64,000 nt of DNA from the NCBI RefSeq assembly GCF_003544815.1, contig NZ_CP032100.1, forward strand, positions 124,001-188,000. The letters are read 5' to 3'. Made by a program: the position numbers and the translations under genes. Below are positions 1-64,000 of this stretch, one piece after another. Position 1 is the stretch's first letter. Each line of letters starts with the position of its first letter. This DNA comes from Arcobacter suis CECT 7833 (lineage in GTDB: Bacteria; Campylobacterota; Campylobacteria; Campylobacterales; Arcobacteraceae). The notes under the pieces were generated by a model. It did no database searches and was not told the DNA's origin. It saw only the letters and a list, made by a program, of their open reading frames with translations.

Positions 1-150
1 ATCTACTTTTAGTGTTCGATTAAATAATATCTATTGTAAGGGGTTATAAGAAAAAGACTTTGATAGAAATAGGGTGCAAGAAATTTATTCGACTCCTGTC
101 AGGCTTTTTTTATAAATTCTATAGAATAATTTATTTCATATTCTTTTAAA

Positions 151-2802
151 TCATTTAAGAATTACTTTGTTTCTTCCTGCTGCTTTTGCCATATATAGGG
201 CTTCATCTGCTCTTTTAATAGTGTTATTTATTGGTTCATTTTTTTCATATAATGTTCCTCCAAAACTACAAGTTATTTTTGGAAGATTGTCAATTTTATT
301 ATTTTCTATTATTTTTCTTAGATTTTCAAGTGCAATTTTAAGTCCATTTTCTGAAGAAACTTTTAATATCATAATAAATTCTTCTCCACCCCAACGAATT
401 AATATATCATCATTTCTTGAATATTTTTCTACGTTTGATACAAGAGTTACTAAAATCTTGTCTCCAACATCATGTCCAAAAGTATCATTTATTTTTTTAA
501 AATTATCTATATCTATCATCCCTAAACCAAAATACATCTCATCATTTTCAAAAGTCTCAATAAGTCTTTTATAGTTATTCTCAAAAAATTCTCTATTATA
601 TGCATTTGTTAATTTATCTCTTAATACTTTTTGTTCTAATTCAAGATTTGCAAGCATTGTTTCACTAATATCAGTAAAACTAACTATATAAATAGCATCT
701 TCAAATTTATTAATTGTTACAGAAAAAGCATAAGTTATTCCATCAATTCCTTTAATTGCAACAACTCTTTTTCTATGACTCAAGGTTTGAATTATATTAA
801 CCCAATTTTCATTTTCATTCACAAAAGATAAATTAAAAAACTTTTCATCTTCTATAAATAAATCACTAATACATTTGTGATTTATTTTGTATTCTTCAAT
901 ATTTTTAAATCCTAAAAAATTGAAGAATTTTTTATTTGCAAATTCAATATTTTTTCCGTTTGTTAAAATTACTATATTATCTTGTGTATCTATAAATTTG
1001 TAAAGTTTATCATAGGCAATTTTTTGTGAAGTTATATCACTAATTACTCCTTCAAAATAACTATGATTTTCATCACTGATTAATTGAAGATTATCATTTA
1101 TCCAAATAATTCTTCCATCTTTTGAAATAATTCTATATTCTAAATCAATATTTAAAACATTATTTTTAATCATTGAATCTATACTTTTATGAACCACAGC
1201 TAGATCACTTGGATGAATAATATTTGCAAAAGATATTACTTTATTGAATTTTATTTCATCAATTTTGTAACCAGTTATTGTTTCAATAGCATTATTTATA
1301 TAAAGCATCGTAAAATCGTCATCAATTTCACATCTATAAATAATATCAGGAATATGAGAAACTAAAGATTCAAATTGTTCTTTAGATTTTTTTATTTTTA
1401 GTTGATAAAGTTTAATACTTGTAATGTCATGAATTGTTCCTAAAGATTGAACTACATCACCATATTCATCAAAAGTATGTCTGCATTCTTCTTCTACATA
1501 TTTTATTTCACCAGTTTTTGTAATAATTCTATGTTCAACTTGATAATTTGTTTTATTTTTAATTGAATTCATATAGGCTTTATCTACTTTTTTTATATCT
1601 TCAGGATGAATATATCTTAAAAAATTCTCATAACTAGCTTCAAACTCTTGAGGACTAAATCCAAAGATATGATAAACTTCATCACTCCATTTAAGATTAT
1701 TTCCTAAAATATCAAATTCCCAATATCCAAGTTGAGCAATTTTTTGTACTTCTTTTAAAACATTATCTTTTTTTGAAAGCTGAGTTTTCGTTTTATCAAT
1801 TCTGTAAATAAAATAAATCATACCCATTGTTAAAAATATTAAAATAGCTAGAAATAAAAAATATTGTGTAATAAAATCTTGTAAATCATTATGTTTATTA
1901 GAGATTATTATATATGCAATAGTTTGATTTGTAATGGCATTCTTTACTGGTAAATATGTAGTTATATAATAATCACCATTGTATTTATTGTAAAAATTAA
2001 AAATTTCACCTGATTTTATAAACTCTCTTATTTTGGAATTATTTTTTGTTAAATATTCTTTGATAATAGGCTCAATATTATTATTTCCACTATTTGAAAT
2101 ATTTATTTCATGATAAAAATCTTTATCAATTGAACAAGTAGCGTAGTTGTCTTTTTCTTCTTCAATGATATTTTTATCAACTATAGATTTTTTGATTATA
2201 AAGTCAGTATCACTATGGAGTTCTTTTTTTAAATCATTTATTATTGATTCCATAGAAACAGAAGTTTCAACGCTTCCTAAATAAATATCATTATATTTCA
2301 AAGGATAAACAAATCTATATCCGTTATAAATTCTACCTTCTTCAAATCCACTAATAGCTTTTTGATATTGATTTACAAAAGCAACAGTATGTCTTATGTT
2401 AGTTAAATTATCTCCATATTTATTTGGTCTATGGAATCTTAAAAAACTATCATTATTTTTTAAATGAAAATGTAGTTGTTTGAGTTTATAATCATTCATA
2501 TTGTTATACATGTCAATAAGATGGTCGTATAATTTTTTTCTTATGATTTCTTGTTCTTCTTTAGAAGATGTATAAACATTTTCTAAAATACTTTTTGTTT
2601 CTTTAGTATTTAATTTATTAAAATAAATAATATTAGAATAAACCTTATATGCTTCAATTATTGTATTGTACGTAACTTCAATAATTTTCTTTTCAGCATC
2701 TAAATGTTCTTTTTTTCTATTTTCAATAAGTGTGAAAATAACGTAAGTAAATAATAAACACATAAGAAAAAAAGATAGTATAAAAATGATTTTCTTTTTC
2801 AA
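151..2802 (-). CDS. Membrane-bound PAS-GGDEF diguanylate cyclase
   Basis: An 883-residue inner-membrane sensor that should make cyclic di-GMP from two GTP. It has an N-terminal membrane anchor (about residues 5-28), a periplasmic sensing region to about 312, a second membrane segment (about 313-335), three PAS-like domains (about 350-465, 470-595, 598-715) and a C-terminal GGDEF domain. The active-site loop reads RWGGEEF and is intact. RNDD five residues before it fits the RxxD product-inhibition site, so feedback control by c-di-GMP is likely. The start codon is TTG, with AGGA nine bases upstream and no better ATG before the membrane anchor. It stands alone, with a TATAAT box followed by CGCGA about 30-40 bases upstream. 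The ligand is unknown. Confidence 0.9.
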   Translation of the reverse strand: MKKKIIFILSFFLMCLLFTYVIFTLIENRKKEHLDAEKKIIEVTYNTIIEAYKVYSNIIYFNKLNTKETKSILENVYTSSKEEQEIIRKKLYDHLIDMYNNMNDYKLKQLHFHLKNNDSFLRFHRPNKYGDNLTNIRHTVAFVNQYQKAISGFEEGRIYNGYRFVYPLKYNDIYLGSVETSVSMESIINDLKKELHSDTDFIIKKSIVDKNIIEEEKDNYATCSIDKDFYHEINISNSGNNNIEPIIKEYLTKNNSKIREFIKSGEIFNFYNKYNGDYYITTYLPVKNAITNQTIAYIIISNKHNDLQDFITQYFLFLAILIFLTMGMIYFIYRIDKTKTQLSKKDNVLKEVQKIAQLGYWEFDILGNNLKWSDEVYHIFGFSPQEFEASYENFLRYIHPEDIKKVDKAYMNSIKNKTNYQVEHRIITKTGEIKYVEEECRHTFDEYGDVVQSLGTIHDITSIKLYQLKIKKSKEQFESLVSHIPDIIYRCEIDDDFTMLYINNAIETITGYKIDEIKFNKVISFANIIHPSDLAVVHKSIDSMIKNNVLNIDLEYRIISKDGRIIWINDNLQLISDENHSYFEGVISDITSQKIAYDKLYKFIDTQDNIVILTNGKNIEFANKKFFNFLGFKNIEEYKINHKCISDLFIEDEKFFNLSFVNENENWVNIIQTLSHRKRVVAIKGIDGITYAFSVTINKFEDAIYIVSFTDISETMLANLELEQKVLRDKLTNAYNREFFENNYKRLIETFENDEMYFGLGMIDIDNFKKINDTFGHDVGDKILVTLVSNVEKYSRNDDILIRWGGEEFIMILKVSSENGLKIALENLRKIIENNKIDNLPKITCSFGGTLYEKNEPINNTIKRADEALYMAKAAGRNKVILK

Positions 2803-2973
2803 AATATTTAATCCTATTAAAATAATTCGCGATTATATCAAAATCATTAGATATAAACAAAAGTTATAAAGGGATAAATATTTTTATTTAAGAATTAGTG
2901 ATAAATAGAGTCTATTTTTGACTTCAAATCTTTTTTAAGGAGTCTAAAATATCTAACTTTTTAAATGAGGAAA

Positions 2974-3002
2974 GTAAACTAAGTAAATTTTACCTAGTTT
3001 AC
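2974..3002 (-). terminator. Stem-loop after purT
   Basis: A 14-base stem (arms 2974-2987 and 2989-3002, one mismatch) lies just past the purT stop. The run of T that follows it is on the plus side (ACTTTTTT); on the purT strand the tail is only TTTCC. It is therefore a plausible but imperfect terminator. Confidence 0.5.
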
Positions 3003-3008
3003 ACTTTT

Positions 3009-4178
3009 TTAGTTATCTTTAAAATTTCCAATAATTTCTTTAGCTTTTTGTAAAGCAACATCACTAGAATTTTTATCAAAAGTTAAAGCAACAGCCATTC
3101 TTCTTCCCACATGACTTTGAGGTTTTCCAAATACTCTAATAATTGAATCTTTTGTAAATGAAGAATCAAAAATATCAACTTGAGGATTAAAGCTATCACC
3201 ACTTGCTTTATACGCAGCACTTGCACCAGCTCCATAAGTTACATACTCAATTGGAAGTCCTAAAACTGCTCTTACATGAAGTGCAAATTCACTAGCACTT
3301 TGAGTAATCATAGTAACCATTCCAGTATCATGTGGTCTTGGACTTACTTCTGAGAAATAAACATCATCACCTTTTACAAAAAGTTCAACTCCAAAAATTC
3401 CTCGTCCACCTAAACCATCAGTGATTTTTTTAGCAATATCTTGAGATTTTGCAATTGCAATTTCACTCATATTCATTGGTTGCCATGAGAAGATATAGTC
3501 ACCATCTTGTTGAATATGACCTATTGGCTCACAAAATACTGTATCTTTTCCATTTCTAATAGTAAGCATTGTGATTTCATAGTCAAATCTAATAAACTCT
3601 TCAACTATTAATTCACTAGCATCTCCTCTTGCTTCTTTTGCTAATTCCCAAGATTTTTCTAAATCTGCCTCGCTTCTTGCAATACTTTGACCATGTCCAG
3701 AAGAACTCATAACAGGTTTAATAACACAAGGAAAACCAATATTTGAAGCAGCTTTTTGTAAAGCTTCAAAAGTTGTAACAAACTCAAATTTACTTGTTGG
3801 AAGTTTTAACTCAACAGCTGCAAACTCTCTAATATTTTTTCTATTCATAGTTTTATTAACAGCATCTGCATTTGGAATTACATGAAATCCCTCTTTTTCT
3901 GCTTCAAAAAGTGCTTGAATATTTATAGCTTCAACTTCTGGTAAAATAAAAGTTGGTTTTTCTCTTCTTATAACATCCAGAATCTCATTTTTATTTTTCA
4001 TATTAATTGTATATGATTTATTAGCAACCAATTGTGCAGGAGCGTTGTTATAACTATCAACAGCTATTGTTTCAATACCTAATCTTTGAGCTTCAATGAT
4101 AACTTCTTTACCAAGTTCACCACTTCCAAGAAGCATGATTTTTATAGAATCAGATTTTAAAGGCGCAGGGAATTTCAT
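3009..4178 (-). CDS. purT: Formate-dependent phosphoribosylglycinamide formyltransferase
   Basis: Converts GAR to formyl-GAR using formate and ATP, the folate-independent third step of purine synthesis, in the cytoplasm. At 389 residues it is full length for PurT. The N-terminal nucleotide-fold segment carries [10 protein letters not shown] (about 17-26). The ATP-grasp core follows, with SSSGHGQS (about 158-165) and the metal-binding FGVELFV and [12 protein letters not shown] segments (about 260-285). The ATG start is clear. It is the last gene of a minus-strand group with dapF 34 bases upstream. purM, a later purine step, lies close by on the other strand. Confidence 0.96.
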
Positions 4179-4212
4179 ATTTTTTATCCTTAATTATTGA
4201 ATTTAGTTTTTA

Positions 4213-4953
4213 TTAAATGCTAGTTACGAAAACTTTTTTTACAGCACCTTTGAAATAAATAGTGCCATTTTTTTTCGAAAGAGTTAACTCTTCACCACTT
4301 TTTGGGTAAACAAAAGTAGAATCTTTTACAAGTCCTAAATTATTAGCTCTTAAGAAACACGCAGCCATTCCAGTTCCACAAGCAAGTGTTTCTCCTTCAA
4401 CTCCTCTTTCATAAGTTCTAACTTTTATAATACCATCTTCAATTTTTGCAAAATTAACATTTGCATTGTGTTCATATCTCATTTTTGCACACAAATCATG
4501 ATTGTAAAGTTCCAAATCATCAACTATTGTTACAAGATGAGGAACACCAGTATCAACTAAATACCAAGCAAATCCATCTTGAACAAATTCTTCTTTTATA
4601 ACTTTAGGAAGAGTAAGTTGAGTTTCAACAATATCATTTTCAACGCATGATTTTATTAATCCTGCACCTGTCAAAAATTGCATTTCATTTGATGTAACTA
4701 AATTATTTGTAAAAGCATAATGAGAAACAGCTCTTGTAGCATTTCCGCACATTGCAGCATCACTTCCATCGCTATTGTAAAATAACCATTTAAAATCAGC
4801 TTCATTTGATGGAACAATTACAACTAATCCATCTGCACCAATTCCCTCAGTTCTATTACATAATTTTATAGCTTCATTTGTATAATCTTTTTCTATAAAA
4901 GTGTGAAAAATTACAAAGTCATTTCCACTTGCACTATATTTTGTATATGTCAT
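4213..4953 (-). CDS. dapF: Diaminopimelate epimerase
   Basis: Interconverts LL- and meso-diaminopimelate for lysine and peptidoglycan synthesis in the cytoplasm. The 246-residue protein has both catalytic cysteine motifs of the family: MCGNATRA (about residues 68-75) and ACGTGMAAC (about 190-198). The N-terminal SASGNDF motif is also intact. Its ATG overlaps the coaE stop as ATGA (4950-4953), so translation is coupled to coaE. Length is slightly short against the usual 270 or so, as is common in Campylobacterota. Confidence 0.96.
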   Translation of the reverse strand: MTYTKYSASGNDFVIFHTFIEKDYTNEAIKLCNRTEGIGADGLVVIVPSNEADFKWLFYNSDGSDAAMCGNATRAVSHYAFTNNLVTSNEMQFLTGAGLIKSCVENDIVETQLTLPKVIKEEFVQDGFAWYLVDTGVPHLVTIVDDLELYNHDLCAKMRYEHNANVNFAKIEDGIIKVRTYERGVEGETLACGTGMAACFLRANNLGLVKDSTFVYPKSGEELTLSKKNGTIYFKGAVKKVFVTSI

Positions 4954-5540
4954 ATAATCTCTCCGATGATTCGTTCAACTTCGTTTTGAAGATGTTTTAA
5001 ATTTTGTGAATTATCTATTACCATATCAGCTAACTTTCTTTTTTCTTCAATATCCATTTGATTTGAGATTTTTAATTTAGCTTCATTTTCATCAATATTA
5101 TCTCTTTTCATAAGTCTTTGAATTTGTAACTCTTTTGGAGTATAAATAACCAAAGATTTTGAAATTGGATAATGCATTTTTTCAAAAAATAGTGGAATAT
5201 CTACAAAATAAGGTTTATTTTGTTCTTCAAATATTTTTGATTCTTTAATGATTTCATTTTTAATTAATGGGTGAAGTAGGGCTTCTAGTTTTAGTTTATT
5301 TTCTTCATTTGAAAAGATAATTTTCCCTAACTCTTTTCTCAAAACTTTTCCATTTTCTACATATTGTTCACCAAACATGGTAGCAATTTTATTAGAATTT
5401 TCATCCAATAATCTATGAGCTATTACATCAGCATCAATTGTTAAAAAACCGTGAAGTTTGAAGAGGTTACAAACAGTGCTTTTGCCTGTTGAAATTCCGC
5501 CAGTTAAGGCGATTGCGTTTTTAAATAAATCATTACTCAT
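4950..5540 (-). CDS. coaE: Dephospho-CoA kinase
   Basis: Phosphorylates the 3'-hydroxyl of dephospho-CoA, the last step of coenzyme A synthesis. The protein has 196 residues, standard for the family. A P-loop GGISTGKST lies at about 14-22, the DADVIAHRLL motif at about 37-46, and the VDIPLFFEK substrate loop is present. The gene precedes dapF with a 4-base ATGA overlap and follows the spermidine-synthase-like gene after 49 bases, so the three may share a transcript. Confidence 0.95.
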   Translation of the reverse strand: MSNDLFKNAIALTGGISTGKSTVCNLFKLHGFLTIDADVIAHRLLDENSNKIATMFGEQYVENGKVLRKELGKIIFSNEENKLKLEALLHPLIKNEIIKESKIFEEQNKPYFVDIPLFFEKMHYPISKSLVIYTPKELQIQRLMKRDNIDENEAKLKISNQMDIEEKRKLADMVIDNSQNLKHLQNEVERIIGEII

Positions 5541-5589
5541 AGAAAGATTCTACAATAATAATGATTTATTTATATTTAATAGCAGTTAA

Positions 5590-6138
5590 TTATCTTTTTG
5601 CGATACCAGTTAATTCTCTGTGTTCTGATGCTGGAAATACAAAAGATGCAAGTTGGATTTCAGATGAATAATAATCTAATCCATCTAATAAATCAGATCT
5701 TTGTAGATTTATATCAGCAGTTGGGTGATATTTTTTAGAAGCTAAGATTGAAGTGTTATGTCCAAATTTAAATGGCATAGCAATCCAGAATTTTGTTCCA
5801 ACAAGTTTTAAATCAGCAAATAATTGCTCTTTATCTTTTGAAATTGCTTTTGAAGCAAAAGCAATTAAACCATCAGCTTTTAAAATTCTTTCAATATTTG
5901 CAAGTAGAAGTTCATCAATTTTTACATCAGTTAAAATTATTACATCAATATTTTTTTCATTTTTTGATGTAAGAAGTGAAGTGTCTCCAAACTCGATATT
6001 TGAAACTTTTGAATGTCTAGCAGCTTGATTTTTCATATCTTCATCAGCAGTTCCAATAATTAGAACATTAGAAGCTTCTTTGTGTGTACACAATGGTAAA
6101 TGTACCATCATTTCATTAAATGCGTTATTATCTTTCAT
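5590..6138 (-). CDS. Short spermidine-synthase-like protein
   Basis: A 182-residue Rossmann-fold protein that resembles the methyltransferase-like core of Campylobacterota spermidine synthases. The visible parts are an N-terminal FNEMMVHLPLCTH segment, the nucleotide-binding strand NVLIIGTADED (about 24-34), a DVIILTDVK strand and a C-terminal YYSSEIQLASFVFP segment. SpeE proteins usually have 260-290 residues, so it is about one third short and the canonical GGGDG loop is altered to GTADE. Real spermidine synthase activity is therefore uncertain. It lies upstream of coaE-dapF-purT, divergent from purM. The ATG start is clear. Confidence 0.6.
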   Translation of the reverse strand: MKDNNAFNEMMVHLPLCTHKEASNVLIIGTADEDMKNQAARHSKVSNIEFGDTSLLTSKNEKNIDVIILTDVKIDELLLANIERILKADGLIAFASKAISKDKEQLFADLKLVGTKFWIAMPFKFGHNTSILASKKYHPTADINLQRSDLLDGLDYYSSEIQLASFVFPASEHRELTGIAKR

Positions 6139-6172
6139 TATATATAGTCCTTAATATTTATAAACATTTTGC

Positions 6173-6178
6173 TATAAT
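6173..6178 (+). promoter_or_regulatory. -10 box of purM
   Basis: TATAAT preceded by TTTTGC, the extended -10 form typical of Campylobacterota sigma-70 promoters. It lies 60 bases before the purM start, with no recognisable -35. Confidence 0.65.
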
Positions 6179-6238
6179 ACCCAAAAATTTTTAAAGTAAT
6201 CGCAAGATTTGGAAAACAGAATAAAAAAAAGGTGAATA

Positions 6239-7234
6239 ATGGCAACAGTTAGTTACAAAGATGCTGGAGTTGATATAGATGCTGGAAATCAGTTTGTAGA
6301 AAATATCAAACCTTATGTAAAAGCAACGACAATTCCAGGAGTTCTTGGAGGAATAGGTTCATTTGCTGGTGCATTTGAATTACCAAGTGGTTACAAAAAA
6401 CCTGTAATTCTATCTGGAACAGATGGAGTTGGAACAAAACTAAAACTTGCAATTGATGCAAAAAAATTTGATACAGTTGGAATTGATTTAGTTGCCATGT
6501 GTTCAAATGACTTGTTATGTAACTTTGGAGAGCCATTATTTTTCCTAGATTATTATGCAACTGCAAAATTAAATGTTGAAGAAGCTACTCAAGTAGTAAA
6601 AGGAATAGCTGAGGGTTGTATCAGAAGCGAGTGCGCTTTAGTTGGTGGTGAAACTGCTGAAATGCCAGGAATGTACAAAGAGGGTGATTTTGACTTAGCT
6701 GGTTTTTGTGTTGGAATTGCAGAAAAAGATGAGTTAAATAGAATTGATAAAATCAAAGCAGGTGATACTTTAATTGCATTACCATCTTCTGGTGTTCACT
6801 CAAATGGTTTTTCACTTGTTAGAAAACTTTTACTTGAAAAATTAGGAATGTCTTTAGATGATGATTTCCAAGGGAAAGCACTTAAAGATGTATTATTAGA
6901 ACCAACTAGAATTTATGTAAAAGAGTTCAAAGCTAATAAAAGTAAAATCAATGCTTTAGCACATATTACTGGTGGTGGAATTACAGAAAACTTACCAAGA
7001 GTTTTACCAGATAATTTAAAAGCAGTTGTAAAAAGAGCAGATGTTAGAGTTTTACCAATTTTTGAATTTATGGGTAAACACGTAGAACTAGAAGAGATGT
7101 ACAGAACATTTAATATGGGTGTTGGTATGGTTTTAGTTGTAAGTGCTGAAAATGTAGATTCAGTTTTAGCTAACACTGATGGATATGTTATTGGACATAT
7201 AGCTGATGGTGCTAAATGTGTTGAATTTATCTAA
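6239..7234 (+). CDS. purM: Phosphoribosylformylglycinamidine cyclo-ligase (AIR synthetase)
   Basis: Closes the imidazole ring in purine synthesis (FGAM + ATP to AIR). The 331-residue protein shows the family blocks in order: SYKDAGVDIDAGN near the N terminus, LSGTDGVGTKLKLA (about 58-71), VGIDLVAMCSNDL (about 81-93), ALVGGETAEMPGMY (about 134-147) and HITGGGITENLPR (about 242-254). The ATG follows AAGGTG at a good distance. It is a single gene with its own promoter and a shared terminator with the convergent GAPDH-like gene. Confidence 0.97.
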   Translation: MATVSYKDAGVDIDAGNQFVENIKPYVKATTIPGVLGGIGSFAGAFELPSGYKKPVILSGTDGVGTKLKLAIDAKKFDTVGIDLVAMCSNDLLCNFGEPLFFLDYYATAKLNVEEATQVVKGIAEGCIRSECALVGGETAEMPGMYKEGDFDLAGFCVGIAEKDELNRIDKIKAGDTLIALPSSGVHSNGFSLVRKLLLEKLGMSLDDDFQGKALKDVLLEPTRIYVKEFKANKSKINALAHITGGGITENLPRVLPDNLKAVVKRADVRVLPIFEFMGKHVELEEMYRTFNMGVGMVLVVSAENVDSVLANTDGYVIGHIADGAKCVEFI

Positions 7235-7253
7235 TATTTTTTAGATAAGAAGT

Positions 7254-7287
7254 AAAAAGGGTGAGTTTAAGAACTCACCCTTTTTTT
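7254..7287. terminator. Bidirectional terminator between purM and the GAPDH-like gene
   Basis: A perfect 14-bp stem (7254-7267 with 7272-7285, core GGGTGAGTT) has a TAAG loop. Runs of A before it and T after it let it work on both strands. It overlaps the last codon region of the convergent GAPDH-like gene, whose stop lies at 7275-7277. Confidence 0.9.
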
Positions 7288-8297
7288 ATGTTCTTATAAT
7301 AATTTAGAATCTCCACAACTTTAGAAGCATAACCCCATTCATTGTCATACCAAATTAAAAGTTTAATCATATTATTTATAACTTCAGTGTATCTATGGTC
7401 AATTATTGTTGTGAATTTTTCTTTTTTAAAATCACTTGAAACCAAAGGCTCAAAATTATTTAAAACTATTGGGAAGTTTTGATTCTTTTCATACTCTTCA
7501 AAAAGCTCAATTATCTCATTTTTTGTTGATTTTTCTTTTGTAAACAAAGTTACATTTATAGCTCCAACTGTATCTGTTGGAACTCTTAGGGAACTTGAAC
7601 TTATTAAGTTCTGATTGATATTTGGAAGTACAAAAGAACAAGCTTTTATGGTTGTTGTTTTATTTGGAATAATATTTTGAGTTGAAGATCTACCAAACTC
7701 AAAGTTACAATTCACTTCTCTTGTATCACTTTTTACAAAACTTCCATCAAGAACTCTTTGATGATTTAATAAAGGATGAACAGTAAGAATATCTCCACAT
7801 AAAATCTCTTTTTTATCATTTATAAGTTTTAAAGCAGGAAGTAGGGCTGTTGCATTACATGAACTTGTAGAGATGATTTTGTGAATATTTGGATTTAATT
7901 CTTTTTCATTTACTCCCAAAATTATGTTTATATCAGCTTTATTATTTGGGTGAGTTAAAAATATTGCTTTTACAGGAAGATTTTTTAAAAGATTAATATC
8001 CTCTTTTTTACCACTTGAATCAATAATAATATCAATATTTGTTAAATCAATTTTATCTAAAAAATCAAAGTTTGTGATTTTTATTTTTGATGTTGAGTTC
8101 TGAATATAGTTATTTTCAACGATTTTAAATCTATCTTCATATTTTCCATATGTTGAATCATAATTTATTGAATAAACTATATTTTCAATATATGGATTTA
8201 TCTCATTTATTATAACTATTTCAAAATCTTTATTTGAAACCAACTGTTTTAAAACAGCTTTACCGATTCTACCAACACCATTTAAAAGAATTTTCAT
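7275..8297 (-). CDS. Divergent glyceraldehyde-3-phosphate dehydrogenase-like protein
   Basis: A 340-residue NAD(P)-dependent phosphorylating dehydrogenase of the GAPDH/Epd superfamily. The N-terminal NGVGRIGKAVL dinucleotide motif (about 6-16), Cys147, His174, SSSLRVPT and the C-terminal WYDNEWGYA are present. The catalytic region reads STSSCNATALLP, whereas true GAPDH has SNASCTTNCLAP. HPLLNHQRVLD stands in place of HAYTGDQ, and NIIPNKTTTIKA in place of NIIPTSTGAAKA. The H..xxHQ..LD pattern is closer to erythrose-4-phosphate dehydrogenase. It may be a side-branch enzyme (for example for pyridoxal phosphate) or a second GAPDH. No glycolytic genes are next to it. Confidence 0.75.
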   Translation of the reverse strand: MKILLNGVGRIGKAVLKQLVSNKDFEIVIINEINPYIENIVYSINYDSTYGKYEDRFKIVENNYIQNSTSKIKITNFDFLDKIDLTNIDIIIDSSGKKEDINLLKNLPVKAIFLTHPNNKADINIILGVNEKELNPNIHKIISTSSCNATALLPALKLINDKKEILCGDILTVHPLLNHQRVLDGSFVKSDTREVNCNFEFGRSSTQNIIPNKTTTIKACSFVLPNINQNLISSSSLRVPTDTVGAINVTLFTKEKSTKNEIIELFEEYEKNQNFPIVLNNFEPLVSSDFKKEKFTTIIDHRYTEVINNMIKLLIWYDNEWGYASKVVEILNYYKNIKKG

Positions 8298-8342
8298 AAT
8301 CTAACCTACATTTTTTTATAGGGAAGTATAGTTAAATTCTAA

Positions 8343-9047
8343 TTATACTTTAGCCATTTCGATAAATAAAAAGTGCGAATTTTCCAAAGCTTTTATTTCT
8401 ATTTTTTTAATATCAATTATTTCCATTGCATCACCAGCATTTAAAGTAATTTCATTTATATTTGAACTTCCTTCAATTTGTACAAAATAAACTTGTCTAT
8501 TTTCTTTGATTTCAAACTCTAAAGATTTATTAATTTCAAGTTCACTAACATAAATATTTATATCTTGATAGATTTTTATATCGGCAGTTCCATCAGTGCT
8601 TGAAACAATATTTAAAAACTTATTGATTCTATCTTTTTCTTCATATCTTTTTGAGCCATAAAGTCTAGGAAGACCAGCTTTTGGAGGAATAATCCAAATT
8701 TGCAAAAGTCTTAAATCATTACTTTTATGAACATTATGTTCACTATGATATATTCCATCTCCTGCACTTAAATATTGAACTTCTCCTCTTTTTAAAGTCT
8801 CAGAATTTCCCATAGAATCTTTGTGAGTAATCTCTCCATTTACAACATAAGAAATGATTTCCATATTTGCATGAGGATGAGTGTCAAACCCAGATTCAGG
8901 ATGAACAATATCATCATTTAGAACTCTTAAAACTCCAAAATTCATATTATTTGGATTTCTATATTCTGCAAATGAGAAATGAAAACGGCTTTCTAACCAA
9001 CCTAAATTTGATGTTCCCATATTTTCTTTTGGTAATTTTTTTAACAT
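8343..9047 (-). CDS. Pirin family protein
   Basis: A 234-residue bicupin. The N-terminal pirin domain holds the metal-binding set HPHANMEIISYVVNGEITHKDSMGN (about residues 57-81, pattern HPH...H) and a further histidine/glutamate pair in YHSEHN. Related pirins such as YhhW degrade quercetin-like flavonoids or act as redox-sensing cofactors. The gene is last in the yceI-dioxygenase-pirin operon; its ATG lies inside the end of the dioxygenase gene (7-base overlap), with AAGGAG as ribosome site. The operator upstream of yceI links it to the MarR regulator at 10440-10892. Confidence 0.88.
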   Translation of the reverse strand: MLKKLPKENMGTSNLGWLESRFHFSFAEYRNPNNMNFGVLRVLNDDIVHPESGFDTHPHANMEIISYVVNGEITHKDSMGNSETLKRGEVQYLSAGDGIYHSEHNVHKSNDLRLLQIWIIPPKAGLPRLYGSKRYEEKDRINKFLNIVSSTDGTADIKIYQDINIYVSELEINKSLEFEIKENRQVYFVQIEGSSNINEITLNAGDAMEIIDIKKIEIKALENSHFLFIEMAKV

Positions 9048-9817
9048 GTTAACTCCTTGTCAAAAATAAAACTTTCCATTGAGATATTTGAATACAACAT
9101 CTCACTATTAAATGATTTTCCTTTTTTATTTATAGCATTTCCAAAAGCTATAAATATAGGTAAAAAATGCTCAATCGAAGGATGATTTTTATAAAAATTT
9201 ATATTTTCTTGAATATTTTTTAACTTTTCTTCTTTTGCATTTTCAATAATATCAATCATATCATCATTAAATTCTTTTGCGTAATTTCTTATGTTTGGAT
9301 TCATACTCATATCACCTAAATTATGGGTAATTCCACCACTACAAATAATCAAAGCTTCATTTTTAAATTGTTGAAGTTTTTCTCCTAATTCTATTAATTG
9401 GTTTATATTATATGAAGTAGGAATACTTATTTGTAGTACTGGAATTTCAAGATGTTCATACATTAATGCAAGAACATTCCAAACTCCATGGTCATAACTT
9501 TTTTTATTTTCATCGATTGAGATATTAATATTCTCTTTTTTTAATTTTTCGATTAAATTTAAAGTTAATTTCTCATCACTATTTATTTCATATTTTACTT
9601 TATATAATTCATCTTCAAAACCGTAAAAATCATACATAATTTTATTTGCTTCTGGACTAATGATTTTTAAATCTTTTGTTAAATAATGGGCAGAAAATAT
9701 AATTATATATTTTGGTTTTTCTAAACTATCTGCTAATTTTTTTATATTTTGTTTAGATTTTATATCACTTAAAATTATATTTGGAGCACCATGCGAAATA
9801 AATAGTGTTGGATTCAT
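9041..9817 (-). CDS. Class III extradiol ring-cleavage dioxygenase (YgiD/LigB type)
   Basis: A 258-residue cytoplasmic metalloenzyme of the 4,5-DOPA dioxygenase family, which opens catechol-type rings. Visible metal-site motifs are FISHGAPN (His9), FSAHYL (His44), YDHGVW and GGITHNLGDM, all in the family's positions. Length matches YgiD (about 260). It begins 2 bases after yceI and overlaps pirin, so the three are one operon. With a MarR-type regulator beside it, a role in removing toxic catechols or quinones is likely. The substrate cannot be read from sequence. Confidence 0.87.
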   Translation of the reverse strand: MNPTLFISHGAPNIILSDIKSKQNIKKLADSLEKPKYIIIFSAHYLTKDLKIISPEANKIMYDFYGFEDELYKVKYEINSDEKLTLNLIEKLKKENINISIDENKKSYDHGVWNVLALMYEHLEIPVLQISIPTSYNINQLIELGEKLQQFKNEALIICSGGITHNLGDMSMNPNIRNYAKEFNDDMIDIIENAKEEKLKNIQENINFYKNHPSIEHFLPIFIAFGNAINKKGKSFNSEMLYSNISMESFIFDKELTC

Positions 9818-9819
9818 GA

Positions 9820-10386
9820 TTATTGTGCTAAAACACCCTCAATATCAATCGCTAATTTAACTTCATCAGATACAGCAACTCCACCTGTTTCTAAAGCTTT
9901 ATTCCAAGTTAAACCAAAATCACTTCTTTTAATTTTTCCATTAAGTGAAAAACCAGTTCTTTGTTTTCCCCAAGGATCTTTAATTACAGAACTTGTTTCT
10001 AAATCAAGTTTGATATTTTTGGTTACGCCTTTCATAGTGAAATCACCATAAACTGCATCTTTTTCAATTTTTGTTGATTTAAAAGTAATTTTTTGAAATT
10101 TTGCAACATCAAACATATCTTCAGCTTTTAAATGTTCATCTCTTTTTTCATTTGCTGTGTTAATTGAAGCAACAATAATTTCTCCATTTATTGATATTAA
10201 TGTATTTGTTTTTTCATCAAATTCAAAAGTTCCAGCAATGTCGTTAAATTTACCAGTAACATTTGTAATCATCATATGTTTTACTGTAAAACCAGCATTT
10301 GTATGACTTGCATCAACATTATAATTACCTGCAAATAACGCAGTTGAAAGAGCAATTGATGCTAAACTTAATTTTAAAATTTTCAT
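9820..10386 (-). CDS. Periplasmic YceI family protein
   Basis: A 188-residue lipocalin-like protein with a cleavable signal peptide (MKILKLSLASIALSTALFAG, cleavage near residue 19). The YceI signature follows: YNVDASHTNAGFTVKHMM (about 21-38), then KGVTKNIKLDLE and FGLTWNKALETGGVAVSDEVKL near the C terminus. Family members bind isoprenoid quinones or other amphiphiles in the periplasm and are often induced by stress. It is the first gene of the operon with the dioxygenase and pirin. A palindromic operator lies 24 bases upstream of its ATG. Confidence 0.93.
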   Translation of the reverse strand: MKILKLSLASIALSTALFAGNYNVDASHTNAGFTVKHMMITNVTGKFNDIAGTFEFDEKTNTLISINGEIIVASINTANEKRDEHLKAEDMFDVAKFQKITFKSTKIEKDAVYGDFTMKGVTKNIKLDLETSSVIKDPWGKQRTGFSLNGKIKRSDFGLTWNKALETGGVAVSDEVKLAIDIEGVLAQ

Positions 10387-10409
10387 AGTATTCCTTTTAT
10401 TATTTTATT

Positions 10410-10423
10410 TTACTAATTAGTAA
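10410..10423. promoter_or_regulatory. Probable MarR operator in the yceI promoter
   Basis: The perfect 14-bp palindrome TTACTAATTAGTAA lies 24 bases upstream of yceI, immediately downstream of and touching a TAATAT -10-like box (10423-10428, minus strand). The same 14 bases occur in the marR promoter at 10917-10930. Identical dyads at the two ends of marR point to one regulator controlling both units. Confidence 0.8.
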
Positions 10424-10439
10424 TATTAAAGCAAAAAAA

Positions 10440-10892
10440 TTAATTTGCTTTGTAAACTTTATTCAATAAATCATATAAAGTATTTAATTCTTCATCACTT
10501 AAAACTTCCAACATATGAGTCAGATTTTTTGCATGATTTGGAAAAACCTCTTCAATAACATTTTTTCCTTTTTGAGTAATAGATAATATGAATGCTCTAC
10601 TATCATTTGGGTCTTTTATTGAAGTTATCCATTCATCTCTTTTTAGATTTTTAACAACAACAGTTATATTTCCAGGTGTACTCATAGTTAATTTTGTAAT
10701 TGAACCAATATTTAAATCACCTCTGTGATATAAAACTTCTAATACTTTAAATTGATTAAATGTAAGATTATGTTTTGATAAATAATTAACAGTCAAATTT
10801 GTAATTTTTAAACTGGCTTTTTCTAATCTAACAACAGTTTTCATAGCTTTGTCAGTTCTAGTTCCATAAGATTTTAACGATTTTTTATTCAT
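10440..10892 (-). CDS. MarR family transcriptional regulator
   Basis: A 150-residue winged-helix repressor. The DNA-binding core is visible as LTFNQFKVLEVLYHRGDLNIGSITKLTMSTPGNITVVVKNL (about residues 43-83), followed by the wing DPNDSRAFILSITQKG. MarR proteins dimerise and release DNA on binding phenolics or on thiol oxidation; cysteine is absent here, so ligand binding is more likely. The ATG at 10892 was preferred to one two codons upstream, because AAGGAG is 7 bases from it and only 1 from the other. It probably represses itself and yceI-dioxygenase-pirin. Confidence 0.93.
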   Translation of the reverse strand: MNKKSLKSYGTRTDKAMKTVVRLEKASLKITNLTVNYLSKHNLTFNQFKVLEVLYHRGDLNIGSITKLTMSTPGNITVVVKNLKRDEWITSIKDPNDSRAFILSITQKGKNVIEEVFPNHAKNLTHMLEVLSDEELNTLYDLLNKVYKAN

Positions 10893-10910
10893 AAACATAC
10901 TCCTTTTGAA

Positions 10911-10939
10911 ATTATATTACTAATTAGTAATAAAGTCAA
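10911..10939 (-). promoter_or_regulatory. marR promoter with operator filling the spacer
   Basis: On the minus strand a -35 TTGACT (10934-10939) and a -10 TATAAT (10911-10916) are separated by exactly 17 bases. The spacer plus one flanking base is an 18-bp perfect palindrome (10915-10932) around TTACTAATTAGTAA. Binding there would block RNA polymerase, which is the classical autorepression layout. Confidence 0.85.
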
Positions 10940-11043
10940 GGGGAAAATGAAATTTATGAAATTTTTACTTAACCTTTTCATAATGAATTTTTGGATAAAA
11001 TATTTCGTTTTGCTATAAAAGAATGAAAAATAAGGATACTAAA

Positions 11044-12150
11044 ATGCTATTGACGCCAGGTCCAACTCCAGTACCAGAATTTGTAAGAAAGGCGATGGCC
11101 GATATTACGATTCATCATAGAACTGAAGAGTTTGAAGCGATTTTTAAAAATACTAGAGAATTATTAATTGAAATTTATGATATGCCTGAAGTTGTAATGT
11201 TAGCTTCAAGTGGTACAGGTGCTATGGAAGCTTGTGTTACAAATTTAACACACAAAAAAGCACTTACAATTAATTCAGGAAAATTTGGTGAAAGATTCGG
11301 AAAAATTTGTGCTGCATTTGGTATAGATTATACAGAAATCAAAAATGAGTGGAATACACCAGTTAGCGTTGAAGCAGTTGTTGAAGCTATTAAAGCTGAT
11401 TCTTCAATTGATGCTGTGTTTATTCAAATTTGCGAAAGTGCAGGTGGATTAAGACATCCAGTTGAACAAATTGCTGCAGAAATTAAAAAAATCAATAAAG
11501 ATATTACAATCGTTGCAGATGGAATTACAGCAATTGGTGTTGAAAAAATTGATACAACAAATCTTGATGCAGTAGTAACGGGAAGCCAAAAAGCTTTAAT
11601 GTTACCACCTGGTCTTGCAATGATTGGATTTTCAAATGCAGCGGTTGCTAAAATTGAGTCAAAACCAAGAGGTTACTATTTTAATTTAGCAATTGAAATT
11701 AAAACACAAAGAAAAAATACAACAGCATGGACGGCTGCAACTACACTTATTATTGGTTTAGGTGCAATTTTAGAAAAACTAAAAGCTGATGGATTTGATA
11801 ATTTATATAAACAAACAGCATTAAGAGCAAATGCTACGAGAGAAGCTTTAAAAGCAATTAGATTTGATATTTATCCAAAAACTCCTGCAAATGCAATGAC
11901 AACTGTTTATACAGAACAATCAAGTGCTATTAGAAAAATATTAGAAAATAAATACAATGTAAATATTGCAGGTGGACAAGATCATTTAGCTGGTAAGATT
12001 TTTAGAATTAATCATATGGGATTAGTTGAAGATTATGAAGCATCTTGGGCTGTAAATGCTGTTGAATTAGCACTTGATGATTTAGGTATTAGAACATTTG
12101 ATGGAACTGCAAACAAAGTTTTTGCATCAAATATGTTTAAAGGAAATTAA
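11044..12150 (+). CDS. Class V aminotransferase (alanine-glyoxylate / serine-pyruvate type)
   Basis: A 368-residue pyridoxal-phosphate enzyme. It opens with LLTPGPTPVPEFVRKAM and IHHRTEEFEAIF, the signature of the alanine-glyoxylate aminotransferase and soluble-hydrogenase-subunit group. VADGITAIGVE and the Schiff-base lysine in TGSQKALMLPPGL follow, and the C terminus has FRINHMG. The start was moved 7 codons in from an upstream ATG (11023), because AAGGAT lies 6 bases before the ATG at 11044. The exact amino donor is not determinable. It heads a plus-strand group with the hisZ-like gene 5 bases downstream; a TAAAAT -10 lies near 10996. Confidence 0.88.
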   Translation: MLLTPGPTPVPEFVRKAMADITIHHRTEEFEAIFKNTRELLIEIYDMPEVVMLASSGTGAMEACVTNLTHKKALTINSGKFGERFGKICAAFGIDYTEIKNEWNTPVSVEAVVEAIKADSSIDAVFIQICESAGGLRHPVEQIAAEIKKINKDITIVADGITAIGVEKIDTTNLDAVVTGSQKALMLPPGLAMIGFSNAAVAKIESKPRGYYFNLAIEIKTQRKNTTAWTAATTLIIGLGAILEKLKADGFDNLYKQTALRANATREALKAIRFDIYPKTPANAMTTVYTEQSSAIRKILENKYNVNIAGGQDHLAGKIFRINHMGLVEDYEASWAVNAVELALDDLGIRTFDGTANKVFASNMFKGN

Positions 12151-12155
12151 GAATA

Positions 12156-14254
<2,099 letters not shown>

Positions 14255-14260
14255 AAACGC

Positions 14261-14812
14261 ATGAGAATGAAATTACATCATACACCGTATGTCTCAAGAA
14301 GAATTACAAGAGATTTAATTAGTTGTGACTTTGTTGAGGTTAGAAAAGAGAAACATAGTATCGAAGCAGAAGTTGAAAGAATATTAGATGCTGATTTAGA
14401 AAAAGAGTTTGCTTTAGATGAAAAAGTTCAAGAAATTTTGGAAGAGCAAGAAGAAGAAATCGAGTATTTAAATGCAGATAGAAGACAACTTTTTTGGATG
14501 ACTAAAAAAAGATTAGCAAATGATTTTGGAGTTATTTTAAATAACGAAGATAGATTTTCAGACATTGCTCACAAAATATTAGATTATTTATGGGAAGAAG
14601 ATTTTATACATTATACATGTTCTGATAATCAAATTAAAAATGTAATATTTGCTTCTTTAGATGATTTTATCAAAGGTTTTGAAAAAGCTGATAGTGAAGT
14701 TATGGCAAAATTAAAAAATTATAAAAGAAAATTAATACCAGGAACTGATGATTATGATCTTGTATATCACAGATTATATGAAGAGGAATTAACAAAAAGA
14801 GGATTGATATAA
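14261..14812 (+). CDS. DUF507 family protein
   Basis: A 183-residue acidic, helical cytoplasmic protein of the DUF507 family, found mostly in Campylobacterota, Aquificota and thermodesulfobacteria. Features are an N-terminal MKLHHTPYVSRRITRDLI segment, a long charged region rich in E (about 30-72) likely to form coiled coil, and a C-terminal block with KLIPGTDDYDLVYHRLYEEEL. No biochemical function is established. It lies 6 bases after purA and touches carA (stop directly followed by the carA ATG), a gene order known from other Campylobacterota. Confidence 0.9.
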   Translation: MRMKLHHTPYVSRRITRDLISCDFVEVRKEKHSIEAEVERILDADLEKEFALDEKVQEILEEQEEEIEYLNADRRQLFWMTKKRLANDFGVILNNEDRFSDIAHKILDYLWEEDFIHYTCSDNQIKNVIFASLDDFIKGFEKADSEVMAKLKNYKRKLIPGTDDYDLVYHRLYEEELTKRGLI

Positions 14813-15931
14813 ATGCAAAAAGTATGGATATATTTAGAGAATGGGACTTTTTTAGAAGCGAAATCTTTTGGTGCAACAGGAACATCTGTTGGAGAAATAG
14901 TTTTTAATACATCATTAACTGGATACCAAGAAATTATTTCAGATCCTTCTTATGCTGGACAATTTATTACTTTTACAATGCCAGAAATTGGAAATGTTGG
15001 AGTTAATGACAATGATATGGAAAGTAGAATTTGTCATTGTAAAGGTGTATTAGTTAGAAATTATCATGCTGAATATTCAAATTATAGAGCACAAAATGAT
15101 TTAGATTCTTTATTAAAAGAACATGGTGTTTTAGGAATTTGTGAAATAGATACTAGATATTTAACAAAGATGATTAGAGATGAAGGTGCTATGATGATGA
15201 TAGCATCAACTGAAATTTCTTGTAAAGATGAATTAGCAAAACAATTAGCGGCAAGTCCTAGAATTGAAGATATAAACTATATTGAAATCGTATCAACAAA
15301 AGAATCTTATGTTCATAAATCAGGAGCTTGGAATCACTCTATCAAAGCGTATGATAAAGCAGTTATGAGTGATAAAAAAGTTGTTGTTATTGACTTTGGA
15401 GTTAAAAGAAATATCTTAAATGAGCTTGTTAACTCAGGTCTTGAAGTAGAAGTAGTTCCTTCAACTTTTAAAGCAGATGATTTAATAGCAAGATTCGAAG
15501 CAAAAGAAATTGGTGGAATTTTCCTATCGAATGGTCCAGGTGATCCTCTTACTTTAATAGCTGAAAAAGAGCAAGTTCAAAAATTAGTAAAAACAGATAT
15601 TCCAATTTTTGCTATTTGTTTAGGTCATCAAATGCTTTCTATTGCTCATGGATATGATACTTATAAACTGAAATTTGGACAACATGGTGGTAACCATCCT
15701 GTTGCAAATAACGGTGTTGTAGAAATTACAGCTCAGAATCATAACTATAATGTTCCTGATAATATTGTAGAGATTGCAGATGTAACACATGTAAATTTAT
15801 TTGATAATACAATTGAAGGTGTTAAATATAAAAATAAAGAGATATTCTCAGTTCAACATCACCCAGAAGCAAGTCCAGGACCACATGAGTCTAAATATAT
15901 CTTCAAACAGTTTGCAGATATTGTAAAATAG
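14813..15931 (+). CDS. carA: Carbamoyl-phosphate synthase small (glutaminase) subunit
   Basis: Releases ammonia from glutamine for CarB to make carbamoyl phosphate, feeding arginine and pyrimidine synthesis. The 372-residue protein has the N-terminal structural domain (ETIVFNTSLTGYQE-like block at about 29-42, SYAGQFITFTMPEIGNVGVN) and a C-terminal class I glutamine amidotransferase domain. There the nucleophile lies in FAICLGHQML (Cys about 269), and QHHPEASPGPHES carries the catalytic histidine and glutamate. Last gene of the operon, followed by a strong terminator. carB is not in this window. Confidence 0.97.
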   Translation: MQKVWIYLENGTFLEAKSFGATGTSVGEIVFNTSLTGYQEIISDPSYAGQFITFTMPEIGNVGVNDNDMESRICHCKGVLVRNYHAEYSNYRAQNDLDSLLKEHGVLGICEIDTRYLTKMIRDEGAMMMIASTEISCKDELAKQLAASPRIEDINYIEIVSTKESYVHKSGAWNHSIKAYDKAVMSDKKVVVIDFGVKRNILNELVNSGLEVEVVPSTFKADDLIARFEAKEIGGIFLSNGPGDPLTLIAEKEQVQKLVKTDIPIFAICLGHQMLSIAHGYDTYKLKFGQHGGNHPVANNGVVEITAQNHNYNVPDNIVEIADVTHVNLFDNTIEGVKYKNKEIFSVQHHPEASPGPHESKYIFKQFADIVK

Positions 15932-15940
15932 TTTAAATAA

Positions 15941-15973
15941 AAAAAGGGGAAGTTTAAAACTTCCCCTTTTTTT
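15941..15973. terminator. Bidirectional terminator between carA and pgpA
   Basis: A perfect 15-bp stem (15941-15955 with 15957-15971, core GGGGAAGTTT) is flanked by A and T runs. Placed between convergent genes, it can stop transcription from both sides. Confidence 0.92.
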
Positions 15974-15987
15974 ATTAAGTAAAAATC

Positions 15988-16464
15988 TTATAATAAAAAC
16001 ATTTGAATTAGCTGATAAGTCCCAGCAGTAGCAATTCCAGCAGCAATTCCTGCAAGAACATCATCTCCCATAACTCCTAATCCGCCTTTTACGTCTCTGT
16101 CGATTTTTCCAATAAATGAGGGTTTCCAAATATCAAATAATCTAAAGAAAATAAATGCAATTGGAGCCATAAATAAGACATTTGAACTATTAATTCCACA
16201 AATAGCAAGTGTAATCCACATACCTGCTAGTTCATCAATAACTATCTCTTTTCCATCGTGCATACCGACTTCTTTTTCATAAATATCAATTTGTTTTATA
16301 GCAATTACTGTGATTAATAAAGCTAATAAAAATAGTGTTGATACATGTAAAAATTCAAGTAAAAATAAACCAATAATTAAAGATACAAAAGAACCTACAG
16401 TTCCAGGGGCTTTTGGACTTAGACCACTAAAACCAACTGTTAAAAAAAATTTTCTTAAATTCAA
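15988..16464 (-). CDS. pgpA: Phosphatidylglycerophosphatase A
   Basis: An inner-membrane phosphatase that removes phosphate from phosphatidylglycerophosphate to give phosphatidylglycerol. The 158-residue protein has the signature GFSGLSPKAPGTVGSF (about 12-27), the acidic pairs EIVIDELAGMW (about 76-86) and a C-terminal GVMGDDVLAGIAAG, with about four membrane segments. The start is TTG with AAGGA six bases upstream; no ATG fits. It follows the HP1021-like regulator by 9 bases, so ispDF, regulator and pgpA form one transcript, an order shared with Campylobacter. Confidence 0.94.
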   Translation of the reverse strand: MNLRKFFLTVGFSGLSPKAPGTVGSFVSLIIGLFLLEFLHVSTLFLLALLITVIAIKQIDIYEKEVGMHDGKEIVIDELAGMWITLAICGINSSNVLFMAPIAFIFFRLFDIWKPSFIGKIDRDVKGGLGVMGDDVLAGIAAGIATAGTYQLIQMFLL

Positions 16465-16473
16465 AATAAATCC

Positions 16474-17364
16474 TTATTTTTTCTTTTCTATATCTAGTTT
16501 TTTTCTTTTTTCCCAAAGAGATTTTCTTGAAATTCCTAGTTTTTTTGATAGTTCTGTATCTGGATATTTGTTTTGATAAGAAACAACCATCATTTTTACA
16601 TAATCATTTATTGTCATAATATTTGAATTACCAATTAGTTGATTGTCATTGTTAAATTCGATTTTTCTATATGGAAAATCAATCTCAGTTTCTAATGTAG
16701 AAACTACACAATTTTTATCTTCGATAAATTTTATAACATTTTCTTTCACATTTTTCTTCAAAGTATGGAAATCTGTTAGATAAATAATTGATTTCCCCTG
16801 TATTGCATTTATCTGTTTTTGCCATGATGTAGAAGTTAAAGAGATAAAATTAATTGGTAAATCCATTTTTCTTGAAAGTTCAAAAACTAATTTATCTGCA
16901 CATTTTTGTGAATTTGATTCTATTAATGTTGGAAAAGATGGTGGTAATAAAGTATCGGTTGTATCAACTTCTGCCATAGTAAATTCAAAATATTCTCTTA
17001 GAGTTTGTAACTCTCTTTTTAAAGTTCTACAATCTTTATAATGGTAGATTTTTCTAATTAATTCATCCATAATAAAGGGTTTCATAATATAATCTTTTGC
17101 ACCATCTTTAATAGGATTTGTAACAGTTTCATCTGAAATATAAGAGACTAAAAGAAGAATAATTGAATTTTCTGAATATTTTTTTATGATATTTTTACAT
17201 AAAGCTGATGGTAAAGATGTTGATAAAAGAATCGTGTCATAATCTTTTGTAAGATTATCGATATTTGGTGACTCAATATAATCACAACTATGCCCATCAT
17301 CAAGCAATCTTGATACAACTTTCTGAGCTAAATAAATCTCATTCTCAATAATTAATATATTCAT
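16474..17364 (-). CDS. HP1021-type orphan atypical response regulator
   Basis: A 296-residue regulator with a degenerate receiver domain (about 1-115) and a C-terminal DNA-binding helix-turn-helix (LSKKLGISRKSLWEKRKKL at about 273-291). In the receiver the phospho-acceptor aspartate is replaced by Ser48 in TILLSTSLPS, while the acidic patch is IIENE. These traits and the neighbours (ispDF before, pgpA after) match HP1021 of Helicobacter pylori, an orphan regulator of chromosome replication initiation and redox response. The ATG at 17364 overlaps the ispDF stop as ATGA and has GGAAAAG upstream. A TTG four codons earlier is the alternative. Confidence 0.85.
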   Translation of the reverse strand: MNILIIENEIYLAQKVVSRLLDDGHSCDYIESPNIDNLTKDYDTILLSTSLPSALCKNIIKKYSENSIILLLVSYISDETVTNPIKDGAKDYIMKPFIMDELIRKIYHYKDCRTLKRELQTLREYFEFTMAEVDTTDTLLPPSFPTLIESNSQKCADKLVFELSRKMDLPINFISLTSTSWQKQINAIQGKSIIYLTDFHTLKKNVKENVIKFIEDKNCVVSTLETEIDFPYRKIEFNNDNQLIGNSNIMTINDYVKMMVVSYQNKYPDTELSKKLGISRKSLWEKRKKLDIEKKK

Positions 17365-18488
17365 TTTCTTTTCCAATCATAATATTTCAATGTAGCTATA
17401 CTTTGAACAGCCACACCTTCTTCTCGACCTATAAATCCCATTTTCTCAGCAGTTGTCGCTTTTACATTTATAAACTGTTTTTCAATATTCAATAACTCAG
17501 CTAAAGAACTTTTTATTTCACATTTAAATGGGTTGATTTTTGGTTTTTGAGCGATTATTGTTGTATCAATATTTACAATTTCATATCCAACATTGTAAAT
17601 AAATCTAACAATATGTTCTAATAATAGTTTTGAATCAATTCCTTTATACTTCTCATCAGTATCAGGAAAAAATTCTCCAATATCTCCAGCTCCACAAGCT
17701 CCTAAAAGTGCATCAATAATAGAGTGTATTAAAACATCTCCATCACTGTGAGCTTTAAACCCAAACTCATATGGAAGTTTTACTCCACCCAAAAACATCT
17801 CTTTATTATCTTCAAAGGCATGAATATCAAAACCAGTTCCTGTAAAAAAGTTTTTTGAAGCTTCTTTTAAACAAGGAAGTTCGTCTAATTCATTTCCAAG
17901 AGTTAGTTTTTTACTTTCATTACTTCCTTGAATATATTTGATTGTTCCATTTATTGCTTTTATAGCTGAACTTTCATCTGTAAATTCAATTTGAGTATCT
18001 AAGGCTTTTTTTAGAGTTTTTGTTAGGGAAAGTTGGGGAGTTTGGATTAGTTTTACTTCGTCTCTGTTTATTGTATTTGTTGCATAAATCACTGTATCAG
18101 TTACATTTAAAACAGGAACAATACAATCTACATTTTCTTTTTCATCTAAAAGATTTTTAATTACATTTTGGGGAATACAAGCTCTGGCTACATCACTTAT
18201 CATTACATATTTTGTTGTTACAAATTCTAAGCAGTTTAAAATAGATTTTTGTCTAGTCTCTCCACCTTTTACAAAGGTAAAATCATCGGTGAAGTTTTTC
18301 ATATAATTTAATTCATCTTCATGGGAAGCCACGATAATTTTATCAAATTGTGAAAAAGAAGCTAACCTTTTTGTAACATTTAGCCATAAAGGTTCATTTT
18401 CTATTCTAATCCATTGCTTTTTAGTTTTATGTTCAAAACGTGTGGAATTCCCAGCACATAAAACTATGAGTGTAACATCTAACAACAA
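17361..18488 (-). CDS. ispDF: Bifunctional MEP cytidylyltransferase / MECDP synthase
   Basis: Carries two non-consecutive steps of the MEP isoprenoid pathway in one 375-residue chain. The IspD half (about 1-215) has the nucleotide-binding LIVLCAGNSTRFEHKTKKQW-type loop, MISDVARACI and IQTPQLS. The IspF half (about 218-375) has GFDIHAFEDNKEMFLGGVKL, the metal-site AHSDGDVLIHSIIDALLGA and NVKATTAEKMGFIGREEG. Fusion is usual in Campylobacterota; IspE is not here. The start is TTG at 18488 or 18485, both served by AAGGGG. First gene of the operon with the HP1021-like regulator and pgpA. Confidence 0.96.
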   Translation of the reverse strand: MLLDVTLIVLCAGNSTRFEHKTKKQWIRIENEPLWLNVTKRLASFSQFDKIIVASHEDELNYMKNFTDDFTFVKGGETRQKSILNCLEFVTTKYVMISDVARACIPQNVIKNLLDEKENVDCIVPVLNVTDTVIYATNTINRDEVKLIQTPQLSLTKTLKKALDTQIEFTDESSAIKAINGTIKYIQGSNESKKLTLGNELDELPCLKEASKNFFTGTGFDIHAFEDNKEMFLGGVKLPYEFGFKAHSDGDVLIHSIIDALLGACGAGDIGEFFPDTDEKYKGIDSKLLLEHIVRFIYNVGYEIVNIDTTIIAQKPKINPFKCEIKSSLAELLNIEKQFINVKATTAEKMGFIGREEGVAVQSIATLKYYDWKRK

Positions 18489-18514
18489 AACCCCTTTGTG
18501 TAAAAAAGTTACAG

Positions 18515-18544
18515 ATTATAGTATATACTTACTTATGCATAAGT
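18515..18544 (-). promoter_or_regulatory. ispDF promoter with palindrome
   Basis: On the minus strand a TATAAT -10 box (18515-18520) lies 26 bases before the ispDF start codon. A perfect 14-bp palindrome ACTTATGCATAAGT (18531-18544) begins 10 bases upstream of the box, where a -35 would be. The dyad overlaps the last base of the HDOD gene stop. A regulator-binding role is inferred from position only. Confidence 0.5.
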
Positions 18545-19365
18545 TAAGAATTTTGATTAATTACTTCTTTTATAACATCAATCGAATTTAAAAAGTGTTC
18601 AACATCAAAATCATACAAAACAACTTTTTCTAATGCTTTTTCAATATTTTGATCACTTAATGGATAACGAATATCACACAATATTTTAACAATCTCTAAA
18701 ATTTGAGCTTTAATTTTAAATTCATTAGGGCAAGATTCTGTATTTTCAGTAAATGCAATAGGTATAATTATATTAGGACTTAAATTCCATTGTTTAAAAA
18801 TATTTGCAGTTATTCTTGCACAACTATATCCTGTAAATTTTTTTTCACAAAAAGTAGTGTCTTTTGTTTCTTCTAATTCCATTAAAAATTCTTCAGATTT
18901 TCTATTTTTTTGAATTACTTCTGAGATGATGAATTTTCCAACTTCTTGCAAAAATGCTGGTAAAAGTAGTTCATTTTTTAAATCAAAATTTATATTTGAA
19001 ACCCAAGTATTTATAATATTACTGGCTAATGCACTAGAAAAAAGGAAATCTTCATTTTTTACAGCATAAGCTAATAAATTGCTATTTATAGTATCCTGAA
19101 TAGCTGAGCCAATGGCAACAGAAATTGTAAAATTTATTCCAAGTAAATTTATTGCTCTATTTAGTGTTTCAACTCTACTTTTAAATCCAAACATATTTGA
19201 ATTTGCAATCTTTAAAATGGTTACTATCATTAAAGGATCTTTTTCAATAATAGAAATTAATGTTTGTATATCAGCATTTCCAATACTTTTATATTTTCCC
19301 AGTTCAATCACACTTGAAGGAAGAGCAGGTAAAGAGTTTATCTCTTCTAATAAATCTTTTTTCAT
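18544..19365 (-). CDS. HDOD domain protein
   Basis: A 273-residue cytoplasmic protein consisting almost wholly of an HDOD domain, an HD-like fold that lacks the catalytic residues and acts in signalling. Visible signature: INSLPALPSSVIELGKY (about 7-23), IEKDPLMIVTILKIANSNMFGF (about 39-60) and ETLNRAINLLGINFTISVAIG (about 64-84). Campylobacterota HDOD proteins modulate motility or stress signalling; a specific role cannot be given. Its start lies 5 bases after the stop of the unknown 660-residue gene, so both are likely co-transcribed. Confidence 0.85.
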   Translation of the reverse strand: MKKDLLEEINSLPALPSSVIELGKYKSIGNADIQTLISIIEKDPLMIVTILKIANSNMFGFKSRVETLNRAINLLGINFTISVAIGSAIQDTINSNLLAYAVKNEDFLFSSALASNIINTWVSNINFDLKNELLLPAFLQEVGKFIISEVIQKNRKSEEFLMELEETKDTTFCEKKFTGYSCARITANIFKQWNLSPNIIIPIAFTENTESCPNEFKIKAQILEIVKILCDIRYPLSDQNIEKALEKVVLYDFDVEHFLNSIDVIKEVINQNS

Positions 19366-19370
19366 AATTA

Positions 19371-21353
19371 TTAATACTTTATTTCAATTTCATCTTCATC
19401 AATAAGAAGATTAAAATTGGTGTTATTTTCTTTTAAATCATTAAATATTTTACAAATATTATTTTTAATAAAGGTCTCATTTTTTTTGAAAACTAATAAA
19501 AAATTGTTTTTATAAACACTTGTAAAAATAAATCTTATTATGTATTTTGATAATACAATTTGATGTTCTTCAAAACCAGCCTCCAAAATATTTAGTTCTT
19601 GAGTTGTTTCTAAAATAGAAGTTTCACATAATCCATGAAATATATTATTTGAAATAAAATTTTCTAAAGGAGCTTTAATTTCAGCTATTGGAGTAGTTTT
19701 AGTGATTTTATTTTTAATTACTAAAAACTCATTTTCTAAATCATGATATTTATTTTTTAAAAATTCATCTAAAATTAAATCAGTTGATATTTGAATACTA
19801 CTTAAGATTTTAGAATTTATTTCATTGTATTCACTATGTAGAATTTCCAAACCATTGATTTGAATAAAAGTAGCATATAATTTTTTTGCTTTTTCTAAAT
19901 TGATTTGATTTGTTGAATAAAAAAGACTAAGGCTTAAATAAATTTTTGAATAAACAGACAATAAATGAGAAGCAATTTTATATTCATTTACGTATGTATA
20001 AATTTTAGTTAAAACATCTTCTAATTCTAAACTAAATTTATAAGAAATAGATTTATTTATACACAAATCAAAAATTGCTAATTTAAAATATTCGTGATAA
20101 TCATTATTTATAGGATTATATTGTGTAAGTATTTGAGCAATATGATAATACTTATAAATAGGAATATTTTCATCAAAATATAAAAGTTGAAAAATAATTT
20201 CCATATTTGTATTGGTTAAATTTTCTTGAGAAAATATAAAATCATCAATAATCAAAAGATAATCAAGTTTTTTCATAAAATCAGGATTAACTTCATAGGT
20301 AGTTAATAGAGAATTTAAAAGATTATTTTGAAATTCTTCTTGATTCTGCGCAATCACTTCACTTGGAAGATATAAACTAAATTTTTTGTAATAAAATCTT
20401 AAAATTTTTTGGAAATATTCTGAATCAAAATACAAATCTTCATTGAGCTTAGTTTTTAAATCTTTTATTAAATTTAGAATCAAAATTGAAGAATTCTTTT
20501 TAAATATTAAAAATTCTTGAGAATCTATATTTTCATTTTCATTTCCAAAATTGCTATCTTTTGACAAAATGTAACCATCTTCATATCTTTCAAGAGTTAA
20601 TAAATAGTTTTTAAAAGTAGTTTTTAAATCATCTATATCAACTTTAATCTCATCATATGAGAAGTAATATAAATATTTTCCCTGAATGTTATTTAATTTA
20701 TTTAGTTTATTTTCATCTAATAAAATGGTAAATTTTACAGTATTTATAGTTTCTGTCATTAATTCGATAAAAAATTTAATACATTTTTTTGCAATTATAT
20801 CAATAGAGTTGAAACTACATAATAAAGTAATAGTTTTTAGTAAAATAATATAAGAATCAAAAGTTAAAGAAAATAGTTTTTCATCTTTTGTGTACAACTC
20901 TTGTAATCTTGTTTCGTAAAATCTAAATATTGTAGAAACGGCATCAAAATTGTAATTATTATAAGATTCTAATATCTTTTCATTTGTTCCAATAGCTAAA
21001 ATATGTAATATTATATTTATATCTTTAAAAAAATAAATAGTATCTTTTTTTGTAATATTTAAAAGTTTTTTTTCAATATAGTGATTTAAATGTTCTTTAA
21101 ATGTAAGATTATTTAAAAATAAATCCTCTAAATCGTTTGGAATTTTTTCTTTTTTAATAGATAAAGTTTCAATATAGTTTATAGTATATAAAATATTTTT
21201 TTCGATAGAACTGATTAATTGATTGTCATTTTTTAAGATATTATATTTTTCTAATATAAAATCTATTTGTTTTATAAAATCTCTTTGTTCTAACTCTTGT
21301 CCTGTATACAAAGAAAAAATTGAAGAGTTTACCAAATCTTTATTAATAATCAT
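19371..21353 (-). CDS. Large protein of unknown function
   Basis: A 660-residue protein that I do not recognise. It has no signal peptide and no membrane segment, is very rich in Leu, Ile, Asn, Lys and Phe, and looks almost entirely alpha-helical, perhaps a degenerate helical-repeat scaffold. The start at 21353 was preferred to a TTG eight codons upstream, because GAGGAGA lies just before this ATG. It is 5 bases upstream of the HDOD gene and divergent from thiC. A signalling or scaffold role beside the HDOD protein is a guess from context. Confidence 0.75.
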   Translation of the reverse strand: MIINKDLVNSSIFSLYTGQELEQRDFIKQIDFILEKYNILKNDNQLISSIEKNILYTINYIETLSIKKEKIPNDLEDLFLNNLTFKEHLNHYIEKKLLNITKKDTIYFFKDINIILHILAIGTNEKILESYNNYNFDAVSTIFRFYETRLQELYTKDEKLFSLTFDSYIILLKTITLLCSFNSIDIIAKKCIKFFIELMTETINTVKFTILLDENKLNKLNNIQGKYLYYFSYDEIKVDIDDLKTTFKNYLLTLERYEDGYILSKDSNFGNENENIDSQEFLIFKKNSSILILNLIKDLKTKLNEDLYFDSEYFQKILRFYYKKFSLYLPSEVIAQNQEEFQNNLLNSLLTTYEVNPDFMKKLDYLLIIDDFIFSQENLTNTNMEIIFQLLYFDENIPIYKYYHIAQILTQYNPINNDYHEYFKLAIFDLCINKSISYKFSLELEDVLTKIYTYVNEYKIASHLLSVYSKIYLSLSLFYSTNQINLEKAKKLYATFIQINGLEILHSEYNEINSKILSSIQISTDLILDEFLKNKYHDLENEFLVIKNKITKTTPIAEIKAPLENFISNNIFHGLCETSILETTQELNILEAGFEEHQIVLSKYIIRFIFTSVYKNNFLLVFKKNETFIKNNICKIFNDLKENNTNFNLLIDEDEIEIKY

Positions 21354-21458
21354 TGTCTCTCCTCTTGCATATTTCAATTTATTATATAGAAAAGAAACTT
21401 ATACAAATAATAATTTTAAATTAAGGGAAGTAATTAAGGTTCTCTAAACATATTTAGC

Positions 21459-22858
<1,400 letters not shown>

Positions 22859-22924
22859 TTAAGATATAAATTATCCTATTTAAAATATAATACAATGATT
22901 AAAAAAATATAAAGGAATTTTTAT

Positions 22925-24115
22925 ATGGCAAATGTAGAAAATATTAAAAAAGAATTAGAAAATATTAAATATCCAGGTTTTGCAAAATCAATAGTAGAGT
23001 TTGGATTTGTAAAAGATATTCAAGTGGATGGAACAAATTGTTCTATTCTTCTTGATATTACTTCAACAGCTGCTGAAGTTGAAGTACAATTAAGAAAAGA
23101 AATTGCAGCCTGTTTAAGTGCTATTGGAATAAATGTTACACTAAATTTTAATAAACCACAAGAACAAAAACAAGCAAGTAATAGTGTAAGTGGAAAAAAT
23201 ATAGCTCCTCAAATCAAAAAAGTTGTAATGGTAAGCTCAGGAAAAGGTGGAGTTGGGAAATCAACTACAACTGTAAACTTAGCAGTTGCAGCTGCAATGC
23301 AAGGTAAAAGAGTGGGTATCCTTGATGCTGATATTTATGGACCAAATATTCCTCGTATGATGGGTTTACAAGGTAAGGAAGTAGAAATTGTTGGAGATAA
23401 AGCAAAACCTTTAAATGCTTACGGTGTTGATGTTATGTCAATGGGTATGTTAATGGAAGAGGGGCAAGCTCTTATTTGGAGAGGTGCTATGATTATGAAA
23501 GCAATCCAACAACTTTTAAGAGATATTTTATGGGAAGAGTTAGATATTTTATTTATTGATATGCCTCCTGGAACTGGTGATGCTCAATTAACTTTAGCTC
23601 AAAGTGTTCCTGTAAGTGCTGGAATAAATGTAACAACTCCTCAGCATGTTGCACTTGATGATTCAAGAAGATCTTTAGATATGTTCAAAAAACTTCATAT
23701 TCCAGTTGCTGGAATTGTTGAAAATATGAGTGGATTTGTTTGTCCTTCATGTAATGTAGAATCTGATATTTTTGGAATGGGAACTTGTGAAGAACTTGCA
23801 GTTCAATACAATACTCAAGTATTAGCAAATTTACCAATTGAACCAGCTATTAGAGAAGGTGGAGATGCAGGAAAACCTGTAGTTTATTTCAATCCTGAAT
23901 CAGTTTCAGCAAAAAGATATATGATTGCAGCGGATAAATTAATTCAATTCTTAGCAAATATTGATGACAATATTGATAATTCAGCGATTCAACCAATTAT
24001 GCCAGCAGGTGTAAGTGCTTGTTCAACTGAAGGTCAAAAAATAAAAGCTGAACATGAATCAGCTCAAAAAGCTAAAAGTGGTGAAAGTTGTGGAACTGGA
24101 TGTGGTTGCCACTAA
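22925..24115 (+). CDS. mrp: Mrp/ApbC family iron-sulfur carrier ATPase
   Basis: A 396-residue P-loop ATPase that carries and delivers Fe-S clusters. It has an N-terminal MIP18/DUF59 domain (about 1-85), a linker, and an ATPase core with deviant Walker motif VSSGKGGVGKSTTTVNLA (about 104-121) and IDMPPGTGDAQLT. The cluster-binding pair is VCPSCN (about 274-279). An additional cysteine-rich tail ends CGTGCGCH. The start follows AAGGA. It is monocistronic, closed by the terminator shared with hisIE. Confidence 0.95.
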   Translation: MANVENIKKELENIKYPGFAKSIVEFGFVKDIQVDGTNCSILLDITSTAAEVEVQLRKEIAACLSAIGINVTLNFNKPQEQKQASNSVSGKNIAPQIKKVVMVSSGKGGVGKSTTTVNLAVAAAMQGKRVGILDADIYGPNIPRMMGLQGKEVEIVGDKAKPLNAYGVDVMSMGMLMEEGQALIWRGAMIMKAIQQLLRDILWEELDILFIDMPPGTGDAQLTLAQSVPVSAGINVTTPQHVALDDSRRSLDMFKKLHIPVAGIVENMSGFVCPSCNVESDIFGMGTCEELAVQYNTQVLANLPIEPAIREGGDAGKPVVYFNPESVSAKRYMIAADKLIQFLANIDDNIDNSAIQPIMPAGVSACSTEGQKIKAEHESAQKAKSGESCGTGCGCH

Positions 24116-24126
24116 AAAACGTAAAA

Positions 24127-24156
24127 TATAAAAAGAGTTTTTGAACTCTTTTTATA
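24127..24156. terminator. Bidirectional terminator between mrp and hisIE
   Basis: A perfect 13-bp stem (24127-24139 with 24144-24156) with loop TTTG and core AAAAAGAGTT. It lies between convergent genes and is suited to both strands. Confidence 0.85.
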
Positions 24157-24159
24157 AAC

Positions 24160-24843
24160 TTATTTATCAACTCTTGAATTTTTTTCTTCAATCCCAGAAA
24201 TCCCAAATCTTCTAGCTAACTCTTGTTTAACTCTATCTGGACTTATGTTTTTTGATGCAAGTGCAACTAAAACATGGTATGTAATATCAGCCGCTTCGTA
24301 AATAATCTCTTCTGTATCATTATCTTTTATGGCAAAAGTAAACTCGCCAGATTCTTCAACTATTTTTTTAAGCATTGAATTTTGTTTACCTTGAAGAAGT
24401 TTTGCTGTGTATGATTTATTTGGATCATCATTTTTTTTCTCTTGAATAGTGTGATATAAAGTATTTATAACTCCATAAGCATTACTTGTATTTATTTGTA
24501 CATCACTTATAGTTTCATTAGTATTTAGATTTGTGAAAAAACAAGATTTTCTTCCTGTGTGACAAGCAACACCTTCTTGATTTACTTTTAAAAGTAATGT
24601 GTCATTATCACAATCAACTAAAATTTCAACAACTTCTTGAAGGTGATTTGAACTTTCACCTTTTTTCCAGATTCTTTGTTTACTTCTACTAAAATAGTGA
24701 GCATAGTTTGTTTTGATTGTCAGTTCAAGAGCTTCTTGATTCATATATGCAAGCATTAAAACTTCATTTGTTGTTGCATCTTGAGTAATAACTGGAATTA
24801 GATTATCCATCTTTAGCCAATCAATTCTATTTAATTGTTCCAT
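24160..24843 (-). CDS. hisIE: Bifunctional phosphoribosyl-AMP cyclohydrolase / phosphoribosyl-ATP pyrophosphatase
   Basis: Does the second and third steps of histidine synthesis. In the 227-residue protein the HisI half (about 1-115) has [26 protein letters not shown] and the zinc/magnesium residues in [10 protein letters not shown] and [10 protein letters not shown]. The HisE half (about 125-227) has [16 protein letters not shown] and [16 protein letters not shown], the MazG-like metal-binding helices. The start follows AAAGGA. It lies 11 bases after the small secreted-protein gene and could be read from the same promoter as the SPFH gene. Confidence 0.96.
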
Positions 24844-24854
24844 AATCTTTTCCT

Positions 24855-25118
24855 TTAAAAGTTTGTTTGAACATCAATTCTTAGTAAATCTATAGTTCTT
24901 TCTTCTTTATTTATGTCAACATCAATACCAAAGTTAAAATCGTTTTTATTTTTATTTTCTTCAAATGATCTGTAATCTTCAATCTTTTCATATTTAATAT
25001 TTTCGTCGTATTTTATTTCAGGTTTGATTTTTACAATAGATTCTATTTCTTTTGCATAAATAGAATTTGTCAAGATTAATAAAGAAGTAGGAATTAGTAA
25101 AAAAGATTTTTTTTTCAT
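24855..25118 (-). CDS. Small secreted protein of unknown function
   Basis: An 87-residue protein with a clear signal peptide (KKK followed by [17 protein letters not shown], cleavage near residue 22). The mature part is short, charged and repeat-like ([20 protein letters not shown]), with no cysteine and no known domain. It lies 32 bases after the SPFH gene and 11 before hisIE, on the same strand. A periplasmic location is inferred from the signal sequence. Confidence 0.7.
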
Positions 25119-25150
25119 AGTTTTTTAAAGAAGTAGTTACCTACTTCTTT

Positions 25151-26227
25151 TTATTTATTTATAACTGCATCTCTAGATTTGTCTTTAGTATCAACCCAAA
25201 TATTTGGAGTTGAACCACCCGGTGTTAAGAATATCTTCGCATCTTTATTTTCTCTTAGTGCATCATTGAATTTACCTTGAACTTCAATTTGTTGCATTTG
25301 TAATAGGTTAGAAGTTAAAGATTCAGCGATAGTTTTATTTGCAACAGATTGTGCTTTTGCTTCAATGGTTACAGCATCTGCTCTACCTTGTGCTTCAATT
25401 CTTTTAGCTTCTGCTTCACCAGTTGCTTGTGCAGCTCTTTTTTCAGCTTCTTGTTTTGCTCTTAAAACTTCGTATCTTACTCTTTCAGATTCTTGATTAG
25501 CTATTTGAACTCTTTCAATTTGTTCTTTAATTTTTTCAGGAAGTACAATTTCTCTTAATTGAACAGACTCAATAGTAACTGAACCTTCAGCTAATTCTGT
25601 AACTTGTGTTTTTATTAACGTATCAAGGTTTGTAGCAATTTCGTTTCTTTTCATTGGAAGTTCTTCTGCGTTAAATCCTCCAATAACATTTCTTACAACA
25701 TTTCTTACAACTGGATTTACTATCTTATCTTCCCAAGATAATCCCCATGTAGCAATCGTAGCTGGTGCTCCTGATGCTGTAAGTCTATATTGAACTGTAA
25801 GTTCAATAGAAACAGGTAAACCTCTTGAATCAAGAACGCTAATAGCTGGATTGATTTTAATTCCTGCATCAAATCCACTCATCTCTTCAACACTTCTATA
25901 ATTTAATAGTCTAACTTTTGTATCAACTATTATAACTTTTTGGAAAACGGGAATATATAAGTGAAAACCAGGATTTAATGGTGTTTCATCGTATTTTCCT
26001 GTTGTTGCTTTAATACCAACTTGTCCTGATTCAATAATAACAAATGGTTTAAAAATAAAAAGTGCAGCAATAACTATGATAACTAGATAAAGCATTCCTG
26101 CCTTTTTCCCAAAGTTTTTGAAAAACTCTGGTGTTTCAAAAGGAGGTTGGAAATTTCCACCACCATTGTTATTTCCACCACTATTATTCTGTTGTCTATT
26201 TTTAAAATAATCGTTGTCTATAGGCAT
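25151..26227 (-). CDS. SPFH / prohibitin family membrane protein (HflK-like)
   Basis: A 358-residue membrane-anchored band-7 protein. The N-terminal 25 residues are Asn/Gly-rich, followed by one membrane segment (about 42-62) and the SPFH domain (about 63-240: IIESGQVGIKATTGKY, NPGFHLYIPVFQKVIIVDTKVR). A coiled coil rich in Ala, Glu and Arg follows (about 240-300), with the usual TGEAEAKRIEAQG. Such proteins form large ring assemblies and regulate membrane proteases such as FtsH. No hflC partner is adjacent, so it probably works as a single prohibitin-type protein. Confidence 0.88.
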   Translation of the reverse strand: MPIDNDYFKNRQQNNSGGNNNGGGNFQPPFETPEFFKNFGKKAGMLYLVIIVIAALFIFKPFVIIESGQVGIKATTGKYDETPLNPGFHLYIPVFQKVIIVDTKVRLLNYRSVEEMSGFDAGIKINPAISVLDSRGLPVSIELTVQYRLTASGAPATIATWGLSWEDKIVNPVVRNVVRNVIGGFNAEELPMKRNEIATNLDTLIKTQVTELAEGSVTIESVQLREIVLPEKIKEQIERVQIANQESERVRYEVLRAKQEAEKRAAQATGEAEAKRIEAQGRADAVTIEAKAQSVANKTIAESLTSNLLQMQQIEVQGKFNDALRENKDAKIFLTPGGSTPNIWVDTKDKSRDAVINK

Positions 26228-26257
26228 AATTTTCCTTGTTTTAAATATTTAATGGGT

Positions 26258-26290
26258 TAATGTTACTTAACATTAGTTAACATATGTTAA
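26258..26290. repeat. Adjacent inverted repeats at the 3' end of ilvE
   Basis: Two dyads lie side by side: TAATGTTA-CT-TAACATTA (26258-26275), which includes the ilvE stop, and TTAACATATGTTAA (26277-26290) inside its last codons. They sit just upstream of the SPFH gene. They could be a weak terminator or an operator; there is no T run. Confidence 0.4.
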
Positions 26291-27193
26291 ATACTTAATA
26301 TATTTTTCATTTTTTCCAGCAACTACATCAAAGTATGCTGATTGAATTTTTTCTGTAATTGGACCACGTGAGCCACAACCAATAACTCTTGCATCAACAT
26401 CTCTAATTGGAGTAATTTCAGCAGCTGTTCCTGTAAAGAATGCTTCATCAGCGATATAAACTTCTTCTCTACTAATTCTTCTTCTTACAACTTCAATTCC
26501 CATATCAGCGGCAAGTTCTATAACAGTAGCTTGTGTGATTGATTCTAATGAGTTATCATTTGGAGGAGTGATTAATTTTCCATCTCTTACTATAAAGAAA
26601 CAAGCCCCAGATGCTTCAGCAATATAACCTTGGTCATCTCTTAGTAAAGCTTCATCATATCCAGCTTCAACAGCTTCAAATTTTGCCATTTGAGAATTTA
26701 AATAATTTGCAACAGCTTTTGCTTTTCCCATACCAGAAGTATTTGGAGTTCTTGTAAATGATGAAATTTTAACTCTTACACCTTTTCTAAGACCTTCTTC
26801 TCCTAAATAAGCTCCCCATTCCCATGCAGAAACAGATACATTTACCGGAGCATCTTTATGATAAAGTCCCATAACACCGTAACCTAAGTAAACTAAAGGT
26901 CTAATATAAGCACCTTCGAATAATTCATTTTTTTGTAATAATTCAACTTGTGCTTTATTCAATTCTTCAAGTGAAAAAGGTACATTCATTAGTGTCATTT
27001 TTGAAGAGTTTAATAATCTTTGTGTATGTTCATTAAGTTTGAAAATAGCACATCTTCCATCAACAGTTTTGTATGCTTTTGTTCCTTCAATAGCACCATT
27101 CCCATAATGAAGAGTGTGGCTTAATACATGTACTTTTGCATCATTCCAATTTACAAATTCTCCATCCATCCATATATATTTTGACTCAGTCAT
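26273..27193 (-). CDS. ilvE: Branched-chain amino acid aminotransferase
   Basis: A class IV pyridoxal-phosphate aminotransferase making leucine, isoleucine and valine from their keto acids. The 306-residue protein has WMDGEFVNWNDAKVHVLSHTLHYGNGAIEGTKAY at the N terminus, YIRPLVYLGYG (about 96-106), the lysine-bearing GKAKAVANYLNSQMAKFEAVEAGYDEALL (about 156-184) and EVYIADEAFFTGTAAEITPI near the C terminus. The start follows AGGAATTAATAAA. It is monocistronic or leads into the SPFH gene. Confidence 0.96.
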   Translation of the reverse strand: MTESKYIWMDGEFVNWNDAKVHVLSHTLHYGNGAIEGTKAYKTVDGRCAIFKLNEHTQRLLNSSKMTLMNVPFSLEELNKAQVELLQKNELFEGAYIRPLVYLGYGVMGLYHKDAPVNVSVSAWEWGAYLGEEGLRKGVRVKISSFTRTPNTSGMGKAKAVANYLNSQMAKFEAVEAGYDEALLRDDQGYIAEASGACFFIVRDGKLITPPNDNSLESITQATVIELAADMGIEVVRRRISREEVYIADEAFFTGTAAEITPIRDVDARVIGCGSRGPITEKIQSAYFDVVAGKNEKYIKYLTYVN

Positions 27194-27321
27194 TTTATTA
27201 ATTCCTAATAATTAAATTTTTAATCATCCATTTTATCCAAGATATTATTAAAATAAACTCTTAATAATTAATTATTAGATATTTAAATATAATAAAAGGA
27301 AAAAGTATAAAAGAGTAAAAA

Positions 27322-27936
27322 ATGTTTCTAAAAAGGATTTTTAATTTATTGATTTTTATATTTCTTAGCTTTTTTATAACAGCTTGTTCGGTTAACAATA
27401 ATCAACTTCAAGTTAATCAAAAAAAGATTTATGAAAAAGAGCCAATAACTCCTCAATTAAAAAATGAAATAAATCAAATTTTGCAACTAATCAAACAAAA
27501 TAATCTAGCTTTATTGAATAGTAAATATATTCATCCAATAAATGGTTATTATGATGTTACAAAATTTGAATATAAAAATATATTTGAAATTAAAAATAGT
27601 ATTTCAGAACTAAACAATGAAATAGATTCATTTGAAATAAAAACTGAAAAAGTAACTTTTAATTGTAGTCCTTTGGATGATAGTTTATATGGATGGGATA
27701 AAGAAGGAGTTTTTTTAAATTCTCAAACAACGCCATTTATTACAAAAATTATGGAAGAAGCAAATATTTTACAAACAAATAGGTTTAAAAAAGAAGAGAT
27801 TGAAAAAGCAGATTTTATAGAACAAACAAGTTATGAAGTGATAATTCCATACAACATAATATTTTATATAACAAAACTTGAAAATAATTGGTATATAACT
27901 TTGATTGATAATGTAACAACAGATTGTAGTAGATAA
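27322..27936 (+). CDS. Lipoprotein of unknown function
   Basis: A 204-residue protein with a lipoprotein signal peptide (hydrophobic LLIFIFLSFF then lipobox ITAC, Cys22). The mature part is mixed alpha/beta and hydrophilic, with two further cysteines (in FNCSPLDD and TTDCSR) that could form a disulfide in the periplasm. No domain recognised. It is followed after 10 bases by a methyltransferase gene. Membrane anchoring is inferred from the lipobox. Confidence 0.75.
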   Translation: MFLKRIFNLLIFIFLSFFITACSVNNNQLQVNQKKIYEKEPITPQLKNEINQILQLIKQNNLALLNSKYIHPINGYYDVTKFEYKNIFEIKNSISELNNEIDSFEIKTEKVTFNCSPLDDSLYGWDKEGVFLNSQTTPFITKIMEEANILQTNRFKKEEIEKADFIEQTSYEVIIPYNIIFYITKLENNWYITLIDNVTTDCSR

Positions 27937-27946
27937 AGGTTAGAAA

Positions 27947-28546
27947 ATGAGTCAACAAGAGTTTTGGAATAATAAATTTTCAAAAGCAAATTATTTTTAT
28001 GGAACAAAAGCAAATGAATTTTTAGCTTCAAAAATTGAATTATTTAATAATCATAAAAAACTTTTATGCTTAGGCGAGGGTGAAGGAAGAAATGCGATAT
28101 TTTTTGCTCAAAATGGGTTTGAAGTAAGTGCAATTGATGCTTCAAATTTAGGATTAGAAAAACTTCAAAATAGGGCTATTGAAGAGAAGTTAGATATAAA
28201 AACTACTTGTATGGATTTGAATTTTTGGAAAGTTTTAGAAAAATATGATGTGATAGTAGCTTCTTATTTACACATGTATAAAGATGAAAGAGAAGAGTTA
28301 TTTAAAAAAATTGAAGATTCTTTAAATAGAAATGGTTACTTTATTGCTGAGTTTTTTTCAACAAAACAATTATCTTTTAATAGTGGTGGACCAAAGGATT
28401 TGGATTTACTTTATAGTCTTGAAGATTTTTCAAATTATTTTAATTCATGTAAAAAAAATATTACAGAAGAAATAGTGGTTTTAGATGAAGGAATTGGTCA
28501 TCGAGGTGAGGCTTGTGTGATTAGAGTTGTTGTTCAAAAGAATTGA
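27947..28546 (+). CDS. Class I SAM-dependent methyltransferase (TehB-like)
   Basis: A 199-residue cytoplasmic methyltransferase. The SAM-binding motif I is LLCLGEGEGRNAIFFAQNGFEVSAIDASNLGLEKL (about 38-72), followed by CMDLNF and VIVASYLHMY, and a strand YFIAEFFS. This resembles the TehB/thiopurine S-methyltransferase-like group, which methylates tellurite or other small compounds. The substrate is unknown. AAGGT precedes the ATG. It lies 10 bases after the lipoprotein gene, with which it probably shares a transcript. Confidence 0.82.
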   Translation: MSQQEFWNNKFSKANYFYGTKANEFLASKIELFNNHKKLLCLGEGEGRNAIFFAQNGFEVSAIDASNLGLEKLQNRAIEEKLDIKTTCMDLNFWKVLEKYDVIVASYLHMYKDEREELFKKIEDSLNRNGYFIAEFFSTKQLSFNSGGPKDLDLLYSLEDFSNYFNSCKKNITEEIVVLDEGIGHRGEACVIRVVVQKN

Positions 28547-28630
28547 TTTAACAACTTTTAACTACGATTTAAGTACACTATCTAATAATAAATATCAAAA
28601 ACAATTATAATTAATAATACAGAGAAAAAA

Positions 28631-31600
28631 ATGTTAGAAACAATAAAAAATTTAATTAAAGAAAAAGTTTTAATAATCGATGGAGCTATGGGAACACAGC
28701 TTCAATTAGCAGATATAAAACAAGAAGAGTGGTTATTTGAAAATCAAGATTTAGAAGGTTGTAATGAACTTTTAAATCTTACTGCTCCACATATTTTGGA
28801 AAAAATCCATGATGATTATGCTCTTGCTGGGGCTGATTTAATATGTACAAACACTTTTGGTTCAATGCCTTGGGTTTTAGATGAATATGGTATTGGACAT
28901 ACATCTTATGAATTATCAAGATTGGGTGCGGAACTTGTAAAAAAATCTTGTGAAAAATATAGTACACCTCAAAAACCTAGATTTGTTGTAGCTTCAATTG
29001 GACCTGGAACAAAACTGCCATCATTGGGTCATATCAAATATGATGAAATGTATGAGGGTTATAAAATTATGGCTCAAGGTTTAGCTGATGGTGGAACTGA
29101 TATATTTTTACTTGAAACTTGCCAAGATCCACTTCAAATAAAAGCAGCACTTCATGCTTTAAATGACACAGCACCTCATATTCCAATTATGGTTTCTGTA
29201 ACCATTGAACTTTCTGGAACAATGTTAATTGGAACAGACGCTATGACAATAGCTGCGATTTTAAGTCCATTTAATATTTTATCTTTAGGATTTAACTGTG
29301 GAACAGGACCAAAACAAGTTCATAAACATGTTAAAACTTTAAGTGAAGTTTGTAAGTTCCCAATTTCAGTTCATGCAAATGCAGGACTTCCTCAAAATAG
29401 AGGTGGAAAAACTTATTATCCAATGCAACCAGATGAATTTACAGCTTTACAAAAAGAGTTTTTAAAAATACATGGAGTTTCATTTTTAGGTGGTTGTTGT
29501 GGTACAACTCCTGAGCATATTCAAGCTTTAGCAAAGGCTGTTGAAAATGATGTTCCATTAAAACCTTGCGGATTTTTAAAGGCTTCATTGGCTTCACTTT
29601 TTGGAACAGTTCCCCTAAAACAAGAACCAGCTCCACTTTTAATTGGTGAGCGTTCAAATGCAACAGGTTCAAAAGCTTTTAGAGAACTTTTAAAAGCAAA
29701 TGATTATGAAGGAACTTTAAGTGTTGGACAACAGCAAGTTCGAGCAGGAGCCCATGTAATCGATGTAAGTGTAGGATTTGCAGGTCGTGATGAAAGATTT
29801 GATATGGATGAGGTTGTTGCACTTTATTCTCAAAAAGTTGCACTTCCTTTAATGCCTGATTCAACTCAAATTTATGCTTTAGAAGCAGCACTTAAACAAA
29901 TAGGTGGAAGAGCTATTATTAACTCTGTAAATCTTGAAGACGGTGAAGAAAAATTTGATGCGGTTTGTAAATTAGCAAAAAAATTTGGAGCGGCTTTAGT
30001 TTGTCTTGTAATTGATGAAGTTGGAATGGCAAAAACAAAAGAAGATAAACTGAGAATTGCTGAAAGAATTTTTGATTTATGTGTAAATAGACATGGATTT
30101 GAAGCTTCAGATTTAGTGTTTGATATGCTTACCTTTACTATTGGTTCAGGAGATGATGAGTATAGAACGGCTGGTGTTGAAACTATGGAAGCTATACGAG
30201 AATTTCAAATTTTACATCCAGAAGTGGGAACAACTTTAGGATTATCAAATATCTCTTTTGGACTTGACCAAAAAGCTAGAATTTACCTAAACTCTATCTA
30301 TCTTGATCATTGTGTAAGAGCAGGACTTACAAGTGCTATTGTAAATGTAAAACACATTTTACCTCTAAATAAAATAAGTGCAGAAGATAGACTATCTTGT
30401 GATAACTTGATTTTTAATAATCATGAAAATGGTGACCCTTTATTTGCTTTTATTGAACACTTCTCAAATGTGGAAGCTCAAGAAGAACAAACAGATGAAG
30501 AATATCAAAAAATGGAACCAATCAAAAAAGTGCAAAAACTTTTATTGGATGGAGATAAAGATAGATTATTGCCACTTGTTGAAGAGTTAAGACATAGTGT
30601 AAATCCTGAAATCATTGTAAATGAATGGTTAATTGATGGAATGAAAATCATTGGTGAACTTTTTGGTTCAGGACAAATGCAGTTACCATTTGTACTTCAA
30701 AGTGCTGAAACTATGAAAGCTACCGTTGATGCGCTTAATCCATATTTACCAAAACAAGAAAAAGATAGTGAAACAACGCTAATTTTAGGAACTGTAAAAG
30801 GTGATGTTCACGATGTTGGTAAAAATTTAGTTGATATTATTCTTTCAAATAATGGATTTAAAGTTGTAAATGTTGGGATAAAAGCAGGTCTTGATACTTT
30901 TATTGATAAATTACAAGAACACAATGCCCATGCAATTGGAATGAGTGGATTACTTGTAAAATCAACAGCAGTTATGAAAGAAAATCTTGAAGAACTTCAA
31001 AGATTAGGAATAAAAGTGCCAGTTTTATTGGGTGGTGCAGCACTTACTAAAAACTTTATAGATGATTATTGCCGACCATTTTACGATGGACCAATTTTTT
31101 ATTGTAGAGATGCTTTTGATGGGGTTGTTTCTATGCAAAGAATTGAATCAGGTGATTCTAATAATACAGCACTTGCAGCTGATTTAATCAAAATCATTGA
31201 TACAAGCGATAGAGTTGAAGAAGAAGCTGTGGAAATTCCTCCTTACGAAGAGATACCACTTCCTGAAAAAGGAACTTTTACTTTTCCTCCAATTTGGGAT
31301 AGAATTGCAAAAACTGGTGCAAAACTAGATAAAGAGTTGATTTTTAAATGGATAAATCATAGGGTTTTATTTAGACAAAGATGGGGATACAAAAGAGGAA
31401 AACAAGATTCAGCTAAATTTTTACAGTATGAAAAAGATGTAGTTGAACCAACATATCAAGCTTTAAAAGCAGAATTAGTTGATAAAGATATTTTTGACCC
31501 TATTGCTATTTATGCTTATTATCCTTGTATTTCACATGATAATAAACTTTATATTTTTGATAAAAAATATTTGTTTAATACTCTTGAAGAATCAAAAAAT

Positions 31601-32107
31601 GTACCACCTTTAAGTGAAGCGATAAAAGTATTAGAATTTCCAAGACAAAAAAGAAAACCGTTCAGATGTATTGCTGACTTTTTTGCAAATGATAGACTTG
31701 ATGTTGTGGCATTTACACTTGCAAGTGCTGGGCTTAAAATCTCTGATTATGAAAGAAGTATTTATGATAAAGGTGAGTTTAGTAAATATTACCAAGTTCA
31801 TGGACTTGGAGTTGAACTAGCTGAAGCTCTTGCCGAAGTTTTACACAAACAAATAAGACTAGATTTAGATATTGTGCCAAAAGAGGGACACACTCTAAAT
31901 GATGTTCAAATGAAACAATATGTAGGTTGCCGATATTCACCAGGATACGCAGCTTGTCCAGATTTAGCAATGAATAGAGATATCTTTGATTTACTAAATC
32001 CTGAAGAGTTCGGAATAGAATTATCTGAAACTTTTCAAATGCATCCAGAACAAACAACTTGTGCTATTGTGGTTACTCACAAAGAAGCAAACTACTACAA
32101 TATTTAA
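28631..32107 (+). CDS. metH: Cobalamin-dependent methionine synthase
   Basis: Transfers methyl from methyltetrahydrofolate to homocysteine via cobalamin. The 1158-residue chain has all four modules: homocysteine-binding domain (about 1-310, IDGAMGTQLQ near the start and zinc site GGCCGTTPEH at about 287-296), pterin-binding domain (from LIGERSNATGSKAF, about 337-350), B12 domain with the axial histidine in GDVHDVGKNLVD (about 724-735), and the C-terminal SAM-dependent reactivation domain (GCRYSPGYAACPD). The ATG follows AGAGAAAAAA. Monocistronic, with a downstream terminator; no riboswitch is visible in the 84-base leader. Confidence 0.98.
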   Translation: MLETIKNLIKEKVLIIDGAMGTQLQLADIKQEEWLFENQDLEGCNELLNLTAPHILEKIHDDYALAGADLICTNTFGSMPWVLDEYGIGHTSYELSRLGAELVKKSCEKYSTPQKPRFVVASIGPGTKLPSLGHIKYDEMYEGYKIMAQGLADGGTDIFLLETCQDPLQIKAALHALNDTAPHIPIMVSVTIELSGTMLIGTDAMTIAAILSPFNILSLGFNCGTGPKQVHKHVKTLSEVCKFPISVHANAGLPQNRGGKTYYPMQPDEFTALQKEFLKIHGVSFLGGCCGTTPEHIQALAKAVENDVPLKPCGFLKASLASLFGTVPLKQEPAPLLIGERSNATGSKAFRELLKANDYEGTLSVGQQQVRAGAHVIDVSVGFAGRDERFDMDEVVALYSQKVALPLMPDSTQIYALEAALKQIGGRAIINSVNLEDGEEKFDAVCKLAKKFGAALVCLVIDEVGMAKTKEDKLRIAERIFDLCVNRHGFEASDLVFDMLTFTIGSGDDEYRTAGVETMEAIREFQILHPEVGTTLGLSNISFGLDQKARIYLNSIYLDHCVRAGLTSAIVNVKHILPLNKISAEDRLSCDNLIFNNHENGDPLFAFIEHFSNVEAQEEQTDEEYQKMEPIKKVQKLLLDGDKDRLLPLVEELRHSVNPEIIVNEWLIDGMKIIGELFGSGQMQLPFVLQSAETMKATVDALNPYLPKQEKDSETTLILGTVKGDVHDVGKNLVDIILSNNGFKVVNVGIKAGLDTFIDKLQEHNAHAIGMSGLLVKSTAVMKENLEELQRLGIKVPVLLGGAALTKNFIDDYCRPFYDGPIFYCRDAFDGVVSMQRIESGDSNNTALAADLIKIIDTSDRVEEEAVEIPPYEEIPLPEKGTFTFPPIWDRIAKTGAKLDKELIFKWINHRVLFRQRWGYKRGKQDSAKFLQYEKDVVEPTYQALKAELVDKDIFDPIAIYAYYPCISHDNKLYIFDKKYLFNTLEESKNVPPLSEAIKVLEFPRQKRKPFRCIADFFANDRLDVVAFTLASAGLKISDYERSIYDKGEFSKYYQVHGLGVELAEALAEVLHKQIRLDLDIVPKEGHTLNDVQMKQYVGCRYSPGYAACPDLAMNRDIFDLLNPEEFGIELSETFQMHPEQTTCAIVVTHKEANYYNI

Positions 32108-32117
32108 CACTAAAACA

Positions 32118-32150
32118 AAGGATGCATCTTTTGCATCCTTATATATTTTT
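32118..32150 (+). terminator. Terminator of metH
   Basis: A 9-bp stem AAGGATGCA/TGCATCCTT (32118-32126 and 32132-32140) with a TCTTT loop is followed by ATATATTTTT. It lies just past the metH stop and ahead of the EamA gene. Confidence 0.85.
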
Positions 32151-32165
32151 CCATAGGATTACAAT

Positions 32166-33020
32166 TTGACAAACAACGCTAAAGGTTTAGCTCTTACATC
32201 TTTGGGTGTATTTATTATGAGTTTAGAATCTCTTTTTATAAAATTTACAACAATTTCGCCTTTTTTATTCTCTTTTTATATAGGAATATTTATGTTTATT
32301 TCTATGATTTCAACATTTTTATTTAAAGAAAAAGCCGTTTTAAAAAAAGCTTTAAATACAAATTTACCTATGATGATAGTTTGTGCTACTTTGATGGGAA
32401 CTTCAAATATCTTTTTTATCACAGCTGTAAAAACAACAACTGTAGCAAATGTTGTAATTATTTTTAGTACAGCTGCTCTTTTTTCTGCTTTATTTGCTTA
32501 TTTATTTTATAAAGAAAAAATTACAAAAAATATAATAATTGCTTCATTTTTTATGTTTGTAGGATTATTTATAATATTTAATGACAAACTAGAAATAGGA
32601 AGTATTGAAGGAAATATTTATGCTCTTTTTTGTACAGCATTATTTGCTACTTCGTATGTTTTATTATCACGATATAAAGATATGAATAGGGTTGTTTTAA
32701 CTGCTTTTAGTGGATTGGCCTTGAGTATAATTGCATTTTTCTTTTGTGATGAATTAGCTATTGATTTTAAAACTTTAACAGTTGTAATGATTATGGGATT
32801 GTTAATAAGTCCTATTTCAAGGGTATTATTAGGTACTGGAGCAAAATATATAAGGGCTAGTGAAGTTTCTCTTTTGATGATTATTGAAACTATTATGGCA
32901 CCTATTTGGGTTTGGATATTTTTGAATGAAGTACCAAGTTCTTATACATTTATTGGAGGAAGTATAATAATAGCTACTTTGATAATAAATTCGATATATA
33001 CTTTAAAAAAAGAGAATTAA
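32166..33020 (+). CDS. EamA family drug/metabolite exporter
   Basis: A 284-residue inner-membrane protein with about ten membrane segments arranged as two EamA repeats (about 5-135 and 146-280). The second repeat ends in the usual IIETIMAPIWVWIFLNEVPSSYTFIGGSIIIATLI. The substrate is unknown. The start is TTG with AGGA seven bases upstream; no earlier ATG is in frame after the metH terminator. A hairpin at 33027-33056 separates it from the convergent doxX-like gene. Confidence 0.88.
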   Translation: MTNNAKGLALTSLGVFIMSLESLFIKFTTISPFLFSFYIGIFMFISMISTFLFKEKAVLKKALNTNLPMMIVCATLMGTSNIFFITAVKTTTVANVVIIFSTAALFSALFAYLFYKEKITKNIIIASFFMFVGLFIIFNDKLEIGSIEGNIYALFCTALFATSYVLLSRYKDMNRVVLTAFSGLALSIIAFFFCDELAIDFKTLTVVMIMGLLISPISRVLLGTGAKYIRASEVSLLMIIETIMAPIWVWIFLNEVPSSYTFIGGSIIIATLIINSIYTLKKEN

Positions 33021-33026
33021 TAAGTC

Positions 33027-33056
33027 TATCTTTCCAAACGAGAATTTGGAAAGATA
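33027..33056. terminator. Hairpin between EamA and DoxX genes
   Basis: A 12-bp perfect stem (33027-33038 with 33045-33056, core CTTTCCAAA) between convergent genes. T runs are poor on both sides, so it is a weak terminator candidate. Confidence 0.5.
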
Positions 33057-33066
33057 TGATTTCTAA

Positions 33067-33507
33067 TTAGGCTTTAATTTCACACTTTTTGCATCTAGCA
33101 TCAAAACTATATTTACCCGCACCAATAAACATAATTGAAATTGAAGCTAAAAGATAAATTAATGCTAATTCAATTACTGGACCACCACTTTTCCCTAAAG
33201 CAAAAAGTTCACTACCATGAGCTAAAAATATTGCAAAAACCATAGTTAAAGCAAAAAACAGCGATGAAATTCTAGTAAAAAGCCCAAGAATAATTAAAAT
33301 AGGGAAAACAATTTCTCCTAAATAAACTCCATAAGCTACAAACTCAGGAAGACCAGCACTTGTAACTAAAAATTTTATACCATCAATTCCATTAAAGAAT
33401 TTAAAAAATCCATGAAATAACATAAGTCCAGCAATAGATAATCGTAAAATTAATTTTCCAATATCTTCATTTAAAACAGATTCTAATTTGTTTTCAAAAC
33501 AAGTCAT
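33067..33507 (-). CDS. DoxX family membrane protein
   Basis: A 146-residue inner-membrane protein with four membrane segments and the family pattern RLSIAGLMLFHGFFKFFNGIDGI (about 23-45) and EIVFPILIILGLFTRISSLFFALTM (about 66-90). DoxX proteins are poorly understood; some act with redox or stress systems. The C-terminal ARCKKCEIKA has a CxxC pair, which is unusual and could bind metal or be redox-active. The start follows AAGGAATTATTAA. A TACAAT box followed by CGCGA lies just upstream. Confidence 0.85.
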   Translation of the reverse strand: MTCFENKLESVLNEDIGKLILRLSIAGLMLFHGFFKFFNGIDGIKFLVTSAGLPEFVAYGVYLGEIVFPILIILGLFTRISSLFFALTMVFAIFLAHGSELFALGKSGGPVIELALIYLLASISIMFIGAGKYSFDARCKKCEIKA

Positions 33508-33540
33508 TTAATAATTCCTTTTATTTTTTCGCGATTGTAA

Positions 33541-34134
33541 CTATTTAATATTAAGTAATTGTTTAGTGTGATATTTTCGTAATAAAATCAAAGCTAAAAC
33601 ACAACCCAATAAGGCCCAAGCCATGTCACTTTGGGTATCCCAAATATATCCTTGAGTTCCTAAAAAATCATTTGAAGCTTCGTTTGTAAAAATAGCAACC
33701 CACCATTCTACAAGTTCATAAAAGGCAGAAAGTGCTAAACAAAAACAAATAATAAAAAAATTCCTCCATGATTCAATAGTAATGATACTTTTTCTTATGA
33801 TTATTTCTCTGGCTATCATAGCTGGAATAAAACCTTGGGCTAAATGACCGAGCTTATCATAGTCATTTCTTTCTTGATCTAAAATCTCTTTTATAAAATC
33901 AAATAGTGGAACATGGGCATAAGTATAGTGACCACCAATCATCAAAATGATGCAATGGATTAAAATCAATGTATAAACTAAAGATGTGAGTTTAAATTTT
34001 TTATAAGTAAGTGCTAAAACAATTAAAGCAATTATTGCTGGAAGTACTTCTAAAAACCAAGTGAATAAATCTTTTGGATTAATGATCGACCAAATAAAAA
34101 CAGAAAAATAAACAAATAACCAAATTTTAATCAT
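33541..34134 (-). CDS. YjdF-like (DUF2238) inner membrane protein
   Basis: A 197-residue protein with about six membrane segments. The conserved block YDKLGHLAQGFIPAMIAREII (about 94-114) and FCLALSAFYELVEWWVAIFTNEASNDFLGTQGYIWDTQSDM (about 134-174) are the DUF2238 signature; histidine, glutamate and aspartate cluster there. No function is known for the family. The start follows AAGGATTACA. It stands 33 bases upstream of the doxX-like gene, with which it may be read. Confidence 0.87.
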   Translation of the reverse strand: MIKIWLFVYFSVFIWSIINPKDLFTWFLEVLPAIIALIVLALTYKKFKLTSLVYTLILIHCIILMIGGHYTYAHVPLFDFIKEILDQERNDYDKLGHLAQGFIPAMIAREIIIRKSIITIESWRNFFIICFCLALSAFYELVEWWVAIFTNEASNDFLGTQGYIWDTQSDMAWALLGCVLALILLRKYHTKQLLNIK

Positions 34135-34162
34135 TGTAATCCTTTAGAAATGTTAATTATCC

Positions 34163-34168
34163 TATAAT
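34163..34168 (+). promoter_or_regulatory. -10 box of the iron alcohol dehydrogenase gene
   Basis: TATAAT 36 bases before the start codon. There is no clear -35. Confidence 0.5.
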
Positions 34169-34198
34169 AAAGCTTCAAAATTATTATAAAGGCTTATT

Positions 34199-35338
34199 AT
34201 GAACTATACATATTTTAATCCAACTTCAATTGAGTTTGGAACAGATAAAATAAAATCAATAGTTAACTATATTGATAAGAAATTAAAAGTATTAGTTGTT
34301 TATGGTGGTGGAAGTATCAAAAAGAATGGAGTTTATGAACAAGTAAAAACAGCACTTGAGGGTTATACTTGGTTAGAATTTAGTGGAGTTGAACCTAATC
34401 CATCTTATGAGACTTTAAATAAAGCCGTAAAAATCATAAAAGATGAAAAAATAGATTTTGTTTTAGCTGTTGGTGGAGGTTCTGTAATTGATGGAAGTAA
34501 ATACTTAGTTGCAGCTGCCCTTTATGATGGTGATGGTTGGGATTTTTTAGATGGTTCAAAACAAGTAGAAAAGGCACTTCCTTTAGGAGCTATTTTAACT
34601 CTTCCTGCAACAGGAAGTGAATCAAATACAACAGCTGTAATTTCAAAAAAATCAACAAATGAAAAAAGATATTTTGGTTCACCTTTACTTTATCCAAAGT
34701 TTGCAGTTTTAGACCCAAATGTAATGAGTACATTAGATGATAGACAATTAGCAAATGGTTTAGTTGATGCATTTGTACATACATGTGAACAATATTTAAC
34801 ATATCCAAATACATCACTTTTACATGATGGTTATGCTCAAACTATTTTAAAAGGTTTACATACTTTATCAATGGATTGGGAAAATAGAAAAACAATTTCA
34901 TGGCAAGAAAATCTAATGCTATTAGCAAATCAAGCTTTAAATGGATTTATAGGTTCAGGAGTTCCTCAAGATTGGGCAACACATATGATAGGACATGAAA
35001 TAACTGCATTTTATGGACTGGACCATGCACGAAGTTTAGCAGTAGTTCAACCACAACTTTTAAGAGTAATGATTGAAGATAAAAAAGAAAAATTAACTTT
35101 GATGGGTAAAGAAGTTTTTGATATGCCAAATAACTATGAATTAGTGATTGAAGCAATTGAATACATGTACAATAGTATTGGTGTGAGTACGAATTTAAAT
35201 GATTATGAGATTGATGATAAAGTAGTTGAAAATATCACAACAGCTCTAAAAGCTCATGGCATGACAAATATTGGAGAAAGAGGAAATGTTACTTTAGAAA
35301 AAGTAGCTCAGATTTTAAATATGGCTATGAAAAAATAA
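34199..35338 (+). CDS. Iron-containing alcohol dehydrogenase (YqhD / butanol dehydrogenase group)
   Basis: A 379-residue NAD(P)H-dependent aldehyde/alcohol oxidoreductase. The dinucleotide fold shows VVYGGGSIKKNGVYEQV (about 35-51) and LAVGGGSVIDGSKYLV (about 91-106). The iron ligands are in LVDAFVHTCEQYL (Asp and His about 191-195) and in HMIGHEITAFYGLDHARSLAVVQP (about 262-285). GGGS with Asn/Ser after it suggests NADPH preference as in YqhD, which reduces toxic aldehydes. Monocistronic. Its stop is 3 bases from the end of the convergent kinase gene. Confidence 0.93.
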   Translation: MNYTYFNPTSIEFGTDKIKSIVNYIDKKLKVLVVYGGGSIKKNGVYEQVKTALEGYTWLEFSGVEPNPSYETLNKAVKIIKDEKIDFVLAVGGGSVIDGSKYLVAAALYDGDGWDFLDGSKQVEKALPLGAILTLPATGSESNTTAVISKKSTNEKRYFGSPLLYPKFAVLDPNVMSTLDDRQLANGLVDAFVHTCEQYLTYPNTSLLHDGYAQTILKGLHTLSMDWENRKTISWQENLMLLANQALNGFIGSGVPQDWATHMIGHEITAFYGLDHARSLAVVQPQLLRVMIEDKKEKLTLMGKEVFDMPNNYELVIEAIEYMYNSIGVSTNLNDYEIDDKVVENITTALKAHGMTNIGERGNVTLEKVAQILNMAMKK

Positions 35339-35341
35339 ATT

Positions 35342-37888
35342 TTATTTATTTTCTAAGTCTAAAACTAAAGTAAATAAAGCTCCCATATAGATTTTATCTA
35401 TATGGGAAAATTCACTATTTTTTACATTTAAAGTTCCATTTAAATGTCTTTCTACTAAAAGTTTACTCATATAAAGTCCAATTCCAGTACCTTTGAATTT
35501 GTGTTTCGTTGTAAAATATGGTTCAAAAACCTTATCAATAATATTTTCTTTTATTCCACCTGCATTATCTTTTATATCAATAATCAAATAATTATCTTTT
35601 TTGTAAATATCAATAAAAATATATTTATCAGTAGTGATAATATATCTTAGTGCATCTTTTGCATTTACAAGAATATTCATAAAAACCTGAATAAGTTCGT
35701 TTTCTAAAGATAAAAATTCTACATTTTCAATATTTTTTATAATTTGAATTCTATTTTGAACAAAAGTATTTCCCATTAAATCCAAAGCTTTTTCGACAAC
35801 GCTATTGATATTTATTGTTGAGGTATTTTTCTTTTTACTAAAAAAGTTTCTGAAATCATCAATTGTATTTGATAGATATAAAGTTGATTTTTTTATATGA
35901 TTTATTCCTTCAAAAAATTCTTTATCACTTAATGTACTAAACTCTTTTTTAACTTCCATTCCAGAAGCGGCAACACTAATTGTAGAGAGTGGTTGTCTCC
36001 ATTGGTGCGCTATATTTTCGAGCATTTCACCCATTGAAGCCATTCTTGATTGTTGAATTAAAATTCTATTTTTTTCTTCATTTTTTTGAATTTCAATTGC
36101 AATCTTTTCATTTAATTGTGAATTTAATTTTTTTAATAAATATTGTCTATAAAATAAAACCAAAATAAAAGTAAAAATAATCAAAACTGCTAATATTTTA
36201 TAAAAAAATCCATAATCTAAACTATTTTGATAATTTACAGAAATCCAATTATTTAAAATTTCTTGTTTTTGAATTATTGAAATATCATTTATTGCTTTAT
36301 TAAAAATATCATTTAAAATTGGTTCGTCATTTCTTGTTCCAACTCCTAAATTCCAAGTTTCATCAAATCTTCCTGAGATTTTTAATTGTCCAATATAGTT
36401 ATTTTGTATATGGTATCCAAGGGTTACAAGAGTATCAATAAAACCAAAAACTTTTCCTTTTTGAACAAGATTTAATCCTTCTTGAATATCTTCTACATCA
36501 ATAAAATCTATATTTGGATATTTCATTCTTAAAATTTCACCAATAGCATAATCTTTTATAATTGCTAATTTTTTATCTTTTATTTGTGAAAAATCATTTA
36601 TAAAAGGAGCATTTATATCAGCTGCAATTACCAAAGGAATGTTTAAATAAGGCATTGTAAAATTAAGATACTTTTCTCTTTGAGGTGTTGTTCTAACAAG
36701 TGAAAATATATCACAAACTCTTTTTTGACCAAGTTCTAAAGATTCACTCCAAGTTTTTGTAGGAACTAAAGTAATTGGTATTTTAATTTTACTTTCAAGT
36801 ATTTTTATATAATCAGCGGCTATTCCAATATGTTTATTATTTTCAATTTTTTCAAAAGGCATCCAGTTTGGGTCAACGCACATTTTGATAGTTTTTTTAT
36901 TTTCTAAATATATTTTTTCTTTTTCATTTAATAAAAAATTATTTTCAAGATGTTTTGTATAAACAAAATCTTCTGAATTAATTTCATTTTTAATTAAACC
37001 CATTACTCGGTAAGTATTTATTATTAGATTGATTTTTTCTTGAGTTATTGTTCCAATTTTTCCATCTTTATCAAAAGCTAATTTTTTCATTTCATTTGCT
37101 TCAAAAATAAAACTTTCTAAACTTTTGTTTTGAGAATTATATTTTTCATGGATTAATTTTGCAATTTCATCTATATTATTAAAAGCATATTCCCAACCTT
37201 TGATGGTTGCTTTATAAAAATCTTTTACAAGTTTTGGGTTATTTAAAGCAAAATCTTTTGTGGTAAAAATAATATCTTCATAAAAATCAAAACCATAATC
37301 TTTAGGTTTAAATACTCTACTTTCATAACCTTTTTCTTTCAGTAAAAAAGGTTCATTCGTAATATAAGCTAACATCAAATCAGTTTTTTTATTTATTAAG
37401 TCATCAATATTAAAAGAGTGTTCTAAAAATTGTAAATTAGAAGTATTAATGCCTTTACTTATAATCATAGATTTAAAAGTTGCAAAATCTTGTTGCTCTT
37501 TTGTTATCATTATTTTTTTGTTTTTTATATCTTCAATGTAGTTAATATCTGAATTTTTTAAAGTAAGAAGAATCAATGGAGAAGATTGAAAAATCGAGCC
37601 TAATAAAACAATATCTTTTCCATTTGATTTATCTGCAATCAAAGAACTTGAGCCAATTCCAAAATCAGATTTTTTATTGATAACTTCATCTAAAACATTT
37701 GAATCATTATATTTTTTTAGTTCAACATCAAGACCAACTTCTTTATAAAAACCTTTTTCAATAGCTGTATAAAAACCAGCGAATTGAAATTGGTCAAACC
37801 ACATAAGTTGAACAGAAGTTTTTTGTAAATTTGAAGCATTTAAAAAAGGCAAAGCACTCAATATCAAAGCAAATATTAACTTTTTCAA
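35342..37888 (-). CDS. Sensor histidine kinase with two tandem periplasmic binding domains
   Basis: An 848-residue fusion. After a signal peptide (about 1-18) comes an NMT1/THI5-like binding domain (about 20-310, SVQLMWFDQFQFAGFYTAIEKGFY). A second, family-3 solute-binding domain follows (about 325-550, KMCVDPNWMPFEKIENNKHIGIAADY), then one membrane segment (about 560-582) and the kinase. The H-box is MLENIAHQWRQPLSTIS and the ATP site has NILVNAKDALR, DNAGGI and GTGIGLYMS. It should sense small molecules, perhaps pyrimidine-like or amino-acid-like. The start is TTG with AAGGAG. No response regulator gene adjoins it. Confidence 0.92.
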   Translation of the reverse strand: MKKLIFALILSALPFLNASNLQKTSVQLMWFDQFQFAGFYTAIEKGFYKEVGLDVELKKYNDSNVLDEVINKKSDFGIGSSSLIADKSNGKDIVLLGSIFQSSPLILLTLKNSDINYIEDIKNKKIMITKEQQDFATFKSMIISKGINTSNLQFLEHSFNIDDLINKKTDLMLAYITNEPFLLKEKGYESRVFKPKDYGFDFYEDIIFTTKDFALNNPKLVKDFYKATIKGWEYAFNNIDEIAKLIHEKYNSQNKSLESFIFEANEMKKLAFDKDGKIGTITQEKINLIINTYRVMGLIKNEINSEDFVYTKHLENNFLLNEKEKIYLENKKTIKMCVDPNWMPFEKIENNKHIGIAADYIKILESKIKIPITLVPTKTWSESLELGQKRVCDIFSLVRTTPQREKYLNFTMPYLNIPLVIAADINAPFINDFSQIKDKKLAIIKDYAIGEILRMKYPNIDFIDVEDIQEGLNLVQKGKVFGFIDTLVTLGYHIQNNYIGQLKISGRFDETWNLGVGTRNDEPILNDIFNKAINDISIIQKQEILNNWISVNYQNSLDYGFFYKILAVLIIFTFILVLFYRQYLLKKLNSQLNEKIAIEIQKNEEKNRILIQQSRMASMGEMLENIAHQWRQPLSTISVAASGMEVKKEFSTLSDKEFFEGINHIKKSTLYLSNTIDDFRNFFSKKKNTSTININSVVEKALDLMGNTFVQNRIQIIKNIENVEFLSLENELIQVFMNILVNAKDALRYIITTDKYIFIDIYKKDNYLIIDIKDNAGGIKENIIDKVFEPYFTTKHKFKGTGIGLYMSKLLVERHLNGTLNVKNSEFSHIDKIYMGALFTLVLDLENK
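35382..35406. repeat. Perfect hairpin in the kinase 3' end
   Basis: CCCATATAGA (35382-35391) and TCTATATGGG (35397-35406) form a 10-bp stem with a TTTTA loop. It lies inside coding sequence, 44 bases past the convergent alcohol dehydrogenase stop. It could terminate that transcript, though no T run follows. Confidence 0.45.
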
Positions 37889-37977
37889 GATGCTCCTTTT
37901 AAATAATTTAATCTTTAATTAACTCAATATTATAACAAACTAAGATAAAATATCTATCATTACTTTTAGGAATAAAT

Positions 37978-38472
37978 ATGTCTAAAGAAAAAACAATTAA
38001 AAATAAGCTTTTAGAGTATGTTTACACTATTTCTAAGCAACCAATATTATTAAAAGATTTATTAGTCGCAAATAGACAACACAATGATGGAATGCATGTA
38101 GATCCAGCAAAATTAGGATTTAGAATAAGATTAATTAGAGCATATATTGTTTATATAGGAATTGTTCTTGCTATTATAGTTCCAATTTCACTTTTAACTC
38201 ATAAACCTTTAGCCAAAATTGACCCACATATTTCTATTTTGGGAGCTATGGTTATAACAGCTGTTATATTTATAGGGTTTAACTTTTTTAGAGATAAAAT
38301 GAGAGATACTATGACTAAAGAACTTATTATTAGATCATGGAAACTGCATTTCCCATTTTTTACTTATGAAGAATATTCAGAGAAAATAGATGAAATTTTT
38401 GAAAAAGCTATGCGAGATGAAATCTCAAAAAGAGATTTAGAAAAGTATATTTTAGAAAATCTTTCAAAATAA
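37978..38472 (+). CDS. Two-span membrane protein of unknown function
   Basis: A 164-residue protein with two membrane segments (about 58-78 and 87-106), a basic N terminus and a charged cytoplasmic C terminus (KLHFPFFTYEEYSEKIDEIFEKAM). No known domain. It has its own TAAAAT -10 near 37946 and AGGA before the ATG. It stands alone, closed by a perfect palindrome shared with the convergent mnmD. Confidence 0.75.
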   Translation: MSKEKTIKNKLLEYVYTISKQPILLKDLLVANRQHNDGMHVDPAKLGFRIRLIRAYIVYIGIVLAIIVPISLLTHKPLAKIDPHISILGAMVITAVIFIGFNFFRDKMRDTMTKELIIRSWKLHFPFFTYEEYSEKIDEIFEKAMRDEISKRDLEKYILENLSK

Positions 38473-38495
38473 TAAGTAGTTTTAAAACTACTTAT
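38472..38495. terminator. Bidirectional terminator, palindromic
   Basis: A perfect 24-bp palindrome (core AAGTAGTTTTAAAACTACTT) overlaps the ends of both convergent genes. Its T content in each arm fits bidirectional termination, though no long U tail follows. Confidence 0.65.
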
Positions 38496-39237
38496 CATGC
38501 AAAGCAACAGCTTCTTTATTCCTTTGTTTTTTCAGTTCCATATCCACATATTTTTCTATCAACTCTTGTTTTTGTTTAAATGCTAAAGTGATTTTTCTTT
38601 TAACTGGTCTATTTTCATAGATAAAAAATCCAGCTTCATACATAGATAATCTTATTGGAGTTGCAATTGCGTAAGAACTCATGATAGAGTCGTTTTTACA
38701 AAGCTTATAAATATCATCAAAATACTCTTTTGTCCAAAGTTCAAAATTCACATCACTCGAAAAAGCATCTTGATAGATTATGTCAAAACTATTTGTTTTT
38801 AGGCTTTTTATATAATCTCTCGCATTTCCAATAAAAACTTCTATTTTGATTTTTTCATCTTCATATTTGTTGCTTTTTGCAACTGAATTTATAATGTATT
38901 TTATATTCTCAAACTCTTTTGGGAACTCAAAAGTTTTAAGTGAATTTACAAGATTTCCATCAAGTTCGGGAGAATAAAAGTTTAGTTTCACATCAAGATT
39001 ATTTAACAAACAATAATAAATAGTTGAAAATGTGTTATATCCAATCCCAAAACAAATATCCAAAATATTAAGTTCTTTTTTGTTTTTATGAAATGTAAAC
39101 GCTGGGATTATGTGTTTTGATAAAGCTTCGTTTATCGCGCCATCATCTGGATTGTGATAGTGTTGATTATATAGTTTTGAAAATAGGGTGTTTGAACCAT
39201 CTTTTGTGGTTACCACAGAGTTAATGTTGTCTTGCAC
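38488..39237 (-). CDS. mnmD: tRNA 5-methylaminomethyl-2-thiouridine methyltransferase (MnmD type)
   Basis: A 249-residue SAM-dependent methyltransferase matching the N-terminal half of MnmC, which makes mnm5s2U34 in certain tRNAs. Visible: TTKDGSNTLFSKLYNQHYHN (about 10-29), the SAM loop ILDICFGIGYNTFSTIYY (about 58-75), the acidic IYQDAFSSDVNFELWTKEYFDDI (about 153-175). The FAD oxidase half of MnmC is absent, as in other stand-alone MnmD proteins. The start is GTG, directly after the upstream gene's TAA, so translation is coupled. Part of the luxS cluster. Confidence 0.9.
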   Translation of the reverse strand: MQDNINSVVTTKDGSNTLFSKLYNQHYHNPDDGAINEALSKHIIPAFTFHKNKKELNILDICFGIGYNTFSTIYYCLLNNLDVKLNFYSPELDGNLVNSLKTFEFPKEFENIKYIINSVAKSNKYEDEKIKIEVFIGNARDYIKSLKTNSFDIIYQDAFSSDVNFELWTKEYFDDIYKLCKNDSIMSSYAIATPIRLSMYEAGFFIYENRPVKRKITLAFKQKQELIEKYVDMELKKQRNKEAVALHDK

Positions 39238-39681
39238 TTATAGTCCATTGTCCCAATGGTGCATTTTTTTTGCTGTAAAAATATAAACATCATCAAAAAG
39301 CTCAATACAATTTGGTGCTTGAAAACCAACACTTTCAAGTAAATCTAAAAGTTCGTATCTATTGTCATTTGAGATTTTTTCTAGGATTATGATGTTTCCT
39401 GAGTTTTCTAAAGCTTTGTACATAATTTTTAAAATAGTCTCTTGGTTTTTGCAAAAAGATAAAATATCTCCTAAAACTATATATTCAAACTCTCTTGCTG
39501 TTGCTTTTAGTTTTGCACTCTCTTCATCAACAAAAGAAATATATTTTATATTTCCTTCGTTTTGAGCTCGAATTTCTTCTAAAGTAGAATCAACTAAATC
39601 TAAAGAGTTATTTATATGAAGAATAGAAATATTTGTATATGGTGAAAATAACTCTTTAAAAAGATTGAGTTTTTGTTGCAC
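39238..39681 (-). CDS. Conserved protein between luxS and mnmD, Rossmann-like
   Basis: A 147-residue protein of unknown function. Strands such as ISILHINNS, IKYISFVDEESA, FEYIVLGDILSFC and GNIIILEKIS followed by LLESVGFQAPNCIELFDDVYIFTAKK suggest a trimmed SAM-methyltransferase fold without a clear glycine-rich SAM loop. The start is GTG, 3 bases after the luxS stop, with AGGAAAC in the end of luxS. The placement between luxS and mnmD suggests a link to methyl metabolism, by context only. Confidence 0.65.
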   Translation of the reverse strand: MQQKLNLFKELFSPYTNISILHINNSLDLVDSTLEEIRAQNEGNIKYISFVDEESAKLKATAREFEYIVLGDILSFCKNQETILKIMYKALENSGNIIILEKISNDNRYELLDLLESVGFQAPNCIELFDDVYIFTAKKMHHWDNGL

Positions 39682-39684
39682 TTT

Positions 39685-40200
39685 TTAGTTTCCTAAAGCT
39701 TTTAATTTTTCATCTGAAAGATATAATTTCTCATTTGACATAACATCAATTTTACAAGATAAAATATCCTTTGCTATCTCTTTTGCTTCGTCTAAAGAGT
39801 GCATTGCACATGTTCCACATTGGTAAACATTTAGTTCTGGAATATCATTTTGTTCTTTTACTTCAAGTACATCTTTCATAGCTTTTTCCCAAGCCACAGC
39901 AACCGTAGTTTCATCAGGAGTTCCGATTAAACTCATATAAAAACCAGTTCTACAACCCATTGGAGAAACATCGATAATTTCAACTGAATCAGAATTTAAA
40001 TGATTTCTAATAAATCCTGCAAATAAATGCTCTAAAGTGTGGATACCTTTTTCACTTAACATTTTTTCATTTGGTACACAAAATCTTAAATCAAATACTG
40101 TAATATCATCACCTTTTGGTGTTTTCATTTTTTTTGCAACTCTTACTGCTGGTGCTGGCATAATTGTATGGTCAACTCTAAAACTATCTAATAATGGCAT
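39685..40200 (-). CDS. luxS: S-ribosylhomocysteine lyase
   Basis: Splits S-ribosylhomocysteine into homocysteine and DPD, the precursor of autoinducer-2, within the activated-methyl cycle. The 171-residue protein has the metal site [15 protein letters not shown] (HxxEH, about 55-69) and the active-site cysteine region [15 protein letters not shown] (about 81-95), plus C-terminal [14 protein letters not shown]. The start is the ATG at 40200 with AAGGATTTT; the frame extends 16 codons further upstream, but LuxS proteins begin at MPLLDSF. First gene of the luxS-unknown-mnmD group. Confidence 0.97.
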
Positions 40201-40346
40201 AATAAAATCCTTATAATTTACTTTTTTAATAAGCTTGGATTGTATCAAAAGTTTATTAAATGGGCGATAATCTGAAAATATAAAAAGGGATTTTGAATAA
40301 TCTTTTAACTATGATTAGTAATAAAATAATAACAAAAGAGTTTTTA

Positions 40347-41891
40347 ATGGAATTGGTTTATTTGTGGGTTGATAAGTATAAGAATATAGAGAAACAAGGG
40401 TTTAATTTTTCGCCTAGGTTTAGGTGTGAATATGATGAAGATACAAAAGAATTAAAAATTGTTGATAAAGAAAAAACTGGAGAATCTTATCCTAAAAACT
40501 TTTTTGGTGAAAATATAAATGTTACTGCTATTGTTGGAGAAAATGGGAGTGGGAAGAGTAGTTTATTAAATTACATTGGGAATAAAGGAACTTTTTTTAA
40601 TAAAAATAATGAAGTCTGTAACTTGGAAAAAGAAAAAGATTATAAAATTATACATACAAATTATGATTTATTAAAAATCAATAAACCAAGTTATTTAAAT
40701 TATATGCGTAAAGGTTTGAAATACGAGAATCTATATTATACAAATCAAAATAGTCAAACAAATTTTGATGTTCTAATATTTTTTAGGTATATTGTGAATA
40801 ATATTTTTAAACATTGTTATTCATTCAAATCAGAAATATTTTTCTTTAATCCTATGAAAATTATGTTTTTCGATACTTTTCATCCTACAAAAGATAATTG
40901 CAAAAAACTTGCAAAAGAAGTTAAAGATAAAAATTTCTCAAAAGAAAAATTATTAACATTTTTGTATATAGAATTATTTGAAGATGAAAATCCTAAAATA
41001 CACGAAATTGAGTCCGATATTATGTCTATTGAAAAAGAGATTCTTGAAAAATTTAAGGTAAAAAATATTGAAAATATTTATGCTTTACTTGAAAAAATAG
41101 AAGAAAGTACGATATTAATTGAAGAATTTAAAGATATATATAATGTGTATAAAGAAAGCCTTTTAGAATTAAGAAATATAGGATATTTAAAAATTGATTT
41201 TGAAGATAAAGAGGGTAGAGAATATTTTGATTTGAGCCAAGGAGAAAGAAAACTTTTTACTGAAATGTTAATGATTTTTGATGAAATTAAACAAAGTGAA
41301 AACAATAATTTTCTTCTACTTTTAGATGAACCTGATTTAACACTTCATCCTGATTGGCAAAAGAAATATATTAGTGAAATGATTAAATTGTTATCGAATT
41401 TTTCTGAAAAAAAGTTTCATTTGATAATAACATCTCATTCTCCATTCATCCTTTCAGACTTACCAAAAGAAAACATAATATTTCTAGAAAAAGGAAAGCA
41501 AGTTTATCCTTTTGATGATGGAAAACAAACTTTTGGAGCAAATATCCACACCTTGCTTTCTCATGGATTTTTTATGAAAAATGGACTTATGGGTGAGTTT
41601 GCGAAAGATAAAATTCAATCAATTATAGAATATCATGAAGAACTTTTGAAAAAAGAATTAACAAAAAATGAAAATAAAAAGCAAAGAGATGAAGAAAAAG
41701 AAATTTATGAAAAAGAGCATAAAACTAAGTTTAGGCAAATTCAATCAATTATCGGAGATGATTATTTAAAACAAGTGATTAAAAATCATTTAGTTGAAAT
41801 AGAAAAGATTTTATATGATGAATATTTAATTGATAAAGAGATAGAAAAACTTCAGGACAAAATTGATAGATTAAAAAGGCTAAAGAAATAA
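40347..41891 (+). CDS. ABC-type ATPase of a two-gene defence cassette (PtuA-like)
   Basis: A 514-residue SMC/RecF-like ATPase. It has Walker A GENGSGKS (64-71), signature LSQGE (296-300), Walker B LLLLDEPD (Asp327/Glu328) and the H-loop ITSHSPF (His364). The insertion between Walker A and signature is helical, and a charged helical C terminus follows. The architecture fits the ATPase of Septu-type systems, where it partners an HNH nuclease. The ATG at 40347 (AAAGAG upstream, MELVYLWV) was preferred to TTG 40293, whose AGGGA is too close. It overlaps the HNH gene by one base (TAATG). Not Wadjet or Gabija, as no UvrD or Jet genes are present. Confidence 0.82.
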   Translation: MELVYLWVDKYKNIEKQGFNFSPRFRCEYDEDTKELKIVDKEKTGESYPKNFFGENINVTAIVGENGSGKSSLLNYIGNKGTFFNKNNEVCNLEKEKDYKIIHTNYDLLKINKPSYLNYMRKGLKYENLYYTNQNSQTNFDVLIFFRYIVNNIFKHCYSFKSEIFFFNPMKIMFFDTFHPTKDNCKKLAKEVKDKNFSKEKLLTFLYIELFEDENPKIHEIESDIMSIEKEILEKFKVKNIENIYALLEKIEESTILIEEFKDIYNVYKESLLELRNIGYLKIDFEDKEGREYFDLSQGERKLFTEMLMIFDEIKQSENNNFLLLLDEPDLTLHPDWQKKYISEMIKLLSNFSEKKFHLIITSHSPFILSDLPKENIIFLEKGKQVYPFDDGKQTFGANIHTLLSHGFFMKNGLMGEFAKDKIQSIIEYHEELLKKELTKNENKKQRDEEKEIYEKEHKTKFRQIQSIIGDDYLKQVIKNHLVEIEKILYDEYLIDKEIEKLQDKIDRLKRLKK

Positions 41892-42799
41892 TGATTTTAG
41901 TTAAATATAAAGAATTTGAAAAAAAAGATTATTATAAAAAAATAGCAAATACTGAAATGCGAAAACAAAATAATTGTACTTTTGAAGAATATTATAATAC
42001 TAATATAAAAGCCATTTTAAATAATTATTCTCTTGCAGATATTTTAACTGGTGATTTTGGTAAGTTATTGGAGATAAAAGATTCTAATAATTTGACAAGT
42101 GTAGATTTTGAAATAGTTAAAACTTTTTTTAATTATGATAAAGCAAATTCAAAAGATTTTATTCCATTACTTTCAAAATTACAACCAAAAATATCAGAAT
42201 TTCTTCAAGAAAATATAGAAGTTCATACTTGTTATTACTGCAATATTGATTTTATAAATACTTTCAAAAAAAACAATGAAATAAAAAATGCTTTTACGTT
42301 AGACCATGTTTTAGAAAAAGCTAAGTATCCATTTTTGGCGTTGAGTTTATACAATCTAGTGCCAAGTTGTTATGTATGTAATAGTAAAGTAAGAGATTCA
42401 AAAATATCATTTAAGGACTTTTCTCCAACAAATAAAGATTTTGATTTTGATGAAAGAGTAAAGTTTAAATCATTTATTTCAAATGTTAATCTTCAAATAG
42501 AAAAAGAACAAGATTTTTATATAAAACTTATTGAGAATTATTCAAATAAATATGATAAATATATAGAAAGTTTAAATTTAAACGATAGATATGATTATCA
42601 TAAATACAAAGTTTTAGAAATGATTCAAAAAAGAAGAGAATATCCAGATAGTAGAATAAAAGAGTTAGCTGATTTGACTAAAAAAACACAAGAAGAGATA
42701 AAACAAGATTTATTTGGTATTTATACATCTGAAGATTTACACAAACGTCCACTATCAAAACTAATCAAAGACATAAGTGAAGAGTTAGATTTGATATAA
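41891..42799 (+). CDS. HNH endonuclease-like effector (PtuB-like)
   Basis: A 302-residue protein with a Cys4-type HNH core: TCYYCN (Cys114, Cys117), the catalytic LDHVLEKAKYPFLALSLYNLVPSC segment (Asp138/His139, about 137-160) and CYVCNSK (Cys160, Cys163, Asn164). Paired cysteines should hold zinc, with Asp-His as the metal-bound catalytic pair. The N-terminal (about 1-100) and C-terminal (about 190-302) helical parts have no known domain. Its start overlaps the ATPase stop as TAATG, strong translational coupling. In Septu systems such a nuclease cleaves DNA on phage infection. It is the effector candidate here. Confidence 0.83.
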   Translation: MILVKYKEFEKKDYYKKIANTEMRKQNNCTFEEYYNTNIKAILNNYSLADILTGDFGKLLEIKDSNNLTSVDFEIVKTFFNYDKANSKDFIPLLSKLQPKISEFLQENIEVHTCYYCNIDFINTFKKNNEIKNAFTLDHVLEKAKYPFLALSLYNLVPSCYVCNSKVRDSKISFKDFSPTNKDFDFDERVKFKSFISNVNLQIEKEQDFYIKLIENYSNKYDKYIESLNLNDRYDYHKYKVLEMIQKRREYPDSRIKELADLTKKTQEEIKQDLFGIYTSEDLHKRPLSKLIKDISEELDLI

Positions 42800-42829
42800 A
42801 TTCAAATCCAACCATTGCACTTCATATTT

Positions 42830-43372
42830 TTACAAGCCAAAAGTCACCAAAAGTTCTGAATCTTCTATTTTTATATCATTGATAAATGAGCCTTTAAAAG
42901 ATGATTTATCAACTTTATAAATAGGAATACGATTAAAAACATTATCAATAACTGGTTTTGTATTTGTAATAATAGTATTTACAAAGTTTTTATCAATATC
43001 CATATTTGTGAGTTTCAATTCTTCTATTTGAATATCTTTTAGAAATATTGCTGAGGTTTCCCTATCAAAATATGGATTCCCAGTTATGGCAAAAGTTCCA
43101 TTTGAGCTAGGTATAAAAACTGTTGAGAAATTCATATTTATAGTAGCTGCCAATCTATTTGTGCCATTTTTTACATAAATATGTGGTTTTTGGAGTTGAA
43201 TATTTGCAAATACAAAATCCTGATTTATAGGAAATTCTTGTGAAAAGTTATTCAGTTCACTCTCTTCAATTTTCAAAGTCAAACCATTGCTATCAAGTTT
43301 TTTTATGCAAGCTGTAAAAAATAGAAGTGAAAATAAAACCAATAATATTTGAAGTTTTTTAAAAATATACAT
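42830..43372 (-). CDS. DUF1439 / YceB-like lipoprotein
   Basis: A 180-residue lipoprotein with a hydrophobic signal ending in lipobox FTAC (Cys22). The mature part is a repeated beta-helix sandwich with LKIEESELNNFSQEFPINQDF and IDNVFNRIPIYKVD, matching the YceB/DUF1439 family whose folds resemble SMP-like lipid-binding proteins. A role in outer-membrane lipid handling is possible given the Mla-type operon 0.5 kb away, but that is inferred. It converges on the HNH gene with 30 bases between and no clear terminator. Confidence 0.78.
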   Translation of the reverse strand: MYIFKKLQILLVLFSLLFFTACIKKLDSNGLTLKIEESELNNFSQEFPINQDFVFANIQLQKPHIYVKNGTNRLAATINMNFSTVFIPSSNGTFAITGNPYFDRETSAIFLKDIQIEELKLTNMDIDKNFVNTIITNTKPVIDNVFNRIPIYKVDKSSFKGSFINDIKIEDSELLVTFGL

Positions 43373-43440
43373 TTTTTCTCTTTATATTTAAAATTGCAGA
43401 ATTTTACAAAGATAAATAAAAAGTTAGCTTTGGTATGAGT

Positions 43441-43800
43441 TTAGTTCATACCAAGATTTTTTCTAACCATTGCTTTAAATGCTTTCATATCTTCTCTTAT
43501 CATTGTTGGGATAATCTCTTCTTTACAGGCATGAACGATAGTTGCAAACTCTGGTTTTGAGTAGATTGTATTTCTATCCCTTGCTAACATTATAAGTTGA
43601 TTTACATCATCATCTAGGTTTATATCGGCTCTATCGCAGATTGCATCATATACATTAAAAAAAACTTCCCTATCATGTGAAGTCATTTGACAACTGTCAT
43701 CAAGCATTTTAAGAGCCAGTTTTGAAGCGTATTCTATTTGTATTGGTTCAAAACTATGTGTTTTTGCCCAATCGTAAGCTTTTCTAAAAATATCAGACAT
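43441..43800 (-). CDS. Small conserved protein of unknown function
   Basis: A 119-residue acidic, helical cytoplasmic protein. It begins SDIFRKAYDWAKTHSFEPIQIEYASKL and ends MKAFKAMVRKNLGMN, with cysteines spread through the middle (DDSCQMTS, AICDRAD, VHACKEE). No family recognised. The frame runs 13 codons further upstream, but AAGGAG immediately before 43800 decides for this start. Divergent from the mlaE-like gene, 103 bases away. Confidence 0.75.
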   Translation of the reverse strand: MSDIFRKAYDWAKTHSFEPIQIEYASKLALKMLDDSCQMTSHDREVFFNVYDAICDRADINLDDDVNQLIMLARDRNTIYSKPEFATIVHACKEEIIPTMIREDMKAFKAMVRKNLGMN

Positions 43801-43903
43801 AAAACTCCTTTTTATGAGCATATGCAATAAACATACCAAGGTTTTTTTGTAGAAAGTTTGGATATTATATTAAATTATTTTTGCCAAAAGCAAAGAGGTT
43901 ATT

Positions 43904-45022
43904 ATGGAAGATTATAGCGATTATTTCGAACTTAGAAAAATAAATGATGGTAGTTATGAACTAACATTACTAAATATTTGGAATAAACAAATTCTTACTT
44001 CAAACATCAAAAAATTAGAAAAACTAACTTTTTCTTCCCATACTAAATTAGCTGTGGATTTTCAAAATCTAAAAGAGTGTGACACTTCTTCAATTATCTA
44101 TCTTATTTCATTTTTTAAAAAAGTTGAAGAAAAAAACTTAACACTTAAAAATTTAGATTCTTTTGAAGAGTTTTATAGATTTTATGAAAAACACTATCAA
44201 GACAATAGTTTAGATATAAAAGATAAAAAAAACATTATAGAAAAGATTGGTAAAACTGCATATGAAGCTTACCTTTCAAGCCTTGATTTTACAAAATTTG
44301 TAGGAAAAGTTTTTTATTATTTTGTTTATTCACTTTTTAATCCAAAAAAAATGAGATTAAAAGCGATGCTAAAATATATTGATACATCGGCTGTGAATGC
44401 ACTTTTTATAGTAGGAATTACTTCATTTTTAGTAGGAGTTGTAATTGCATATCAAGGAGCTGTTCAACTTGAAAAGTTTGGAGCAAATATTTTTATAGTT
44501 GAGATGATTTGTATAACTATGTTTAGAGAAATCGCTCCACTTGTAACTGCAATTGTAATTGCTGGACGAAGTTCTAGTTCATATACTGCTGAAATTGGAG
44601 CTATGAAAATAACAGATGAAATAGATGCTATGAGAACTATGGATTTTGAACCAACTCTATTTTTGGTATTACCTAGAATTTTTGCTTTGGTTATTGCTTT
44701 GCCTTTATTGGTGTTTTTTGCTGATATTGTAGGAATATTTGGTGGAATGGTAATAGCTTATACGGATTTAGATGTTACATTTTTTGAATTTATAAACCGA
44801 ATGGGACAAGAAGTTCCATTAAAACATCTTTTAATTGGAGTTTGTAAATCAATATTTTTTGGAGTGGCTATTGCACTTATTGGGTGTTATAGAGGATTTC
44901 AAGTACAAAACAATACTACAAGTATCGGAAAATATACAACAATAAGTGTTGTAAATGCTATCTTTGTAGTTATTGCTTTAAACGCGATTTTTTCAGTGAT
45001 TCTAACTGAGATTGGAATATAA
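43904..45022 (+). CDS. mlaE: STAS-MlaE fusion permease of a lipid transporter
   Basis: A 372-residue inner-membrane permease of the MlaE/YrbE family fused to an N-terminal STAS domain (about 1-100, with LAVDFQNLKECDTSSIIYLISFFKKV). Five or so membrane segments follow (about 125-370) with the family motif EIGAMKITDEIDAMRTMDFEPTLFLVLPRI (about 227-256). MlaE with MlaF and MlaD moves phospholipids between the inner and outer membranes. In most bacteria the STAS protein is the separate MlaB; here it is built in. Its stop overlaps the ATPase start (TAATG). Confidence 0.93.
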   Translation: MEDYSDYFELRKINDGSYELTLLNIWNKQILTSNIKKLEKLTFSSHTKLAVDFQNLKECDTSSIIYLISFFKKVEEKNLTLKNLDSFEEFYRFYEKHYQDNSLDIKDKKNIIEKIGKTAYEAYLSSLDFTKFVGKVFYYFVYSLFNPKKMRLKAMLKYIDTSAVNALFIVGITSFLVGVVIAYQGAVQLEKFGANIFIVEMICITMFREIAPLVTAIVIAGRSSSSYTAEIGAMKITDEIDAMRTMDFEPTLFLVLPRIFALVIALPLLVFFADIVGIFGGMVIAYTDLDVTFFEFINRMGQEVPLKHLLIGVCKSIFFGVAIALIGCYRGFQVQNNTTSIGKYTTISVVNAIFVVIALNAIFSVILTEIGI

Positions 45023-45756
45023 TGGAAATAATAAGAGTAAATAATTTATCAACAATCTTTGGTGAAAACATAGTACATAAAGATATTTCATTTAGTGTAA
45101 ATCAAGGAGAAATCTTTGGGGTATTAGGTGGAAGTGGTTCTGGGAAAAGTGTATTGGTAAAACAAATAGTTATGTTAGACAAAATTCAAAAGGGAAATAT
45201 TGAATTTTTGGGAAAAGATATTTCAACTTTAGATTTAAAAGATATTCAAGATTTAAAACAACAATTTTCTTATCTTTTTCAGTTTGGAGCTTTATACTCT
45301 TTTTTGAATGTGATTGAAAATATTAGTGTGATGTTAAAAGAATATACAGATTTACCAGCAGATTTAATAGAAAAAATCGCTTATACAAATCTTCAAATTG
45401 TAGGGCTTCCAAAAAGTTGTGCATTATTGTATCCATCTGAATTAAGTGGTGGAATGAAAAAAAGAGTTGCCCTTGCACGAAGTCTTGCAATGCAACCAAA
45501 AGTTTTATTTTTAGATGAACCTACAAGTGGACTTGATCCTTCTAGTACACAAAAAATAAATGAGTTATTACTTAATCTAAAAAAAATGTTAAATATCACA
45601 ATAATCATAATTACCCATGATTTAGAAACAATAAAAACAGTTTTAGATAGATTTATAATATTAAAACAAAAAATAATCTTTGATGGAAATATAACTCAAG
45701 CTTTGGATTCACAAGATGAATTTATAAAAGATTTTTTAACAAATAAAGGCAAATAA
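45022..45756 (+). CDS. mlaF: MlaF-type ABC transporter ATPase
   Basis: A 244-residue cytoplasmic ATPase powering lipid transport. It has Walker A GGSGSGKSV (about 34-42), Q-loop LFQFGALYSF, signature LSGGMKKRVALARSLAM (about 140-156), Walker B VLFLDEPTSGLDP (about 160-172) and switch histidine in ITHDLE. QFGALYSFLNVIENI is typical of MlaF. It overlaps its neighbours by single bases on both sides, so the operon is translated as a unit. Confidence 0.94.
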   Translation: MEIIRVNNLSTIFGENIVHKDISFSVNQGEIFGVLGGSGSGKSVLVKQIVMLDKIQKGNIEFLGKDISTLDLKDIQDLKQQFSYLFQFGALYSFLNVIENISVMLKEYTDLPADLIEKIAYTNLQIVGLPKSCALLYPSELSGGMKKRVALARSLAMQPKVLFLDEPTSGLDPSSTQKINELLLNLKKMLNITIIIITHDLETIKTVLDRFIILKQKIIFDGNITQALDSQDEFIKDFLTNKGK

Positions 45757-46658
45757 TGGATACAAAAATAAACTTTTTTAAAATAGGATTATTTGTAATA
45801 GCCCTTGTAATCTCACTTTTAGTTCTTATTTTTTGGTTGGGAAAATTTGGTTTTGAAAAGAAAAAATTTGATGAATATTCAATCTATTTTCAAGAATCTG
45901 TTTCTGGATTAAATATTGGTTCATCTATAAAATATAAGGGATTTGAAGTTGGAAATGTTAATGAAATAAAACTAAATCCACTTAACTCAGAAGAGATACA
46001 AATAGATATTGCAATCAAAAAAGGAACACCAATAAAAGAAGATAATTATGCGGTTTTAGGGAACCTTGGGATTACTGGACTTAAATATATCGAATTAAAA
46101 GGTGGAAGTAATAATTCAAAACTTTTGCAAGAAGATGAAAATGGTTTTAGAATAATAAGCTCAAAAACATCAGATTTGACAACTTTAGTTGATTCTACAA
46201 CTGATTTAACAAACCAATTAACTTTAGTTTTAGGGCAAATGAAAAAACTTTTAGCCGATGAAAATATAAAAACTATTTCAGATATTCTTGGTAAAACAAA
46301 AAATAGTATGAATAATGTAGAACAATTTAGTTCATATCTTGTAAATAATGAGAAAAAAATTGATGAACTTATAAAAAATATAAATCTTCTTAGTAAAAAT
46401 GGTAATAAATCTTTTGAAAGTATAAACAATTCAGCAAATAGTTTCAAAGACTTAACAAGTGAGATTTTGGCTGAAATCAAAAAGGGAAGTTTTGATATAA
46501 ACGGTATGTCAAAAGAGAGTTTTGACAAACTAAATAGTGTTTTAAATAACCTAGATTCAACACTTTTACAAACTCAAACTTTGATAGATAATCTAAATCA
46601 AAGTCCAAGTGATATTTTATTTAAACAAAAAAATATAAAAAATGGACCAGGAGAATAA
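45756..46658 (+). CDS. mlaD: MlaD-type MCE domain lipid-binding protein
   Basis: A 300-residue protein with one N-terminal membrane segment (about 7-27) and an MCE domain (about 38-120: YSIYFQESVSGLNIGSSIKYKGFEVGNV, YAVLGNLGITGLKYIELKGGS). A long helical periplasmic tail follows, with repeating Asn/Ser/Lys coiled-coil-like helices (about 130-290). It should form the periplasmic hexameric ring that binds lipids for MlaEF. Longer than E. coli MlaD (183) by the helical tail, resembling PqiB/LetB-like needles or Mce tails. Confidence 0.9.
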   Translation: MDTKINFFKIGLFVIALVISLLVLIFWLGKFGFEKKKFDEYSIYFQESVSGLNIGSSIKYKGFEVGNVNEIKLNPLNSEEIQIDIAIKKGTPIKEDNYAVLGNLGITGLKYIELKGGSNNSKLLQEDENGFRIISSKTSDLTTLVDSTTDLTNQLTLVLGQMKKLLADENIKTISDILGKTKNSMNNVEQFSSYLVNNEKKIDELIKNINLLSKNGNKSFESINNSANSFKDLTSEILAEIKKGSFDINGMSKESFDKLNSVLNNLDSTLLQTQTLIDNLNQSPSDILFKQKNIKNGPGE

Positions 46659-46660
46659 AT

Positions 46661-47236
46661 ATGAAAAATCTTTTTTATCTTTTAATTGTAATTCTAATTT
46701 CAGGATGTACTTTAAAACAAGAAGTGGGACAAATAAATAGTTATTCTATTGATTTTAACTCAAAAAACGAAAGTTATAAAAATATAGATAAATCAATTTT
46801 GATTGAAGAACCACTTGTAAATAAAAGTTTTAATTCACGGGCAATTTTTTATAGCCAAAAACCTTATTTGTTTGAAGAGTACGCAAAAAATAGATGGATA
46901 AATCTTCCAAGTAGTATGATTCATAACTCATTATTAGAGTCTTTTCAAAGTAGTAATATTTTCTCTTTAGTCTCTGTTGAAGATACAAAAATAAAATATG
47001 ATTATGTTTTAAAAACAAATGTAATCAAAATCTACCATGAAATAAATGCAGATAAATCTTATGTTATTTTGAAAATAAATTTTGATTTAGTAAAAGATAA
47101 AGAGTTGGTAAAAACATTTAGTTATGATAAGAAGGTTTTAGAAGCTCAAAATAAACCTTATGAATTTGTAAATAGTTTGAATAAAACTTTTGAAGAGATA
47201 ATGAAAGAGTTGCTAAAAGAGATAAATAAATTATAA
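46661..47236 (+). CDS. ABC-type transport auxiliary lipoprotein
   Basis: A 191-residue lipoprotein with lipobox ISGC (Cys16). The mature domain matches the auxiliary lipoprotein family found with MCE transporters (PqiC-like): NSYSID, ILIEEPLVNKSFNSRAIFYSQKPYLFEEYAKNRWINLPSSMIHNSLLESFQSSNIF. It likely tethers the MCE complex to the outer membrane. It begins 2 bases after mlaD. Its last 6 bases overlap the convergent AbrB-type gene. No mlaC or mlaA is present. Confidence 0.86.
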   Translation: MKNLFYLLIVILISGCTLKQEVGQINSYSIDFNSKNESYKNIDKSILIEEPLVNKSFNSRAIFYSQKPYLFEEYAKNRWINLPSSMIHNSLLESFQSSNIFSLVSVEDTKIKYDYVLKTNVIKIYHEINADKSYVILKINFDLVKDKELVKTFSYDKKVLEAQNKPYEFVNSLNKTFEEIMKELLKEINKL

Positions 47237-48268
47237 TCTTTTAGCGATTATTGGAGCTAAATTCATAACTATAAAAAGTCGCATTATGTGATGAATTGTA
47301 ATATATGGAACATTTGCTCCAACAATTAAAGCTATTAAATTCATCTCTGTTTGCCCACCTGGACTAAAAGCTAAAAGAGTTGAAACTATTGGGAAACCAA
47401 AAAAGTAATAGGCAATAGCTACAAAAATACCAGAGATAAATGCCAAAATCACAAAATGCCCAAAAGTTCCCATTAAAATTTTTAGAATCATTCTTAATTT
47501 AACACCTCTAAATGTAAAACCAATAATTGTTCCAAATATAACTTGAATAAATTTGATTAATTCATCTGGAATCAAAGTATGTATAAATCCACTACTATAA
47601 ACAATAACACTTAAAATCATAGGACCAATTAAAAAAGCAGCTGATATTTTTAGTTTTTTCGCACCAAATGCTCCAATTAATCCAATAATAATCAGATAAA
47701 AGAACTCTACTAAATTGGTGTCTTTTATAGCTTTTGTGATTAATTGATTTCCACTAATATCAAGATGAAAAAGATATTGAATAATAAAAGGCAGAGTTAA
47801 AACCACAAATAAAAGTCTTGAAGATTGAACAAGGGTTATCTTAGCAGTATCCGCTTTTTGTTCTTCTCCTAAAATTACCATTTCTACAACACCACCTGGA
47901 GTTGAGCTAAAAAATGCAGTTTTTCTATCAAACTTTAAAACTTTTACATAATAATACATTCCAGCAAAAGTAACAATAATCGAATAAGGAATAATCAATA
48001 AAATACTAAATAAATAGATATGTAAAAATTCTAAGATTTCAGGAGTAAAAGCACTTCCAATTATCAAACCTATAAAAATTCTAGCTGGTGCTGAAAAGAT
48101 TTTTGGATTTTGTATTGGAAGTTTTTCAAATCTCATGGCAATAGAAGTTGTAAAAATTGCTCCTAATAGCCAAGGAAGTGGAAGATGTAAAAAAATAAAT
48201 AAAATAGAGCCACAAAAACCTATGAAAAGTGCAAGTAACATTTGAGATAATTGTTGCATGTTTATCAT
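47231..48268 (-). CDS. AbrB family (DUF2157-unrelated) membrane transporter
   Basis: A 345-residue inner-membrane protein with about ten membrane segments in two homologous halves. Each half carries a glycine/proline motif: LPLPWLLGAIFTTSIAMRF (about 30-48) with FSSTPGGVVEMVILGEE (about 120-136), and LIGPMILSVI with FSPGGQTEMNLIALIVGANVPYITIHHIMRL (about 297-327). This is the AbrB (PF05145) ammonia-monooxygenase-associated family, putative transporters of unknown substrate. AGGAAATCT precedes the ATG. It converges on the lipoprotein gene with a 6-base overlap. Confidence 0.85.
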   Translation of the reverse strand: MINMQQLSQMLLALFIGFCGSILFIFLHLPLPWLLGAIFTTSIAMRFEKLPIQNPKIFSAPARIFIGLIIGSAFTPEILEFLHIYLFSILLIIPYSIIVTFAGMYYYVKVLKFDRKTAFFSSTPGGVVEMVILGEEQKADTAKITLVQSSRLLFVVLTLPFIIQYLFHLDISGNQLITKAIKDTNLVEFFYLIIIGLIGAFGAKKLKISAAFLIGPMILSVIVYSSGFIHTLIPDELIKFIQVIFGTIIGFTFRGVKLRMILKILMGTFGHFVILAFISGIFVAIAYYFFGFPIVSTLLAFSPGGQTEMNLIALIVGANVPYITIHHIMRLFIVMNLAPIIAKRL

Positions 48269-48289
48269 AGATTTCCTAGCTCAGTTGTT

Positions 48290-49924
48290 TTAAGCTATGC
48301 TTTTTAAAACTAAATCTTGAGCCTCTTTTATTAGTAATTCTAAATGCTCTTCACTTATAAAACTTTCCGCATAAATTTTATAAATATCCTCAGTTCCAGA
48401 TGGACGTGCTGCAAACCAACCATTTTTTGTAGTAACTTTTAGTCCACCAATGCTTGCATTATTTCCACTTGCGTTTGTATAGATGTTTTCTATTTCTTCA
48501 TTTGCTAAAGTTTTAGATGTAATATCTTTTACACTAAGGTTTTTTAGTTTAGCTTTTTGTTCATAATTTGCAACAGCATCAACTCTTTTATAATAAGCTT
48601 TTCCAAACTCTTTTTCAAATTCTTGATAAATAACTCCTGGGTCTTTTTTTAGTTTAGCAGTAATTTCAGCAGCTAAAAGATTTAAAATAATTCCATCTTT
48701 GTCAGTAGACCAAACACTTCCATCTTTTCTCAAGAATGATGCTCCAGCACTCTCTTCTCCTCCAAAAGCTAAACTTCCATCATATAAACCTTCCACAAAC
48801 CATTTAAATCCAACAGGTACTTCATAAAGTTTTTTATCTAAAGATTTAACAACTTTATCAATCATTGAACTTGAAACTAAAGTTTTACCGACTGCTAGGT
48901 CATTTTTCCAAGATTTTCTATTTGAAAATAGATACCAAATAGCAACAGTTAAATAATGATTAGGATTCATAAGTCCTACACTTTTTGTTACGATTCCATG
49001 TCTATCAAAATCGGGGTCATTAGCAAAGGCAATATCATATTTGTCAGCTAATTGTATAAGTGAAGCCATAGCATAAGGAGAAGAACAATCCATTCTTATT
49101 TTTCCATCATGGTCACATGACATAAAAGAAAAAGTTGGGTCAATTGAATCATTTACAATATCAAGGTTAAGTCCATAAATTTCATTTATTTTTTTATAAA
49201 CTTCTAAACCAGATCCTCCTAATGGATCTACACCAATATGTAAATTTGCATTTTTTATGACATCCATATCAATAATAGTGTCTAAAGCTTTTACATAAGG
49301 AGTAATAAAATCAGCAATTTCTAAAAATTTAGATTCATAAATTTTGTCTTTTGCAATGAATTTAACATCTTTTAGACCATCTTTTAATATCTCATTTGCT
49401 CTTTTTTCTATAACAGATGTAACATCTGTATCAGAAGGTCCTCCATTTGGAGTATTGTATTTAAATCCACCATCACATGGAGGATTATGTGAAGGAGTTA
49501 TAATTACACCATCATTTAAATCTTTTGAATTTTTATTTGATTCAATTATTGTAAAAGACATAACAGGAGTTGGAGTATATGAGTTTTTAGCAGCTATTTT
49601 ACATTTAACTTCATTTGCTAAGAAAACTTGTAACGCTGTTTCTTGAGCAGGAGTTGATAAAGCATGAGTATCAATTCCAATATGCATAACACCATTTATT
49701 CCAGCATTTTTTCTATACTCACAAAGTGCTTGTGTGATTGCTAGAATATGGTCTTCATTAAAACTTGATTTTTTAGAATTCCCTCTGTGACCAGATGTTC
49801 CAAAACTAACTTTTTGACTTTGAATATTTATATCTGGCTTATTAATATAATAGGCTTCGATTAATTCTTCAATATTTTCTAGTATTTCTTTAGGTGCTTT
49901 TTTACCTGCTAATTTATTTATCAA
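48290..49924 (-). CDS. pgm: Phosphoglucomutase (alpha-D-glucose phosphate-specific)
   Basis: Interconverts glucose 1-phosphate and glucose 6-phosphate. The 544-residue protein matches the long Pgm type: N-terminal VSFGTSGHRGNSKKSSFNEDHI, active serine in ITPSHNPPCDGGFKYNTPNGGPSDT (about 141-165, Ser about 143), metal loop ANDPDFDRHGI (about 299-309), sugar loop GGEESAGASFLR (about 392-403) and phosphate loop RPSGTEDIYKIYAESF. The start is TTG with AAGGATAAAAC; no ATG is close. It follows a gap of 212 bases after porB. Confidence 0.95.
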   Translation of the reverse strand: MINKLAGKKAPKEILENIEELIEAYYINKPDINIQSQKVSFGTSGHRGNSKKSSFNEDHILAITQALCEYRKNAGINGVMHIGIDTHALSTPAQETALQVFLANEVKCKIAAKNSYTPTPVMSFTIIESNKNSKDLNDGVIITPSHNPPCDGGFKYNTPNGGPSDTDVTSVIEKRANEILKDGLKDVKFIAKDKIYESKFLEIADFITPYVKALDTIIDMDVIKNANLHIGVDPLGGSGLEVYKKINEIYGLNLDIVNDSIDPTFSFMSCDHDGKIRMDCSSPYAMASLIQLADKYDIAFANDPDFDRHGIVTKSVGLMNPNHYLTVAIWYLFSNRKSWKNDLAVGKTLVSSSMIDKVVKSLDKKLYEVPVGFKWFVEGLYDGSLAFGGEESAGASFLRKDGSVWSTDKDGIILNLLAAEITAKLKKDPGVIYQEFEKEFGKAYYKRVDAVANYEQKAKLKNLSVKDITSKTLANEEIENIYTNASGNNASIGGLKVTTKNGWFAARPSGTEDIYKIYAESFISEEHLELLIKEAQDLVLKSIA

Positions 49925-49965
49925 GTTTTATCCTTTGCTATTTTAATTGCTTTTATAAAAAGAAG

Positions 49966-49971
49966 TATTAT
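49966..49971 (+). promoter_or_regulatory. -10 box upstream of a small ORF
   Basis: TATTAT (49966-49971) with AG upstream lies about 43 bases before the ATG at 50009. It also lies in the pgm promoter region on the other strand (CGATAAAATAAT). Assignment to the small ORF is inferred. Confidence 0.35.
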
Positions 49972-50008
49972 TTTATCGAAATTGCCCTTTTAATAAGGAA
50001 GCAAAAAT

Positions 50009-50086
50009 ATGAAAAGGTTAATTGGAAAAATGCTTAGAGTTTGTAAGTTATATTTAAATTTTTGTATAGAGTTGAATAAAATGTAA
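50009..50086 (+). CDS. Candidate small protein, 25 residues
   Basis: An ORF of 25 codons starting at ATG with AAGGAA eight bases upstream. The product begins MKRLIGKMLRVC and ends NFCIELNKM: basic at the N terminus, with two cysteines and mixed hydrophobic and charged residues. It lies in the 212-base gap between pgm and porB, on the opposite strand to both. Its stop codon runs directly into the shared hairpin at 50083-50125, so it has promoter-like, ribosome-site-like and terminator-like signals. It may be a real small protein or an sRNA; neither is proven. Confidence 0.4.
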   Translation: MKRLIGKMLRVCKLYLNFCIELNKM

Positions 50087-50125
50087 GAAAAATAAAACTT
50101 TAAAAAAAGTTTTTATTTTTCTTAC
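50083..50125. terminator. Long hairpin downstream of the por operon
   Basis: A long stem of GTAAGAAAAATAAAACTTT against AAAGTTTTTATTTTTCTTAC (one bulged T), with loop of A's, spans 50083-50125. It lies 11 bases past the porB stop on the minus strand and right behind the small plus-strand ORF. It is rich in A and T and probably works on both strands. Confidence 0.75.
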
Positions 50126-50136
50126 AAAAGAAGAAA

Positions 50137-51105
50137 CTACATTCTAATTTCTTCTCTTTTTTGTAAGAATGTCCATCTTTCGTCTATTCTTTTTTGCCAT
50201 TCATCAATTAAATATTCATATTCAGGTTTGAATAAATGTTTAAATCGTGGTTGTGCGCCTAAATAATCCCTAACAGGAATAATATTTTTTGGTCTATAAG
50301 TGATGTTTAATTCTCTTCCACCAATTATTTCATATAATGGGAAAACTAAAGAATCTACTGCTAAATCAGAAACTTCAATAGTTTGATTTGGTGCAAATTT
50401 CCATTCAGTTGTACATGCACTCATTGCATTTATAAATACAGGTCCATGTGTATCAAAACCTGTTTGAATTTTTTTAACCATATCTTTCCATTTATTTGGA
50501 GCAACTTGAGCAACATAAGGTGCACCATGCGCTGCCATAATAGAAACTATATCTTTTTTCTGTCTTTTTTCACCATAAGAGTGACTCCCAGCAGGTGCTG
50601 TTGTTGTACTTGAACCAATAGGTGTAGATGAACTTCTTTGTCCACCTGTGTTTGCATAAACTTCATTGTCTAAACAAACATACATAAAGTCATGTCCTCT
50701 TTCAAAACATCCAGAAATCCATTGGAATCCAATATCATAAGTTGAACCATCTCCACCAAATGTTACAAATTTCGGTTGAGGAGTATCTGCAGAAATTCTG
50801 CCTTTATTTCTTAAAGCTTTGTTCATAGTTTCAACCCCTGCCATTGCAGTTGAAGAGTTTTCAAATCCAATATGAATCCAAGAACAATCCCATGAAGTAT
50901 GAGGATAAATAGCTGTACAAACTTCTAAACATCCAGTTGAAGCTGATACTACTAAGTTGTCATTTGTTGCATTTAAAACTTCTCTAACGATGATAGAGTG
51001 AGCACAACCTGGACATAAAAGGTGTGAACCTTCAAATCTTTCTGCTGCTGTTGAAAATGTTTTTAAGTTTTTAATTTCTTTTTGTGTATTAACTAATGTA
51101 CTCAT
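50137..51105 (-). CDS. porB: Pyruvate:ferredoxin oxidoreductase beta subunit
   Basis: The thiamine-diphosphate subunit of the four-part enzyme that oxidises pyruvate and CoA to acetyl-CoA and CO2, reducing ferredoxin or flavodoxin. The 322-residue protein has the cluster-ligand segment LLCPGCAHSIIVREV (about 30-44), the ThDP/magnesium site FGGDGSTYDIGFQW (about 116-129) and DNEVYANTGGQRS (about 146-158). Last gene of the porCDAB operon, 2 bases after porA, followed by the long hairpin at 50083. Confidence 0.96.
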   Translation of the reverse strand: MSTLVNTQKEIKNLKTFSTAAERFEGSHLLCPGCAHSIIVREVLNATNDNLVVSASTGCLEVCTAIYPHTSWDCSWIHIGFENSSTAMAGVETMNKALRNKGRISADTPQPKFVTFGGDGSTYDIGFQWISGCFERGHDFMYVCLDNEVYANTGGQRSSSTPIGSSTTTAPAGSHSYGEKRQKKDIVSIMAAHGAPYVAQVAPNKWKDMVKKIQTGFDTHGPVFINAMSACTTEWKFAPNQTIEVSDLAVDSLVFPLYEIIGGRELNITYRPKNIIPVRDYLGAQPRFKHLFKPEYEYLIDEWQKRIDERWTFLQKREEIRM

Positions 51106-51107
51106 TT

Positions 51108-52343
51108 TTATTTTCCTTGCGTTTCATAAAAGCTAAGTTCTGGACCTCTTACTCCAACAAATCTTTGGATTTTTCCAGATAATTTACCTTCTTTGGCTTC
51201 TTTATCTAAAGTTCTAAATATATCTTTTAAAATAGCTACCGTCATATCTCTTCCACCTAAACCATAGATTAAGTTAGACATTAAAGGACGAACAGGCGTA
51301 TTAAATAAAGCTCCTGAAACTTCATTATATAAAGCTCCAACAGTTCCTCCTGGAGCTGATCTATCCATACATGCAATTGCTTTAACATTTTGTAAAGCCT
51401 CTGCTACTTCTTCAAGTGGGAATGGTCTAAATACTCTTGGAGCAACTACTGCTGCATTGATTCCTTCAGCTTTTAATTGGTCAATTGCTAACATTGCTGT
51501 TTCAAAAGTTGTACCTAAACAAACTATTGCAATATCTGCATTTTCTAAATTGTAAGATTCAACAAGTTTATATTCTCTTCCTGTTAATTCTTTAAATTGT
51601 GCAAATGTTTCTAAAATAACTTTTTTAGAACCCATTAAAGCTGCATGTTGTTTTGCTTTGTGTTCAAAATGCCAATCTTGTTCAGTTTGAACTCCATGAG
51701 TTACTGGTTTGTCAAAATTTAATAAAGCATTTACTTGTAAGTAATCACCTACAAATTTACATGCAACATCATCTTTTAATGGAGTAACATTTTGAGCTGT
51801 ATGTGAAGTCATAAATCCATCTTGATTAGAAATAACTGGAAGTCTAACATCTGGATGCTCAGAAATTTTAAATGACATTAAAGTCATATCATAAGCTTGT
51901 TGAGGATTAAATGCATCTATTGAAATCCAACCAGAATCTCTTGTAAGATATAAATCTGAGTGGTCACCATTTACATTTAAAGGTGCTGCTAATGCTCTAT
52001 TTACTAAACATAAAACAACAGGAATTCTCATTCCAGATGCTTGATATAATACCTCAATCATAAGTGCTAGTCCTTGAGATGAAGTTGCAGTTGCAACTCT
52101 TCCACCAGCTGCACCTGCACCCACACATGCACTCATAGCAGCATGTTCAGATTCAGTCATCATAACTTCACCATCAATATATCCATTTGCATGGAACATT
52201 GCATAATTCTCAACAGTAGCAGTTGAAGGTGTAATTGGATAAGCTGCAACTACATCAACGTCAGCTTGTCTGAAAGCTTGAGAGTTTGCCATATTTCCAT
52301 CCCAAACTTCAACACTTTTTAATTCCATAACTCTTTTATTCAT
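51108..52343 (-). CDS. porA: Pyruvate:ferredoxin oxidoreductase alpha subunit
   Basis: The 411-residue subunit forming the pyrimidine side of the ThDP site and substrate channel. Visible: DGNMANSQAFRQADVDVVAAYPITPSTATVE (about 15-45), TESEHAAMSACVGAGAAGGRVATATSSQGLALMIEVLY (about 61-98) and CMDRSAPGGTVGALYNEVSGAL near residue 330. The start ATG follows AGGTGAATAATA; two bases separate it from porD. Part of the porCDAB operon. Confidence 0.96.
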   Translation of the reverse strand: MNKRVMELKSVEVWDGNMANSQAFRQADVDVVAAYPITPSTATVENYAMFHANGYIDGEVMMTESEHAAMSACVGAGAAGGRVATATSSQGLALMIEVLYQASGMRIPVVLCLVNRALAAPLNVNGDHSDLYLTRDSGWISIDAFNPQQAYDMTLMSFKISEHPDVRLPVISNQDGFMTSHTAQNVTPLKDDVACKFVGDYLQVNALLNFDKPVTHGVQTEQDWHFEHKAKQHAALMGSKKVILETFAQFKELTGREYKLVESYNLENADIAIVCLGTTFETAMLAIDQLKAEGINAAVVAPRVFRPFPLEEVAEALQNVKAIACMDRSAPGGTVGALYNEVSGALFNTPVRPLMSNLIYGLGGRDMTVAILKDIFRTLDKEAKEGKLSGKIQRFVGVRGPELSFYETQGK

Positions 52344-52345
52344 TA

Positions 52346-52756
52346 TTATTCACCTTTCTTCTTTTTTTCAGGCCAATTTGCAAGTGCATTTTCAACAGTT
52401 TCATATTCATTAAACATTAAAAGTGATTTTGGATTTGTAGGACAAACGCTTACACATAATCCACAACCTTTACAGTGTTCGTAATCAACACCTTTCATCT
52501 CTTTATTTCTTGCAATGATTGAAGTATCTGGACAGAATATCCAGCAGTTTTGACAGTCAATACATGTTTCAGAATTCCAAACTGGTTTAAGAACTCTCCA
52601 GTCTCCTACACTCATACCTTTTGAACTAGTTTCTGAATACATTCTATCTTCAGGTTGAATATCAGCTATATTATAATTTATATCTCCGTCGAATGTATAA
52701 AGAATTGCACCTGGTGCTAATTCATCCCATCCCATTTCACTTATTGGTTTATTCAT
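52346..52756 (-). CDS. porD: Pyruvate:ferredoxin oxidoreductase delta subunit (2x[4Fe-4S])
   Basis: A 136-residue ferredoxin-like subunit carrying electrons from the catalytic pair. Two cluster motifs are seen: TCIDCQNCWIFCPD (about 63-76) and HCKGCGLCVSVCP (about 93-105), each CxxCxxCx3C. The N-terminal 50 residues are the usual non-cluster extension, starting with PISEMGWDELAPGAILY. 12 bases downstream of porC. Confidence 0.95.
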   Translation of the reverse strand: MNKPISEMGWDELAPGAILYTFDGDINYNIADIQPEDRMYSETSSKGMSVGDWRVLKPVWNSETCIDCQNCWIFCPDTSIIARNKEMKGVDYEHCKGCGLCVSVCPTNPKSLLMFNEYETVENALANWPEKKKKGE

Positions 52757-52768
52757 TTTTTTATCCTT

Positions 52769-53332
52769 TTAGTGAACTTCGTCAAAAGCTCGTTGGATTG
52801 CAATCATATTTGCATCAATAACATTTTGAGGTAACTTTTTAAGTACCCCTTTCATTTTTTCTTTAAAGTAGTCAAGTTCAAACATTCCACTAACTTTCAT
52901 AAATGCACCAAGCATTGGAGTATTTGGAATAGCTTTTCCAATTGTATCTCTTGCAATTTGAAAACAGTCAAGAACGAATACTCTATCTTCAATTCCTTGT
53001 AAAGTTGGAACTAAAGAGATTAATTCTTCTTTTTTTAGGTGAGTTGTGATTATGTATTTTGTAGTATCTTTACCGTTTGCCGTGATATTATCAGTGATTG
53101 CAAGACCCGGATCTAATATAAAAACAAAATCAGGTTGCATATATTTTTCATGATTTAAGATTGGCTCATCGTCAATTCTATTGTAAGCCGTCATAGACGC
53201 ACCTCTTTTAGCTGAACCATAAAAAGCAAAAGCTTGAACTTGTTTACCAGTTTCAGCAACAACAGAACCAAGACCTTTTGCACCAGTAACAGCACCTTGT
53301 CCTGCACGGCTATGCCATCTAATTTCTAACAT
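52769..53332 (-). CDS. porC: Pyruvate:ferredoxin oxidoreductase gamma subunit
   Basis: A 187-residue subunit of the 2-oxoacid:acceptor oxidoreductase gamma family. It begins MLEIRWHSRAGQGAVTGAKGLGSVVAETGKQVQAFAFYGSAKRGASMTAY-like (about 1-50, the gamma signature) and ends with the NTPMLGAFMKVSGMF strand. The ATG follows AAGGAGAGCC. It is the first gene of the operon; a TATAAT box lies at 53393-53398. Confidence 0.95.
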   Translation of the reverse strand: MLEIRWHSRAGQGAVTGAKGLGSVVAETGKQVQAFAFYGSAKRGASMTAYNRIDDEPILNHEKYMQPDFVFILDPGLAITDNITANGKDTTKYIITTHLKKEELISLVPTLQGIEDRVFVLDCFQIARDTIGKAIPNTPMLGAFMKVSGMFELDYFKEKMKGVLKKLPQNVIDANMIAIQRAFDEVH

Positions 53333-53392
53333 AGAGGCTCTCCTTATTAGTTAATATTAAACTTGACTTAAAAAAATTAATTAGTCTTAAGT

Positions 53393-53398
53393 ATTATA
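53393..53398 (-). promoter_or_regulatory. -10 box of the por operon
   Basis: TATAAT on the minus strand, 60 bases before porC. The 146-base gap here (53333-53478) is very AT-rich and contains several ACTTAA/TCTTAA repeats that might be regulator sites, but I see no clear operator. Confidence 0.5.
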
Positions 53399-53478
53399 GA
53401 TATTTTTAACTTAAATTACATTTAATAAAATATAGCGTCAAAATATTAATATAAAATATTAAGTTAAATATAATATTA

Positions 53479-54132
53479 CTAAAGATTTTTCAAATATTTA
53501 ATTGCATTTAAAGCATTTGATTCTACAAAATTTGTATATTCTCTTAACTCTTTTTCATTTCCATAACCACATAATACTCCAACTGAGTTAATATTTGCTT
53601 CATTTGCAGCAATTAAATCTAGTTTTGTATCACCAATCATCCAAACTGAATGTTTATTTTTATCATAATTCATTTGCTTTAGAGTAACTAAAATAGGTTC
53701 AGGATCTGGTTTAGGATTTTGTACATTTTCTCTTCCTGTTACTATTTCAAAAAATTGAGCGATGTTAAAATGTTCTAATAAGGGCATTGTATAAGTTCTT
53801 GTTTTTGTAGTAACCACACTTACTCTTCCAATTTTTGCAGCAAGTTCCACTGCTTCATAGGCATTTTCTAATAAAGTTGTTTGAGCGATAGAAATTACTC
53901 TATATCTATTTTTATAAGAATCAACAAAATCCCAAACTTTTGACTCGTCAACCCCTAAGCTTTTATACATAATATCAAGTGGGTAACCAATTAATGATTT
54001 AATACTTTCATCATTACCTTTGAAATCAAATTGCAATTCTTTAAAAGAGTGATAAAATGTTGAAACTATTGCATCTGTAGAGTTTATTAAAGTTCCATCT
54101 AAATCAAAAAGTATTATTTTATTTTTATCCAT
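53479..54132 (-). CDS. HAD family phosphatase (Gph-like)
   Basis: A 217-residue haloacid-dehalogenase-like hydrolase, resembling phosphoglycolate phosphatase or pyrophosphatase PpaX. Motif I is FDLDGTLINSTDA (nucleophile Asp near residue 9), motif II SVVTTKTR, motif III with NPKPDPEPILV and motif IV WMIGDTKLDLIAANEA. The alpha-helical cap lies between motifs I and II. The start was set at the ATG at 54132 with AAGGAC ten bases upstream; a TTG eleven codons before would overlap the neighbour by 11 bases. It follows the peptide-binding protein gene after 22 bases. Confidence 0.88.
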   Translation of the reverse strand: MDKNKIILFDLDGTLINSTDAIVSTFYHSFKELQFDFKGNDESIKSLIGYPLDIMYKSLGVDESKVWDFVDSYKNRYRVISIAQTTLLENAYEAVELAAKIGRVSVVTTKTRTYTMPLLEHFNIAQFFEIVTGRENVQNPKPDPEPILVTLKQMNYDKNKHSVWMIGDTKLDLIAANEANINSVGVLCGYGNEKELREYTNFVESNALNAIKYLKNL

Positions 54133-54154
54133 ATCTTTTTTTGTCCTTATATAT

Positions 54155-55657
54155 TTATTCTTCAATTTCCCAATCTTTTTGATTGTGCATTATTCCTACA
54201 AAAGAGGGTTCAATATTTTTAATATTTTTATTTACAACACTTACTGAATCAGGTATATATAAAAATAGATATGGTAAATCATCAGTAATTTTTCTGAAGA
54301 TTTGTTTATATATTTTTCCTAGTTCATCTCTATTTATTGTTTTGCTTCCCTGTTCAATTAATGAATCAACTTCTGGATTTTCATATGAAACAAAATTAAA
54401 TCCTCCAAGTTTACTACTTGAAGTATGCCAAATGGGATAAGCATCAGGCATTAATGCTAATGCCCAACCCATAAGTACTGCTTCAAAATTTCTTGGATGA
54501 ACAACTGTATTTAAAAAAGCTTGCCATTCCATAACTCTTATATTCATAATAATTCCAGCTTTTTTTAGTTGGTATTGTAATATTTGAGCAGCATTTATCC
54601 TTGTGTCATTTCCGGTATTTGTAATTACCTCAAAAGTGAAAGGATTATTTTTATCATATCCTGCTTCTTTTAAAAGTTTTTTTGCTTTTGCTATATCTTG
54701 TTGTATTGTTTTTACTTCATCATTAAAAGCAAATGAACCTGGTAAAAATGGTCCATTGCAAACTTTTCCATAACCAAAAAACAAAATATCAACTAACTCT
54801 TGTCTATTTATAGCAAAGGACAAAGCTTGTCTAATTCTTATATCTTTAAATTTCTCATTTTTTAGATTAAAACCTAAATAAGCATAAGTAAAACTGGGTT
54901 TTTGAATTATTGTATAGTTATTTTTAAATTCATCATCTATTTGTCTATCAACTTGAATTGGGTCTAATCCACCAAGGTCTAATTTTTTTTGTTTTAAATA
55001 TAAAAAAGAAGTATTTGGATCTGGTAAAAATTTATATAAAATTTTTTCAATTTTAGGAGTTCCTTCAAAATAGTTTTCAAATGCAATAAGTTCAATATCT
55101 TCACCTTGTTTAAACTCTTTTAGTTTATATGAACCTGTTCCTATTGGATTTTTATTAAATGAACTTGTCATTAAATCTTTGTCATCTTTTAAAAGATGAT
55201 AAGGAAGAATCCCAACCATCCAAGTTTCAAGAGCTTTAAAATATGGTTTTTTATATATTACTTCAATTGTATAATCATCAAGAGCTTTTGCACTTTCTAC
55301 TTCTTTGAAGTTTGATTTAATAGAGTTAAATACTTTTGGGTCAATTATTTTTTCATAAGTGAAAATTACATCTTTTGAAGTAAATTTTTCTTTATCATGC
55401 CAAAGTACATTTTCTTTTAATTTTATAATTAATTTTGTTGGTGTTTCAAAATTATAAGATTTAGCTAAATCAACGGTTGGATTCCCATTTTTATCATATT
55501 TAAATAAACCATTAAAAAGCCAATCAGATATTTCACTACTTGCCGTGTCATTTGCTAATATAGGATTTAATCTACTAGGACTTGAAGTCATTGATAAATT
55601 TAAAGTACTTGCACTTAAATAGCTGAGAATTAATAGGTAAAGGGTTAAAAATTTCAT
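54155..55657 (-). CDS. Peptide ABC transporter substrate-binding protein (SBP family 5)
   Basis: A 500-residue periplasmic binding protein of the DppA/OppA/NikA type with a signal peptide (FLTLYLLILSYLSAS, cleavage about residue 17). Signature blocks: RLNPILANDTASSEISDWLFNGLFKYDKNG (about 29-58), FKDIRIRQALSFAINRQELVDILFFGYG (about 269-296) and ILQYQLKKAGI. No permease or ATPase genes are adjacent, so its transporter is elsewhere. The ATG is clear. Confidence 0.9.
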   Translation of the reverse strand: MKFLTLYLLILSYLSASTLNLSMTSSPSRLNPILANDTASSEISDWLFNGLFKYDKNGNPTVDLAKSYNFETPTKLIIKLKENVLWHDKEKFTSKDVIFTYEKIIDPKVFNSIKSNFKEVESAKALDDYTIEVIYKKPYFKALETWMVGILPYHLLKDDKDLMTSSFNKNPIGTGSYKLKEFKQGEDIELIAFENYFEGTPKIEKILYKFLPDPNTSFLYLKQKKLDLGGLDPIQVDRQIDDEFKNNYTIIQKPSFTYAYLGFNLKNEKFKDIRIRQALSFAINRQELVDILFFGYGKVCNGPFLPGSFAFNDEVKTIQQDIAKAKKLLKEAGYDKNNPFTFEVITNTGNDTRINAAQILQYQLKKAGIIMNIRVMEWQAFLNTVVHPRNFEAVLMGWALALMPDAYPIWHTSSSKLGGFNFVSYENPEVDSLIEQGSKTINRDELGKIYKQIFRKITDDLPYLFLYIPDSVSVVNKNIKNIEPSFVGIMHNQKDWEIEE

Positions 55658-55691
55658 AAAGTATTGTATAGTTTTTTTATAAAAAAAGGCA

Positions 55692-55725
55692 TAAAAAAAA
55701 GGAGCAACTTTTGTCGCTCCTTTTT
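55692..55725 (-). terminator. Terminator of rplM-rpsI
   Basis: A stem of GGAGC/GCTCC extended by A/T pairs (about 10 pairs with one mismatch) and loop near TTTT, followed on the minus strand by a run of eight T. It lies 28 bases past the rpsI stop. Confidence 0.88.
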
Positions 55726-55753
55726 TGAAATAGTAAGAAATACTTTTTCTGAA

Positions 55754-56143
55754 TTATCTTTTTGAGAATTGAGAAGATTTTCTTGCTTTTTTCTTTCCGA
55801 ATTTTTTTCTTTCAACAGATCTTGAGTCTCTTGTTAATAAACCATAAGGTTTTAAGATAGCTCTAAATTGCTCATCATAAGCAACTAATGCTCTTGAAAT
55901 TCCATGTCTTGCAGCATCAGCTTGTGCAGAATATCCACCACCAAGAGTTTTTACAATAATGTTTACAGAAGTTTCTTGTTTAGCAACATTTAATGGTTGC
56001 ATAACTCTTTTTTTAATTGATTCGTGACCACCTAACCAAGCATCTAAAGATTGACCATTAATTGTTAATTGACCATTACCATTTTCTAGCCATACTTTTG
56101 CTACAGCTGTTTTTCTTCTTCCAGTTGCATATACTTTTGCCAT
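55754..56143 (-). CDS. rpsI: 30S ribosomal protein S9
   Basis: Full-length (129 residues) S9, binding 16S rRNA in the 30S head, with its tail near the P-site tRNA. Family blocks: [15 protein letters not shown] (about 4-18), [24 protein letters not shown] and the basic C-terminal tail [20 protein letters not shown], ending with the conserved SKR. It follows rplM by 5 bases in the usual rplM-rpsI operon. Confidence 0.98.
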
Positions 56144-56148
56144 TACTA

Positions 56149-56568
56149 TTATCCTTTAATTTGCGCAGTATGAGGGTGTTCACTTCCTGCATATACTTTT
56201 AATTTTTTTAACATAGCTTTACCAAGAGTAGTTTTTGGAAGCATACCTCTAGTAGCTAATTTGTATAATTTTTCTGGATTTTTTTCAAACATTTCAGACA
56301 TTTTGTGAGTTTTTGTACTACCAAAATAACCTGAGTGTGTAAAGTAATTTTTACTTTCTAATTTTTTACCAGAAAATCTTGCTTTTGATGCATTTATAAT
56401 AACAACAAAATCTCCGCAGTCTACATTTGGTGTAAAACAAGGTTTGTTTTTCCCTCTTAAGATAGTAGCAACTTCTGTAATAATTCTTCCGAATACTTTA
56501 TCAGTTGCATCAACTACTATCCAATCTCTTTCGATTTCGTTAGCATGTGCCATTTGAGTAAATTTCAT
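56149..56568 (-). CDS. rplM: 50S ribosomal protein L13
   Basis: A 139-residue L13, an early-assembling 23S rRNA binding protein. Visible: [47 protein letters not shown] (about 14-60) and [13 protein letters not shown]-like [29 protein letters not shown] (about 109-137). First gene of rplM-rpsI. A dyad TACTTAAT-N10-ATTAAGTA (56614-56639) sits upstream near the promoter. Confidence 0.98.
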
Positions 56569-56643
56569 TTATTTTCTCCGCTTTTTTAATGAGGTGCAAT
56601 AATAGTGTAGTAATACTTAATAATTACTTAAATTAAGTATAAA

Positions 56644-58029
56644 TTAATATTTTATACAAAATTGTGAACCTTTTTTAAATTCTGAATGAATTTCAAGTGT
56701 AAAATTATGTAAAGAAAGTACAGACTGAACAATAAAAAGTCCGAGTCCTAGGGAATTATTCCAACCATTATTTGAAATTCTATAAAATTTTTGATTTATT
56801 TTTTCTAATTCTTTTTCTTCAATTCCTATACCTTTATCAATGATACAAATTGAATTTTGAGAAATATTTACAATAATTTCATCTTCTGAGTATTTTAATG
56901 CATTCTCAATTAAGTTAGAAATAGCCATAGAAATCAAAGTTTCATCAACTTTTAAAGTTATATCATCGCCTTGAAGTAGTATTTCTCTATTTTTGTATTT
57001 ATCTTTTAAATCGCTAACACATGTTCCAATCAATTTTTTCATAGAACATGGAACTAAAATAAGTTCTTGTTTTCCTTCTTCTAATTTTAAAGTCAATCTT
57101 AATTTATCAACTATTTGGGACATTTTATTTGCATTTGAATAAATCTTTTTTAAAAATTTTATTTTCATAGGTTGGGGCATTTGTTCATCATTTAAGATAG
57201 TTTCACTATATCCTGAGATTATTGCAATTGGATTTTTGAATTCATGGGAAATTGCTGAAATAATTTCATCTTTTTGTTTATTGGCAATTTTTAGTTTTGC
57301 ATTTTGTTTTGCTTTTTGTTTTTCTCTTTTTGTAAGTTTTATAGCTACTTTATTCAAAAGTTTTGAAATTTTATAAAATTCATAAGTATATTTTGAATCT
57401 AGGATAAAAGAGGGTTTTTTGTGTGCTAATAAAGTCAAAAAATGTAAAATATCATCGGTTTCTTTTTTAACTCTTATACTAATAATGTATGTAGCTGAAA
57501 AAGCAATGATTAAAAAAAAGGTAATAAATAAAAAGATTCCAAAAGTAAGACTCATAAAATTATCTGTAATATTACTTATATAATCAGCCATTCTTATGTA
57601 ATAAATTTTATTAGAAATAGTGATTTTTTTTGCAATGTATAACAATTCTTTATTTATTGTTTCAGATTTTCTAGTATCTTTCCCTATAGCATTATTTTTT
57701 GCTTCGATTATCTCTTTTCTTGTTAAATGATTTTTAATTTGAGATAATTCTTTGTCACTATCAGCAATTACTGTACCAAATTCATCAATAATAGTTATTC
57801 TAAGTTTTAATTTTTCATGTAGTTCGTGAACAATATCAGAGGTATTAGTTAGATTATCTTTATTCTTGAAAACAATAGATAACGTATCAATATTTTGTAG
57901 TAAGTTTCTTTCGATTTGGTTTATATAAATATTTTTTGACCAAAAGTAGGTAATAATACTTAAAGTTAGAAGAATAACTAAAAATATTGCAATATAAGTT
58001 CTTAGAAAAAGTTGGTGTATTTTTAACAA
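56644..58029 (-). CDS. PhoR-type sensor histidine kinase of the phosphate operon
   Basis: A 461-residue membrane kinase. Membrane segments lie at about 12-32 and 158-180, enclosing a periplasmic sensing domain. Then come a HAMP-like stretch, the H-box ISAISHEFKNPIAIISGYSET (about 259-279), N-box ISNLIENALKYSE, and G-boxes CIIDKGIGI and LGLGLFIVQS. The position after phoB and downstream of pst genes argues for phosphate sensing. E. coli PhoR lacks a large periplasmic domain, so a PhosS-like type as in Campylobacter is more likely. The start is TTG, overlapping the regulator by 7 bases. Confidence 0.88.
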   Translation of the reverse strand: MLKIHQLFLRTYIAIFLVILLTLSIITYFWSKNIYINQIERNLLQNIDTLSIVFKNKDNLTNTSDIVHELHEKLKLRITIIDEFGTVIADSDKELSQIKNHLTRKEIIEAKNNAIGKDTRKSETINKELLYIAKKITISNKIYYIRMADYISNITDNFMSLTFGIFLFITFFLIIAFSATYIISIRVKKETDDILHFLTLLAHKKPSFILDSKYTYEFYKISKLLNKVAIKLTKREKQKAKQNAKLKIANKQKDEIISAISHEFKNPIAIISGYSETILNDEQMPQPMKIKFLKKIYSNANKMSQIVDKLRLTLKLEEGKQELILVPCSMKKLIGTCVSDLKDKYKNREILLQGDDITLKVDETLISMAISNLIENALKYSEDEIIVNISQNSICIIDKGIGIEEKELEKINQKFYRISNNGWNNSLGLGLFIVQSVLSLHNFTLEIHSEFKKGSQFCIKY

Positions 58030-58697
58030 AAAATATAACCTTCTCCCCTAATTGAACGAATATAATCTTTTTTTCCATTTGGGTCTATTTTTGCTTTTAA
58101 TCTTTTAATTGCAACATTTACTGTTTTCTCTTTTTTCTCAAAAGAGTCTTGCCAAACACTATTAAGTAAATGTTCTCTTGTCATTAGAATATCTTTATTT
58201 TTGATAAATTCAAGCAATAAATCATGTTCAAGATGGGTTAATTCTAATTCTAAGTCATCAATATAAAACTTTTTATTAGAAGATTTATAAACAATATCTT
58301 TTACTTTTAACACATCAATATCTTTTGAGCTTCTTTTGATAACTGCTTTTATTCTTGCACATAACTCTTTTAGATTAAAGGGTTTAGTAATATAATCGTC
58401 CGCATGGCTATCAAAACCATCAATAATATCTTCGTCTCTATCTTTTGCTGTTACATAAATAACAGGATTAGAATAACCTTGTTGTTTAATTTCATTTATA
58501 AACGAAGTTCCTTCAATTCCAGGAAGATTTCTATCCATTAAAATTAAATCAATTTGTTCTTCATTTAAAACATTTCTTACATTTTTATCAATATTTAAAA
58601 AACCTATTGTTTCATAACCTTCTTTTTGAAGTGTATATTCAAGAAGTTCTAAAATATCTTCTTCATCTTCAACAATTAAAATTAATTTATTATTCAT
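58023..58697 (-). CDS. phoB: PhoB-type OmpR family response regulator
   Basis: A 224-residue DNA-binding regulator. The receiver has acidic Asp11/Glu12, phospho-acceptor Asp55 in LILMDRNLPGIEG, and lysine in YVTAKDRDED. The winged helix at the C terminus shows LELTHLEHDLLLEFIKNKDILMTREHLLNSVW and VNVAIKRLKAKIDPNGKKDYIRSIRGEGY. The ATG at 58697 gives a normal receiver start and overlaps the psiE stop by 8 bases; the open frame continues 20 codons upstream inside psiE. It is expected to control the pst operon through the Pho-box-like repeat upstream of pstC. Confidence 0.9.
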   Translation of the reverse strand: MNNKLILIVEDEEDILELLEYTLQKEGYETIGFLNIDKNVRNVLNEEQIDLILMDRNLPGIEGTSFINEIKQQGYSNPVIYVTAKDRDEDIIDGFDSHADDYITKPFNLKELCARIKAVIKRSSKDIDVLKVKDIVYKSSNKKFYIDDLELELTHLEHDLLLEFIKNKDILMTREHLLNSVWQDSFEKKEKTVNVAIKRLKAKIDPNGKKDYIRSIRGEGYIFC

Positions 58698-59139
58698 CAG
58701 AATTTGACTCTTTTGTTGTTGTAACTTTTTTATTTGGTCTTTCATCATCATATTCAATTACTGTATCTTTTGAAATCTTTATAACACCAGGAGAAAATTT
58801 AATAGCAAGAATCCTAAATATAAAAAATACAAAAATTACAAAAAGTAAAAATGAAATATCAAAGTAGTCTCTATTTTTATTTGTTGTTAAAATAATTACA
58901 TCACGGATTAAAAAAATGATAAAAATATCAATAACATATCTTAATCGTAAAGTCTCTTTTTTGATAAAATCAGAGACCATTTTTACAACTTCCATGATAA
59001 CAATAAATTCCAACATAAAAATTATTGCTTTATAAAAATCCTTACCTGAGGCAATTATTCCGATAAAAATAATTATCCCAGCAAGAACTTCAAAGTTAGT
59101 ACTAAAGTAGTTTCTTATTTTATTTATAGCTTTTTTCAT
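58690..59139 (-). CDS. psiE: PsiE family phosphate-starvation-inducible membrane protein
   Basis: A 149-residue inner-membrane protein with four membrane segments (about 17-35, 38-57, 68-86, 94-112) and a short acidic cytoplasmic tail. The middle segment LEFIVIMEVVKMVSDFI and LRYVIDIFIIFLIRDVII match the PsiE family, which responds to phosphate starvation but has no known function. It lies 21 bases after phoU and overlaps phoB, so it is inside the phosphate operon. Confidence 0.85.
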   Translation of the reverse strand: MKKAINKIRNYFSTNFEVLAGIIIFIGIIASGKDFYKAIIFMLEFIVIMEVVKMVSDFIKKETLRLRYVIDIFIIFLIRDVIILTTNKNRDYFDISFLLFVIFVFFIFRILAIKFSPGVIKISKDTVIEYDDERPNKKVTTTKESNSDE

Positions 59140-59160
59140 ACAAAAATTATAACATAAATA

Positions 59161-59829
59161 TCATGATTGTACCATATCTCCACCAACCTGAGCAAAATGT
59201 AATAAGTTAGCGATTGATACAGCTCTATCTGCAATTTTTTCAAGTCTTCTTAATGCACTTAATATATCAAAATATTCTTTTGATAAATCAAGATTTTTTG
59301 AAATTAGTTTTAAAATATTTTTTTCAATCATTAAATATAAATCATCGGTTTTGCTCTCTTCAACAATAACTCGATGATATTTTTCTTCTATATGATTTGC
59401 ATTCGTTTCATCTAAGATTGAAATAGATGTTTGAAGAGAAAGAAGTGCTGATTTTAACAAAGGAACAGCATATTCTAAAATCATATTTGTATTTAAATCA
59501 TCAGAATAAGATTTTTTAAACATTTTTGCAAAATCTTTTGCGTTTGAACCAGTTCTTACTAACTCGTTTGTGATTTTTAAATATGAAACTAATTGTCTTA
59601 AATCTTTTGCTTCTGGCGAATATAAAGCCAAAGTTGTAACTATGATATTATCAATTTCATTTGATCGTAATAGAAGTTTTTTTTCTGTTAAATCAACATT
59701 TTTCAAGTCATCAATTTTTCTATCTTCTAATGCTCTTAAAGATAATTCTAGTGAATTTATAACATCCACACCAATTTTTGAAATTTCGTCTTTTATACTT
59801 TGTAATTTTGCTTCGTAAGGTTTTAACAT
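59161..59829 (-). CDS. phoU: Phosphate uptake regulator PhoU
   Basis: A 222-residue all-helical protein with two PhoU repeats (about 10-100 and 110-205). Visible motifs: LSLRALEDRKIDDLKNVDLTEKKLLLRSNEID, LVSYLKITNELVRTGSNAKDFAKMF and a C-terminal ALRRLEKIADRAVSIANLL, the metal-binding E/D-rich PhoU pattern. It links the Pst transporter to PhoR signalling and represses the Pho response in high phosphate. The start overlaps the pstB stop by one base (TAATG). Confidence 0.94.
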   Translation of the reverse strand: MLKPYEAKLQSIKDEISKIGVDVINSLELSLRALEDRKIDDLKNVDLTEKKLLLRSNEIDNIIVTTLALYSPEAKDLRQLVSYLKITNELVRTGSNAKDFAKMFKKSYSDDLNTNMILEYAVPLLKSALLSLQTSISILDETNANHIEEKYHRVIVEESKTDDLYLMIEKNILKLISKNLDLSKEYFDILSALRRLEKIADRAVSIANLLHFAQVGGDMVQS

Positions 59830-60602
59830 TATCCAAATCTCCCTGTAATATAATCTTCTGTTTTTTTATTGTGTGGATTAACAAAAATTGTTTCTGTTTC
59901 ATCATATTCAATTAGTTTTCCTAAGTGAAAGAATGCTGTATAATCAGCCACACGTGCCGCTTGTTGCATATTGTGAGTTACAGTAATGATTGTATAATCT
60001 TGTTTTAATTCAAGCATTAAAGCTTCAATTTTTTCTGTTGATATTGGGTCAAGTGCTGATGTAGGTTCATCCATTAAAATAACTTCTGGTTTAATTGCAA
60101 TTGTTCTTGCAATACAAAGTCTTTGTTGTTGTCCTCCTGAAAGTGAAGTTCCAGGTTGTTGTAATTTATCTTTTACTTCATTCCAAAGTCCAGATTTAAT
60201 AAGTGAAGATTCAACTAATTCATCACACTCTTTTCCTTTTTTTACAATTCCATGTTTTAATGGAGCATATGCAACATTGTCATAAATTGATTTTGGAAAA
60301 GGATTTGGTTGTTGAAATACCATTCCAATTCTTTTTCTAACACTTACTTCATCTACATCTTTATCATAGATATTTTTAGTATCGATTATGATTTGACCAT
60401 CAATTTTTACTATTGGGATTAAATCATTCATTCTGTTGATGCATCTTAAAAATGTTGATTTTCCACATCCAGATGGTCCAATTAATGCTGTAATTTTGTT
60501 TTCATATAAATTTGCAGTAATATCAAAAAGCGCTTGATTAACTCCATAATATAGATTTAGATTTTTTACTTCAATTTTTGTTTTATTATCATTTTCTATC
60601 AT
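59829..60602 (-). CDS. pstB: Phosphate ABC transporter ATPase
   Basis: A 257-residue ATPase of the high-affinity phosphate importer. It has Walker [24 protein letters not shown] (about 41-63), Q-loop [19 protein letters not shown], signature [16 protein letters not shown] (about 154-169), Walker [14 protein letters not shown] and switch [19 protein letters not shown] and PNPFPKSI are PstB-specific. Between pstA and phoU, 15 bases after pstA. Confidence 0.97.
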
Positions 60603-60617
60603 TTTGATTTTTCCTTC

Positions 60618-61805
60618 TTACCATTTAACTTCGAATTTTTTTCTTAAATATATCGCAATTGCATTTAGTGAAATTAAGATTGTTAATAACACCATGATTC
60701 CTGCAGCTGTTTTTTCTATATACATACCCTCAGGCATTCCAGCCCATGTAAATAATTGCGCTGGCATAACAGTTGCAGCTTGAGTTACCATTGAAGGAGC
60801 ATCTGGAATAAAAGCAATCATTCCTATAATAATCAATGGAGCAGTTTCTCCCATAGCATGTGCAAGACCAATGATTGAACCTGTAAGTACTCCTGGAAAT
60901 GCTAAAGGTAAAACATGGTCTTTTGTAACTTGAATTTTATTAAGTCCTAAACCATATCCAGCTTGTCTAATACTATCAGGAACTGCTCTTAAAGCAGCTC
61001 GCGAACTAACAATTATAATAGGTAAAGTCATAAGTGCAAGAGTTAAACCTCCAACAAGTGGAGAACTTCTTGGCATACCAAATAAATTTATAAAAATTGC
61101 AAGTCCTAAAAGACCAAATAAAATAGAAGGAATTGCTGCTAAATTGTTTATATTGATTTCTATAAATCTTGTAAATTTATTATCAGTTGCAAACTCTTCT
61201 AAATAAATAGCTGTCATAACTCCAATTGGGAAAGCAACTATCATAGTAATAATTAAAGTAAGAATTGAACCAATCATTGCTGAATAAAGTCCAGCATATT
61301 CAGGAATTTTTGAATCACCTTTTGTGAAGAAAATTACATTAAATTTATTTTCAATTAATCCTTGAGAGTGTAACTCATCCACTAAAGTTATTTCATCTTC
61401 TTTTAATTTATGGTGATGCCCTTTTAAATATTGGTCAACCTGATCATCAGCTAAAACCCAAGTTGTTAAAGTAGTATTCATAAAATTTGGATTTTCTTTT
61501 ACTAATAAAGGAATATCTCTAAGCCAAGCTCTTGAAACTAAATCTCTATATTTTTTATCAACAGCAAATCTTGTGTCGTCTAAAGATTTTTCATTAAATG
61601 TAACTTCCATTTGAATATAAGCTACTTTAAAAGCTGGTAAGCCTTTTCCTACAATATCAAATAAAAAGAATGATAAAAAAGCAACAGAAAAAATTAATGA
61701 AGTTAAAGTAAACTTTTTAAATCTAGCTGCACTTGCATGTCTTGCTTTTAATGTTGGATCATAAAATGGATTATTGTTTTGTTTTTGTTTTTTTCTTCTA
61801 ATCAT
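60618..61805 (-). CDS. pstA: Phosphate ABC transporter permease PstA with periplasmic insertion
   Basis: A 395-residue inner-membrane permease. The first membrane segment is at about 35-55. A periplasmic stretch of about 110 residues follows, then the usual permease core (about 170-390) with GVMTAIYLEEFA, the coupling loop PDSIRQAGYGLGLNKIQVTKDHVLPLAFPGVLTGSIIGLAHAMGETAPL. Typical PstA has about 280-300 residues. The extra segment matches the kind of N-terminal extension (DUF3333) found in some Proteobacteria. Its ATG overlaps the pstC stop (ATGA). Confidence 0.93.
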   Translation of the reverse strand: MIRRKKQKQNNNPFYDPTLKARHASAARFKKFTLTSLIFSVAFLSFFLFDIVGKGLPAFKVAYIQMEVTFNEKSLDDTRFAVDKKYRDLVSRAWLRDIPLLVKENPNFMNTTLTTWVLADDQVDQYLKGHHHKLKEDEITLVDELHSQGLIENKFNVIFFTKGDSKIPEYAGLYSAMIGSILTLIITMIVAFPIGVMTAIYLEEFATDNKFTRFIEININNLAAIPSILFGLLGLAIFINLFGMPRSSPLVGGLTLALMTLPIIIVSSRAALRAVPDSIRQAGYGLGLNKIQVTKDHVLPLAFPGVLTGSIIGLAHAMGETAPLIIIGMIAFIPDAPSMVTQAATVMPAQLFTWAGMPEGMYIEKTAAGIMVLLTILISLNAIAIYLRKKFEVKW

Positions 61806-62731
61806 AATGTATTCACTTTATATTTTTCTTTGAATTTTCTAATAAGAGATAATGAAATCATATTTAGGATTAATGTCACAATAAATAAAATTAGTCCTAA
61901 TGCAAATGCAGAAAGAGTTTCTGGTGAATTAAACTCAAAATCTCCAACCAATGAATTTACAATAGTAACTGTTACTGTTGTCATATCTTCCAATGGATTC
62001 CAAGATAGATTTGGTCGTAAACCAGCTGCCATAACAACAATCATTGTTTCTCCTAAAGCTTTTGAAAGTCCAAGAAGTGAAGCTGAAATAATTCCTGGCA
62101 TTGCTGAAGGTAGAACTATATTTTTTATAGTTTCTCCATGAGTCATTCCTAAGGCAAAAGCTGCTTTTCTTTGACTATCTGGAACGGATCTAATAACATC
62201 ATCTGATAGTGAAGAAATAACAGGAATAATCATAATTCCCATTACAATCCCAGATGCAAGGGCAGAGTTAAATGTAGCTTCAAGCCCAATAAATTCTGCT
62301 GTTTTTACAACTAAAGGTGCAACAGTGATTGCTGCAAAAAAACCATAAACAACAGTAGGAATACCAGCTAGTATTTCTAAAATAGGTTTTAAATAATCTC
62401 TTACTTTTGGACCTGCATATTCACTCATGTAAATTGCACTTCCAAGACCAATAGGAATAGCAACACCTAAAGCAATAACAGTTATTACAAATGTTCCTGC
62501 AAATATTGGCAATGCTCCAAATTGACTACCAATAACACCTGGTGACCATGTAGTTCCTGTAATAAAATACCAAAAACTTCTCAATTTAAAAAATTCTATT
62601 GCTTCAAATAATATTGAAAATAGAATTCCAAATGTAGTTAAAATTGAGATAGCTGCTGCACTAATTAAAGCAAATTTAATTAGTTTTTCATTTAGTTCTC
62701 TACTTTTTTTTCTTGATTCAAAAGTGCTCAA
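61802..62731 (-). CDS. pstC: Phosphate ABC transporter permease PstC
   Basis: A 309-residue permease with about six membrane segments. Signature: GSAIYMSEYAGPKVRDYLKPILEILAGIPTVVYGFFA (about 98-134) and the coupling loop SVPDSQRKAAFALGMTHGETIKNIVLPSAMPGIISASLLGLSKALGETM (about 183-230). The first gene of the phosphate operon here. The start is TTG with AAAGG about seven bases upstream. No pstS lies before it; the upstream gene is a c-di-GMP protein. Confidence 0.95.
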   Translation of the reverse strand: MSTFESRKKSRELNEKLIKFALISAAAISILTTFGILFSILFEAIEFFKLRSFWYFITGTTWSPGVIGSQFGALPIFAGTFVITVIALGVAIPIGLGSAIYMSEYAGPKVRDYLKPILEILAGIPTVVYGFFAAITVAPLVVKTAEFIGLEATFNSALASGIVMGIMIIPVISSLSDDVIRSVPDSQRKAAFALGMTHGETIKNIVLPSAMPGIISASLLGLSKALGETMIVVMAAGLRPNLSWNPLEDMTTVTVTIVNSLVGDFEFNSPETLSAFALGLILFIVTLILNMISLSLIRKFKEKYKVNTL

Positions 62732-62762
62732 TACTTTTACCTTTATAGTAAATTTAGATGAA

Positions 62763-62804
62763 ATATTAAATAAAGATAGTTACACAATGGTTACATCGAT
62801 TACA
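62763..62804 (-). promoter_or_regulatory. Pho-box-like direct repeats and promoter of pstC
   Basis: On the minus strand two TGTAAC copies (62790-62795 and 62779-62784) are spaced 11 bases start to start, the spacing of PhoB half-sites. A third, imperfect TGTAAT lies at 62799-62804. A TAATAT -10 box (62763-62768) follows 10 bases after the proximal copy. The block overlaps the 3' end of the upstream EAL-GGDEF gene. Binding by the PhoB-like regulator is inferred. Confidence 0.6.
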
Positions 62805-64000
62805 AAATACTAGAAATAGGTTTACTTGAGCCTTTTGAAGCTTTTTTCAAAACATTTAAAGTATTATCAAAATTAGAGATATTTGATTTAGGATTTATTT
62901 CAATAATTGCAGAAGATACTGATAATAAATTGAAACTTCTTTCTATATTAAATCTATCTTTTGCAATTAAAAGACCATTTTCTTTATCTTTTTTTGAATA
63001 CAAATTTTCTACAGAATTTTTAAATTCAATTTGGACTTTGTTTGTTAGTTCAAAAACTTCTTCGAATTTATGATTTTTTAATCCAACAAAAAAATCATCA
63101 CCACCAATATGAGCTATAAATGAATCTTTTGGGTATCTTTTTTGAAGAAGTTCTGAAAAAATCAAAATAGCTCTATCTCCTAGTCTAAATCCATAAATAT
63201 CATTAAATGGTTTAAAATCATTAAAATCGAAATAGATTATGTGTGTAATAGTTTTTTGATTTCTTTTAAGGGTTTTTTCTATAAATTTCTCAATTTGATT
63301 ATTCCCAGGAAGTTTTGTAAGTGGATTCTGATTTGTAGCTATTTCGATATTTCTTTTATAAGAAAGGGTTAAAAGCGAATTTAGATTTATAAATCCTCTA
63401 TATTTATTTGCTTGAGTAATAAAAATTCCTAAAGCATCTTTTGAGTTTTGGTTATACATTTCTAATATTTTGTCAATTCCCCAAGATATTTCAACATATA
63501 ATGCAGGTTTCAAATATTTTATTAAACTAGAAGAAAAAGTTTTATTTTGTGCAAGAGCTAATCCATATTGTGAATAAGATATTTTTTTGATATCAGTTTC
63601 ATAAATTATTCCTAAAAAATTATCATATTCATCTACTATTGGAACAAAATTATTTTTTGTAGATTCTTTAAAATGTACAAAAAGTTCATATAAAGAACTA
63701 TTTACACTAAGTGCAATAATTGGTTCTATAAACTCTTCATCAATAGTAGCATTTGGATTATTTCTTTTATCTTCATTGATTAAAGTTAGAATATTATTAT
63801 AAAGACTTTTTATTTCATTTATTTCAACTGTTGGTTTTTGTACTAAATAACCTTGAATAAAATCTGCACCAATATCTTTACAAGTGTAAAACTCTTTTAC
63901 AGTTTCAATACCTTCTGCGATAACTTGCATTCCCATAATATGAGCCATTTCGATAATAGAAGAACAAAAAAGTTTTTTCTTTGAATCTTGATCAATATTT
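62800..64000 (-). CDS. EAL-CBS-GGDEF cyclic di-GMP protein, 5' end beyond the window
   Basis: The visible part (about 399 residues, open at the right edge) holds the end of an EAL domain (MQVIAEGIET and DFIQGYLVQKP), then a CBS-pair region (about 95-210 from the window edge: FVPIVDEYDNFLGIIYETDIKKI, LGIFITQANKYRGFINLNSLL) and a GGDEF domain (LTKLPGNNQIEKFIEKTL, IYFDFNDFKPFNDIYGFRLGDRAI). The loop reads IGGDDFF instead of GGDEF/GGEEF, so cyclase activity may be weak or lost. EGIE is present in the EAL half, but the EAL motif itself is outside the window. A phosphodiesterase or c-di-GMP receptor is likely. Confidence 0.87.
   Translation of the reverse strand, partial: NIDQDSKKKLFCSSIIEMAHIMGMQVIAEGIETVKEFYTCKDIGADFIQGYLVQKPTVEINEIKSLYNNILTLINEDKRNNPNATIDEEFIEPIIALSVNSSLYELFVHFKESTKNNFVPIVDEYDNFLGIIYETDIKKISYSQYGLALAQNKTFSSSLIKYLKPALYVEISWGIDKILEMYNQNSKDALGIFITQANKYRGFINLNSLLTLSYKRNIEIATNQNPLTKLPGNNQIEKFIEKTLKRNQKTITHIIYFDFNDFKPFNDIYGFRLGDRAILIFSELLQKRYPKDSFIAHIGGDDFFVGLKNHKFEEVFELTNKVQIEFKNSVENLYSKKDKENGLLIAKDRFNIERSFNLLSVSSAIIEINPKSNISNFDNTLNVLKKASKGSSKPISSIL

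Follow-up and report, generated by a model that had tools for sequence, protein, structure and literature searches.

A palindrome flanking a MarR-type gene of Arcobacter suis as the predicted operator of marR and of a yceI-dioxygenase-pirin unit

The genome of Arcobacter suis CECT 7833 carries a 14-bp palindrome, TTACTAATTAGTAA, in exact copies at positions 10410-10423 and 10917-10930 of the window (the whole stretch of 64,000 nucleotides that was analysed), and a MarR-family repressor is encoded between these two copies, whose coordinates agree with those given in an initial annotation. Judging from comparisons among relatives, this palindrome very probably serves as operator for the MarR protein whose gene lies between the two copies. 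The initial annotation had also predicted autorepression of marR and joint control of yceI, dioxygenase and pirin, and both predictions gained strong support from the conservation of the sites across genera and from the presence of operators before the same kinds of genes elsewhere. Autorepression of marR is thus predicted with high confidence, and control of yceI-dioxygenase-pirin by MarR with a confidence only slightly below it, while the full explanation, in which a two-site MarR operator, release by a quinone- or catechol-type compound and operon induction are combined, is regarded as quite probable. The features of the locus, from the marR promoter onwards, are the following.

10934-10939, minus strand: -35 hexamer TTGACT of the marR promoter, recognised by sequence and by the conserved geometry in relatives
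10915-10932, no strand assigned: O1, putative operator, 18-bp palindrome TATTACTAATTAGTAATA including the 14-mer (10917-10930) and the 12-bp core (10918-10929), recognised by uniqueness in the genome and by conservation
10911-10916, minus strand: -10 hexamer TATAAT of the marR promoter, with the 17-nt spacer occupied by O1
10440-10892, minus strand: marR, MarR-family repressor of 150 aa (PF01047, 44.9 bits, cut-off 24.6)
10410-10423, no strand assigned: O2, putative operator, palindrome of 14 bp in the marR-yceI gap, ahead of the ribosome-binding site of yceI
9820-10386, minus strand: yceI, YceI-domain protein of 188 aa (PF04264, 158.1 bits), the first predicted target gene
9041-9817, minus strand: gene for a LigB-type extradiol dioxygenase of 258 aa (PF02900, 107.1 bits)
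8343-9047, minus strand: gene for a pirin of 234 aa with a quercetinase-type C-terminal cupin (PF02678, 109.5 bits; PF17954, 79.9 bits)
7275-8297, minus strand: glyceraldehyde-3-phosphate dehydrogenase (GAPDH)-like gene, 45 bp after pirin

The probable start of marR is the ATG at 10892, which is better spaced from a GGAG sequence, although the longest frame begins at 10898. The AlphaFold2 model of the protein presented a mean pLDDT of 92.4, and its top Foldseek and VIA matches were MarR-type regulators. Only 2 bp separate yceI from the dioxygenase gene, and the dioxygenase and pirin genes overlap. The LigB-type protein scored 131.8 with a DOPA-dioxygenase model, below the cut-off of 233. The GAPDH-like gene, which perhaps forms the end of the operon, was found downstream in 28 of the 66 loci compared, many of the others being cut too short to show one.

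From the sites, their conservation, the promoter geometry at O1, the gene families and the pocket residues, we infer how binding, repression, ligand response and the action of O2 would proceed. A MarR dimer at O1, between the -35 and -10 hexamers, would keep RNA polymerase off the marR promoter, so that MarR would repress its own gene and the entire marR-yceI-dioxygenase-pirin unit would come under its control. O2 is located immediately ahead of the yceI ribosome-binding site, and a second dimer bound there would provide a gene-proximal block, either by halting polymerase that arrives from marR (a roadblock) or by covering the start site of an internal promoter. The pocket between helices would accommodate a ligand of quinone or catechol type, in the manner of MhqR and with no cysteine chemistry, and MarR would be released. 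In this way, YceI, the ring-cleaving dioxygenase and pirin would be switched on, with FMN reductase or DoxX added in relatives.

The genome-wide search for the 14-mer proposed in the initial annotation was carried out on the single contig of 2,639,269 bp and returned only the two copies flanking marR, against about 0.09 expected under a first-order Markov model of the window composition (0.5 for the 12-mer). The 12-bp core, TACTAATTAGTA, was likewise found twice in the genome, and its reversed control was not found at all. A third 14-mer site appeared genome-wide at one mismatch, within an 837-aa reading frame. Near-matches were in no excess, neither for the 14-mer in the window at three mismatches (18 versus 19.75 expected) nor for the 12-mer in the genome at one mismatch (6 versus 20 for the reversed control), and therefore the exact sites alone carry meaning. 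Four one-mismatch 12-mers considered as further targets were dropped, since the total of 6 lay below the 20 of the control. As far as exact sites show, the predicted regulon in the Arcobacter suis genome looks like a single locus.

The association between the site and this regulator was also observed in relatives. MarR orthologues were present in 31 of 60 near genomes (E ≤ 1.1e-48) and in 38 of 298 genomes sampled from the class (E ≤ 1e-30), and each of the 31 near genomes had the exact 12-mer upstream of marR. Among 66 distinct loci with a marR orthologue, which span at least four families (f1, f6, f16, f20), 65 had an exact TACTARYTAGTA upstream of this gene, at protein identities as low as 42%. 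As the loci were searched with the consensus itself, ten core positions are invariant by construction, and the finding is the presence of an exact match in 65 of 66 loci. The central two bases were AT in 58, GT in 6 and AC in 1 of these 65, and the adjoining base was free. A promoter resembling TTGAC(A/T)-N17/18-TATAAT surrounded the operator in 63 of the 66 loci. In the locus with no upstream site (L141, in its longer cut L181), marR had moved behind pirin; there, yceI was preceded by two operators, of which one had the TTGACA-TATAAT arrangement. The set was composed with L181 in place of L141 and without L081-L088 and L004-L033 (from genomes already represented by L034-L063 and the window), L182-L185 (extended cuts of loci that had been counted) and L097, L146, L147, L157 and L158 (identical genes); the related loci counted are not independent of one another, and the sites of genomes G153, G223, G249 and G268 are known as positions only.

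These counts leave next to no probability for a palindrome that arose by chance or neutrally in an AT-rich genome. Such an origin would agree with the near-matches, whose numbers did not exceed those of shuffled sequences or of the reversed control, but it is contradicted by the two genome copies flanking marR, by the counts in near genomes and by the consensus upstream of marR in all but one of the loci, nearly always in the same promoter geometry and with bases adjoining the core that vary freely. That the site is used by another DNA-binding protein is also very improbable, even though other MarR proteins are present in many of these genomes and the use of the site by this one is a prediction. 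In fact, the site tracks this MarR, since every near genome with an orthologue has it at the gene, whereas the 29 near genomes without a match at that level presented 4 exact sites (versus 3 for the reversed control), all of them single copies and two of them in incomplete genomes of the same genus. Moreover, in L184 the operator was found at the marR promoter although yceI was not adjacent. Assignment of the palindrome to the MarR encoded beside it is therefore the reading adopted here.

At the marR promoter of Arcobacter suis, the palindrome grows to 18 bp and nearly fills the 17-base spacer, just as the initial annotation had described; of the 17 bases that separate TTGACT from TATAAT, 16 fall within O1, which also takes in the first two positions of the -10 hexamer. 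In the 63 loci sharing this geometry, the -35 was TTGACA in 56 and TTGACT in 7, and the -10 was TATAAT in 52. To our knowledge, Campylobacterota promoters are described as being without a conserved -35, and the TTGACA/TTGACT box found at marR in 63 of 66 loci is unusual for this group. An extra operator copy was located 30 or 40-44 bp farther upstream of marR in 11 loci, at a distance of about three or four helical turns.

Operators were also found at genes away from marR. The 31 near genomes with an orthologue harbored 62 exact 12-mers, distributed among marR (31), the adjacent yceI (17), a second yceI unit (2), doxX (9) and other places (3, of which two lay within reading frames and one between ATPase gene fragments), against a reversed-control total of 15. 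The operator was present in 9 of the 28 doxX promoters examined (out of 30 doxX loci), or 9 of 23 in the genus, and all nine operator-bearing doxX genes belonged to genomes whose marR locus is without O2 (9 of 13). The gain or loss of regulon membership could be traced at doxX. In the window, the doxX gene at 33082-33507 on the minus strand (PF07681) had a best upstream match with 3 mismatches, whereas nine orthologues of the same genus have the exact operator; its control by this MarR was consequently rejected. Six of the operator-bearing doxX genes (L065, L068-L071, L074) adjoin an iron superoxide dismutase (SOD)-like gene, recognised by eye; an association of DoxX with SOD is known in mycobacteria.

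The consensus was also found in every one of 29 more distant orthologue-bearing genomes, all outside the genus of the window, with 67 sites in total versus 36 for the reversed control, so that for this degenerate consensus isolated sites outside promoters weigh little. Fourteen of the 67 sites, in nine places, were located away from marR; 13 preceded target-type genes and one lay within a reading frame. The eight target-type places corresponded to yceI (L195, L197), FMN reductase-pirin (L192-L194), FMN reductase (L196) and ADP-ribosylglycohydrolase (L190, L191, the latter with an interrupted frame). The survey of displaced target-type genes devoid of a site covered doxX only. Because the putative operator precedes them away from marR, FMN reductase and DoxX are joined to the predicted regulon by the operator and not by neighbourhood alone.

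The second site differs from O1 in several respects. O2 stops at 14 bp, with no further extension of the palindrome. An O2-type copy was found in 44 of the 66 loci, between marR and yceI or after marR if no yceI follows, and the marR-yceI gap in the loci with O2 was 41-72 bp (40 loci measured), with 13-42 bp from the end of O2 to the start codon (43 loci with an assigned start). O2 was missing in 22 of the 66 loci; among relatives, L142 has a one-mismatch copy. Nineteen O2-less loci had a measured gap, which was of at most 22 bp in 15 and of 40-49 bp in 4, and O2 was absent from all 15 loci with the short gap, a distribution compatible with both a roadblock and an internal promoter. The O1-O2 spacing varied from 493 to 531 bp, mostly 506-511 bp, and DNA looping is not decided by this spacing. 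A scan for an intrinsic terminator between marR and yceI found none. The initial annotation had placed the 10410 copy in a yceI promoter, and this label did not hold for a promoter of the classical kind: the best score at this copy was 9 of 12, and the region contained 20 promoter-like matches versus 22.3 in shuffles. The best E. coli-type score at O2 was 7-9 of 12 in all 44 loci, which is also where most of 2000 random flanks fell (drawn with one AT-rich letter composition). O2 as the operator of an E. coli-type promoter is thus unsupported and, since its scores are no better than those of random flanks, the site is not part of another promoter built like that of marR. From its sequence context, O2 is a predicted gene-proximal operator rather than a site in a recognisable E. 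coli-type promoter.

Regarding the sensor, the best PDB match of the Arcobacter suis MarR was Staphylococcus aureus MhqR (9QDR/9SMZ, E 1.2e-18), followed by a match at 2e-12, and profile A1 also ranked MhqR first (1.8e-23, the next 4.5e-16). According to excerpts of PMC12893000, MhqR has no conserved cysteine, and its methylbenzoquinone pocket is formed by F11, F39, E43 and H111, of which F11 is needed for sensing in vivo, while single pocket mutants still bind the quinone in vitro. The pocket residues alone therefore leave the ligand unsettled. These four positions align to V22, F50, E54 and H122 of the Arcobacter suis protein. F50, E54 and H122 were invariant in 65 of 65 orthologues (60 distinct sequences), and the trio was found in 0 of 20 paralogues, a chosen subset of 59 weaker MarR matches. 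The F11 position, on the other hand, was not conserved in the 65 orthologues (V in 34, W in 21, I in 8, A in 1 and T in 1). The Arcobacter suis MarR has zero cysteines; 56 of the 65 orthologues have none and the other 9 have one, which fits the earlier suggestion of ligand release instead of thiol oxidation. The quinone or catechol reading of the initial annotation was also favored, with MhqR as the nearest solved relative, three pocket residues shared, and FMN reductase and DoxX in the wider regulon. As the three residues are invariant in orthologues and the trio is missing in paralogues, a quinone- or catechol-type ligand is considered moderately likely.

The comparison with MhqR, a MarR-type quinone sensor of S. 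aureus and B. subtilis, revealed both likenesses and differences. It is the closest solved sequence, with 28-30% identity, and shares the lack of a conserved cysteine, three of the four quinone-contact residues and dioxygenase targets, the MhqR regulon including dioxygenase and azoreductase-type targets in excerpts of PMC12893000 and PMC6798810. However, excerpts of PMC6798810 describe the MhqR operator as a 9-9 bp TATCTCGAA-aTCGAaATA placed from -6 to +12, in contrast to TACTARYTAGTA here, which at O1 occupies the -35/-10 spacer. In addition, the pocket residue F11 is replaced in the Campylobacterota protein, the predicted targets are YceI, the LigB-type dioxygenase and pirin, and MhqR belongs to Bacillota. 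The Arcobacter suis MarR, with its predicted binding and ligand, likely works like MhqR, yet it is not classed as MhqR in view of its different operator and one divergent pocket residue. HpaR, the MarR-fold regulator of the homoprotocatechuate operon, was the best NCBIfam match (TIGR02337), and membership was rejected, the 56.5 bits being well below the cut-off of 121.2. HpaR controls aromatic ring-cleavage genes. A fold match was also found with the UrtR-type regulators MftR, PecS and HucR, 8ylg being first, and these share the ligand-pocket site and the idea of an allosteric loop (excerpts of PMC12893000), but the sequence match to MftR was much weaker (2.5e-07 for 8ylf, the same protein as 8ylg).

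Two parts of the mechanism have serious competitors. At O2, the chances of a roadblock instead of an internal promoter are even, and those of a separate yceI promoter of Campylobacterota type, carrying a T-rich element and having its start site covered by the operator, fall a little short of even. Campylobacter promoters contain a T-rich element. The consensus built from the 44 loci shows a run of T 11-16 bp before O2, with at least 80% of the loci having TTT at positions 11-13, TTTTTTTGCTTTAATAT precedes O2 in the window, and the operator of MhqR itself covers a start site in the excerpts of PMC6798810 (-6 to +12). Against such a promoter, no conserved -10 was found downstream of O2 in the alignment of the 44 loci, and the E. 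coli-type scores there stayed at 7-9 of 12, versus 12 of 12 at 46 of the 76 upstream (marR-promoter) sites. Regarding the ligand, the regulon could be real and respond to an aromatic acid or a urate-like or lipid-like molecule in a generic MarR pocket, a possibility that we consider rather unlikely. YceI proteins are lipocalin-like lipid binders, and F11 of MhqR is not conserved in the orthologues. In the fold comparison, the model was roughly equidistant from MhqR, MftR and several other MarR proteins, with MftR, HpaR, PecS and several aromatic-acid binders level with MhqR, and the pocket site is common to MarR proteins that bind salicylate or urate (excerpts of PMC12893000). However, MhqR is clearly first by sequence in both searches, and it alone has F, E and H at the three positions among the five best PDB alignments, as read from them. 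FMN reductase, dioxygenase, DoxX and pirin, matched as families, would also suit quinone or catechol removal by their presumed chemistry. A quinone- or catechol-type ligand is therefore retained as the favored reading.

Among the literature matches listed, titles and the beginnings of abstracts contained no description of this operator or gene set, nothing joining MarR with YceI and pirin and nothing with the operator string; PMC4349456 and PMC7755780, as far as their excerpts go, are unrelated to this system. In the present analysis, a gene set of unknown purpose, found repeatedly in Arcobacter-type bacteria, Sulfurospirillum and at least two other families, is given a predicted regulator, operator, list of targets and class of ligand. 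Should the ligand prove to be a quinone, cysteine-free sensing of the MhqR type would also exist beyond Bacillota, with another operator code, and a physiological role in handling quinones could be assigned to YceI and pirin. A broader and quite speculative possibility is a regulon, recurrent in several Campylobacterota families, whose MhqR-like sensor, free of cysteine and with an operator of its own, would watch for quinone damage, perhaps to the cell's own respiratory quinones, and would activate a YceI protein that binds isoprenoids, together with ring cleavage, flavin reduction and DoxX, through a two-operator lock, at the promoter and just before the first target gene.

The loci of relatives also varied in their neighbouring genes. 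One or two added yceI paralogues were found upstream of marR, between it and the aminotransferase gene, in L043-L046, L052-L055, L057 and L060-L062, with no site at up to one mismatch upstream of these paralogues. A LysE-type exporter gene (PF01810 tested for L090) preceded marR on the same strand in L041, L051, L090, L092-L094 and L096, and an extra operator lay between the two genes in all of these loci except L041. In L096, an ADP-ribosylglycohydrolase gene was observed downstream of pirin.
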